A stretch of 64,000 nucleotides of DNA. Origin: Rhizophagus irregularis (Eukaryota > Glomeromycota > Glomeromycetes > Glomerales > Glomeraceae). Below the pieces are notes generated by a model. It was not told the origin of the DNA. It saw only the letters and a list, made by a program, of their open reading frames with translations, and did not search any database. Positions 1 to 64,000 of this stretch are shown here, piece after piece (position 1 is the first letter of the stretch; each line of letters starts with the position of its first letter). The translations under genes and the position numbers were made by a program. The stretch is from positions 1,736,001-1,800,000 of the forward strand of contig NC_089442.1 of assembly GCF_026210795.1 (NCBI RefSeq), written 5' to 3'.

Positions 1-3000
1 CAAATGAAATGTTTGAAGATGAATAGGCGGATGAACATTTAGAAATTAAATCACTTAATGGTCTACTTGTATAAATGGCTTCTAAATGTCGTTTTATAGC
101 AAATTCCGGTCCAATCTTCTTTGAATTTATCAATGACATTTTTTTTGTTTCAGCTTGTTTAAATTCTTCTTCATTTACACTTCCAAATGCCCACCACCTA
201 CCAAAGGTCAACCGAATTTTTTTTATAGTAGGTCTTTTTTTTGGATCAGGATCCCAACAACTCTTCATTAAGTTAGCGTAACATTCTGGTGTATCTTCTG
301 TAATTTTGGGTCGTTCTCCATCAAGAATTTTATAAATAAGATTATGATCATGTTTAACATTATCAAAGGGTTTACAACCTGTTGTAAGTTCCCACATAAT
401 CATACCAAAACCATAAATATCAGCTTCTTTAGAAAATTCAGACCCTCTAAATATTTCCGGTGCAATATAAGGTATTACTCCATATATTTCATTATTTGTT
501 GATTTACTATTTACGGCTTGTGATAATCCTAGATCTCCAATTTTCCATTCATCATCGACATATCTACTTTTATATAAATCAAATAATATGTTTCCACTAT
601 GGAAATCTCGATGTATAAATTCTTTATTATGGATATCTTCAAGTCTAAAAATATAAAATTAATAACCTAAACTTGTAGATTATAATTAATAAATATAAAA
701 TATAAAATATAAATACCCCATTGAAATTTGATGTAAAATAAGTACTTTTTGTTTATTCCATGCAATATTTTTCTTTTGTAAATACTTATGTAAATCTCCT
801 CCTGACGCATATCTCATAACTAATACATAATCCTCTGACCCAGGTTCTTTTGCAAAGCCATGAGTTTTAATGATATGACATTTTTTATCTTTAAAACAAT
901 GATGATATGATTTTAGCTATTTAAATTTAAAGATTAAATTAAATTAAAATAAGTTTGTTCAAAAGAAATTATTTAAGAATGTTTAAAATATTTCACCTCA
1001 CTTAAAAAATATTTGCCAATATTTTTAGAATTTTCAAATCTTTTTAAAATGACAGTTTCATTGTTATTATTTGACCAAGTTGCTTTATATATAATACCAT
1101 ATCCCCCTTTGTCATTTCTTTTACATCTTTAAATTGAGAATATGGTATCCAATTAATTGATTTTACTTGTTTTCTTTCTTTAAATATAGACTTTAATATT
1201 TCCGTTGGTACAAAATATTCATTAATATGTTTTACAATTTTTTCAAATTCAGCTAACTTTAAATAATCTGAATTTTCGCATGTCATAAGATTATTATTAA
1301 AAAGAAAATCATCAAAATCAAAATCACTAATATTTATGGACGATATTCTCTTGCATTTTTTACATTGAGATTGGTCCGTGGGTCCAAAAAAAATGTTTGT
1401 TGTTAAACAATATCTACATCCAACATAAAATATAAAACAATTTACACAATACTTTTGACAGTCTGATGTAAATGTTAATTCTGAAAAACAAATATTACAA
1501 CTAGAATTATCAAGCCACCATGGTAAGTAAAGAATTGAAACTTGCTTTTTAACCATCCCTATAAAAAATTTTTATTCGGCACACTCCGATTTTTTTCCGA
1601 ATATTTTGAAATGTCCCGAATATTACTGAAAATATTCCGATTATGTTGCGAATGTTGTTTTAGTTAAATTTTAGGAATTTAAAATAACTGAAAATTTCTA
1701 GAAATATTCCGAAAATAATCCAGTTTTATATCTAAATTGAAAATACTCCGGAAAGCAATTTCATGTAGATCACTTAATAAATTAGTTAAATTACATAGTA
1801 ACTATTAAAAAGGTAAGTGGACGCGTTTAAAACATATATATAAGTATAAAAAACGCGTTATAATTTAAGTCAAAAAATAAGCTCGCAATAAATGATCATT
1901 GAAGTATGAAAGTATAAATAAAAACGTATTTTTGCTTTTTAGAACTTAATTCTTATCATTTTTTTTTTAATATTACTATTACAATAATACTTATAAAATA
2001 TTTAAAAAAATAAATATTGACATATTAATGGTAAATATAAAATAATAATAATACTATTTGAGTAGTAGTTCAAGGATAAAGTTTTAATGAGATTTTTAAA
2101 TATTCTGAATTTACACATAAAATTACTTTTATTTGTAGATTATAGGTGATAACATGGATAAAAATAACAATAATAATTCAAATATTATAATAAATTTAGA
2201 ATCCACTCCAAGTATAACTTTATTATTTCAGCTACTAGCGAATCCAAAAGTTCTGCTATGATCATCCAACAAACCCCTTCTGCGCCAACTCCAACGCCTA
2301 TTTCTACTGTTATACTATCAATTTAACACATCGGTAATTAAATACAAAAATGTTTCAAAAATAATATTAGTGATATTAATAATAATTGTTAGTTTCCACG
2401 TGGTTCAGTATACAAAATCCTATTACCAAAGAAGAATGGAAACAACGGAAAAAATGAAACAACCAAAAGAGGACTGGAAAGATTTTCTCCATTTATCGTA
2501 TGATACATATTGGACTTATCAGGCAAGTATAATTTTACAATTTTATAAATTTAACAATATGTCCTAACGAAGAATTTGTAAATTGCAGAAATTGCAGAGA
2601 AACTTTGGGTAAAATTCAAAATGTCATTAATAATTTAAGTTATATATTTATATCTTCCATATTCTTAAACCTAATTAACTTTCTAAACTATTATTTAGTT
2701 TAAAAATGATTTTCCAACATTTCCTGTTTCAGTGGGAGACTTTATTTGCAAAAATGAGCGTAGATATCGTTGGAAATTGGGTAATATTTAGTATGTTATT
2801 ATTACGTACAATTTTAACTTGATATTAATATAAATTTATAGCTGAGATTGAATGCAAGAAAAAAGTTAAATAAGCTCATTACAAGGTATGATCCACCTCC
2901 CAACGAAAATGTATCACTCCCCCTTATCCAAAACTCAAGAAAACAAGTCCAAATTCACAAACACCAAATCATTATCAAGTATTGATATTGATGTCCAATT

Positions 3001-4148
3001 GTCCTCACCTGAAGTTATTAAGAAATCTGCATCAACTCCTTCTAAAACAATTATTGAAGCATCTTCAATTACTGAAAGAACGAACTGGTGTTTAATTAGT
3101 ATCTTCACAAATACAATAGGATTCGAGAAATTCCGGTATATTTATAATTTTTGTTAGTGTTTACAAATATTTATAATATTACAATTTAAATTTGATAAAT
3201 ATAAGAGGCAATAAAAGTTTAACTAGAATAACAAAATCAAGTTCAACAAAAGAAAAAAACAGCTAATAACCAAATTACTACTTGAAAAAATCATAAGAAA
3301 GCTAAAAAATAGAATAAGTACTTTCAGATAATAGCTGGAAAATATGAATAAAAAGAACCGTAAATCTGTAATATTCAATAAATTTTCTGGATACTTTCGG
3401 ATAATATATATTGTAAAATATCTGATAATATTCCGTTTACATTCATAGAATTTACTGAGCAATTTCGGGTAAAATCTGTAATTATCATTCCGAAAAATGA
3501 TCACTTTCCGTAGTAAAATCGGATAATAAAAATCGGAAAATTTTCGGAATACATAAACCAGATAAAAATCGGAATACATCCAAAAAAAATTTTTTATAGG
3601 GCGGCCAAGGTTGATTCTATCAATCCAGAAGAAATTAGATAACAATCCGAACACAATTTAATTTCTTTTATACTCTTTATATCCGTTCCTTGATATAACT
3701 TTCCACATAATTTACAATTTTTTTCACTTTCAATCACTTTATCTAAAGTGAATTTGCAAAAACTAGCAATAAATACATCTATTTGTTTAAAACATAAAAT
3801 TTTCACACAATTTTCACAGCATTCTTGAATACTTTGTGGTATTTTTGTCCTACTTATTTTATGTTCTTTGCATTCCAAGTCCATATATACATCCGAGTAC
3901 ATATTAATATGAGTTACATTTTTAATATAATGCGATAAACATTTTTGGCAATATTGTTGCCATTCCTGCCGCCGAATATAATGATATTGATGTCTAACAC
4001 CAAGAATCGTATCAGTATAATATTCTCCACAATAAACACATTTTTTATCTTTCCAATTAAAAGAAATAAATTTAATCGGTATAGGACTAGGTTTTAATCT
4101 TGGCGTTGGGTCAAAAGAATTTTCATCATTTGTATTTGCAATTTCCAT
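1..4148 (-). pseudogene. Broken Cys-rich TKL kinase (unit 1), runs off window start
   Basis: This is a copy of the minus-strand kinase found intact in units 2-5, inactivated twice. Exon 1 starts at 4148 with the family N-terminus (MEIANTNDENSFDPTPRLKP) and is cut after the LIESTL segment by a 2-kb insertion. It resumes at 1553 (VKKQVSILYLPWW) and ends at a GTGAAA donor near 997. In the glycine-rich loop a C run one base shorter than in unit 5 shifts the frame (near 1101-1106), turning TKGGYGIIYKA into TKGDMVLYIKQ. Exon 2 (717-916) and exon 3 (up to 644, open to the window edge) still read as kinase: HRDFHSGNIL, GDLGLS, PYIAPEIF, DIYGFGMIMWEL, KKRPTIK. The C-terminal tail lies outside the window. 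A truncated Cys-rich protein from 3594-4148 is possible, but a working kinase is not. Confidence 0.85.
1557..3601. mobile_element. 2.0-kb inverted-repeat insertion in kinase exon 1
   Basis: Unit comparison shows a clean insertion: units 2-5 read straight through where this copy is split. The ends are inverted repeats, CCCTATAAAAAATTTTT at the left and its complement ending in TATAGGG at the right, each followed by more loosely matching sequence rich in TTCCGAA/TTCGG-type motifs. The host triplet CCA is present on both sides, offset by one base on the left and three on the right, so a 3-bp target duplication is possible but imperfect. Termini resemble the small elements at 38528 and 48490. The interior (about 2150-3160) holds short open stretches separated by intron-like DNA, for example one at 2418-2540 reading EDWKDFLHLSYDTYWTYQ and a Ser/Thr-rich one at 2888-3157. 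They look like a decayed multi-exon passenger gene that I do not recognise. Confidence 0.7.
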
Positions 4149-4660
4149 TTCATTAAAAGTTAATTAATATATGCTATAAACAAAGTATAGATAAGACAAT
4201 AAATTTGGAAAATTTGAATATGCGTATTTTATTTATATCTAAATTATCAGGAATTTGATCCTTTTGTTGGTGATACGGAAAGCATTTCTAGATTTTCCCA
4301 TGGAATCTTAAGAATTTGCCATAGTACTACAGAAAAGTCCGTTTGAAAAATTTAGCATTTTATCGGAGTAATGCATAGCGAAATGCAATTAATATATTTA
4401 ACTTTATTATTTTTACTTATATGATCGACTAACGGAAATATCTAAGTATTTGGCGTAATAAAATAAACCTTTCAGCGTAGAAGATAATGATGGAAAGTAC
4501 AAATTAACAAGAAAGGGAACGGAAAAAAATTGAAGCAATAATTTGTACAAAAGCGGAGAATAAAAAAAAATTATTTCTTCTTTTGCATATAAATAGGGTC
4601 ATAAAATTAATTATGTACGACAAATTGAGATGTATAATTACTTTTGTACTAGTATAAATA
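4149..4660. other. Conserved 5' flank of the unit-1 kinase
   Basis: No gene seen. This stretch matches the upstream flanks of the other minus-strand kinases (11292-11780, 19306-19820, 33537-34110, 45711-46260), including shared blocks such as TTGTTGGTGATACGGAAAG and TTTGGCGTAATAAAATAAAC. It is the presumed promoter region of the kinase by position only. No TATA box or other element can be assigned with confidence. Confidence 0.5.
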
Positions 4661-4882
4661 AGGCCGCTCCAATTAAATTATTTGTTTAATGTACTTTATT
4701 TATTTTATTTTATCATTCTATTAAACATATAGTAATAAATATGTTTAAATGCCCTTCTAAATTTAAATTATGATTTTCCAGAATTTCTAGAATTTCCCAA
4801 ATTATGTTTGTTTGTTTATTGTAGACCCTCAAACTCTTCATAAATTCTGGACGTTAAACAAACAATCAAATTGGAGCGGCCT
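4661..4882. mobile_element. 222-bp MITE, AGGCCGCTCC termini
   Basis: The element is bounded by inverted repeats: AGGCCGCTCCAATT at the left and AATTGGAGCGGCCT at the right, with similarity continuing to about 30 bp (TTTGTTTAA). Units 2 and 3 lack it at the equivalent position, giving an empty site. TA occurs at both edges, compatible with a Tc1/mariner-type TA target but not proof. Too short to encode a transposase. Confidence 0.75.
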
Positions 4883-5479
4883 AATCATTCTAAAACTCAT
4901 TACAATGAACGCCGAATATAGTAAATTATTTTTTATTAAAAAAAAAGTAGATCGATACCTAAATACAAAAAAAAAGTTCATTGAATAATAACAAGATATT
5001 GTACTCCATCTCGTTGTGACTTCAACCACTTTTTCTTCTATTTGTTCTTAGTGCAGTTAATTGTAAAACTATTCTAAACAATTATATTCGCATATTATTA
5101 TTAGTATTCCAAAATTATGTAAATTATGTAAGAACGATTATCTTTCTAGAACAAAGTAATTTAGTTCTATTAAAACCATAAGATATCCAAGATATTATGC
5201 AAAATATTTGCATATTCTAATGTTCTATACCGTTATTGGTTAAAGGCCTTTAAAGGTCAATTATTGTTAAACATGTTTAGCGTGTAGTAATAGTTTAACA
5301 TGCATAGTAAATGTGTATCAGTGTATAATGATTCAAAAATAATCTTTATTTTTTTTTATCTATTATAAATGTTAATGAATTCTTATTTTTGACTCAAATT
5401 CCCCCATTAAAAAAAAAAATAATAATTATAATAATAATAGTGTTCTTTTAATCTAGATATAAGATAAATAATATTATTA
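4883..5479. other. Intergenic stretch between kinase flank and MET17 relic
   Basis: No coding signal. The sequence is homologous to the same interval in units 2-5 (for example the block around GTGTATCAGTGTATAATG and the run of ATAATAATAGTGTTCTTTTA). It is duplicated-unit backbone with no assignable element beyond AT-rich simple sequence. Confidence 0.5.
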
Positions 5480-6540
5480 TCTGAACGTGAAAATAAAATT
5501 ACGTGAACAAATGTTGAGAATAGTATTTAATTGATTTTTTGATTTTTTCAAATACAATGTAAAATCTGCTTTAATATCATTGATATGTTCATAACCAACA
5601 GAGACACGTATCATCCCTTTATTTACTCCTGTTCTTCGTCCGTTAATTGTTGATGTACCGTTGAAGCAGGATGTATCGCGAAAGTTTTTCATTTGCAAAA
5701 TGACTAATAATTACTATTATAGTAATAAGTAATTTTTCATGCGAATAAAAAAAAATCAATTAAATTTATTTAATCTTACCTTGCAAGTTGTAAAGCATCA
5801 ATGAACACGGCTAAACATTAGCGTCACCTTTAACGCCATAAGCCAAAATACATCGCATATATTTTTGGCATTTTCATGATAAGGATGTGATTCAAGTCCT
5901 GGATATGAAACTCATAGTAGGACATCATCTCTCGATTATAACCATCTTGCTAATTCTATGAACTCTTAATATAAAGTTTCAATGCCTGTATTAATAAAAA
6001 TGATCTGAAAAAATTTTGACATGGTCCTATGTTACGCATAATTCTTAACGTGCTTTCATAGTAAAGACGTTATACCCAAATGTATCCTAATAAAATCTTG
6101 TGTAGACATAGTTTAAGAAAATGATAATTGATAATTAATTGTTTTCGAAGTCAGGTAAAAAGAAAAGGGGGAATGGTTGTTTATAATTACGCGCGACAAC
6201 GCGTCACATAAATCTCTGCGAGATCTGCGAGATGTGCGAGATGATTAGATGAAAGATCGTCGTGACTAAATTTAGTCCCCAATTAAAAAAGAATTCACGT
6301 GACGTAATTGGTCTCGGAAATTTCGCTGGTTTCGGAAATTTCGCAGTTTCGGAATGGGAAACCTAAAATAGGCGAAACATTACTGTGCAGCCTGTCCAGA
6401 CGATGTAGAAATAGCGTTGGTTCCACCTTCAAGCGCAGCCATTCTCTGTTCACTTGCACGTGTGGCAAAATCACCTGCATGCAATTGAAGGGATTCAAAA
6501 CGAAAATTGCTCTTCTCTATCTTTCAGTCTTTTACGTCAT
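5480..6540 (-). pseudogene. MET17: O-acetylhomoserine sulfhydrylase relic, copy 1
   Basis: Minus-strand remains of a PLP-dependent Cys/Met-metabolism enzyme (O-acetylhomoserine + sulfide to homocysteine in intact relatives). The C-terminal part survives near 5500-5690 ([23 protein letters not shown]). The N-terminal part survives only as a piece near 6370-6510 carrying the [16 protein letters not shown] region reversed into the duplicated frame. The introns and much of the centre are deleted: the AALEGG exon runs directly into the first exon, which in other copies are separated by about 200 bp. The start codon at 6540 is followed almost at once by a stop. The central catalytic section is not readable. 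Certainly non-functional. Confidence 0.8.
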
Positions 6541-8329
6541 ATTTAAGGGTCAAAAATGATCAAAGCTTAAGAGTGTTTATAAAATGATGTACAGTACCTT
6601 ACCAATTTAATCATTGATTCTCGTGTAGAAAAGTATGATTTACGATAAACAGTCTATATCAAATCTAAGATAAGAAACAACACTAGCTTAGTAGTGTGTT
6701 ACGTAATCGAAAGTCAATAATTTTTAAAAATAGAAAACTATAACAGCCGTGAAAAAGCACGGATCAATCCATTCTAAAAATTCTTAAAACACTACATCGA
6801 AGTTAATTTATAATATTAACAATAAAAAAAGTATTGAAAGATTATAAATTTGAAATTTTAAATAAACACCTTTATCTAAAGCAATTTCAAAGATTGCATT
6901 CCCAAATGAGAAGAAAGTTCTTTATAAGAAAGATCTTTTTGTATGTCATGCTACTTTGTGGGTTCATGATTAACGAAATTCGAAACCTTAATTTTTGCTT
7001 TGTTAACTGTCAACATTTTAGCAATATTAAATTAATACTTCAGGATATTAACGAATACCTTTGTATAACTTGGAATAAAAATAACTCATTAACTGATTAA
7101 TGCAAATTATTTGTGTAATGGTAATTAATCTTCACTTATTTAAAGATTAATTTAACATCATTGAATACTTCAGATGTACACAAATAATATATAAGGTATT
7201 AGGCCATTTAATAAGAAGAATTTATAAAGGCTTTGGTCGCAAAAAGAAAGTCTTCGTAAGATTAGTTACTACTTATGTATTTGATTTACTGTATTTACCA
7301 TAAAAGGATGTCTTTGTGGTAAGTTAGTAATTCGGAAGTGTAAATTAAGAGTTTATTTTTAGTCTAATTTAGAATTTCAATTTAACATTTTGCCTTAAAA
7401 AAAAACTTTTTATTATTGTCGATACTTTAAAACAGAATTTGGTCTAACTCAAATATTTAATGTTTTGATTGCTCAATACTATGTAAAATTCAAGTATAGT
7501 AAATACTATAAATATTAATTTCTAGATTAATTCATGTCAGTTATTGACTTATTGACAAATTTTGATTTACGTATTTTCATTATATACCGTATATAATAGT
7601 ACGCCAATATATTATTTCACTCCATATAATAAAATTTATTAAATTTCTTATCTTGTTAAAACTTTATGATATTTAAGGTCTTTAAAAAAATTAAATTAAC
7701 AAAGAAATTCCCAAAGTACTAAAAGATAAAATTTAGTTTATATAATTTGTTCCGAGAAGATCCAGTTAATGAAATTTGAAAAAAGTTTTTATTAATCATA
7801 TTTCCACTTGGAATGATACGATTAGCCGCAGCAGAATGACTTAAAAAAAATTAAAAAAAAAAATTCTTTTTATATCGAAATTTTTTTTTTTTAAAACCGA
7901 AATTTTTTCGTTATTTTTAGCAGAAATTTTTTCTTTAAACTGATTTTTTCTTTAAACTGATTCTTTTTTCTTTAACCCATTTTATTATTTTTTTCAGATT
8001 TTAATTTTTTTTTCTTTATACCTATATAGTAATATTTTTTCCTAATTATTTTTTTTTCATTCTTTTACCTTTTAGGTTTAGATCAGTGATTGAATCAATA
8101 CAAAACAACTTATTTGAATTTTCAAATAATATAAATCTTATAGTAAACGCGTTGACAATTTATTTATTAAAATGTATATAATTCGTATTGCAATCTCAAT
8201 ACTTCTAAATACACTACATTTGCGGAATAACGAAATATTTTACTTCTATAGTTCTATGGTAAATAACTGAAATTAGTTTTAATACGTTTTCCTATAATAA
8301 TAATTTTATATTTGATTTAAATAAAAAAA
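6541..8329. other. Unit spacer between MET17 relic 1 and kinase 2
   Basis: No supported gene. The first part (6590-6790, with GTGTTACGTAATCGAAAGTC) matches sequence at 27150-27260 downstream of MET17 relic 3, so it is the empty site for the large nested transposon in unit 3. 7560-8300 is homologous to the stretch before each kinase tail (for example 29680-30660). The 88-codon open frame at 6834-7100 is AT-rich and has no recognisable domain. Confidence 0.55.
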
Positions 8330-11291
8330 TTAAATATTAATGTAAACGTTAAAACAATAATAAAATAACATCGAGTCAGATAAATATTTACCACTATTAT
8401 CATGAGTTTCTAAATTTAAAAATTCTTTATTTCTTCTCTTTTTTAAATTTTGTGATCTGAAACCAAATAAAAAATTATACAGTAAATTTAAATGATTAGT
8501 TGTGTCATTTATAAACATTTTTTTTTACTATTATTTTAAATACCTTTCAGTATTTATATCAAGCTCTAATTCTGCTGAGATATATCTAGAATAACTTAAA
8601 TTTTGAGATGAAAAAATAATTAAAAATTAATAAATTTAAATAATTTAAAGAAATTTTTTTATCATTATTTTAAATACCTTTCAGTCTTTATATCAAGCTC
8701 TAATTCTGCTGAAATATATCTACTAGAATCTAATGTGGTTGAATAATTTTGAATCGTAGAACTTAAATTTTGAGATAATAAAACCAATTAAAAATTAATA
8801 AATTCAAATAATTATTTGTGTCATATAAAACATTTTTTTTTTTGTTATTTGAAATACCTTTCATTGTCTAGTATATCAAACTCTAATTCTTCTGAGATAT
8901 AATTAGAATTTAAAGAGGTTGAAAAATTTCGGATTGCAAAATTTAAATTTAGTGACGATAAACTAGTAATAAATTAACAAATTCGAATAATTAGTTACAT
9001 CATTAAAATAATTTTTTTTTTTCGTTATTTTAAATACCTTTCAGTGTTTGTATCATCCTCTAATTCTGAGATATAATTGGAACCTAAAGATTATAACAAA
9101 TTTCTTATAAATTGCAATATATAGATAATATTTTTAAATTACAATCAAAAAAATTTTTTTTTTTGTAATACCTTGTTTACCAAATGAAATTGTTGAAGAA
9201 TAGACGGATGAACATTTAGAAATTAAAGCACTTAATGGTCTACTTGTATAAATGGCCCCTGAATGTCGTTTTTCAGCAAATTCCGGCCCAATCTTCTTTG
9301 AATTTATCAATTTCTTTCTTTTTTCTTCAGCTTGAATAAATACTGCTTTATTTTTATTTCTAGATATCCACCCACTAATAGCCAAACGAATATCTTTTAT
9401 AGAAGGTCTTTTTTTTGGATCAGGGTCCCAACAACTTTTCATTAAATTAGCATAACATTCTGGCGTATCTTCTGTAATTTTAGGCCGTGCTCCATCAAGA
9501 ATTTTATAAATAAGAGTATGATCGTGTTCAACATTATCAAAAGGTTTACAACCTGTTGTAAGTTCCCACATAATCATAGCAAAACTATAAATATCAGCTT
9601 CTTTAGTAAATTTTGATCCTTTAAATATTTCCGGTGCAATATAAGGTATTACTCCATATATTTCATTATTTGATGATTTATTATTTACCGCTTGTGATAA
9701 TCCTAGATCTCCAATTTGCAATTCATCATGCTTATATTTATTCGAACTATATCTAGTACCTGAAACACATAATATGTTCCCACTATGGAAGTCTCGATGC
9801 ATAAATCTTTTATTATGAATATCTTGGAGTCTAAAAATATAAAAAATTTATAACCTAAATTTTAGAATATAATTAATGAATAAAATATACATACCCCTTT
9901 GAAATGTCATATAAAATAAGTAATTTTTGTATATTCCATGTAATATTTGTAAAATTCTTTTGTAAATACTTATGTAAATCTCCATTTGACGCATATTTCA
10001 TAACTAATATATAATCCTCTGATTCGGGATCTTTAGTAAAGCCATAAGTTTCAATGATATAACTCCTATATTCTTCAAAACAGTGCTGACATGATTTTAA
10101 CTATTTAAATTTAAAGGTTTAATTAAATTAAAAATTGAATTTATTTGACAAAAAAATTATATAAGAAATATTTAAATATTTTACCTCATTTAAGAAATAT
10201 TTGCCAATATTTTTAGAATTTTCAAATCTTTTTAAAATGACAGTTTCATTTTTATTATTTTTATTCGACCAAGTTGCTTTATATATAATACCATATCCTC
10301 CTTTTGCTATTTCTTTAACATCTGTAAATAAAGAAAAAGATATCCATCTAATTGATCCTATCCCAATTTTTCCTTTTCTAAATTTAGTAGGAAATATAGA
10401 TCTTAATATATCGTGTGATATAAAGTATTTATCAATGGTTTTTATAATATTTTTAAACTTATTCATCTCTAAATTATATAAATTATCATGTATAATGTTG
10501 TCAAGAATAAAATCATCAAGACCAATGCATCCACTAATAAGCGATATTCGTTTGCATTTTTTACATTTAGATTGATCCGTAGGTCCAAAAAAAATGTTTG
10601 TTGTTAAACAATATCTGCATCCAACATAAAATAGATAACAATTTCCACAATACTTTTGACAGTCTGATGTAAATTTTAACTCAGAATAACAAATAATACA
10701 ATTAAGGCTATTATCCCACCATGGTAAGTAAAGAATTGAAATTTGCTTTCTAACCAAGGTTGATTCTATCAATTCAGAAGAAATTATATAACAATCTGAG
10801 CATAATTTAATTTTCTCCATAATCTTTTTATCTGTTCCTTGATATAATGACTTTTCACATAATTTACAATTTTTTTCACTTTCAATCACCTTATTGTATA
10901 AAGTGGAAATATTTTTATCAATTCCATTATAAATAATAGTATAACTAATATGTATTTGTTTAAAACATAAAATGCTCACACAATTTCCACAACATTCTTG
11001 AATACTTTGTGGTACTTTTGTCCTACTTATTTCATGTTCACTACATTCTATGTTATTTGCGTAAAATACATCCAAATATATATTATTATCAGTTATATCA
11101 TTAATATAACGTGATAAACATTTTTGGCAATAAAGTTGATAACAAAAAAACGCCTTAATATATTTTTCTCCACAATAAACACAATTTTCATCTTTCCAAT
11201 TAAAAGAAATAAATTTAATTGGTATAGGACTAGATTTTAATCTTGGTGTCGGATCAAAAGAATTTTCATCATTTGAATTTACAATTTCCAT
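8330..11291 (-). CDS. Cys-rich TKL-type protein kinase (unit 2), about 777 aa
   Basis: Eight exons with consistent phases: 11291-10185, 10100-9895, 9830-9172, 9083-9038, 8962-8858, 8719-8678, 8585-8544, 8456-8330. Residues 1-320 form an N-terminal module with many CxxC pairs (CVYCGEKY, CKLCEKS, CRYCL, CKKCKR), probably zinc-binding. The kinase domain follows: glycine loop GGYGIIYKA (about 331), ATP-site Lys in VILKRF (about 354), HRDFHSGN (449), DLG in place of DFG (479), APE (503), DIYSFAMIMWEL and KKRPSIK. HRD and the metal-binding Asp are present, so it is predicted active on Ser/Thr or Tyr; the substrate is unknown. The tail is built from repeated exons ending in YISxELExDxxTE. The acceptor of the 42-nt exon at 8719 is inferred, because the usual upstream AG is lost. 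Closest to the unit-3 copy. Confidence 0.85.
8544..9083 (-). repeat. Tandem cassette exons in kinase-2 tail
   Basis: Four successive exon-intron modules encode variants of one tail motif (SNYISELE, SNYISEELEF, RYISAELELD twice). Exon lengths are 46, 105, 42 and 42 nt. The last three start and end in phase 2, so any of them could be skipped or added without changing frame. Every donor is the same (GAAAG|GTATTT). The 42-nt forms are the 105-nt form shortened from its 5' side: the old upstream part is still visible in the intron, but a new acceptor is used nearer the YIS motif. Confidence 0.7.
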
Positions 11292-12224
11292 TTTTTAAGT
11301 TAGTAATTAATATTTGTTATAAACAGGTATCGATAAGATAATGAATTTGGAAAATTTTGAATGTACGTATTTTATTTATATCTGAATTATCAGGAGTTTG
11401 AGCCTTTTGTTGGTGATACGGAAAGTATTTCTAGATTTTCTCATGGAATCTTAAGAATTTTACCATAGTACTACGGGAGTAAATGCATAGCGAAATGCAA
11501 TTAATACATTTAACTTTATCATTTTTACTTATTTAGTTGTAATTCATATGATCAACTAGTGGTAATATCTAAGTATTTGGCGTAATAAAATAAACCTTTC
11601 AACATAGAAGATAATGATGGAAAGTACAAATTAACGAAAAAGGAAACGGAAAAAATAATTTGTACGAAAGTGGAAATAAGAAAAAATTATTATCTTCTTT
11701 TGCATATAAAATAAGGTCAAAAAAATAACTGTGTACGACAATTTGAGATTGTATAATTACTTTATAGGACAATTATTCTAAAACTCATTACAATGAACAC
11801 CGAATATAGTAAATTTTTTTTATTAAAAAAAAAGTAGATCGATACCTAAATACAAAAAAGAGTTCATTGACCTAATTAAAAAAAAAACAAACAAAAAAGA
11901 GTTCATTGAATAATAACAAGATATTGTACTCCTGGTTTCAACCATTTTTTCTTGTTTCTACGTGGAATTAATTGTAAAACTATTCTAAACAATTATATTT
12001 CGCATATTACTAATATTCTAAAATTATGTAAATTATACAAGAACGATTATCTTTCTAGAACAAAGTAATTTAGCTCTATTAAAAACCATAAAATCTCGGG
12101 TTGTTTCCAAAATACAAAATATTTGCATATTCTAATATTCTATGACGTTATTGGCTAAAAGCCTTTAAAGGCATTGCATCGTAAAACATGTCTAGCATCT
12201 GTGCAGTAGTTTAATACTTGCATA
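11292..12224. other. 5' flank of kinase 2 and intergenic DNA
   Basis: No gene. The sequence is collinear with 19306-20265 in unit 3 at high similarity, including a small direct duplication of AAAGAGTTCATTGA (about 11858-11908) shared only by units 2 and 3. It presumably contains the kinase promoter. Confidence 0.5.
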
Positions 12225-12473
12225 CATCAGGAAGTTTTTAGGTGGGTCGGTCCATGTAATTCCACGTGGGTTTGCTCAGAAATACGTGGAATTCCACACA
12301 TTCCCAATATCCTACATGGATCCACACCGAATTTCGTGGACTTATGCCGAAAATACCACGTGTTTCGTCACAGGGTATTCGGAAAATACTGGAACTATTT
12401 GGATTTCCACATATTTCCACAGTATTTGATGTGGATTTCCATGTGGATTTTAAACGGAAAAAAATTCCTGATG
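12225..12473. mobile_element. 249-bp MITE inserted at TA
   Basis: The unit-3 sequence GCATAAATGTGTATC is interrupted here as GCATA, 249 bp, TAAATG. This duplicates TA (12223-12224 and 12474-12475), the target preference of Tc1/mariner-type elements. Termini are inverted: CATCAGGAAGTTTTT at the left and the complement of CATCAGGAATTTTTT at the right. The interior is unusually GC-rich for the window and full of CCACGT/ACGTGG words. The open frames crossing it on both strands are by-products of this composition. Confidence 0.8.
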
Positions 12474-12605
12474 TAAATGTGTATCAGTGTATAATGATTC
12501 AAAAATAATCTTTATTTTTTTTGTCTATTATAAATGTTAATGAATTCATATTTTTGACTCAAATTCCCTATCAAAAAAAATTATAATAATAATAGTGTTC
12601 TTTTA

Positions 12606-12766
12606 GGCCATTGTTATTTCTACCCCCAATTTTGTTATTCATACCCTCATGGCCAGAATTAAGGAAAATTTGGCCAAGCGATATCACGTGTCAGTGCATA
12701 ATGTTGCATAATGTTGGCCAGAGGCGGGTAGAAATAACAAAAATGGGGGTAGAAATAACAGCCGCC
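12606..12766. mobile_element. 161-bp MITE with 8-bp target duplication
   Basis: Termini are inverted repeats of about 34 bp with the core TGTTATTTCTACCCCC (left starts GGCCATTG, right complement starts GGCGGCTG). The host octamer TTCTTTTA occurs directly on both sides (12598-12605 and 12767-12774) and only once at the empty sites in units 1, 3 and 5 (GTGTTCTTTTAATCTAG or close variants). An 8-bp duplication fits a hAT-type origin, but no transposase is nearby and the family is not identified. Confidence 0.85.
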
Positions 12767-12857
12767 TTCTTTTAATCTAGCTAGATATGTATAAGATAAA
12801 TAATATTATTATTATCTTGAACGTGAAATAAAATTACGTGAGCAAAAGTTAAGAATA

Positions 12858-14446
12858 TTAATTGACTTCTTCAATTTTTTCAAACGCGATTGTAAAATCT
12901 TCTTTAATATCATCAATATGTTCATAGCTAACAGAGACACGTATCATCTCTTTTATTTACTCCTGCAGATAATTGTTCTTCGTCCGTTAATTGTTGATGT
13001 GTCGTTGAAGCAACTGAAGATGTATCACGAGAGTTTTTGCGTCTCTCACATTAGCTAAATGACTAAAGAAATAATAAAAATAATTAACTAAATTGGTTTA
13101 ACCTCCTTACCTTGCAAGTTGTAAAGAATGCGGCTCCAACATTTGCATCACCTTTAACACCAAAATCCAAAATACATCCAAATCCATTCCGCATATATTT
13201 TTTAGCATTTTCATGATAAGGATGGGAATATGAACCCTATAGGACATCATCTCTTGATTCGAACCATTTTTCTAATTCCAAAACATTTTCAGCTTGTGTA
13301 TATACAGTATGAACTCTTAATGATAAAGCTTCAAAACCTTGTATTAATAAGAATGATCCAAAAGGGTTTTGACACGGTCCTACGTTGCGCATAATTTCTG
13401 AACGTGCTTTCGTAGTAAAGGCATTATATCCAAATATATCCCAATAAATTAATCCATGATAATCAGAACTTGGATTAGTGAAAATTGTGAATCCTCCATT
13501 ATTCCATGGGGATTTACCTCCATCAATCATTATACCTCTATTGTTGTTCCATAACCTTCAGTCCCTAACGAATGAACATAAAGATTAACGAACGGGACGC
13601 TTAATCAAGAGGTGATCATAAACCTATTATAAACAATATCTGCACCATGTTCAATTGGATTAATAAAATATCTACCTATATATAAAATCAAGTTAATTAG
13701 AGAGGTATTATCAACGGTAACTGGTATTTTCACATCATGTGCAACCTTACAAATTGCTTCAAAATCTAGAATATTAACAAGATTAATTTCGAATACCCAA
13801 GATTCAAGATATATAGCTTTGTTTTATCATCAATTAATCCAATGAATACGAATTTGATTTCTAATTTTGGAAGTGTAACCTTTTCGAAATAATTAATACG
13901 TATGGTATCCTTTAATAGATTTTAGTTTACAACAAAAAATAATTACCTTAAATTGAATGTACTGTAAGTTCCGCCGTATAAACAACTTGTTGAAGTATAC
14001 AATCGTTGATATGGCAACGAATTGTGCAACCCGATGACGTAGAAATAGCGTTAGATCCACCTTCAAGCGCAGCCATTCTCTGTCCAGATATAGCTAACAT
14101 TTTTTTTTTACAAAGCAAAGGAGAGTCGGCATTTTAGTTGCACTAAATAAAAGTGTGAAATAAATAAATTCTTTTATCTATACATTTCATCCTTTTTTTA
14201 AAAGAAAAAAATTTTTTGATTGATTATTTTTGATTTTTTAAAAAAAAATTCGTAAATCAAAATCAAATAAAAAATTTTTTATAATGGAATACCTCGTGTA
14301 AACGTGAGCTACTTCTTTACCTCCAAAACCATTTATGACATACTCAATTGCACGCACTTTTCTTCTTATTTATGCAACTACTTTGTTTACATTTAAGAGT
14401 TTCAAAACGAAATTTTCTCTTTTCTGTCTTTTCCATCTTTTCGTCA
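12858..14446 (-). pseudogene. MET17: O-acetylhomoserine sulfhydrylase relic, copy 2
   Basis: Minus-strand copy with several readable exons but no continuous frame. The best stretch is 13530-13237 ([20 protein letters not shown] to a section with [17 protein letters not shown] and LSLRVH), matching the region just downstream of the PLP-binding lysine in the family. The C-terminal part near 12870-13040 ([18 protein letters not shown]) is reached only through frame changes. The lysine-bearing SATKW segment near 13560 is disrupted. The N-terminal exon is degraded around 14330-14446; the KEVAHVYTR splice boundary is still visible at 14292. Non-functional. Confidence 0.8.
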
Positions 14447-15572
14447 TTTTTTTAAATTCTTTGGTTATAAATTCAATGAATTAATTGTAAAGAAAAAAAA
14501 ATGAATGATGATCACGATGAATAAATTTATTTTTATAAAAAGTCATGACGTACAGAACCTTACCAATTTTAGTCATTGCATACTTATTTAGGTCACGGGA
14601 ATTGGAATCAACAAGGGACGAAAACCGGAGCAGCAAATTACCGATAAAAAGGGATCGACACAAATACTTAGCATCTTAGCGTGACGTCGTGACGATAAGA
14701 TTTCGGCTTAGTAAGACGTGTCAAGATCAAAAAACAGCACAGGTATCAATACATCTTATAAAAGGAGAATCAGAATAGGCATGGATAATGATAAAGGTAT
14801 AGTAATCTTGTCTTTGAAACTATATGGTAAAAGTACAAATTTTTCGATGGTTTCCAAAAGAAACAAAATTGGCAGACATTAAAGAACGATTTAAATAGGT
14901 CGCTTATAAAGAATTATCCGACGATTAAAAAATCTCTCAGAAGCGGACCTGCGATTTAAATTTATTGGGAATTATAATTGGTTATTTGCTAAAGTTTGAA
15001 GATAGAAGGGAAGCGAGTCTTCTATCTATGCATATTTTAAAGATGAGGGGCGTTAGCGAAGGCGATTACGACTTCATTAGAAAAAGAAGGAATAGAAAAA
15101 AAGGGTTATGGTTTGAAAATCTAATTCTTTCGCCGAATATGAAGAATAAAGTCCAAGCTGTTTCAGATACGAAAGTAGATGAACTACCCACCGAAGATAA
15201 AGTAATCGATACAGTGAATAAATATAGACGAGCATCATGATTCGAAAAAACACCAAAAATTGAATCGACGAATTTAATAATATACATCTCCGGAAAAGGT
15301 TGTGAATGTAATTAACGAATTACGAGACGAAAATATGTACAGAAGAGACAAGAGGATCTGGATTCTGGTGGGTCGAAGCAGGTCATACCGTTTCGGAAGC
15401 CGATAAACATGTTTAATTTTTAGCACACAATGATACTAACAATTAGAATTCATTTTACTTTTTTGTGTAAAACAATGAATACTAGCTTATAGCTTTTATC
15501 TCTCAGAATTTTTAATGCTTTTGTGACTTAAAATATTTTTACGGCTACTTGTTTCTATAGCCTTGTTCATTT
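14447..15572 (+). other. Spacer with an unrecognised ORF remnant
   Basis: This interval replaces the usual unit spacer. Within 14780-15240 there is a plus-strand series of open stretches interrupted by stops, ending in a 91-codon frame at 14965-15240 rich in Lys/Arg/Glu (KMRGVSEGDYDFIRKRRNRK). Base composition is less AT-rich than the surroundings. I do not recognise a domain; it reads like the decayed end of a captured or transposon-borne gene. No splice model was convincing. Confidence 0.3.
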
Positions 15573-15852
15573 CCAGTCGGTCGCATTTTTCGGATTTAAG
15601 TTTATTTGATTGGGCTGATCAGTTTGTACAACGCCCAATTTTTTTGGTCGAACGCCAAAAAATAACCAACCAAAATTAGATAATTTCTGTTTACGTGACA
15701 TTTTAAGGAAAAAAATATATATCAATATAAGGAATTCGAACTAAATTTCAATCTAAAGCACTTCAATTTGTTCAATTTGCAATCGAAAATAAAAAAATTT
15801 ATTAAATAATTTTTGTATAACAAAATCTGACCGAAAAAATACGACCGACCGG
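15573..15852. mobile_element. About 280-bp MITE, CCRGTCGGTCG termini
   Basis: Left end reads CCAGTCGGTCGCATTTTTCGG; the complement of the right end reads CCGGTCGGTCGTATTTTTTCGG. Together they form terminal inverted repeats of at least 20 bp with few mismatches. The corresponding part of unit 5 (around 42640-42680) runs through without it. A target duplication is not clear; ATTT occurs near both edges. No coding capacity. Confidence 0.7.
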
Positions 15853-16322
15853 AATATTTGTAAAATCACATTCTAAACAACTTATTTGCATATTATTGAA
15901 ATGCTCAAATTATATTAATCTTATAGAAAACGAACGTGTTTGATAAATTGATTGACAGCGAACCTTCAAAGAAAAAGTACTAGTACTCATTTATTTGTTC
16001 AATTACTTTAAAATATTCAGTATAAATAAATAAACAATTATTCGTTAATATGAACAATAGTAAGTATTACTATATAAATATTATATTTTTGTATATGAAA
16101 TAAAAAAATTACAAATTCGAGACTTAAATAAATATTATGCCCGGGTTCTAATTTCTTTTCTTTTTATAATGAGAAAGTCTAATAAAAATTATTAAATATT
16201 TCTAATGTCCTGAATTTGCAGAATAACGAAATATTTTACTTTCATAGTTCTATGGATAATTGAAATTAGTTTTAATACGTTTTCCTATAATAGTATTTTC
16301 ATATTTGATTTAAATAGAAAAA

Positions 16323-19305
16323 TTAAATATTAATAATGTAAACGTTAAAACAATAATAAAATAAAATTGAGCCAGATAAATATTTACCACTATCATCATG
16401 AGTTTCTAAATTTAAATATCCTTCATTTCTTCTCTTTTTTAAATTTTGTGATCTGAAACTGAACAAAAAATTATATGGTAAATTTAAATGATTAGTTGTG
16501 TCATTTATAAACATTCTTTTTATCATTATTTTAAATAGTACTACCTTTCGGTATTTATATCAAGCTCTAATTCTGTTGAGATATATCTAGAATAGCTTAA
16601 ATTTTGAGATGATAAAATAATTAAAAATTAATAAATTTAAATAATTAGTTGTCATTTAAAGACATTTTTTTTATCAATATTTTAAATACCTTTCAGTATT
16701 TATATCAAGCTCTAATTCTGCTGAAATATATCTACTAGAATCTAATGTGGTTGAATAATTTTGAATCGTAGAACTTAAATTTTGAGATGATAAAACCAAT
16801 TAAAAATTAATAAAATTCAAATAATTATTTGTGTCATATAAAACATTTTTTTTTTGTTATTTGAAATACCTTTCATTGTCTTGTATATCAAACTCTAATT
16901 CTTCTGAGATATAATTAGAATTTAAAGAGGTTGAAAATTTTTGAATTGCAAAATTTAAATTTTGTGACGATAAACTAGCAGTAAATAAATTAATAAATTC
17001 AAATAATTAGTTACATCATTTAAAATAAATTTTTTTTTTTCGTTATTTTAAATACCTTTCAGTGTCTTTATCATCCTTTAATTCTGAGATATAATTGGAA
17101 TCTAAAGATTATAACGTATTTCTTATAAATTAAAGTATATATAAAATATTTTTAAATTACAATCGAAATTTTTTTTTTGTAATACCTTGTTTACCAAATG
17201 AAATTGTTGAAGAATAGATGGATGAACATTTAGAAATTAAAGCACTTAATGGCCTACTTGTATAAATGGCTCCTGAATGTCGCTTTTTAGCAAATTCCGG
17301 CCCAATCTTCTTTGATTCTATCAATTTTTTTCTTTTTTCTTCAGCTTGAATAAATTCTGCTTTATTTTTACATCTAAATATCCAACCACTAAAAGTTAAA
17401 CGAATTTCTTTTATAGAAGGTCTTTTTTTTGGATCAGGGTCACAACAACTTTTCATTAAGTTAGCATAACATTCTGGTGTATCTTCTGTAATTTTAGGTC
17501 GTTCTCCATCAAGAATTTTATAAATAAGAGTATGATCATGTTCAACATTATCAAAAGGTTTACACCCTGTTGTAAGTTCCCACATAATCATACCAAAACT
17601 ATAAATATCAGCTTCTTTAGAAAATTTTGATCCTTTAAATATTTCCGGTGCAATATAAGGTATTACTCCATATATTTCATTATTTGATGATTTATTATTT
17701 ACAGCTTGTGATAATCCTAGATCTCCAATTTGTAATTTATCATGTTTATATTTATTCCTACTATATCTACTACTTGAATCACATAATATGTTCCCGCTAT
17801 GGAAGTCTCGATGCATAAATTTTTTATTATGAATAGTTTCAAGTCTAAAAATATAAAAAATTGATGACAAAATTTTAGAATATAATTAATATATATAAAA
17901 TATACATACCCCATTGAAATGTCATATAAAATAATTAATTTTTGTATATTCCATGTAATATTTGTAAAATTCTTTTGTAAATACTTATGTAAATCTCCAT
18001 TTGGCGCATATTTCATAACTAATACATAATCCTCTGATTCGGGATCTTTAGTAAAGCCATAAATTTTAATGATATAACTCAACATATAATCTTCTTTAAA
18101 ATAATGTTGATTTGATTTTAACTATTTAAATTTAAAGGTTTAATTAAATTAAAAATTAAGTTTATTTGACAAGAAATTATATAAGAAATATTTAAATATT
18201 TTACCTCATTTAAGAAATATTTTCCAATATTTTTAGAATTTTCAAATCTTTTTAAAATGACAGTTTCATTTTTATTATTTTTATTCGACCAAGTTGCTTT
18301 ATATATAATACCATATCCTCCTTTTGCTATTTCTTTAACATCTGTAAATTGAGAAAAAGATATCCATCTAATTGATCTTATCTCATTTTTTCCTTTTAAT
18401 TTAATTATAGAAAATATAGAACTTAATATAGTATCGTCTGATATAAAGTATTTATCAATTTTTTTTACGATATTTTTAAACTTATTCATCTCTAAATTAT
18501 TTAAATTATCATGTATAATGTTGTCAAAAATAAAATCATCAAGACCAATGCATCCACTGATAAGTGATATTCGTTTGCATTTTTTACATTTAGATTGATC
18601 CGTAGGTCCAAAAAGAATGTTTGTTATTAAACAATATCTGCATCCAACATAAAATAGATAACAATTTCCACAATACTTTTGACAGTCTGATGTAGATGTT
18701 AACTTTAATTTACAAATATCGCACTTAATATTTTTATGCCACCATGGTAAGTAAAGAATTGAAATTTGCTTTTTAACCAAGGTTGATTCTATCAATTCAG
18801 AAGAAATTATATAACAATCTGAACATAATTTAAATTGCTTCATAATCTCTTCATCTGTTCCTTGATATAATGACTTTCCACATAATTTACAATTTTTTTC
18901 ACTTTCAATCACTTTATTGTATAAAGTGAGATTGTTTTTAACAAGTCTATAACTAGCATATCCATCCATTTGTTTAAAATATAAAATTTTCACACAATTT
19001 CTACAGCATTCTTGAATACTTTGTGGTACTTTTGTCCTACTTATTTCATGTTCACTACATTCCAAGTCCATTATATAGTGTACATCCAAATAAATATTAT
19101 CATCAGTTATATCATTAATATAACGTGATAAACATGGTTTGCAATATTTTTGCCAACAAAAAAGCGCTTCAATATATTTTTCTCCACAATAAACACAATT
19201 TTGATCATCCCAGTTAAAAGAAATAAATTTAATCGGTATAGGACTAGATTTTAATCTTGGCGTTGGATCAAAAGAATTTTCATCATTTGTATTTACAATT
19301 TCCAT
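16323..19305 (-). CDS. Cys-rich TKL-type protein kinase (unit 3), about 778 aa
   Basis: Same eight-exon structure as the unit-2 gene: 19305-18205, 18121-17910, 17844-17186, 17101-17056, 16974-16870, 16731-16690, 16586-16545, 16452-16323, with all phases agreeing. The N-terminal Cys-rich module (CVYCGEKY, CKPCL, CKLCGKS, CDICK, CRYCL, CKKCKR) precedes the kinase domain with GGYGIIYKA, VILKRF, MHRDFHSGN, GDLGLSQ, YIAPEIFKG, DIYSFGMIMWEL and KKRPSIKEI. One residue differs from most copies in the WDPDP motif (CCDPDP). It and the unit-2 gene are the most alike pair, including both 42-nt tail cassettes, which suggests a recent duplication. Catalytic residues are intact. Confidence 0.87.
16545..17101 (-). 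repeat. Tandem cassette exons in kinase-3 tail
   Basis: Exons of 46, 105, 42 and 42 nt repeat the same YISxELExD motif with GAAAG|GTATTT-type donors. The final donor is changed to GAAAG|GTAGTA. As in unit 2, the last three cassettes are phase-symmetric. Confidence 0.7.
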
Positions 19306-20475
19306 TTTATTAAGTTAATTAATATTTGTTATAAACAGGTATCGATAAGATAATGAATTTGGAAAATTTTGAATGTACGTATTTTATTTATATCTGAATT
19401 ATCAGGAGTTTTGAGCCTTTTGTTGGTGATACGGAAAGTATTTCTAGATTTTCTCATGGAATCTTAAGAATTTTACCATAGTACTACGGAAAAATCCGTC
19501 TAAAAAATTTAGCATTTTATCGGAGTAAATGCATAGCGAAATGCAATTAATACATTTAACTTTATCATTTTTACTTATTTAGATGTAATTCATATGATCA
19601 ACTAGTGGTAATATCTAAGTATTTGGCGTAATAAAATAAACCTTTCAACATAGAAGATAATGATGGAAAGTACAAATTAACGAAAAAGGAAACGGAAAAA
19701 ATAATTTGTACAAAAGTGGAAAATAAGAAAAAATTATTATCTTCTTTTGCATATAAAATAAGGTCAAAAAAATAACTGTGTACGACAAATTGAGATTGTA
19801 TAATTACTTTATAGGATAATCATTCTAAAACTCATTACAATGAACACCAAATATAGTAAATTTTTTTTTATTAAAAAAAAAGTAGATCGATACCTAAATA
19901 CAAAAAAGAGTTCATTGACCTAATTAAAAAAAAAAAACAAAAAAGAGTTCATTGAATAATAACAAGACATTGTACTCCTGGTTTCAACCATTTTTTCTTC
20001 TATTTGTTTCTACGTGGAATTAATTGTAAAACTATTCTAAACAATTATATTCTCATATTACTAATATTCTAAAATAATGTAAATTATACAAGAACGATTA
20101 TCTTTCTAGAACAAAGTAATTTAGCTCCATAAAATCTCGGGTTGTTTCCAAAATACAAAATATTTGCATATTCTAATATTCTATGACGTTATTGGCTAAA
20201 AGCCTTTAAAGGCATTGCATCGTAAAACATGTCTAGCATCTGTGTAGTAGTTTAACACTTGCATAAATGTGTATCAGTGTATAATGATTCAAAAATAAAC
20301 TTTATTTTTTTTGTCAATTATAAATGTTAATTCATAATTTTGACTCAAATTCCCTATTAAAAAAAAAAATTATAATAATAATAGTGTTCTTATAATCTAG
20401 CTAGATATAAGATAAATAATAATATTATTATCTTGAACGTGAAAATAAAATTACGTGAACAAAAGTTAAGAAATA
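19306..20475. other. 5' flank of kinase 3 and intergenic DNA
   Basis: No gene. Collinear with unit 2 but without its two MITEs, so this stretch supplies both empty sites. It contains the conserved block TTTGGCGTAATAAAATAAAC and the AT-rich run before the MET17 relic. Confidence 0.5.
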
Positions 20476-22260
<1,785 letters not shown>

Positions 22261-22611
22261 ATTTAAAAAAAACAATGAATTTCGGAAGGAAAAAAATGAA
22301 TGAATCAAATGATCATCGGGTATTTATAAAATCATGATGAACCTTACTAATTTAGTCACTGATTGACCATATGTAGAAAAGTATATTATCTATAGAGTAT
22401 AGTATGAAGCGCCATACTGATCAAAAGTCTATGGAAAGCCGCCATGGTCAAAAGTGCGTAGCAAAACATAGCGTGTATACGCTATGTTTTGTAGCGCATA
22501 TACGTTATATTTCACGGCGGGTTACCCCTGTTCTGTCTGTTTCAGGGGTAACCTGTTGCAAAAAATAGCGTTTAATACGCTATGTTTCATAGCGTTATAT
22601 ACGTTATATGT

Positions 22612-22800
22612 TATGACGGGTACCCGTTATAAGAAACGGCGGGTACCTGTTATATGGAATGGCGGGTACCCGCTATAAGAAACGGCGGGTACCTGTTATA
22701 AGGAACGGCGGGTACCCGCTATAAGAAACGGCGGGTACCCGTTATAAGAAACGGCAGGTACCCGCTATAAGAAACGGCGGGTACTCGTTATAAGAACTGG
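22612..22800. repeat. GGCGGGTACCYG minisatellite, left block
   Basis: About eight tandem units of 22-23 bp, consensus GGCGGGTACCCGTTATAAGAA. Each contains the palindrome GGTACC. Strikingly GC-rich against the AT-rich background. It mirrors the block at 24440-24590 inside the same element. Confidence 0.85.
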
Positions 22801-23104
22801 CAGTCAGCATATTAACTTTTGATATCAATAATGATAATTATTTATTTAATGAAATTTTATTTGCAAATATTAAAATTTAAGTCACCCATTTACGATTTTA
22901 AAGAAAAAAATCACCATATATTTATTTTTATTTAAGTGTAAAAATAAAAGAAACAATAACAATAAATAAAAAAGATAAGTAAATTACAATGATCAAGGAG
23001 AAAGATGCTAATAAAAAAATGAAATAACAGTGGGAGTAATGGAAAGTAATAGAAGATGAAAGGTAGTAAAAAAGAGTAATGAGAAGTGATAGGAAACAAA
23101 AAGG

Positions 23105-23345
23105 AGAAATAGGACATAATGAGAGATGAAAAGGAGTGATGGGAGACGAAAAGGAGTGATGGGAGACAAAGAGGAGCGATAAGAAATAAAAAGGAGTTAT
23201 GGGAGACAAAAAGAAGATGAAGAGGAACGAAAAGAAGTGATGGGAGACGAAAAGAACGAAAAGGAGTGATGGTAGACGAAGAGGAGTGATGGAAGACGAA
23301 AAGGAGCGATGGGAGATGAAAAGAAGTGATGGGAAGATGAAGAGA
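23105..23345. repeat. GAAAAGGAGTGATGGGAGA minisatellite
   Basis: Purine-only strand of roughly 20-bp degenerate units (GAAAAGGAGTGATGGGAGAC and variants). The complementary open frames of Ser/Phe/Leu-rich composition are artefacts. A second, longer block of the same repeat lies at 52495-52850. Confidence 0.85.
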
Positions 23346-24420
23346 AGTAAAAATTTATTAAAATTGTAAATTTAATAAAAAATTTTCCAATAAATTTTCA
23401 ATCAATTTTTATAAAAAAAATTAAAAAAAAATTTCAAGCCAAAATTCTCGATACACTTATTAAAAAAAAACTATTATCAATAAAATTTTCTATTAAGATT
23501 TCTAAACAAAATTCACCATCAAAAAAATAAAAAAAATTTTCAACAAACAATTCTCTAATGAAATTCTCAATCAAAAAAAATATCCCCGATTAAAAAGATT
23601 CTTACCACCTATTAAAAAAAAATTCTCAAAGAATTTCTATATCAAAAAAAAAACTCTCCTATTAAAAAAAAAATCTTTACCGAAATTCTCTATCAAAAAA
23701 AAAGTCTCCCCTGTTAAAAAAAATTTACACTAACGAAATTATCTATCAAAAAAAAATTCTATGATGAAATTTCTATCAAAAAAAAAAAAAAATTCTCAGC
23801 GAAATTCTTTAATGAAATTCTCTATCAAAAACAATCCCCCTATTAAAAAAAAATTCTCTAATAAAATTCTCCGTCAAAAAATACTTTCACCTATTAAAAA
23901 AATTCCCAAAAGAAATTCTTTATTAAGGAAAACTCCTTCAATTAAAAAAAAATTCGTAACAAAATTCTCTATCAAAAAAAATTTCACTTGTTAAAAAATT
24001 TTCTAACGAAATTATCTATCAAAAAAAAAATCTTCTCTATTAAAAAAATTCTTCAAATAATTTTCTACAAAAAAAAAAAATCTCAAATAATTCTCTATCA
24101 AAAAAATCTCTCCTGTTAAAAAAAATTGCTCCAACAAATTAAGTATACGTCAAAAAAAAAAAAATCTTATTAAAAAAAATTCTCCAATGAAATTTCTATC
24201 AAATAAAAGTTTTTAACGAAATTATCCATCAAAAAAAAAAAACTCAGAAATGTCCCTATCAATGAAAAAAAATTTTCTAACAAAATTTTTTATCAAAAAA
24301 AATCTTCTTATTAAAAAAATTCCCAATGAAATTCTATCAAACAAAGCTTTTGCCTATATTAAAAATAAAAGTTCTCTACAAAATTTGTTTATAAAAAAAA
24401 GCCAATAAAAAAAAAAAATT
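23346..24420. repeat. AT-rich degenerate tandem tract
   Basis: About 1 kb of degenerate 30-40-bp units of the form AATTCTCTATCAAAAAAAAA followed by a short CT-rich stretch and ATTAAAAAAA. The same tract occurs at 52860-53810 and, inverted, at 50638-51545. Confidence 0.8.
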
Positions 24421-24439
24421 TTTTTTTAAAAAAAATTAA

Positions 24440-24590
24440 ATGGCAGGTACCCGATATGTAAAATGGCGGGTACCCGATATGTGAAACGGCGGGTACCCGA
24501 TATGTGAAGCGGCAGGTACCCGATATGTGAAGCGGCGGGTACCTGATATGTAGAACGGCGGGTACCTGATATTTGAAACGGCAGGTATTC
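24440..24590. repeat. GGCGGGTACCCGATATGTG minisatellite, right block
   Basis: About seven units of 22-23 bp, consensus GGCGGGTACCCGATATGTGA. The core is the same as the left block but with a different spacer (ATATGTGA instead of TTATAAGA), so the two blocks expanded independently. Confidence 0.85.
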
Positions 24591-26378
24591 GATCCCTTAA
24601 TAATTTAAAATTTGGTCCAAAATAAATTAATAAACCGTTATAATATAAAGCGCATACGCGTTAAATTATGTAGCGTATACACGTTGCTTTTTATGGCGGG
24701 TTACCCCTGAAATTGACAGGTTAACCCAACAGAACAGGGGTAACCCGCCGTGAAATATAACGTGTATACGCTATGTTTTGTAGCGTGTACACGCTATGTT
24801 TTGCTACGCACTTTTGACCACTACCGCTTGCCATAAAAGTCTGGGGTTTAAACCCCAGATCAAATCCCAGATTTATCCGGGGTGAAAATGGATTAATCCA
24901 TATTTCATCCCAGATTTTCCTATATTTCACCCCGGATTTGATCCATATTTTATCCCGGATCTGATCCACATTTTACCCCAGATTAATTCCTTAAATTTCA
25001 CCAAAAATTACATCACACCCAATTGTCAAACCCCGGATTAATCCATATTTCATCCCAGATTTAATCCATATTTTACCCCGGATTAATCCATATTTTATCC
25101 CAGATTAATCCATATTTTATCCTGGATCTGATTCCCGGATTTGATTTTATCTATATTTGATTTTATCCTGGTGATATAAATCCAACATTACGAAGTCAAT
25201 TATTGATTTTAACCAGTTAGAATTCTTGCCGATCAACCAATAAAATTAAATTCTCCTTACGCTGCTCTTTTTAAAAATTTTTTAAAAAAACCTTAATAAT
25301 TAATCTTAACTCTAGTTAGCATTATAAATTTAGCCAGAATTATGATTACTAAATATATAAATTTCAATATTATATAATTTTAACCAATCAAATTTATCAT
25401 AATTTTTATCTTATATAAGTAAAAAAATTGAGAAAATTTTTTATTTACTTTACTTAATCAATTTATTTTATTAAAAACTATTTAATGATAAAATTTTATA
25501 AAATTCTAATTATTAGATCATCATATAAAATACAAGAGATACCTATTATAGAGGTATTGCACTGAATAAATAATAAAAATAATTTATTTTAATCAGCCTG
25601 TTAATAGGTTAATAATAAATTTTTAAAAAAATCTCAAAATATTTTTCAACATATTTATTTATAAAAAATGTATGAAAATAAGTTTTTTACTTCAAATCAC
25701 CAGGTAATTATTTTCATTTAGCCAGAATTATCAATTTTTACTGGCATTATATTTTTTAATGCTGGTTGATTATCATAATTTCAGTCACCTGGTGATCATC
25801 ATCTCCAGTAATAGTTAGAAAAATTCTGAAAATAAAATTTAAAAAAATTTTTTATAATAAAGTTTCTATTTATATATAGGATGTTTAAACTTTAAATATG
25901 AATTATATATATAATTATCATAATACTAAATATTTTTTCAATAATACCAACAAATTTTCTCCCCTATATAATCTAAAAATATTTATTGTTTATATTTATC
26001 TAAAGGGCTTGGTTTTTTTTTGCCTTCTAATTATAAAATTGTTAGATAAGAGAAATAAAATAAATAATACCAAATGATTGATATGAAAATTTTCCTTTTA
26101 AAAAGTCATATAACCTTATGTATAATTTTCCAATTTTATTGGAACTAAAATTTCAATAAGTGTAATGTCAGTTCCTATAAAAATGAAAAAAAAATAATTA
26201 AAAAATTATTTTATTTTTGAAAAATATTTTTTGAAAACTTATCTAAAATTTCGGTCATATGATATAATGTGAGAATGGAATCAGCATTACAAACTTGGCA
26301 ACTTGGCTGAAATTAAGCGTAAAGGGTATGACATCTGGTAATAATTTAAAATCATGTAATCTCTATATTTAAGGATAG

Positions 26379-26613
26379 CCCTGAAATTTGAAATTAATTT
26401 AACAAAAATCTGAAATCTGAAATTATGCCATAATTAAAATTAATGAACCCGCAATTCCAGCCAAAATCGAAATTCAATAGTTCCTGCTGGAATTAAGTGC
26501 ATAATTCCGGCTGAATTTACATATTTAATTTCAATTTTGGCTGGAATTTCAGATTTCAGAAGTTTGGAATTACGGATTATGGGTTCAGAATTTTGGAAAA
26601 TCTAATTTCAGGG
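26379..26613. mobile_element. 235-bp palindromic MITE inside element B
   Basis: Ends are inverted: CCCTGAAATTTGAAATTA at the left and CTAATTTCAGGG at the right. Inner inverted segments such as TTCCAGCCAAAATCGAAATT pair with AATTTCAATTTTGGCTGGAA. The unit is nearly self-complementary. No clear target duplication. It could be an internal part of element B rather than a separate insertion. Confidence 0.55.
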
Positions 26614-27145
26614 TCATCTTTATCTCTATTCAAAACATCTCATGTAAACTTTAATAGAAATTTTACTTTATTTTAAAGTTATAAGAGAGGTTTCTAAAAT
26701 GATCTCATAAACAAAAAAATCTGATCACATGACTTAAAACCTGTGATATAGTCTAAGGATAAAATATAATCCGGATAAAATATAGATCATAAAATTGAAT
26801 CTGGGATAAATCAAATCCGGGATAAAATATAGAATAAAATATAGATCAAATCCGGGATAAAATATGGATCAAATCTGGGATGAAATATGGATTAATCCGG
26901 GGTTTGACAATTGGGTGTGATATAATTTTTGGTGAATTTTAAGGAATTAATCTGGGGTAAAATGTGGATCAGATCCGGGATAAAATATGGATCAGATCTG
27001 GGATAAAATATGGATCAAATCCGGGGTGAAATATAGGAAAATCTGGGATGAAATATGGATTAATCCATTTTCACCCCGGATAAATCTGGGGTTTGATCTG
27101 GGGTTTAAACCCCAGACTTTTGAACAGCATGGCGCCTCATAGTAT

Positions 27146-28467
27146 AGACTGTATCATTGAACTCCATACTTAGCAATGTGTTACGTAATCGAAAGTCAAT
27201 AACTATAACAGCCGTGAAAAAAATACGGATCAATCTAAAAATTCTTAAAACACTATAACAATAAAGAAAGTATTGAAAGAATAAAATTTCAGATGATGAT
27301 TATAAACTTGAAACTAATAAACACCTTTACCTAAAAACAACTTTAAAGATTACATTCCCAAATGAGAAGAAAAAATCTTTAGAAGATATTTTTGTAAGTT
27401 ATGCTACTTGCGGTTCACGGATTAATGAATCTTGCGCGGAAAAATTCGAAACCTTAATTTGTGCTTTATTAACTGCCAACATTTTAGTAATATTAAATTA
27501 ATATCTCAAGTCATTAACGAATATTTTTACATAACTTGGAATAAAAATATCAAAAAGAATCTTACGTTATTAAATACTTTAACTGATTAACGCATATTAT
27601 TTTTAATAAAATACAATTATTTGTGTAACATTGTACCTCTTGTAAAGAGTAAAATAAAATTATTATTATTCTCATTTGTAGTTTATCTATTCTATCTGAA
27701 TAATAATAATAATAAATTATTTAAGAACGAACTAAGATCAATTTTAACATCATTGCATATCACAAATAAAAATATAAGGCGTTGGGCCATTTAATAGGAA
27801 GAATTTATAAAGGGATTCGGCCGTAAAAGAAAAGATTAGTTACTTATGTACAGTATTTGATTTGTTTACCATAAAAGGAATAAAGGATGTAATTGTAAAC
27901 CGAGTTTATTTTTAATCTAATTTAGAATTTCAACTTTAACTTCTGTATATAGTATTATTAATTTAAAATATTTAAGTCTGCGAAGATACATACATTTCAA
28001 TAAAAAATATATTTATTAAAAACAAATAAATAAATATAAATAAAACCTTTCATAACTCAAATATTTTAATGTATTTTTATTATTAAACTTATGGACAAGT
28101 CTCGTCGTCTTATTTAAATAATTTCTTTAAATTCGGCATAAAATTTGGTTACATTTTATTGTTAGCTCGTTAATATTTACTAACAAATTCTAATCTTCCA
28201 TCGTAAAATCTATAACTGTTCTAATACTTTAAAACCTGGATCACTTCGGATTGTTTAAACACCCTCAAGCATAATAAAATAACCAATTATTGGAACTTAA
28301 ATTATCAAATTGCAATACCTACCCTTAATGTTGGTATTACTCTTTTATAGATTGTAATAGTTTTATAATTCTTTACTAGGAGACGGGAGCCGTTGTAAGT
28401 CTGGAGCGAAGATAAAACTAAATTTATGATTTAATTGGATGACATCACGTGAGGGATAAGAAATTTC
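27146..28467. other. Unit-3 spacer downstream of element B
   Basis: No gene. 27170-27870 is collinear with 6690-7260 of unit 1, including GTGTTACGTAATCGAAAGTC and a later block around TTGGGCCATTTAATAGGAAG. AT-rich simple sequence occurs elsewhere. Confidence 0.5.
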
Positions 28468-28474
28468 ATATAAC

Positions 28475-29187
28475 CTAGGGGTTAGATAAATATACGGGGG
28501 GGCCAACTCATAGGTTACACAGGCTGATCAATAAAAACCCGAACTGTCGCCACTATAAATTGGTTACACAAACGAATTTTCATATTAAATCGCGCAAAAA
28601 TTTTACTTTTTTTTAATTTTTTCGACGCGCATAGATAGAGAAGCAGCCGATCTTAAAAGTTAAGGTTGTATATGTTAGCTCTATGTAAGTGTAGTTTTTT
28701 TATCAAAATTGAACCACTGGTTGCTTCGTTCTTGATTTTATGTGTATTTGTTACTTTTATATTAGAAAGCTAGAATTATACTTTTTTTTTTTTAGAGATT
28801 CCAATAAAAAGTTATAAAATATTTTTGCTTAAAACATTTAAAAATAGTGCTTTCTTCTTTTATTATGTATTATTTTCAAGTGTGTAATAATTTTTCATAT
28901 AGTTTTGAGGTATTTCAAATAGCCGATCCTATTTTTTGAAAAATACAGAAAATAAACTAACGAAAAAAAATACGTAACGATAAACTTGAGCATTTCGTCA
29001 TTTCCGAAAAATAGTTTTTATTTTGTGATGGGTTGATTATCGGCAGATCTTTCACTTTAAACATGGGGTATCGTTACATTTTACTAGTAACACATAGTAA
29101 TTTACATATGGTGACAGTTCTGGCGATCACTAATCAGCCTGTGTAACCTATGAGTTGGCCCCCCCCGTATATTTATCTAACCCCTAG
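28475..29187. mobile_element. 713-bp inverted-repeat element with 7-bp target duplication
   Basis: Terminal inverted repeats of about 55 bp begin CTAGGGGTTAGATAAATATA, pass through a G7/C8 run and continue as CCAACTCATAGGTTACACAG. The heptamer ATATAAC is directly repeated at both edges (28468-28474, 29188-29194). The interior has no supported gene. The 7-bp duplication matches the length at element B although the termini differ. Confidence 0.8.
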
Positions 29188-29194
29188 ATATAAC

Positions 29195-30674
29195 CCAGAA
29201 AAATTCTTCGATCACGTGATCTGTTTTTATTTATCACATCGTCACGCCCTGTCCAAGTTTCACTGTTTATATTTATCTGAGGGACTTGGATTTTTTCAAG
29301 TAGATGAAATTCTATTTGTCACGTTTTATTCATCACATCCTAAATTCTTCGATCACGTGTCAGTGCATAACGCCGGCCGAGTTCGAAGAATTTTCTGGGT
29401 GCCGTTGGGGTAGTTAGAAATTTCATTGTGGTCGATCATTTTTCATAATAGTCCTTTGCTTCGCAGGCAATAATATTAAAAGTTTTAATTTCTTAAGATA
29501 TAAATATTTTATTATTTTAATCAGTAACATCATTTGTTAGTAATCATCATTTTTTAAATTGATGTAAATAAGATCGCATTAATTGACTATTTGCTTCTTA
29601 AAATATATTTGTTTATTTCCATTTTATTGAAATTGAATAATTCTAAAATTAGAATAGGTTTTCATTTTTTACAGGAATATATTATTTCACTCCATATAAA
29701 ATTTATTAAATAAAACTTTTATGATGTTTAAGATCTTTAATAAAATTAATTTAGCAGAGCAATCCCTAAAAGTAAAATTTAAAAGAAACTGAGATTCTCG
29801 AATTTATTCCTTAAAAAGCTAACGTCATTTGAAATAGGCGCAAAATTTAAAAGGCAATGTAATAACACCCAAATTAACATAATTTTGACCAAACTTAATA
29901 CGGTATTAATTTACAGAAAATCGGCAACTAAAAATTGTATAACATAGAAACGCGTGATATGTGCTCCTGATCTATTCCATGTTTATATTCGTTCCGTGAA
30001 GATTTTTGTGGGCTAGTCCAATTCTGGTTAATAAAGTTTTTTATTATCATATTTCAACCTTGAGATGCAGCAGAATATCGATTTTAAAAATCAATTTTTG
30101 TTCCTTAAACTGATTTTTTTCTTTAAACTGAAATTTTTCTTTAGCCCAATTTTTTTTTTCTTTAACCCATTTTTCTTTAACTCATTTTTTTAACTCTTTT
30201 TTAATTTTTTTTCTTTATACTGTACCTATAAAGTAATATTTTTTCCTAATTATTTTTTTTTCATTCTTTCACCTTTTTAGGTTTAGATCAGTGATTTGGA
30301 TCAATACAACCGTATTCTAAACAACTCATCTGAATTCTCAAAGAATATAAATCTTATAGTAAACGTGTCGACAATTTATTTATTTATTAGAATGTACTGT
30401 ATATAATTCGTACTTGTAATCTCTAGTACATGAAATAAAAAAAATCACAAATTCAAGTCTTAAATAAATATTATTTCTGGATTCTAATTTCTTTTTGCAT
30501 TATTTTCTTTTTTATAATGAGAAAGTCTAATAAAAAATTATTAAATACTTCTAAATACATTACATTTGCAGAATAACGAAATATTTTTACTTCTATAAAT
30601 AATTGAAACTAGTTTTGATACGTTTTCCTATAATAATATTTTTTATATTTGATTTAAATAAAAATAAAAAAAAA
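29195..30674. other. Spacer before kinase 4 tail
   Basis: No gene. It contains a motif also seen near 12690 (ATCACGTGTCAGTGCATAA at 29352-29370). 29740-30050 is homologous to 50340-50610. 30250-30660 matches the region just 3' of kinases 2, 3 and 5. The GC-richer open frame at 29150-29413 spans the transposon end and is not a gene. Confidence 0.45.
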
Positions 30675-33536
30675 TTAAATATTAATGTAAACGTTAAAAC
30701 AAAAAATAAAATAAAATAAAATCGAACCAGAAAAATATTTACCACTATTATCATAATTTTCAACATTTAATAATTCTTCATTTCTTCTCTTTTTCAAAGA
30801 GGTTGAAAAATTTTGATTTGTACAACTTAAATTTTGTGATAAGAAACTAAGTAAAAAAAGAAAATTAATAAATTTTAAATAATTAGCTGATATCATTTAA
30901 AGAACATTTCTTTTATCATTATTATTTTAATACCTTTTAGTATTTATATCAAACTCTAATTCTGCTGAGATATAATTAGAATCTAAAGTGGTTGAATAAT
31001 TTCGAATCGTAGAATTTAAATCTTGTGATGTTAAACTAATTAAAAAAAAATTAAGTTCAAATAATTAGTTTGTGTCATTTAAAAAAGATTTCTTTTTTTC
31101 GTTATTTGAATTACCTTTCAGTGTTTATATCAAACTCTAATTCTTCTGAAATATAACTAGAATTTAAAGAAGTTGAAAATTTTTGAATTGCAAAATTTAA
31201 ATTTTGTGATGATAAACTAAACGGATAAATTAATAAAATCCAAATAATTAGTTAAGTCATTTTAAAAACAAAAAAAAAAAATTTTTTTTTTCATTTCAAA
31301 TACCTTTTTATAATATCTGTATTATAACTTTCTAATTTTGAGATATGACTAGAATCTAAAGAGTATAATATATTTCTTATTAATTATATATATATAATGT
31401 TTTTTAAATTGCAATCAACTTATTTTGTAATAACTTTGCTTACTAAATGAAATTGTTAACGGATAGAAGGATGAAATTTTAGAAATTAAAGCACTTAATG
31501 ATCTACTCGTATAATTGCCTCCTGAATGTCGTTTTTCAGCAAATTCAGGTCTAATCTTCTTTGATTCTATCGATTTCTTTCTTTTTACTTCAGCTTGTTT
31601 AAATTCTGCTTTATTTTTATTTGTATACATCCAATCACCAAGAGTTATACGAATATCTTTTATAGAAGGTCTTTTTTTTGGATCAGAATCCCAACAACTT
31701 TTCATTAAATTAGCATAACATTCTGGTGTATCTTCTGTAATTTTAGGTCGTTCTCCATGAAGGATTTTATAAACAAGAAGTTTATCATGTTTAACATTAA
31801 CAAAAGGTATACAACCTGTTGTAAGTTCCCACATAATCATACCAAAACTATAAATATCAGCTTCTTTAGAAAATTCTGATCCTTTAAATATTTCCGGTGC
31901 AATATAAGGTATTACTCCACATATTTCATGATTTGATGATTTACTATTTACAGCTCGTGATAATCCTAAATCTCCAATCTTCCATTCATCACAATTATTA
32001 CTTTTATTTGACTTAAATAATACTATGTTTCCACTATGAAAATCTCGATGTACAAATTTTTTTTCATGAATAGTTTCAAGCCTATAAAAATATGAAAAAA
32101 AAAAAATTTAATAATTTAAAATTTAAAGAATATAATTAATAAATAAATACCCTTCTGAAATTTGATATAAAATATATAATTTTTCTTTATTCCATGTAAT
32201 ATTTGTAAAATTCTTTTGTAAATACTTATGTAAATCCCCTCCTGTCGCATATTCCATAACTAATATATAATCCTCTAATTTAGGATCTTTTGTAAAACCA
32301 TAAGTTTCAATGATATGACCATATTCTTTAAAACAATGATTACATGATTCTAACTAATTTTTAAATATAAAGATTTAAAAAATTAAATTAAAAAATTTAA
32401 AGTTTATTTAAAAAAAAAAAAAAATTATATAAAGAAATGTTTAAAAATATTTTTACCTCATTTAAGAAATATTTTCCAATATTTTTAGAATTTTCAAATC
32501 TTTTTAAAATGACAGTTTCATTTCTATTTGACCAAGTTGCTTTATATATAATACCATATCCTCCTTTTGTTATTTCTTTTACATCTTTAAATTGAGAATA
32601 AGGTAACCACTTGAATGGTTTTACTTGTTTTTTTTCTTTAAATATGGTCCCTAATATACTTGATGGCACAAAATACTTATCAATAATACCTTTTACAATA
32701 TTATCAAATTCAACTGATTTTAAATAATCTGAATTATCGCATGTCATAAGACCACTATTAAAAAGAAATTCATCAAAATCACTATTTATATGCGATATTC
32801 TTTTGCATTTACATTGAGATTTAAGTGTATGCCCAAAAAGAATGTTTGTTGTTAAACAATATCTGCATCCAACATAAAATATAAAACAATTTGCACAATA
32901 TTTTTGACAGTCTGATGTAAATATTAACTTTGAATTACAAATATCACACATAGAATAATCATGCCACCATGGTAAGTAAAGAATTGGAAGTTGCCTTTTA
33001 ATCAAGGTTGATTCTATCAATCCAGAAGAAATTATATAACAATCAGAGCATAATTTAAATTGTCCCATGATCCATTTATCTGTTCCTTGATATAATGACT
33101 TTCCACATAATTTACAATTTCTTTCACTTTCAATCACTTTATTGTACATAGTAAGGTTGTTTTTATCAATTCCATAATCACTAACATATCCATCCATTTG
33201 TTTAAAACATAAAATTTTCACACAATTTCTACAACATTCTTGAATACTTTGTGGTATTTTTGTTCTGCTTATTTCATGTTCATTACATTCTAAGTCCATT
33301 GTATAGTGTACATCCAAATAAATATTATTATCAGTTATATCATAAATATAACATGATAAACATTTTTTGCAATATTTTTGTTGACGACAAAGAAGCGTTT
33401 CAATATATTCTTCTCCACAATAAATACAATTTTTATCATTCCTATTAAAAGAAATAAATTTAATTGGTATAGGACTAAATTTTAATCTTGGTGTTGGATC
33501 AAAAGAATTCTTATCATTTGTATCTATAATTTCCAT
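30675..33536 (-). CDS. Cys-rich TKL-type protein kinase (unit 4), about 785 aa
   Basis: Seven exons in agreeing phase: 33536-32457, 32353-32151, 32081-31435, 31355-31304, 31216-31115, 31035-30934, 30846-30675. The N-terminal module keeps the Cys pairs (CIYCGEEY, CKKCL, CKLCGKS, CDICN, CRYCL), but its last pair is altered to KCKCKR. The kinase domain has GGYGIIYKA, VILKRF, VHRDFHSGN (IVLFKSN follows), GDLGLSRAV, YIAPEIFKG, DIYSFGMIMWEL and KKRPSIKDI, so it is catalytically complete. The exon-3 donor is GTTATT instead of GTATTAC; if it is not used, translation reads on to a stop at 31415 and loses the whole tail. Tail exons of 52, 102 and 102 nt are full-length versions of the cassette shortened in units 2 and 3. 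Confidence 0.85.
30934..31355 (-). repeat. Tandem cassette exons in kinase-4 tail
   Basis: Exons of 52, 102 and 102 nt. The two 102-nt exons start after TTAG with the codons for L(S/T)SQ(N/D)LN and end in the YISxELEFDINT segment. Both are phase 2 to phase 2. The first codons of the final exon repeat the same beginning, so the tail arose by serial duplication of one exon-intron unit. Confidence 0.7.
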
Positions 33537-36724
<3,188 letters not shown>

Positions 36725-37320
36725 ATTTTAAATTCTTTTGTTATTGAATTGAAAGGGAAAAAAATGAATGAATCAAATGATGATCAAAAATTTGAGGGTA
36801 TTTATAAAAATTTGATGATGTGCTTACCTATTGATTGTCATGCGAAATCTGTAATACCCGATCGTAGATAATTGGTTAATCATCATGTGAACTTAGAATG
36901 TTGATTTAACCACAATTTTGAGTGTTTTCTAATTTCTATTTAAAATACCATGATAGCGCGTTACATTTATTTAAACATAAAATATTTTGTTTTTTTACGT
37001 TATTTTGATAGTATTTGTGATTTTTCGTATTACAATACTAACTTGTCAATATTCTATTAGCCTTTATTTTTTTTACAATATCCAATTTCAAAAATTCTCG
37101 TTATTAAATTGTTCAAAGACGAACTTTGCAAGTACTTCACGAAGTGTAGGGAATACTAATTTTTCTCATGATGAAAATACAAACGAAAATTATTCAGATA
37201 AATCATTCGAAAATCAAAAGCATCTTTGAGCTACAGTTAAATTATGAACGACCAAGAGCAAGCAGAAAACTGATCAACAGGTCATTATAGAGTAAAATTT
37301 TTTATTGTTTTAAAGAGTGG
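36725..37320. other. Spacer between MET17 relic 4 and hAT relic
   Basis: No supported gene. An AT-rich plus-strand frame at 36987-37229 ends shortly before the hAT remnant and might be its decayed 5' part, but shows no motif. Confidence 0.35.
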
Positions 37321-37329
37321 GCAAAGGGA

Positions 37330-39514
37330 GAACCAGTTAATTGGAAATATATTTAGGTTATGAATGTACAAGATGTCCAGAAAATGTTAAATTACTGGGT
37401 TACAAAATTATTGACAAACAAAAAAATTATCAACGAACTTCGTCAACCAAGAGAAAAAAGGCACAAACTAATATAATAAGCTACTTCAAAAATGATGAGC
37501 CACTTCTACTTTTTGAACAGAAATTTTTTGGATCAAGTCGTACTGAAGTCATGGTTGCAACTGGGATTTCATTTTCTGTCATTGAAATCAATTTGTTATT
37601 GATCTCTTTATGAGATCGAATCCGTCTTACACCACGAACAACATTATCAGGTCGAATTTTAAGAGAAGAAGCAATTAAAGCCAAGACAAAAATTGATAAA
37701 ATATTTGGACAATCAGAAAATCCAACTTTGTGTACGTATTTTCAATATTAATTGTATTTAGTAATTCTATTTTTTTTTTATTACAAAATTTCTTATTTAT
37801 TAATATATTTTTTGATTTGTTTTTTAATTTAATAATTATTGAACCTAATTCTTTACAATTTTTCTTAACTATAGATGGATGGACAAAGTCAGACTCATAA
37901 TCCAATTATAATTTTACATCAGATTGGCGTGAATTCCTTGCAGAATTAAAAGATTACTCACAAGATTTTGCTACCGTAGACCTTTTAGTTAATGAAGTAT
38001 TTTCTATAGTTGAAAAAATCGGAATAGAAAAATTTACAGCGTTGTGAGTTGTGACTGATTCGGAAGTAATTGTCATCGAGCTAGAGAAATAATTGAACAC
38101 ACCTATCCACTTATAATAGATAGGTGTACAGCACATGTAATTAATTTAATTACGGCTGATTTTTACAAAATTCCGATGGTGGCAAAATTTATTGTTGAAT
38201 TAAATAAGGCGATTGAATTTTTTAATGGGTCATATGTAATAAAGAATTAAAAGATGGATAAGAAACATGAAAATTAGTGGAGGCGGGGTTACAAACATAT
38301 GTAAAAACACGATGGGGATCTCATTATTTAGCTCTGTTGTTTCTATATACGCGCAAAACCAATTTTTGGGTGATATGTTGTGAAGCTTTATTTCGATTCT
38401 ATGCTTTTTTTATTTGCACAGATTTTGCGTGAAAAACCAGAAATCATATCAAATGCTCAAGTTAGAACTAAGAATCAAATAAAAAAAATGATGAATTCTA
38501 TTTCTGAGTCAAACTGTTTCTTGTATTTCCTGTAAAAAAAGTCGATCCGTTTTTTATATTCGTCTTTTTTCCGTAAAAGACTCATATTTCCGGAATTAAT
38601 AACCTCTTATATCACGGACTTATCGAATTATTTACATTTTCCGTGAATGGATCCGTGAAAGGCTCATTTTCACGGAGTTTTTACAGAAATAACGGATAAA
38701 ATTTTTTATAGGGATTATGAAACCAATTGAGAATTGTATATTAAAGCTTGAAGCAAGAATAGCGTCCTGCTATATTCAAATGTTAAAATTAGCTACTGCA
38801 ATTAATAGGCTTCCCTCCAGCAAAACTTTAAATTTCCTATTACAAAATTTACAATCACCGCAAAAATTTGATCATGAAGCATGTTTATTCCCATTATATC
38901 ATGGTACGATTATTTTTTTTTTTAATTTTAACGAATCAATTTTATTAAAATTGTAAAATTCAATACTAATTGATTATCAATTTTAGGACGTGAATTAAAT
39001 GATAAAGCTTTTCAAATTTCATGTCGTGTTGCAACTAAATATTGGCAGACGCATGGTCATGGAGAAAATATTCTTATCATCTATTAACTAACTGCGGCAA
39101 TTCAAACGAAAAGATCCTCCATTTAATTTGGACTATGATTCAAAGTCTGAACCACTGCTTGCTTGGTGGCTAACATATGAAATGCCTTTAGTTTCTCTTG
39201 CAGTCAAAGATGTTTTCAAATTACACCTAGCAAAGCAGTATGTGAAAGAAATTTCTCAGTTCTTAAATGGTTTTATGGTGATTGCAGGACTCGTTTGGAT
39301 ATTAGTAGAATTGAAATTAATGTCAATGATACATTCTTTTTGGATAACAAATGCTAAAAAAGAAATTACGGCTGATGGTTTGCGGAATTGTACTCAAATC
39401 TCGACTGTTATGGACGAATTTGATGAGCTTAATGAATATGATGACGCAGTGGTCGTGCACCTGGATCTTACATCACTTAATATTAGTTTAATAGTTAATT
39501 TAGATCACGTCTAA
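37330..39514 (+). pseudogene. Degraded hAT-superfamily transposase
   Basis: Plus-strand fragments appear in the order expected for a hAT transposase. A piece at about 37350-37470 reads GYECTRCPENVKL, fitting the tail of a BED-type zinc finger. ATGISFSVIE at 37556-37585 is the typical start of the transposase body, followed by GRILREEAIKAKTKIDKIFG (about 37650-37710). DGWTKSDS at 37873-37896 is the classic first catalytic region, and is followed by a stop. The C-terminal dimerisation region at 39150-39260 reads LAWWLTYEMPLVSLAVKDVF then KEISQFLNG. Several stops and frame changes plus a nested MITE make it dead. Element ends and an 8-bp duplication were not found. Confidence 0.8.
38528..38713. 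mobile_element. 186-bp MITE nested in the hAT relic
   Basis: Imperfect terminal inverted repeats: TCCTGTAAAAAAAGTCGATC at the left, and a right-end complement starting CCCTATAAAAAATTTTATCC. ATT is directly repeated at both sides (38525-38527, 38714-38716). Interior words ACGGA/TCCGT repeat in both orientations. Same terminal type as 48490-48601 and 1557-3601. Confidence 0.7.
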
Positions 39515-40314
39515 TAGAGAATTTTAGTGCCAGATAATTTAGAATATAATGTAGATGATTTTTTGTTTCGCATTTTAAATGAGGAACACGATACAGATAG
39601 TAATAGTTGATGATGATGTATAAATCAAATAAATCTCACAATGAAAATAAAACATTTTTTTTTTTTGAAATATAATTAATTAGTATTATAAGTTAATTTA
39701 AAAATAATTTTTTTTATTTCCATATTTGGATTTCTCTCAATTGACGCCCTATGTTTGGATTTGGGGCGAGTATAATGATTTTTTTGGTGCGACAATCAAA
39801 ATATAGGTACTGGTCTACGGTACTATATAACTCGCACAGGTGATGTAGCAAGGAATCGCTTCGTATTGAATATTTATAGCCTTAATTATGTTTTAATAAT
39901 GTATATTTACATATTCTCACTTTCTTTTCTTTTAACGTTAAGCTCTCTAGACTCCAGATTTCTTTTTAATAATAATTTTTTTAAGTCATAATACGTGTAT
40001 CTTTCCAAATAACCCAATCAGACCGAATCTAGTTAAAATAACTATGTATTAATAATTGGTCTGTGCGTTACTTGTAATAAGGAATTTATAATAAACCAAG
40101 TTATGATCTTTTTTTTTTAAAAAAAAAATGCAATCATTAGTTTGTAAATTTATTAGTTTATCAGTTTAATTTAGATTAAATGATAATATATTTATTTTCA
40201 TGGCATAATAAAATTTCAACTTTTTCTACATATATTCATCTGCACGTACTTTCTTATTCATCAATTCATGAAAAAACAAAGCCTACCAAACAAACTAAGA
40301 TTAATGATTAATCT
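39515..40314. other. Intergenic stretch after the hAT relic
   Basis: AT-rich. No gene, RNA or repeat recognised. 39520-39610 may still belong to the decayed transposase region. Confidence 0.35.
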
Positions 40315-40334
40315 AAATAATTTCAGGATCTTTT

Positions 40335-40855
40335 TATTTTTTCTCTTCTTTAACGTAACAGTTGAAATTCTATGTTCAATTTCAACTTTAGCGGAAGTTG
40401 CTTCGATTCTGTCAAAAAAGATATATCTTAATTATAAGCTATTGTAATACAATAAAACTGACTATATCTTTATAACTCACTTGGAAGCTCCACTTCCACT
40501 TCAAATGGGCTGACAGGTAAGTAACTTATTGTTTTCCAGGAACAATCTTTTCATTAAAATAACTTTCAATACTAATTACTTTGTCATTAACGGAAGAAAT
40601 TAGAAGCCCCGACTTGTCTGCAATGCCAGGTGTATGCAAAATTATGATATATGTTTAGCTTAATATTAAAGTATAAAAAATAGATATTAACCCGTCCTAA
40701 AAGAGTTTATACACTTGGAAATTTGTTAATCTTAGGGTTTCCAGATTTTGGATTCTCGTTATTGCTAATATCGATGACTTTACATTTTCTAGATTTCGTG
40801 TTTTCATTACTCTCATTATTACTGACGGTCTCATTATCCTAAATAGTTTTTTATT
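40335..40855 (-). pseudogene. Unrecognised multi-exon gene remnant
   Basis: Three minus-strand exon-like segments have fungal splice signals and amino-acid usage unlike the surrounding noise. About 40852-40706 (after CTATTTAG) is hydrophilic (DNETVSNNESNENTKS to NPKINKFPSV). About 40640-40480 reads PGIADKSGLLISSVNDKVIS, then after a shift WKTISYLPVSPFEVEVELP, ending at a GTGAGT donor. About 40417-40335 (after TTTTGACAG) reads SKQLPLKLKLNIEFQLLR then stop, or a Lys-rich frame. The middle piece faintly recalls a PDZ-type loop, but the family is unknown. The frame change suggests decay. It may be a captured fragment. Confidence 0.35.
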
Positions 40856-40962
40856 GTATTATTAGGACTGCTAGGTTATTTATAATAATAAATAAAATAA
40901 ATTTTACCATTTGTATTCTACTTTTCGGCTGGTATTAAAATAAATTGCTGCAAGAAACCACA

Positions 40963-41180
40963 TTAGTCCTCTTCGTCATGATGATAAGACATCCCTCTCA
41001 TCTTATAGTAGAATTCTGCTGCTCGTTTTCTTGAACTAAAGTGAACAAAGCCAAAACTGAAAAGTTCACTTGTTAGTAATTCATTTCAATAATAAGTAAA
41101 TAATAAATATTTATAATCTACCCATTCTCCTCCTTCTTGACTACATGAATGAAATCGAGTTGCATGGATTTTGTAATATC
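40963..41180 (-). pseudogene. 3' fragment of an RRM RNA-binding protein gene
   Basis: Two minus-strand segments join in frame across a short intron. 41180-41122 reads ITKSMQLDFIHVVKKEENG with donor GTAGAT. 41056-40963 (after TTTTCAG) reads FGFVHFSSRKRAAEFYYKM and RGMSYHHDEED, then stop. ENGFGFVHF is the RNP1 motif of an RNA recognition motif, with A/E-rich helix 2 following as expected. The upstream half of the RRM (including RNP2) is missing: an in-frame stop occurs at 41183 and GC-rich unrelated DNA follows. So this is a truncated gene end rather than a complete gene, or its 5' exons lie elsewhere. Confidence 0.6.
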
Positions 41181-41299
41181 TCATTATGATCGATACCCGT
41201 GCTGCCGGCCGGCCGTGCCGTGCATGGCTAACTGTATATACAGTATATAATAAAAATTATACAAATTATAACAATTACAACAATTATAACAATTATAAC

Positions 41300-41490
41300 G
41301 CTTCCACTAAGGAAGGGTGAAGCGCTCCCATGGGGGGAGGGAGATGCACTCCCACGAAGGGAGGGTGGTAGCACTCCCATGAAGGGAGGGTGATATGAAA
41401 GCACTCCCATGAAGGGAGTTGATAGCACTCCACGAAGGGAGGGTGAAAGCACTCCCACAAAAGGGAGGGTGATGCACTCCCACTCACGGA
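41300..41490. repeat. About 30-bp minisatellite of CTCCC/GGGAG hairpins
   Basis: Six to seven units of about 28-34 bp with consensus GCACTCCCATGAAGGGAGGG plus TGATA. Each unit contains the short inverted repeat CTCCC...GGGAG, so every unit could fold as a stem-loop. Much richer in G and C than its surroundings. Translated frames on the minus strand are repeat artefacts. Confidence 0.85.
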
Positions 41491-42528
41491 AATTTCTTTG
41501 TTTATCATAAAGATAGGTACATAACCGGTTCCTCCTTCAGAAACAGTAGTCCTTTAATCCTTTAATCAAAGAAACCCACTTTCACAAGAGAGGGTAAGGA
41601 AATGCGCAAAATACTTATAAAAGAACTGTTATAAATTGCCTTTTCCCATTGCTATACTAATGATACAAAGAAAAAATATTAACGCTAAACAATATTCTAG
41701 TAAGATTTTCATTTGTTAAATTACTATAAATTCCCCAACAAATATCAACGCAAAGAAATATCAACGGCATTCAACGCAATCAACGCAAAGAAGAAACAAA
41801 TATCAACGTAAAGAAAAAAAATATCAACGCGTCAAAGACCGTTTATATAAGATGTGGGCTTATGATGCGCGAAGTACGCGTAATTCTTTTTTGACAGTGA
41901 TGCAAATTTGGTCGGACCTTTAAAAAAATTTATACTTAGACATACATGATAGAATAGCTTGTGGCCACCAAATGATTGTGATCAAAGTATCATTCATACG
42001 ATATGTAATTATAGTGGGCTAAGTTTTTCCGATTGATTATATAGCTGATGAAATCACGACGAACGCAATTATGATACCTTTGTTCATAAGATTAATTCTC
42101 ACAAAATTGTTAAAAATTTATGGCCGAGATATTTCCATAATGTATTGTGGTTAAGTCTTAAGAGATGTATTATGTTACCGCAGAGTGGGAGAAAAAGTCA
42201 TACTTAAATATGTCAAGTCAAATCCGGTCATCAGAAAGTTCATTGAGGATGACAGAAATTTTAATAAGGAGGTATATACAAAGTTGCAGACAACATTTTC
42301 ACTAACATTCATAAGCGATAGATGCGAATACATCAAATGGTATCTGATCACGATAATATTACCACATTTTATGGCACAAGGTAGCCTTCTTTAAAATAAA
42401 TTAAATAAATTAATGATGGAAATTATTATAAAAATATTTTATAACGTAAATCATAATATACTATTTATCCATTTTAGTTTTTTCGAAATTTTATTTTTTA
42501 CAAGTTATAGTGTGACGAAGAACTGATA
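41491..42528. other. Stretch with no recognised gene
   Basis: It holds a few short AACGCAAAGAAATATCAACG-type direct repeats (41740-41830) and a 69-codon plus frame at 42185-42394 (VRKFIEDDRNFNKEVYTKLQ-like, hydrophilic) that could be a captured exon but matches no family I know. Confidence 0.3.
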
Positions 42529-42585
42529 CACGCTAGTGTGTATACGCTGTATATTACAACGCACTTTTGACCATGGTGGCTTTCA
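42529..42585. mobile_element. Solo terminal-repeat remnant of an element-A relative
   Basis: The sequence GTATACGCTGTATATTACAA followed by CGCACTTTTGACCATGGTGG reproduces one end of the element at 22431-24834. No partner end was found nearby, so it is a solo remnant or a deleted copy. Confidence 0.65.
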
Positions 42586-43143
42586 ATAGTTCGGTAAATA
42601 TGTGATCTAAAGTTCCTTCTGTGACTTAAAAATATTTTTATATGTCTACTTGTTTCTATGTGTAGTTATTTGTAATCTAAATAAACTTATTTATATATTA
42701 TTAAAATTCTCAAATTATATAATCTTATAGTAAACGCGTTGGTAAATTCATTGACAACGTACGACATCGCTCAAATAATAATGTCCACTTGTAGGGTTTA
42801 GGCCACAAAATTGGTGACTTTTAAGAAGCAAGTATTAGTACTCATTTATTTATTCATATTGGGCAGTTACTTTAAATATAAATGTAAAAAAACAAACAAT
42901 TTACTCGTAATCTCTAGTAGTATATTAAATAAAAAATTACAAATTCAAGACTTAAATGAATATCATATCTGAATTCTAATTTCTTTACATTATTTTCTTT
43001 AATAGTGAGACAATTATTAAATATTTCTATATACTCTGTTTAAGGATAACGAAATACTTACTTCTATATTTCTATAGATAATTAATTAGTTTTAATACGT
43101 TTTCCTATAAATAATATTTTATATTTGATTTAAATGTAAAAAA

Positions 43144-45710
43144 TTAAATATTAATGTAATTGATTAAAACGAAAGTAAAATAAAATAACATCGATCCAAA
43201 TGAATATTTACCACTATTATCATGAGGTTCTACATTTAAAAATTCTACATTTCTTCTTTTTTTTAAAGAGGTTGAAAAATTTTGAATTGCAGAACTTAAA
43301 TTTTGTGATCTGAAACTAAGTAAAAAATTATACGGTAAATTTCGTATCATTTAAAAATATTTTTTTTTGTCATTTGAAATACCTTTCAATGTCTATATCA
43401 AGTTCTAATTCTTCTGAGATGTAATTAAAATTTAAATTTTGTAGTGATAAACTAAACGGAAATTAATAAATTCGAATAATTAATTACATTTAAAATATTT
43501 TTTTTTTCATTTTAAATACTACCTTTCAGTGTCTTTATTATTCTCTAATTCTGAGATATAATTGGAATCTAAGGAGTATAACATATTTCTTATAAATTAC
43601 AGTTTATAGATGACATTTTTAAATTTTTTTTTGAAATACCTCGCTTACCAAATGAAATCGTTGAAAATGAATATATGGATGAATATTTAGAAATTAATGC
43701 ACTTAATGGTCTACTTGTATAAATGGCTCCTTCGTGACATTTTTTAGCAAATTCCAACCCAATCTTCTTTGATTCTATCATTTTCATTCTTTTTGCTTCA
43801 GCCTGGCTAAATTCTTCTTCATTTACCTTTTTATATAACCATCTACCAAAAGTCAAACGAATATCTTTTATAGAAGGTCTTTTTTTGGGATCAGGATCCC
43901 AACAACTTTTCATTAAATTAGCATAACATTCTGGTGTATCTTCTGTAATATTAGGTCGTTCTCCATCAAGAATTTTATAAATAAGACTATGATCATGTTC
44001 AATATTATCAAAAGGTTTACGGCCCGTTGTAAGTTCCCACATAATCATACCAAAACTATAAATATCAGCTTCTTTAGAAAATTCGGATCCTTTAAATATT
44101 TCTGGTGCAATGTAAGGAATTACTCCATATACTTCATTATTTGATGATTTACTATTTACAGCTTGTGATAATCCTAGATCTCCAATTCTCCAACCTTCAC
44201 TTCTACGAATCTTTGGATCAAATAAAATGTTTCCACTATGGAAGTCTCGATGCATAAAATTTTTTTTATGAATAGTTTCAAGTCTAAAAATATAAAAAAA
44301 AATTAATAACTTAAATTTAAAGAAAATTAATAAACATATAAAGTATAAATACCCCATTGAAATTTGATGTAAAATACGTAATTTTTCTTTATTCCATGTA
44401 ATACTTGCAAAATCTTTCTGCAAATGCTTATGTAAATCTCCTCCTGATGCATATTTCATAACTAATATATAATCCTCTGATTCAGGATCTTTTGTAAAGC
44501 CAAGAGTTTTAATGATACGACCCTTATCGTCTTTAAAACAATGACAATATGATTCTAACTATTTGAATTTAAAGATTAAATTAAATTTAATTAAATTAAA
44601 AATTTAGTTTATTTAAAATAAATTATATAAGATATATTTAAAATATTTTACCTCATTTAAGAAATATTTTCCAATATTTTTAGAATTTCCAAATCTTTTT
44701 AAAATGACAGTTTCGTTTCTACCATTTGACCAAGTTGCTTTATATATAATACCATATCCCCCCTTTGTCATTTCGTTTACATCTTTAAATTGAGAATATG
44801 GTATCCACTTTATTTTAAATATAGAATATAATTTGCGCCATGGTAGAAAATATTTATTGATGTTTTTTACTGTATTTTCAAATTTAGTTAATTTTAAATA
44901 ATCTAAATTATCGCATATCATAATATTATTAGTAAAAAGAAAATCATCAAAGTCTCTATTTATGGGCGATATTCTTTTACATTTTTTACATTGAGATTGA
45001 TCCGTAGGTCCAAAAAGAATGTTTGTTATTAAACAATATCTGCATCCAACATAAAATATAAAACAGTCTACACAATACTTTTGACAGTCTGATGTAAACG
45101 TTAATTCTGAATTACAAAGATTACACCTAGAATCAGCATGCCACCATGGTAAGTAAAGAATTGAAATTTGCTTTTTAACCAAGGTTGATTCTATCAATTC
45201 AGAAGAAATTATATAACAATCTGAGCATAATTTAAATTCTTTCATAATCCATTTATCTGTTCCTTGATATAATGACTTTCCACATAATTTACAGTTTCTT
45301 TCACTTTCAATCACCTTATTGTATAAAGTGGAAATATTTTTATCAGTTATATCATAATACATAAACTTTACTTGTTTAAAACATAAAATGCTCACACAAT
45401 TTCCACAGCATTCTTGAATACTTTGTGGTACTTTTGTCCTGCTTATTTCATGTTCACTACATTCTATGTCGTTTGTGTAAATATATACGTCCAAGTATAT
45501 ATTATTATCAGTTATATCATTAATATAACGTGATAAACATTTTTTGCAATATTTTTGCCAACAAAAAAGCGTATCAATATATATTTCTCCACAATAAATA
45601 CAATTTTTATCATTCCCATTAAAAGAAATAAATTTAATTGGTATAGGACTAGATTTTAATCTTGGTGTTGGATCAAAAAAATTTTCATCATTTGAATTTA
45701 CAATTTTCAT
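43144..45710 (-). CDS. Cys-rich TKL-type protein kinase (unit 5), about 731 aa
   Basis: Six exons with consistent phases: 45710-44652, 44558-44353, 44283-43640, 43568-43523, 43451-43383, 43315-43144. The N-terminus (KIVNSNDENFFDPTPRL) leads into the Cys-pair module (CIYCGEIY, CKKCL, CKLCGKS, CNLCN, CRYCL, CKKCKR). The kinase domain shows GGYGIIYKA, VILKRF, MHRDFHSGN followed by ILFDPKIRRSEGW, GDLGLSQAV, YIAPEIFKG, DIYSFGMIMWEL and KKRPSIKDI; all catalytic residues are present. It has the shortest tail: one 69-nt cassette lacking the middle of the 105-nt form, then the last exon. Exon-1 sequence between CRYCL and the kinase domain resembles unit 1 and unit 4 more than units 2 and 3. Confidence 0.87.
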
Positions 45711-46846
45711 TTTATTAAGTTAATTAATATTTGTTATAAACAAGTATCAATAAGATAATGAATTTGGAAAATTTTGAATGTACGTATTTTATTTATATCT
45801 GAATTATCAGGAGTTTGAGCCTTTTGTTGGTGAAACGGAAAGTATTTCTAGATTTTCTTAAGAATTTACCATAGTACTACTACGGAAAAGTCCGTTTAAA
45901 AAATTTAGCATTTTATCGGAGTAAATGCATAGCGAAATGCAATTAATACATTTAACTTTATTATTTTTACCTATTTAGTTTAATTCGTATGATCAACTAG
46001 TGGAAATATCTAAATATTTGGTGAATAAAATAAACCTTTCAGCATAGAAGATAATGATAGAAAGTACAAATTAACGAAAAAGAAAACGGAAAAAAGTGAA
46101 GCAATAATTTGTACAAAAGCGGAAAATAAAAAAAAAAATTATTTCCTTCTTTTGCATGAAATCGCTAATACGATTTGAACTTTATATAAAATAGGGGTCA
46201 AAAATTAATTATGTACGACAAATTGAGATGTATAATTATTTTTGTACTAGTATAATTCATTACAATGAACACCGAATATAGTAAATTATTCTTTATTAAA
46301 AAAAAGTAGATCGAGAATAAATAACTACTGTGATTTTCTTCTATTTGTTCCTACGCGCAGTTAATTGTAAAACTATTTTAAACAATTACTATATTACTAG
46401 TTCACATATTATTAATATTCCAAAATTATGTAAATTATGCAAGAACGATTATCTTCCTAGAACAAAATAATTTATTTCTATTAAAATCATAAGACTACGG
46501 TTTGCTTCCTAGATACTATGCAAAAAATATTTGTAATGTTTTATAACGTTATTAGTTAAAGGCCTTATAGGTATTGCATTGTAAAACATGTTTAGCGTGT
46601 AGTAGTTTAACACTTGAAAATCATTTTGCATAAATGTGTATCAGTCAGTGTATAATGATCATGATTCTAAAATTATCTTTATTTTGGTTCAAATCTATTA
46701 TAAATGATGAATTCATATTTTTGACTCATATTCTCATTTTTTTTTAAAAAAAAAATTACAATAATAATAGTGTTCTTTTAATCTAGATATAAGATCATTA
46801 TTATCTGAACGTGAAAATAAAATTACGTAAATAAAAGTCAAGAATA
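45711..46846. other. 5' flank of kinase 5 and intergenic DNA
   Basis: No gene. Collinear with the flanks of the other units and without their MITEs. It contains the shared block TTCATTACAATGAACACCGA. Confidence 0.5.
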
Positions 46847-48719
46847 TTATTTGATTTCTTTAATTTTTTCAAACGCAATTTTAAAATCTTCTTTAATATC
46901 ATCGATATGTATGTTCATAGTCAACGCCAACAGAGTCTTTATTTACTCTTGCGGATAATTGTTCTTCGTCCGTTAATTGTTGATGTGTCATTGAAGCAGA
47001 AATGTATCACGAAAGTTTTTGCGTCTCCCACATATGCCAAATGAATAAAGAAGTTAATAATAATAAGTAATTTTTAATGTAAATAAAAAAAAATAAATTA
47101 AATTGGATTAACCTTACCTTGCAAGTTGTAAAGTATCAATGAATGCGGCTCCAACATTAGCATCACCTTTAACGCCAAAAGCCAAAATACAATCAAATCC
47201 ATTCCACATATATTTTTTGGCATTTTCATGACGAGGACATGATTCAAGTCCTGATATGAAACCCATAGGATATTATCTCTAGATTCTAACCATCTTGCTA
47301 ATTCTAAAGCATTTTCATTTTCGGCTTGTCTATAAACTCTTAACAAAACAATAAAGTTTAAGAACTTGTATTAATAAAAATAGTCCAAGAGGATTTTGAC
47401 ATGGTCCAATGTTACGCATAATTTTTGAACGTGTTTCATAGTAAAGGCATTATACTTAAATGTATCCCAATAAATTAACCCATGTTAAGGATTTGAATTA
47501 GTGAAAATTAGGAATCTTCTATTATTCCACGGAAATTTACCTTAATCAACTAATTACACACCTCCTATTGTTGTTCAATGACCTCCAATCCATTTTGTTG
47601 TGAATGAACATAAAGATTAACAAATGGATATTGCAAAATGATGGTTAATCAAGAGTTGATCATAAACCTGATCATAAACCTACTGCGAACAACAATATCT
47701 GCACCATATTTCAATTGGTTTAATAAAAATATCCACCTATATGTATAATCAATTAATTAGATATCAATAATGTAAATAAAAGTAAAAAAATCTCATCTTA
47801 AACTTGCAAGTACCAAAGGTATTATCAACGATAACATGTATTTTCAGTGATAACTGGTATTCCCGCATCATGTACAATCTTCCAAATTGCTTCAAAATCT
47901 GGAATATTAAATTTCGGATTTCTCAATAGATTCAAGATATATAGCTTTCGGTATTAATTTAGCGAATTCTTCTGGATCATCGCCTTGAACGAATTTGACA
48001 TTGATCCCCAATTTTGGAAGTGTAACCTATTCGTTTAAAAAAAATAATTCATAACTTTAAAAAAAATTTAATTTACGAAATTAAGTTCCACCATATAAGC
48101 AACTTGTTGAAATGATATTATCACCCACCGAGCGAATCGTTAATATGGCAACAAATTATACAGTCCGTCCAGACGATGTAGAAATAATGTTAGTTTCACC
48201 TTCAAGTGCAGCCATCCTCTGTTCAAATACGGTTAACAATTTTTATTATGAATAAAATAGGGGTTAGCATATTATTTGTAAGAATAAAGCAAAATAAGTT
48301 TAAACATTTATTTACATGTTGTTAGATTATCTATCCTTTTTTTTTAAAAAAAAAAAAATTGATAAATTATTTTAATAAAAAAAATCATAAATCAAAATCA
48401 GATGTATAAAATTTTTAGTACCTTGTATAAACGTGAGCTATTTCTTTACTACAAGCGGCATATTCAGCACTTCTAAAATGTAAACGAAGCCCTATAAATA
48501 GTTTATTCTATGTTTTTTTTATTCTATGTTATTTCTATTTCTATAAATGTATTATATTTGCGGAATTCTTATAGAAATTATGGATAAAATATTTTACAGG
48601 GAAGTAGTTACATTAATTGGACAGCTCTTTGCACGTGTAGTAATAATATCGACTGCGTGCAATTGAAGAGTTTCAATACGGAAATTCCTCTTTCTGTTTT
48701 ATTTCATCTTTTCCGTCAT
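46847..48719 (-). pseudogene. MET17: O-acetylhomoserine sulfhydrylase relic, copy 5
   Basis: Minus-strand relic. Readable parts include the segment near 47346-47270 (LRVYRQAENENALELARWLE), the core near 48030-47945 (PEEFAKLI-type remains), and the AALEGG exon near 48215-48085, where SSGQAAQF is altered to SSGRTVQF and a start-side codon is lost. The first exon is interrupted by a 112-bp MITE at 48490-48601. Frame changes throughout. Shares its MITE and other defects with copy 6. Confidence 0.8.
48490..48601. mobile_element. 112-bp MITE with 3-bp target duplication
   Basis: Left end CCCTATAAATAGTTTATTC; right-end complement CCCTGTAAAATATTTTATCC. AAG is repeated at both sides (48487-48489, 48602-48604). 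The uninterrupted sequence, ACGAAGTAGTTGCA, is present in copy 3 (about 22130-22145). The right part of the same insertion is found in MET17 relic 6. Confidence 0.85.
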
Positions 48720-50637
48720 ATTTTAAATTATTTGATAAAATTCAATAAATTGAAAGGAAAAAAACATGAATCAAACGAGAATAAATTTTTTTTAAGGTAA
48801 ATCATAAATGCATCTTACTAATTTAGTCATTGATCGTCATGCATGTAGCCATGTATAAATAAATTACTGCGGTCCGGAATGACATTTGAACAAGTTTGAT
48901 AGGATTAGGATTATTAATAGGAATCAGGTGAATTACTAAATATAGTAACATCTTTGAAAGATCAAATTTTGGAAATTTTTAAAAAATTGATAAGAAAAAG
49001 TTGGAAATGATATTTTTAGATTTCTGACGAGGTTTACTAAGATCAAAATTCGTTGGAAGTAAAAATGGAGGAAGTTAAAAAGGGAAGATTAATAATACGG
49101 TTTAAAAAAAAAGACCAAAAAAAATAATATAAGTCTTAAAAGACCGAAACATTTAAATTATTTGATAAAAAAAAAATAATAATAATTTTTCGATTTTGGA
49201 AAAAAAACCAAATCTAAATGGGAAAAGAATGGAAAAAATGGAAAAAAAGAAAGAGGAAAAAAAATGAAAAATTTTTAAAAAAAGAAAAGGTGTTTGAAAG
49301 AGGAATGAAAATTAAAAAGGGGGAACTGAAAAAATTTAGATGAAAAGGAAAAAAAAAATTCCTCATTAACCGGAATTGGATTAGATGTACAAACATGACT
49401 TGCCGATCAAGCGGGTCTTTAACTATAGATAAGTGAATTATGTCAGTCTATTATTGAGCTTGATACAACCTAAAAAATAATATTATTAATAATAAGAATC
49501 GGGAAAAAAGGCAATTTCCCTCCGGCTATCTCAACCCAGACCTAATGATCTACAAAAAACGAAAGATTTTTTTTTTATAGTTAATTTGGGTTTATTATAA
49601 ATAAATTTTATTTTTTAAATTTACATAGTAATAATAATAATATATTTTTTAAAAAAGAATTACATTATTTATTATATTTTTAAATGGTTTCAAAAAGTTG
49701 TTAATTAAAAAAATAATTTTAAAAATAAATCAAGAAATCATTATCAGTTATAAAAAAAATTTATGTAAAAAAAAAAAAATAATAATAATAATAACGGTTA
49801 TCAAAAAATGGGTTCAGTCTATAAAAAAAAGGTATTACCTAAATGGTTATGGTACGATCTACTCATTTGATTACGGTACGTCGGTACGTTCAGATTTATG
49901 CAGGTACTAACGTTTTTTAACAACAATCATACCGTACCCAAAACACTGTTTGTATATATATTAATGTTATCAATGTTGTATGTACGGCAACTTTAGTTAT
50001 ACAGTATAAACTTAAACAAATCGTAATATACTATATTTTTTTTTTAATCTTACATTTATTATACAATAACGCTCAAAATTAAAATTATTACAATTAATAC
50101 TGCATAGACATAATATTATATTTACATATATTTTATTGTTATAATAATAATAATGGTGAAGAAAAAATTAATAAAGAAGAGAAAGAAAAAAAATTTTCGA
50201 TCAACAAACTCATTATATAGATGATAAATTATTGTGATTCGCAGGTACGAGTGACATCATTTGTTTGTAACTGGTACCATTTTTATATTGATGAAAATAA
50301 TAATTAATTTAAAAAAAACTTTTACTTAATAAATTAAGCTAACGGAGCAATCCCTAAAAGTAAAAGATAAAATTAAAATTTTCAAAAACTTTATACCATA
50401 TTACCATCCATACCTTCATACATATAATAAAAAGAAAAAATGTAAGTTATTCCTTAAAAAGCTACGTCATTTAAAATAGGCGCCATTTATAACTCAAACT
50501 TAATACGGTATTAATTTAATTCTTTAATATGAAACGCGTGATATGTTTGCGCCTGATCTATATAATTCGATTTTTGTATGCTAGTCCAGTTCTGGTTAAT
50601 GTATAAATATTCTTTTTATGATTTTTACACGAAGTAT
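48720..50637. other. Unit-5 spacer
   Basis: No gene seen. 49140-49380 is a purine-rich, low-complexity stretch (GGAAAAAATGGAAAAAAAGA). 50340-50610 matches 29740-30050, the spacer expected before the next kinase of the array. That kinase is absent and replaced by the element that follows. Confidence 0.45.
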
Positions 50638-51654
50638 TTTTTATTTATTTTATTGGCTTTTTTTAATAAAACAATTTGTTTTATAGAGAATTTTTATTTT
50701 TATTATAGACAAAGGCTTTTTTATTAAAGACTTTTTTTTGATAAAAAATTTTGTTGGAGAATTTTTTTATTGATAGGGACATTTCTGTCGATAATTTCGT
50801 TAAAAAATTGAGAATTTTTTTTTTAATAAGAATTTTTTTTTGGACATACCTAATTTGTTGGAACAATTTTTTTAACAGGATTTTTTTTTTTCGGTAGAGA
50901 ATTCATTGAGAATTTTTTTTTTTGTAGAAAATTCTTTGGAGAATTTTTTTTAATAGGAAAGATTTTTTTTGATAAAAATAATTTTGTCAGAATTTTTTTA
51001 AACAAATGAGATTTTTTTTTGATAGAGAATTTCGTTAAGAATTTTTTTTTTAATAGGAGGGAGTTTTCCTTGATAAAAAATTTCTTTTGGGAATTTTTTT
51101 TAATAGGTGAAAGTATTTTTTGACGGAGAATTTATTAGAGAATTTTTTTTTTAATAGGGGGATTGTTTTTGATAGAGGATTTTATTAAAGAATTTTTCTT
51201 TAATAGGAAGATAAATAATTTCGCTGAGAATTTTTTTTTGATAGAAAGTCTTTTGAGAATTTTTTTTAATAGTAAGAATCTTTGAATTTTTTTTTTAATA
51301 GGGAAAATGTGTAGATTTTCGTTAGAAATTTTTCTTAGTCAGGGATATTTTTTTTGATTGAGAATTTCATTAGAGAATTGTTGGTTGAAAAGTTTTTTTT
51401 ATTTTTTTGATGGAGAATTTTGTTAGAAGTCTCAATAGAAAATTTTATTGAAAATAGTTTTTTTTAAATAAGGGTATCGAGAATTTTGGCTTGAAATTTT
51501 TTTTTTTTAATAAAGAATTTCATTAGAGATCTTTTTTTATAAAATTAAAAAAATATTAAATTACATTAATAAGATTAAGATAAAATTAAAAAAAAAACTA
51601 TGATAGAATCTTAAATAGCATAATAAATTAAGCAAATTCTATATATAGTAAAGC

Positions 51655-51770
51655 TCCGCATAAGCCGAGCCGGCTTGCAAGCCAAGTCATACTTAATAAA
51701 TTGGCTTGATGCTTGACAAGCCAGCTTGAAAAAGCTCGAGCTGGCTCACTTACAAAGTAATAAAATATAA
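51655..51770. repeat. Short palindromic block GCCGGCTTGCAAGCC
   Basis: A GC-rich island inside the AT-rich spacer of the palindromic element, with repeated GGCTTG/CAAGCC words in both orientations (AAGCCGAGCCGGCTTGCAAG, GACAAGCCAGCTTGAAAAAG). Able to form hairpins. A related word (CAGCTTGGCTTGCCA) occurs at 54050-54064. Confidence 0.5.
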
Positions 51771-52494
51771 ATTAATCATTAGTAATTTTTTTTTTTTTGG
51801 TTTATTTGTTTCATTTTAATAATTTTAGATTTCTAGAATTTATTTTTATGGTATTTTTTTAAAAAAATTTATCTTACTTTATTTAATAATTTTCTTTAGT
51901 TTGGTATTTTTTGATTCCATTTTTAACTTTAATTTTTAACATTTTTTTTTAATCTAATATTTTTTAATTTTATAAAAATTTTTTTACAAATTTCTTATTA
52001 TATAATCATATAATATTCATATATAACATAAATTAAAAAGTTTTTAAAATAATGTTAACTTTAAAAAAAAGTATATAGCAGAAATTTGTTTGAAGCAGTT
52101 TTCTTTTTATCATTAATAATATTAAATAATTGGCATAAAAACATTTTTTAAAAATTTTTTCATGATGTATCTAATTTTTGATTCTTTTAAAAAATTCTTT
52201 TGCAAACATATTTATTCAAAATAATCTTATTTAGTGAAATTTTTATTTGCAAATATTAAAATTTAAGTCACACATTTATGATTTTAAAGAAAAAAATCAT
52301 CATATTTATTTTTATTGAAGTGTACAAATAAAAGAAACAATAACAATAAATAAAAAAGATAAGTAAATTACAATGATCAAGGAGAAAGATGCTAATAAAA
52401 AAATGAAATAACAATGGAGTAATGGAAAGTAATAGAAGATGAAAGGGAGTAAAAAAGAGTAATGAGAAGTGATAGAAAACAAAAAGGAGAAATA

Positions 52495-52850
52495 GGACAT
52501 GATGAGAGATGAAAAGGAGTGATGGGAGACGAAAAGAAGTGATGGGAGACAAAGAGGAGTAAGAGCGACGAAGAGGAGTGATAGGAAGATTAAGAGGAGT
52601 GATGGGAGACGAAAAGAAGTGATGGGAGATAAAGAGGAGTGATAGGCGACGAAGAGGAGTGATGGGAGATAAAAAGGAGTGATGGGAGATAAAAAGGAGT
52701 GATGGGAGACGAAAAGAAGTGATGGGAAGATTAAGAGGAATGATGGGAGATGAAAAGAAGTGATAGGAAGATTAAGAGGAGTGATGGGAGACGAAAAGAA
52801 ACAATGGAAGACGAAAAGAAAAGGAGTGATGGGAAGATGAAGAGGAGTAA
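52495..52850. repeat. GAAAAGGAGTGATGGGAGA minisatellite, second block
   Basis: About 17 degenerate 18-22-bp purine-rich units, same family as 23105-23345. Some units are fused with an extra GGAAGATTAAGAGGA variant not prominent in the first block. Confidence 0.85.
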
Positions 52851-54124
52851 AAATTTATTAAAATTGTAAAATTTAATAAAAAATTTTCCAACAAATTTTC
52901 AATCAATTTTTTATAAAAAAAAGATCTCTAATGAAATTCTTTATTAAAAAAAAATTTTAAGCCAAAATTCTTGATACACTTATTAAAAAAAAACTATTTT
53001 CAATAAAATTTTCTATTAAGATTTCTAAACAAAATTCTCCATCAAAAAAATAAAAACTTTTTCAACAAACAATTCTCTAATGAAATTCTCAATCAAAAAA
53101 AATATCCTCGATTAAAGAAAAATTCAAAGATTCTTACCACCTTATTAAAAAAAAATTCTCAAAAGAATTTCTATATCAAAAAAAAATCTCCCCTGTTAAA
53201 AAAATTTACACTAACGAAATGATCTATCAAAAAAAAAAAATCTTACCTGTTTAAAAAAAATTTTATGATGAAATTTCTATAAAAAAAAAAATTCTCAGAG
53301 AAATCTATTAAAGAAAAATTCTTTAATGAAATTCTCTATCAAAACAATCCCCCTATTAAAAAAAAAATTCTCTAATAAAATTCTCCATTAAAAAATATTT
53401 TCACCTATTAAAAAAATTCCCAAAAGAATTCTTTATCAAAAAAACTCCCTCCTATTAAAAAAAATTCTCAATTAATTCTCTATCAAAAATAAAAAATCTC
53501 TTCTGTTAAAAAAAATTGTTCCAACAAATTAAATATATGTCAAAAAAAAAAATCTTATTAAAAAAAAATTCTCCAATAAAATTTCTATCAAATAAAAGTT
53601 TTTAACGAAATTATCCATCAAAAAAAAAAATCAGAAATGTCGCTATCAATGAAAAAAATTTTCTAACGAAATTTTTTATAAAAAAAATCTTATTAAAAAA
53701 ATTCCCAAAGAAATTCTTTCAAACAAAGCCTTTGCCTATATTAAAAATAAAAAATTCTCTACAAAATTTGTTTATAAAAAAAAAAGCCAATAAAAAAAAA
53801 ATTTTTTAAAACTACGCTAAACTTAGAAACATGTGACTGACAAAATATCAACCTTGTGCTGACAAAGAAACTAATTTTTGACAAAGATAAAATTATTGAG
53901 TATAGTTGGATTAAATCAAACACAGTTGGACAAAAACATCAAGCATAGACGGACAAAAATATCAAGCACAGATGGATAAAAACATAAAGCATGGACGGAT
54001 AATAATGTCAAGTATGGTCAGATAAAACCATCAAGTATGATAGTTTAGTCCAGCTTGGCTTGCCATATTCAGTCCCATGTTCTGTGGTGGGTACTGGAAC
54101 AAAAAAAAATACTGGCTAGCTAGT

Positions 54125-54330
54125 TATCCTATAAAAGTAATTATACACCTCAACTTGTCGTACACAGACCTTATTTTATATATAAAAGAAAATAATTTTT
54201 TTTATTTTCCAGTTAAGTACAAATTATTACTTTACTTTTTTCTGTTTCCTTTTTCGTTAATTTGTACTTTCATATTGTTTAATTTTTCATAAAACCTTTA
54301 TCATTATCTAACAATTTTTTAGCAAAAGAA
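54125..54330 (+). repeat. Inverted copy of the kinase 5' flank
   Basis: Reverse complement of the upstream flank of the minus-strand kinases: shared words include AACTTGTCGTACACAGACC and TTAATTTGTACTTTC followed by a stretch ending in CATTATCTAACA (compare 19640-19820 or 46050-46250 read backwards). It lies about 2 kb upstream of the plus-strand kinase and in its orientation, so a promoter fragment could have been carried along with an inversion. Confidence 0.6.
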
Positions 54331-56416
54331 AGTATACTATATAAGTTTACTGTGCCCATATATGACAGGTTAACGTAACATTAACGTAACATTAACTTTT
54401 AATTAACATTTGTTAACTGCCAATTATATTAAAATAGAAAAGCTTGATATTAAATGTATTATGTAATTGGCAAACAAATGCTAAATATGAGGGATCATCA
54501 TCTTAAAAGAAAATACTCGAAACTAATCTTATGTTAAATGTAATAAATAAAAAATAATAATCACATGAAACTGTGAAACTGGCAACAATTACTGCTGGCA
54601 AAATTATTTTTTTTAAAAAAAATCTCATCCATTTTGAATTACTATAAAACAGTATGAACAGGAAAAATAAAATAAAAAATAAATTTTCTTAAAACCCATA
54701 ATAACAGTAAATTTTATGGCATTTTTGAAACAGAAAAGGTATGATAAATTACATAAAATTTTAAAAAGTTGCTTATATGCAAACTTGCTAAAGAATTTAA
54801 GTTTACTGCTCTGAAGATAATGTTTTCATGTAATTCAAAAAAGGGCGACAATTAGTTTTACCAATATTATATGTATGTGAATATTCACATATACAAGAAA
54901 TTTGATTGTTTGATTATTATGACAAAAATTATTTATTTATTGTAAACAAATAACTGATAAACAAATAAAAAAGGATAATCACATGAAATTAGTAATAGTT
55001 ACGGCTGGTAAAATTATTTTTTTTTAAATCTCATCTGCAAATTAATTATTATTTTTACCAATATTATCAGTTATATGTATGTAGATATTTACATATACAG
55101 AAAATTTGAGTTTGATTATTATTGTTTAAATAAAAATTTAGTTTTTTAAAAAATTAATTAATAATCAACTATCATTAAAAAAGAAGTTAAAAATCCATGT
55201 ATCTATTGATTCAATTCAGTATACTTATATGTAAATTTCCAATTAGATTTAAGAAGAAAAATATTTAATTGCTTTTTTATATAAAAAAGAACAGTAGTCA
55301 AATAATATTAATAAAAGAAGAAAAAAATTTAAAAAGAAAAAAATATATATTAACATTATTAATCAAAAATCAGGAATTTACAGCCTCTAGCATTATTTCT
55401 TATCCCACAATTTTTAACAAAAAAAAAAATATAAATATAAGTACCAGTTGACCGTATGGGTGGATATCCCCCAGCATTACCCACAATTTTCACCTATATA
55501 TATAAAACTTAATTTTAGCCTGAATTGTCAAGCATTTATTTATTAAAATTTGAAAATATTTTTATAATTAAACAATTCATGATTTTACCGATCAGTGGAG
55601 CAACATTTTGCTGATCACTAATTAAATTTGGAAAATTGCAGAAATTAGCCATTAGAAACACGATTTATTTATATTTGTAAAAAGGAGGTGGCTGAAATTT
55701 ACATGTGATATCATAACTACACACCTTAAATTGGAGTGCTTTTTTTTATGACTTTATTTTATTTCAAAATTTTAATAGTAAAAAGCATAGCATAGTGGAC
55801 ATGCTTTCATCACTTTGCTGATCATTCATCAATCATATAATATATCATGTCACATTAATTTTGAAGTTATGGTTAAAGCCATAAAATGCTTGGCCAAACT
55901 ATACTAATGTTTTTTTTAGCAGTTTATGAAAAATAAAAAAAATTATATTGTCAAAGTTAACCTTAAACCAAAATTTTCAATAATTAGATAACTGTTTAAA
56001 GAATTTTTTTGATAAATTTAATATGCAGTAAATTTAAATGAATGTTAAACTGTCTATAAAATTATTATTATATAGGATTTTCAACCAAAAGCGGAGTGAT
56101 AAAATTAAATAAATGATTGACAAATGATTGACAAAATTGTGACAAAGTAAAAATGAATGATAATCATTTCATTGGTGCTTAATAATTACCTAAGATGAAA
56201 TGATTAATCAGTTACTGCGATTTTGTAATAATTGATCTACATTCCAGTTTGTTTGTCATATATGCAATGATGCAATACTTGTACTTGTGATCAACGCTTT
56301 TGCACATAATGTATTTTGCATAAATATTATTACCATATTTATTCATACTAATAAAGGCGCTCAATAATAAAAAAAAAAAGAAAAGAAATAAAAATATTTA
56401 CTTTATCCTTTTCCAG
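54331..56416. other. AT-rich region upstream of the plus-strand kinase
   Basis: No convincing gene. It holds two similar blocks, about 54540-54640 and 54960-55040, sharing AAATAAAAAAxATAATCACATGAAA, an internal duplication. The 60-71-codon frames are composition artefacts. Presumably contains the promoter and any 5' exon of the following gene. Confidence 0.4.
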
Positions 56417-59400
56417 TTGGGAAGAATTTGAGAATTTTGATATAGTAATGGACCAATGTATTAAAGGTAGCTGAAATATTTTTTTATTTATAAACAATTC
56501 ATGTTTAATATTTTACATAATTCAACTAATTATATTCTTAATTTAAATAACTAGATTGTAAGTAATATATATAATTTACAGTAAATGCCTTTATATTATC
56601 TTTATATTTAACTAATTAATAATTAATAATACTACAGGGTGTAAGTTATATGATATCTATATTTGCATTATTTATATAATTTAAACTAACTAATTTCTTT
56701 ATTTAAAAAATTATTTCATAGATGGTAAGTTATTTATTTAATTCTATTATTACCTATTGTTATAATATTTACATATAATTTAAACTAACTAATTTCTTTA
56801 TTTAAAAAATTATTTCATAGATGGTAAGTTATTTATTTAATTCTATTATTACCTATTGTTATAATATTTACATATAATTTAAACTAACTAATTTCTTTAT
56901 TTAAAAAATTATTTCATAGATGGTAAGTTATTTATTTAATTCTATTATTACTTATTGTTATAATATTTACATATAATTTAAACTATCTAATTTCTTTATT
57001 TAAAAAATTATTTTGTAATTTATTTAGTTGGTAAGTCATAAGTTGTTTATTTAATTCTATTATTACTTATTGTTATAATATTTACATATAATTTAAACTA
57101 TCTAATTTCTTTATTTATTTAATAGATCGTAAGTTATAAATTATGTATTTAATTCTATTATTACTTATTGTTATAATATTTACATATAATTTAAACTATC
57201 TAATTTCTTTATTTATTTAATAGATCGTAAGTTATAAATTATGTATTTAATTCTATTATTACTTATTGTTATAATATTTACATATAATTTAAACTATCTA
57301 ATTTCTTTATTTATTTAATAGATCGTAAGTTATAAATTATGTATTTAATTCTATTATTACTTATTGTTATAATATTTACATATAATTTAAACTATCTAAT
57401 TTCTTTATTTATTTAATAGATCGTAAGTTATAAATTATGTATTTAATTCTATTATTACTTATTGTTATAATATTTACATATAATTTAAACTATCTAATTT
57501 CTTTATTTATTTAATAGATCGTAAGTTATAAATTATGTATTTAATTCTATTATTACTTATTGTTATAATATTTACATATAATTTAAACTATCTAATTTCT
57601 TTATTTAAAAAATTATTTTGTAATTTATTTAGTTGGTAAGTCATAAGTTGTTTATTTAATTCTATTATTACTTATTGTTATAATATTTACATATAATTTA
57701 AACTATCTAATTTCTTTATTTAAAAAATTATTTTGTAATTTATTTAGTTGGTAAGTCATAAGTTGTTTATTTAATTCTATTATTACTTATTGTTATAATA
57801 TTTACATATAATTTAAACTATCTAATTTCTTTATTTAAAAAATTATTATGATCTAGCTTGTAAGTATCTCTATTGTTATATATTTATATAATATTTATTT
57901 GTTAATTGAATTCTTTTATTTAAAAAATTATCTGTTACTTTAGTTGGTAAGTTGTAAATTATGGGTTATTATGTATTTATCCAAAAACTAAGACTTATAT
58001 TACATTAAATTCCTATTTAAATTTTAGAGTAAGTAATAATTTATTTTAGTGTAAATTATAATACAATCTATAATATAATTTTAATTATATAAATTTATAG
58101 ATTTGGGAAAAGTGGAAATACAATTATAGATGATTTTATTCTTGAAAAAAAATTAAGATGGATTCCTTATAACAAATTTAAAAATGTTGAATATCTTGAT
58201 GAGGGAGGATTTGGTACTATATACAAAGCTATTTGGTTAAAGAATAATGGAGATGAAAAAGAAGTAATTCTTAAATGTCCCAAGAATTTAAATGAAAATT
58301 TAAATGAATTTTTGAAAGAAGTATGATAGATTGATAGTATATTATTTTTTTATTTTTATAATTTATATTAATTAATTATTATTAATTTTTGTAGTGGAAC
58401 TATCATAAGAATTGTTTAAATTCATCATATGATATTATAAATTTTTATGGATTTACAAAAGATCCAAAAATTTCAAAATATGCGGTAGTAATGGCTTATG
58501 CAAATAATGGTAATTTAAGAGAAAATTTAACAAGAATAGTCAAAAATAATTGGAATCAAAAATTATATATGTTGTACAGAATTATTACTGGACTAAATGA
58601 TATACATGAAAAAAATCTTATTCATTGTGATTTTCATGATGGTAATATTTTAAATCATGATGAGAATATAATTTGTATTAGTGATTTAGGATTATGTCAA
58701 CCTGTAAAATCGTTTTTGAAAAAGTATGATATTTATGGTGTTATACCATTTATGGCTCCTGAAGTTTTAAGAGGCAAATCTTATACTCCAGCTAGTGATA
58801 TATATAGTTTTTCTATGATTATGTGGGAACTTACATCTGGAGTACCACCATTTAATAATAGAGCACATGACATTCAACTTAGTTTAAGTATTTGTAAATA
58901 TGGTGAACGTCCTGAAATTATTGAAAATACTCCACAATGTTATGTAAATTTGATGAAAAAATGTTGGAATGAAGATCCATTAAAAAGACCATCTGCTAAA
59001 GAAGTATTAAAAATTATTAAGAATTGGATTTTCCGTCCTGATGATGATGAAGTCAATGATGAATTAAAAAGCAACATTATGGAATTTATAAATGCACCAA
59101 TTGGGCAGTATAACAATTTTGTTACTCAATCTCATCCTAAAGCATGTTATACAAGTCGCTTACTTAATTTTACTAGTAAAAAATTGAATGAAATTATTGA
59201 AAGTGAAGATTCACAAGCTAGTATAGAAGCAAATGAAATGCTAGTAAGTGAAGATTTGAATGATTATATAATTAAGGATTTGGGGTCATTAGGTATGTAT
59301 TATGATATATAAAAAATTAATCTTGCAAATTATTTATGTGAAATTAATTTTATTTAATATTTAATCATTAAAACAGATGAAAATAATAGTAAAAAGTTGA

Positions 59401-59605
59401 ATGAAATTGAAGATTCACAAGCTAGTATAAAAGCAAATGAAATGCTAGTAAGTGAAGATTTGAATGATTATATAATTAAGAATTTGGGGTCATTAGGTAT
59501 GTATTATGATATAAAAAAGAATTAATGAATTAATCTTGCAAATTATTTATGTGAAATTAATTTTATTTAATATTTAATTTAGATATTAAAACAGATGAAA
59601 ATTAA
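56417..59605 (+). CDS. TKL-type protein kinase with microexon array, HCD catalytic loop
   Basis: Exons: 56417-56466 (after TTTTCCAG; reads WEEFENFDIVMDQCIK, with a possible ATG at 56448; the true 5' end is not defined), 15 candidate 3-nt exons and one 1-nt exon (56555-58028), then 58101-58320, 58395-59292, 59377-59496 and 59595-59605. All phases agree. FGKSGNTIIDDFI and LRWIPYNKFKNVEYL precede GGFGTIYKA; the ATP-site Lys is in VILKCPKN. The catalytic loop is HCDFHDGNIL (Arg of HRD replaced by Cys, so a non-RD type), followed by SDLGLCQ, FMAPEVLRG, DIYSFSMIMWEL and LKRPSAKEV. No Cys-rich module is present. The tail ends in a duplicated exon. Without the microexons the frame between the first exon and 58101 fails unless the 1-nt exon is used. 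Confidence 0.75.
56555..58034 (+). repeat. Array of intron/3-nt-exon units, mostly 98-115 bp period
   Basis: Fifteen times the sequence shows AG, exactly three bases, then GTAAGT. Triplets start at 56555 ATT, 56638 GGT, 56722, 56821 and 56920 ATG, 57028 TTG, 57126, 57224, 57322, 57420 and 57518 ATC, 57633 and 57748 TTG, 57857 CTT, 57944 TTG. A last unit has one base (A at 58028). Five ATC units are spaced exactly 98 bp. Each unit contains a branch-point-like CTAAC/CTAAT about 30 nt before the AG and a T-rich tract. Units at both edges have diverged almost completely yet keep the AG-N3-GTAAGT core. Confidence 0.85.
59180..59605 (+). repeat. Tandem duplication of the last coding exon and intron
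   Basis: Two copies of about 205 bp. Each encodes EDSQASI(E/K)ANEMLVSEDL then NDYIIK(D/N)LGSLG, followed by donor GTATGT, intron, and acceptor AAAACAG|ATGAAAA. The 120-nt exon at 59377-59496 is phase 1 to phase 1, so the duplication keeps frame. The last acceptor leads to Asp-Glu-Asn-stop. Confidence 0.8.
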
Positions 59606-60313
59606 CTAGTCATTGTTTGTTTTTAAAAAAAAATTATATTTTTTTTTTTAAGTGATATTTGATATTATACATTTAAAAGAAATTGTTCTTAATTTATTCT
59701 TTTTAAATTTATTTAAACGCTAAGGCTAGAGTAGTAAAATATTTTACAAAATTCTTAGTTTGTAATTTAAATAATTCCTTTTTTTTCTTTTTTTATTATA
59801 CTTATAATTATTTAAACACTAAGACTAGAGTAGTAAAATATTTACAAGTTTCTTAGTTTGTAATTTAAATAAATCTTTTTTTTATAACTTTTCCAATTAT
59901 GAGATATAAATTATCAAAATAATAATATAAACCCATTTCCAATGATAATGTATAGGCCAATAGCCTAACACTAGCCATTTTCTGTTTGATCACATGTTCG
60001 TACATAGCTCTGCATAACTCTGCTGGCTAAACCTGTCTGGAAAATGTCCTTCTATCAATTTTGTTTTACAGACAGTTCTATGAAAATGACAGCAAGTTCT
60101 TCTTCACAAGCCTCTTCCTTAATCCTCCAAAAAAGCAATCATACTTTACAGAAACTTTTAAAATCGAAACAAAATATTGACCATATCGAAAATATATCAT
60201 GAAACTTTAATCAAGATTTGGCCATAACAAAATCAGCTGATTTGATCAAAATTGTAAAAATGTATTATTGAAATCTTATCGAATTTGTAAATAAATTGTA
60301 AAATTGTGTCATG
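59606..60313. other. 3' flank of the plus-strand kinase
   Basis: No gene. Two near-identical blocks (about 59700-59770 and 59810-59880, with CTAAGRCTAGAGTAGTAAAA) form a direct duplication of about 110 bp period. The remainder is unremarkable. Confidence 0.5.
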
Positions 60314-61505
<1,192 letters not shown>

Positions 61506-64000
61506 ATTTTAAATTATTTGGTTAAAATTCAATAAATCTGGAAGGAAAAAAACAAACGAGTCAAATGATGATCAAAAATTCGAATAAATTCTTTTAAGGT
61601 ATTTATAGAAAAATCATAAATGCACCTTACTAATTTAGTCATTGATCATCATGCGTAAAGGAAACTGTAAAAATAACGGATCAATTCGTTATAAAAATTC
61701 TTAAAACATATATTAATTACATCGAAGTTTATTATGCTTAATTTCGAATGATGACTATAAATTTAAAATTTAAAATAAATGCCTTTGCCTAAAATAACTT
61801 TAAGGTAAAATAGAAGATCATTTGTAAGTTACGCTACTTGTGGTAATCGTTATTTAACTCGGTATAATGTAATTACGGGAAACAAAAATAAAAAAACTGA
61901 AATTATCTTAAATTCTTTTGAAAATTATTATTAAAGATTCTTATTTGTAATCAATCTATTCTATCTGAATAATAAATTAATCTTCACATATTGAAAAATT
62001 ATTTAAGAACTAAGATTAATTTTAACATCATTGAATAATTCAAACGTACACAAGTAAAAATATCAAGTATTAGGTCATTTAATAAGAAGAATTTATAAAA
62101 GATTTTGGTCACCGATCGTAAAAAAAAAGATTAGTTTTTTTATTTATATATGATATTTGATTTGTCTACCATAAAAGGATGTCAAGGATATTACGTAACG
62201 GAGATTTATATCCTTGAAAATGAAAAATTGGGATTAAATTATTATACCTAACCAAAATTCCCGATTTGGACGAAAAACTCTCGGATACTTTTAGTACTAA
62301 CGCCTAAATTTTTTTTTTTTGTTAGAAAAGGAAACTACTTGCCATTTTTAATTTGTCCTTTTCTCTTTTTGTAATAAAAACAGCTGGCTCAAAATTCAAA
62401 CCACTTCCCTATTTTATCATTTTCTCTTTTGTAGGAAAAAAAAAAATTTTATCAAAAAAAATTAATTTCTTGAAAATTTCTGATATTTCAATTAAGGTTA
62501 TAATTATTTTAATTTTGAAAAAAAAATACAATCATCAAAAAATAGTAAAAAAGGAAGAAACAATATTAATAATTGTTTAAGTGTAAAGAAATAGTCTGAG
62601 TTTTAGAAAAATATCAAATGGTTCCTATCAAAAAAAACTATTCCATCCATATTATTTAAAGATGAACTGTACATTTGTGAGCATTGGAATTTAGTGTCTG
62701 TATTAAAAATAAACATTCATCATTTATTTATTTAAATTGAAACATAATCATGGTAACGTTCAAAAATTTTTCATAATTCGGAAGCGTAAATTAACGGTTA
62801 AGAGTTTATTTTTAGTCTTAGAATTTCCATGTAGTATTATTAATTGTTATTAAGCCTGCGAAGATTATAAACATATTTAATTTGGTCTTTATTATCATAT
62901 TGTTTTAACCTATTATTATATAATTATTCATTTATTATAGAATTTGGTCTAACTCAAATATTTAATGCAATTTTTAATTGTTATTAAACCTTTTTAAGAA
63001 TATGAACAAGTCTTGTTGTCTGATTTAAATAATTTCATAAGCTATCGTCTGTTCCACTTTGCATATTACAAAATAATATTAATTCAAATTCAATATAAAA
63101 GTTCATTTGTGACTATTAATTTTTTATGATTTTCACGCTTTTATTTTTCATTATTATTTCGCACAAAAACTTTTGTTAATTTTAGTCAGTATTTATTTCC
63201 TTTAAAAATCCTTACTTAATTTCCATATCTATATCCATTACCATTTTCAATTTCAGAATGTTAAGTTTTGATAAGTCAAGATTCAAAGAAAAGGGTATTT
63301 TTTGAGTATTCATGAATGATTATGCACAAATTGTGCAAGTTGATTTAAATGTATCTCAAAAATTCCTGTAGTAATACTTTCTTCATCAATAACATCATGA
63401 TCGTAATTAATGGATTTTGCGGTTATTTGTTTTTTTTGGAAATACGTTTAGATTTATACTTTTTAGTTGTTTAATCAAACATGAATTACAAGTTTTAGAA
63501 TGTCGATTTCTTAACTACTTATTGCATCTTCAGAAAAATATAATGAAAACGTGTTGGTCAAAGTAAAATTGCGTGGCTTTTAAGAATTTAGCAGCTTTTT
63601 ATTAACTAATCATATTTGCTGCGCCGCAGAGAAATTTGAAGGGTCTGTATAAATAATTTTCAGTGAAATGACGAGTCAGATAATTTTCATGTCGATAAAC
63701 GTTAAAATGACATCTCGGTGAAATGAAGCTAGGTAATTTTTTCATATCGGTAAAATGGAAGTCAACAAAATGTAATCGGTTAATTACATGGCGGTGAAAT
63801 GGCTGGCTATATATTGTCATCATAACCCTTTTCTTTATAAAAATATAATACAAAACTAATTTACTAAGTTTACAATTTTTTTTATGGCAGTTAGAGAACT
63901 TGTGCATTGACTGTTAAATGATGATTCTTTTCATCTAAAGTTTGGGTTAAAGTCTGTAGGAAAATCATGGAGAAGTTATTTTATCGGCTTTGGATTCGGG
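61506..64000. other. Unit-6 spacer to window end
   Basis: 61660-62200 resembles 6720-7320 of unit 1 and 62760-63000 resembles 7320-7480, so the array backbone continues. No gene is supported. The Lys-rich frame at 62353-62580 is low-complexity. 63650-63800 has four loosely spaced GGTGAAATG words on the plus strand without a clear period. Confidence 0.45.

Follow-up and report, generated by a model that had tools for sequence, protein, structure and literature searches.

The window, that is, the whole 64,000-nt stretch of Rhizophagus irregularis DNA that was analysed, very probably carries a row of 15 in-frame, constitutive exons of 3 nt each, followed by a 1-nt exon and then a protein-kinase domain, all joined in order in the predicted message. 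The features on which this reading is built are given below in window coordinates; a slash marks the point at which two exons would meet.

56448..56466, plus strand: upstream exon, coding part (ATG GAC CAA TGT ATT AAA G), with donor GTAGCT, ending in phase 1
56467..57946, plus strand: array of 15 three-nucleotide exons as AG-N3-GTAAGT, an intron of 80-112 nt before each
Between 56466 and 58101, plus strand: predicted triplet string of the array, ATTGGTATGATGATGTTGATCATCATCATCATCTTGTTGCTTTTG + A, from the joined exons
56555..56557, plus strand: exon ATT; the preceding G with this exon gives Asp, and this exon with the next gives Trp (T/GG)
56638..56640, plus strand: exon GGT, an edge unit (T/GG = Trp)
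57126..57520, plus strand: core of near-identical 98-bp units, exon ATC at 57126, 57224, 57322, 57420 and 57518
57857..57859, plus strand: exon CTT, 3' edge unit, an AG-N3-GTAAGT match
57944..57946, plus strand: exon TTG, last 3-nt exon, an AG-N3-GTAAGT match
58028..58028, plus strand: single-nucleotide exon A, between TTTTAG and GTAAGT (AG at 58026-58027), which restores the kinase frame
58101..58320, plus strand: first kinase-domain exon (FGKSGNTIIDDF...NEFLKE), placed by the frame join and by genome matches
58395..59312, plus strand: second kinase exon, up to the stop codon (Pfam PK_Tyr_Ser-Thr, PF07714, E=1.4e-34)

The window array and its predicted product

The exact pattern AG-N3-GTAAGT occurs 15 times at window 56553-57952, always on the plus strand and with a unit-to-unit spacing of 83-115 nt; 0.82 matches are expected and none of 100 shuffles reached 15, so the number and spacing of units reported in the preliminary description of this DNA stand. 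The triplets are ATT, GGT, ATG (three times), TTG (four times), ATC (five times) and CTT, the same differing identities that were listed there. The further statement that a CTAAY site precedes each AG is correct for 14 of the 17 introns and fails for the last three. Within the array the 98-bp units are head-to-tail copies with 99% matches and the 115-bp units with 98%, and the edge units are diverged; the core 98-bp units read as a recent tandem duplication. A search of window 55800-59400 against Rfam for structured RNA gave no match.

Placing the 15 triplets and then the single A between the upstream exon (ATG..AAAG) and the two kinase exons yields one open frame of 400 residues up to the stop codon. 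The product reads MDQCIK-DWYDDVDHHHHLVAFE-FGKSGN..., and the residues proposed earlier between DQCIK and FGKSGN are thereby reproduced exactly. The single A is needed, as had also been proposed: without it the frame meets a stop eight codons past the junction codon. It is also conserved, being present in 39 of 40 sampled paralogues. Among the 20 sampled arrays with a fetched 3' end (L011, whose 3' end was not fetched, is outside this count), the 1-nt exon was found in all 20, as A in 19 and as G in L008; among 20 further paralogues it was found in 19. Genome-wide, the pattern of a 1-nt exon followed by the kinase exon has 75 matches, compared with none in the reversed control. The window 1-nt exon thus shows, across paralogues, the two properties by which a single-nucleotide exon is recognized, that is, it is needed for the frame and it is conserved in homologues.

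The unit before the 1-nt exon is nearly as regular. In the 20 arrays that were read to the 3' end, the last triplet is TTG in 15 and TTA in four (19/20), with CTT before it in 13; in the further paralogues it is TTG in 15 of 20. Because the last triplet is followed by A/A, a triplet ending in T would create TAA, so TTG or TTA is needed at this position to avoid that stop. A few loci depart from the pattern. L004 is ambiguous, with inserted DNA between the last unit seen (CTT) and two candidate 1-nt exons. L030 (near position 830; C5:4988158-4989270) has a 3-nt spacer, TGA, where the 1-nt exon is expected and a stop in its kinase exon, and is probably a dead copy. L023, L024 and L025 keep the 1-nt exon, yet have a stop inside the kinase exon; L019 has the 1-nt exon and no 3-nt unit in the ~800 nt before it.

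A retrocopy that could serve as a natural cDNA was considered and rejected: the joined FEFGKSGN DNA gave two one-mismatch hits genome-wide compared with one in the reversed control; of the two, the one inspected, C17:245730, is not a kinase, and the other lies at C2:3538483.

Several other features of the window were recorded. At the 3' end of the kinase gene, a 204-bp duplication (window 59198-59578, 92% matches) repeats the stretch ...EDSQAS..ANEMLVSEDLNDYII.... Clusters of short tandem repeats lie at 22617-24687 and 50883-53514, with units that contain GGTACC (23 bp), units of about 20 bp (GATGGGAGACGAAAAGGAG) and units of about 50 bp (AAATTCTC), some of them alike between the two places. 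On the minus strand, five related frames at 3596, 10130, 18120, 32399 and 44615 start near EI(V/A/I)..NDENSFDPTPRLK.SPIPIKFISF; lying beside kinase-like frames, they read as a local cluster of related genes.

Spacing and junction codons in related kinase arrays

Sequences matching the window kinase exon occur at least 151 times across the genome. From the match lists, rather than from all 151, we sampled 21 kinase arrays (the window array, L003-L012 and L033-L042), which answers the earlier proposal to look for AG-N3-GTAAGT arrays in paralogues: they contain 755 units, 15 to 81 per array, and the donor is GTAAGT in 667 of the 755. A CTRAY branch-like site precedes 569 of 754 units (one unit, too close to the start of L041, was omitted), compared with 33 in the reversed control.

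The distance between acceptor and donor in these arrays is almost invariant. For 660 of the 686 GTAAGT sites the nearest YAG is exactly 3 nt upstream, and nine more are 1-nt exons; the remaining spacers are 6 nt (four sites), 2 nt (two), 0, 4 and 46 nt (one each), and eight sites have no YAG within 60 nt. The introns vary freely: their lengths take 55 values between 61 and 122 nt (mean 94.9, n=680) and are spread over the three remainders modulo 3 (238/236/206).

This spacing bears on the simplest alternative, that is, that the array is a non-coding minisatellite lying in one long intron that is removed in one step, its splice-like motifs being by-products of intron duplication. The core units are indeed near-identical tandem copies, and part of their conservation is inherited through duplication. 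Neutral copies, however, are not expected to hold 3-nt spacers while their introns vary freely, nor to avoid stops at the junctions of neighbors alone (see below), and removal of 56467 to 58100 in one step breaks the kinase frame. The core of the window array consists of head-to-tail near-identical units, as a minisatellite does, but the lack of coding constraint that would also be expected of one is not found in the kinase arrays. With the spacing test and the stop test together ruling out a plain minisatellite, we regard this as the least probable of the explanations considered, and a highly unlikely one.

If the triplets are exons, those of the kinase arrays would be joined in phase 1, so that each junction codon takes one base from the end of an exon and two from the start of the exon that follows. 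Stops are almost absent from these junctions: one was found among 680 in the 21 arrays, whereas permuting the triplets within each array gave 18.0 (sd 3.4) and none of 2000 shuffles was as low. All three stop codons are rarer than expected (TAG 1 vs 10.4, TAA 0 vs 5.3, TGA 0 vs 2.3). Measured by z-score, the one codon with a stronger shortage is GGG (20 vs 38.2 expected), and stop avoidance does not explain it; GAT (77 vs 59.9), TTT (51 vs 36.2) and TGG (47 vs 31.1) are commoner than expected. In phase 2, the neighbor junctions of the same arrays contain 116 stops compared with 99.9 expected. Of the residues predicted at the 680 junctions, Asp, Arg, Asn, Phe, Trp and Tyr are the most frequent, and Cys and Met occur once each.

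The depletion is confined to immediate neighbors. Across one intervening unit stops occur at 15 of 610 joins (16.5 expected), across two at 15 of 548 (15.0), across three at 19 of 494 (13.8), across four at 16 of 447 (12.8) and across five at 11 of 406 (11.7). Because the arrays are related, the 680 junctions are not independent; when only distinct pair types are counted, one stop remains vs 16.9 expected, which is a partial control for block duplication. The same contrast appears genome-wide, where adjacent units give T/AGN twice and AGN after A, C or G 311 times, although about 64 of these 313 would be expected after T from the base shares of the arrays; across one intervening unit T..AGN occurs 48 times, even though the pattern is stricter.

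Candidate sites within 55 nt of a site with a better donor were dropped from this test, as were 54 of 734 consecutive pairs lying more than 135 nt apart, because the latter probably span a unit that has lost its donor; the gaps of this size that were inspected hold units with weak, altered or lost donors, or inserted DNA, and one such gap in L011 would add an apparent stop. The sole stop among the 680 junctions is ATT/AGA in L038 (C6), which is also one of the two T/AGN exceptions genome-wide. L033:5045-5700 has spacers of 2, 2 and 4 nt in one array that together shift the frame. They are possibly compensating frame changes, and the frame would be restored if the first (AGAG before GTAAGT) were skipped or spliced at its second AG.

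Avoidance of stops solely between immediate neighbors implies that selection sees the fully included product, with the units in order. This result speaks against a second alternative, that is, a combinatorial menu in which the symmetric triplets are independently included or skipped to give isoforms that differ by single residues, as the preliminary description had suggested. Skipping any triplet does keep the frame, and in the window array skips among the triplets make no stop, the last TTG excepted; in addition, the MEG genes of Schistosoma diversify their proteins by alternative splicing, according to passages of PMC10526429. Frequent skipping would, however, require stops to be avoided at lags 2 and 3 as well, and with one to five units left out their frequency is close to that of the shuffles, which argues against frequent skipping. 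The near-uniform donors also speak against a menu, as does loss of the last TTG in the window, which puts CTT, ATT or GGT before A and creates TAA. The claim that any number of units may be skipped is therefore right for frame length and wrong for this last unit, and the expectation of many single-residue isoforms is not borne out. A skippable menu as the main mode is ruled out by the lag test, and we judge a menu of any kind unlikely; the triplets are most likely constitutive single-codon exons, a reading drawn from the DNA sequence.

A third alternative is that the units form a recursive-splicing ladder that serves removal of a long intron, with the triplets as passengers carried into the mRNA. 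Each AG-N3-GTAAGT would indeed regenerate a strong donor after the upstream join. YAG directly before GTAAGT, however, is nearly absent (1 of 686 sites). The edge triplets are also conserved, unlike passengers: an ATT-GGT or ATT-GGC pair stands close to the 5' end in 17 of the 20 arrays for which that end was retrieved (all but L041), and TTG or TTA is last in 19 of 20, as described above. Finally, it is the arrays themselves that make the gap long; we infer that if they were taken away, a short intron of the usual kind would be left. We consider passenger triplets very unlikely and retain constitutive single-codon exons as the explanation for the arrays.

Genome-wide extent and other gene classes

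The preliminary description treated the array as a feature of a single gene; the genome as a whole shows otherwise. Adjacent unit pairs (AG-Nk-GTAAGT, 66-96 nt, AG-Nk-GTAAGT) number 3689 for a spacer of k=3, compared with 55 in the reversed control. The other spacers give few pairs: 25 for k=4 (control 12), five for k=2 (control 27) and 18 for k=6 (control 22). As the sampled arrays average 19.9 pairs each (418 pairs in 21 arrays, some of them incomplete), 3689 pairs would correspond, as a rough estimate, to ~185 arrays in the genome. The T..AGN matches at C11:881936-891316 are spaced at intervals of 2.1-2.4 kb, which hints that a very long array there contains duplicated blocks of a higher order.

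Units of this kind also occur outside this kinase family. The regions L001 and L002 (C1:1721001-1735500) contain 68 units of other sequence before an AIG1-type GTPase gene:

C1:1723676-1731510 (L001:2675-10000 and L002:1-440): 68-unit array of the AIG1 gene, 3-nt units of a different sequence family

The large exon of this gene has a Pfam match to AIG1 (1.7e-17), and its translation looks like a long coiled coil. Here the junctions are free of stops in phase 2 (0/63, 2.25 expected), whereas phase 1 has five (3.65 expected) and phase 0 has three TGA triplets; by reading, the phase 2 join to the downstream exon needs a GTTAGT donor. In L043 (C17), 17 units precede a CxxC-type kinase (L043:3752-5540, about C17:3901250-3903040), with one stop, at the first junction, in the phase of the downstream exon. 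The unit sequences of L043 and of the AIG1-type gene (L001) look alike by eye, which would suggest that units move between unrelated genes.

A further locus, L044 (C13:247000-253000, minus strand), has consecutive exon-like spacers of 3, 6, 9, 12 and 21 nt. Eighteen exons picked by hand, a selection that left out a 4-nt candidate and everything upstream and in which gaps of ~200 nt may hide exons, are open in just one of three frames over 45 codons; L044 is perhaps a mixed-length microexon gene.

Proposed splicing and comparison with known systems

The explanation that we propose for the kinase arrays is as follows. Each unit would be a complete short intron (GTAAGT ... CTAAY ... AG; 80-112 nt in the window) together with one triplet, so that the array writes a protein stretch of variable length, one residue per intron, and the 1-nt exon would set the phase in which the kinase exon is read. 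Arrays would become longer or shorter as complete intron+triplet units are duplicated, and the protein would therefore change by whole residues and without frameshift. The segment encoded by the array is most simply read as a linker of variable length that connects the N-terminus with the kinase domain.

We infer from the same sequences that the triplets are present in the mRNA and that splicing is sequential and recursive-like. Two spliceosomes could hardly flank 3 nt at once, and exon definition would not work on an exon of this length, which points to individually defined introns that leave in sequence, starting at the 5' side; every such step would re-create a 5' splice site (exon + N3 + GTAAGT) for the next. 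Too short an exon is believed to impede recognition by neighboring spliceosomes (passages of PMC4674806).

Taken together, we favor, with more reserve than for the window array itself, a wider proposal: R. irregularis would use one-residue-per-exon coding, in which constitutive 3-nt exons number in the thousands, with 15 to more than 80 in a single gene, and are spread over two phases and at least three gene classes; a processive 5'-to-3' splicing ladder would use each triplet as both exon and ratchet, and copy number would set the length of the kinase linker. If this is correct, tandem repeat dynamics act directly on protein length in single-residue steps, and genes with dozens of consecutive 3-nt exons would represent a naturally occurring extreme of exon recognition. 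The arrays would then allow one to ask how the spliceosome handles a 3-nt or 1-nt exon, whether the order of removal is fixed and how fidelity is maintained over 20 to 80 consecutive steps. If the triplets are exons, the N-termini of many members of this large kinase family are likely mis-annotated.

A full-text literature search (best-ranked matches in one open-licence library) found no rows of 3-nt exons; it turned up single 1-nt exons, isolated fungal microexons and the schistosome MEG genes. The word microexon is absent from the portions consulted of the main text of the assembly paper (PMC10234402).

Single-nucleotide exons are the closest counterparts of the exon that ends the array. For the 1-nt exon of Arabidopsis APC11, a model that combines intron definition with recursive splicing has been proposed (passages of PMC4674806); the plant VPS55 1-nt exon has a conserved GTRAGT donor, which matches the strong donors at the R. 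irregularis units (passages of PMC8831610); and Fusarium CYP621A has a single-nucleotide exon (passages of PMC12940212). All three resemble the R. irregularis case in that an ultra-short exon is required for the frame. As those passages describe them, however, they are isolated single exons with RNA evidence, whereas the R. irregularis 1-nt exon, predicted from DNA, ends a series of 3-nt exons and does so in dozens of paralogues.

The ratchet points of recursive splicing are zero-length exons. They resemble the R. irregularis units in that an acceptor lies beside a strong donor and the join can be respliced, but the units would leave 3 nt in the predicted message at each step, with steps of ~95 nt; none of the 15 window units has YAG directly before GTAAGT, the arrangement that is also nearly absent from the 21 arrays (1/686). 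In Drosophila and vertebrates, ratchet points sit in very long introns (passages of PMC13149111). Within the filamentous fungi, Xlr2 of Trichoderma has a functional microexon (PMC11121469); it is one regulated exon, whereas R. irregularis has an array.

The nearest known relatives in overall design are the MEG genes. In Schistosoma mansoni these comprise 35 genes for secreted proteins, with 10-20 exons that are mostly 15 bp (range given as 3-81 bp in one place and 6-81 bp in another) and introns of 0.1-5 kb, and their short exons are difficult for annotation pipelines (passages of PMC10526429). Both systems have many consecutive short exons with lengths that are mostly multiples of three, and such a run of very short exons is found in the 21 kinase arrays; the typical 15 bp exons and 0.1-5 kb introns are not. 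Instead, the R. irregularis units are nearly all 3 nt, with introns of ~95 nt and 15 to more than 80 units per gene; they lie upstream of kinase domains and multiply as an intron and its triplet are duplicated together in tandem. The R. irregularis arrays extend micro-exon genes to an extreme that the described cases found in the literature search do not approach.
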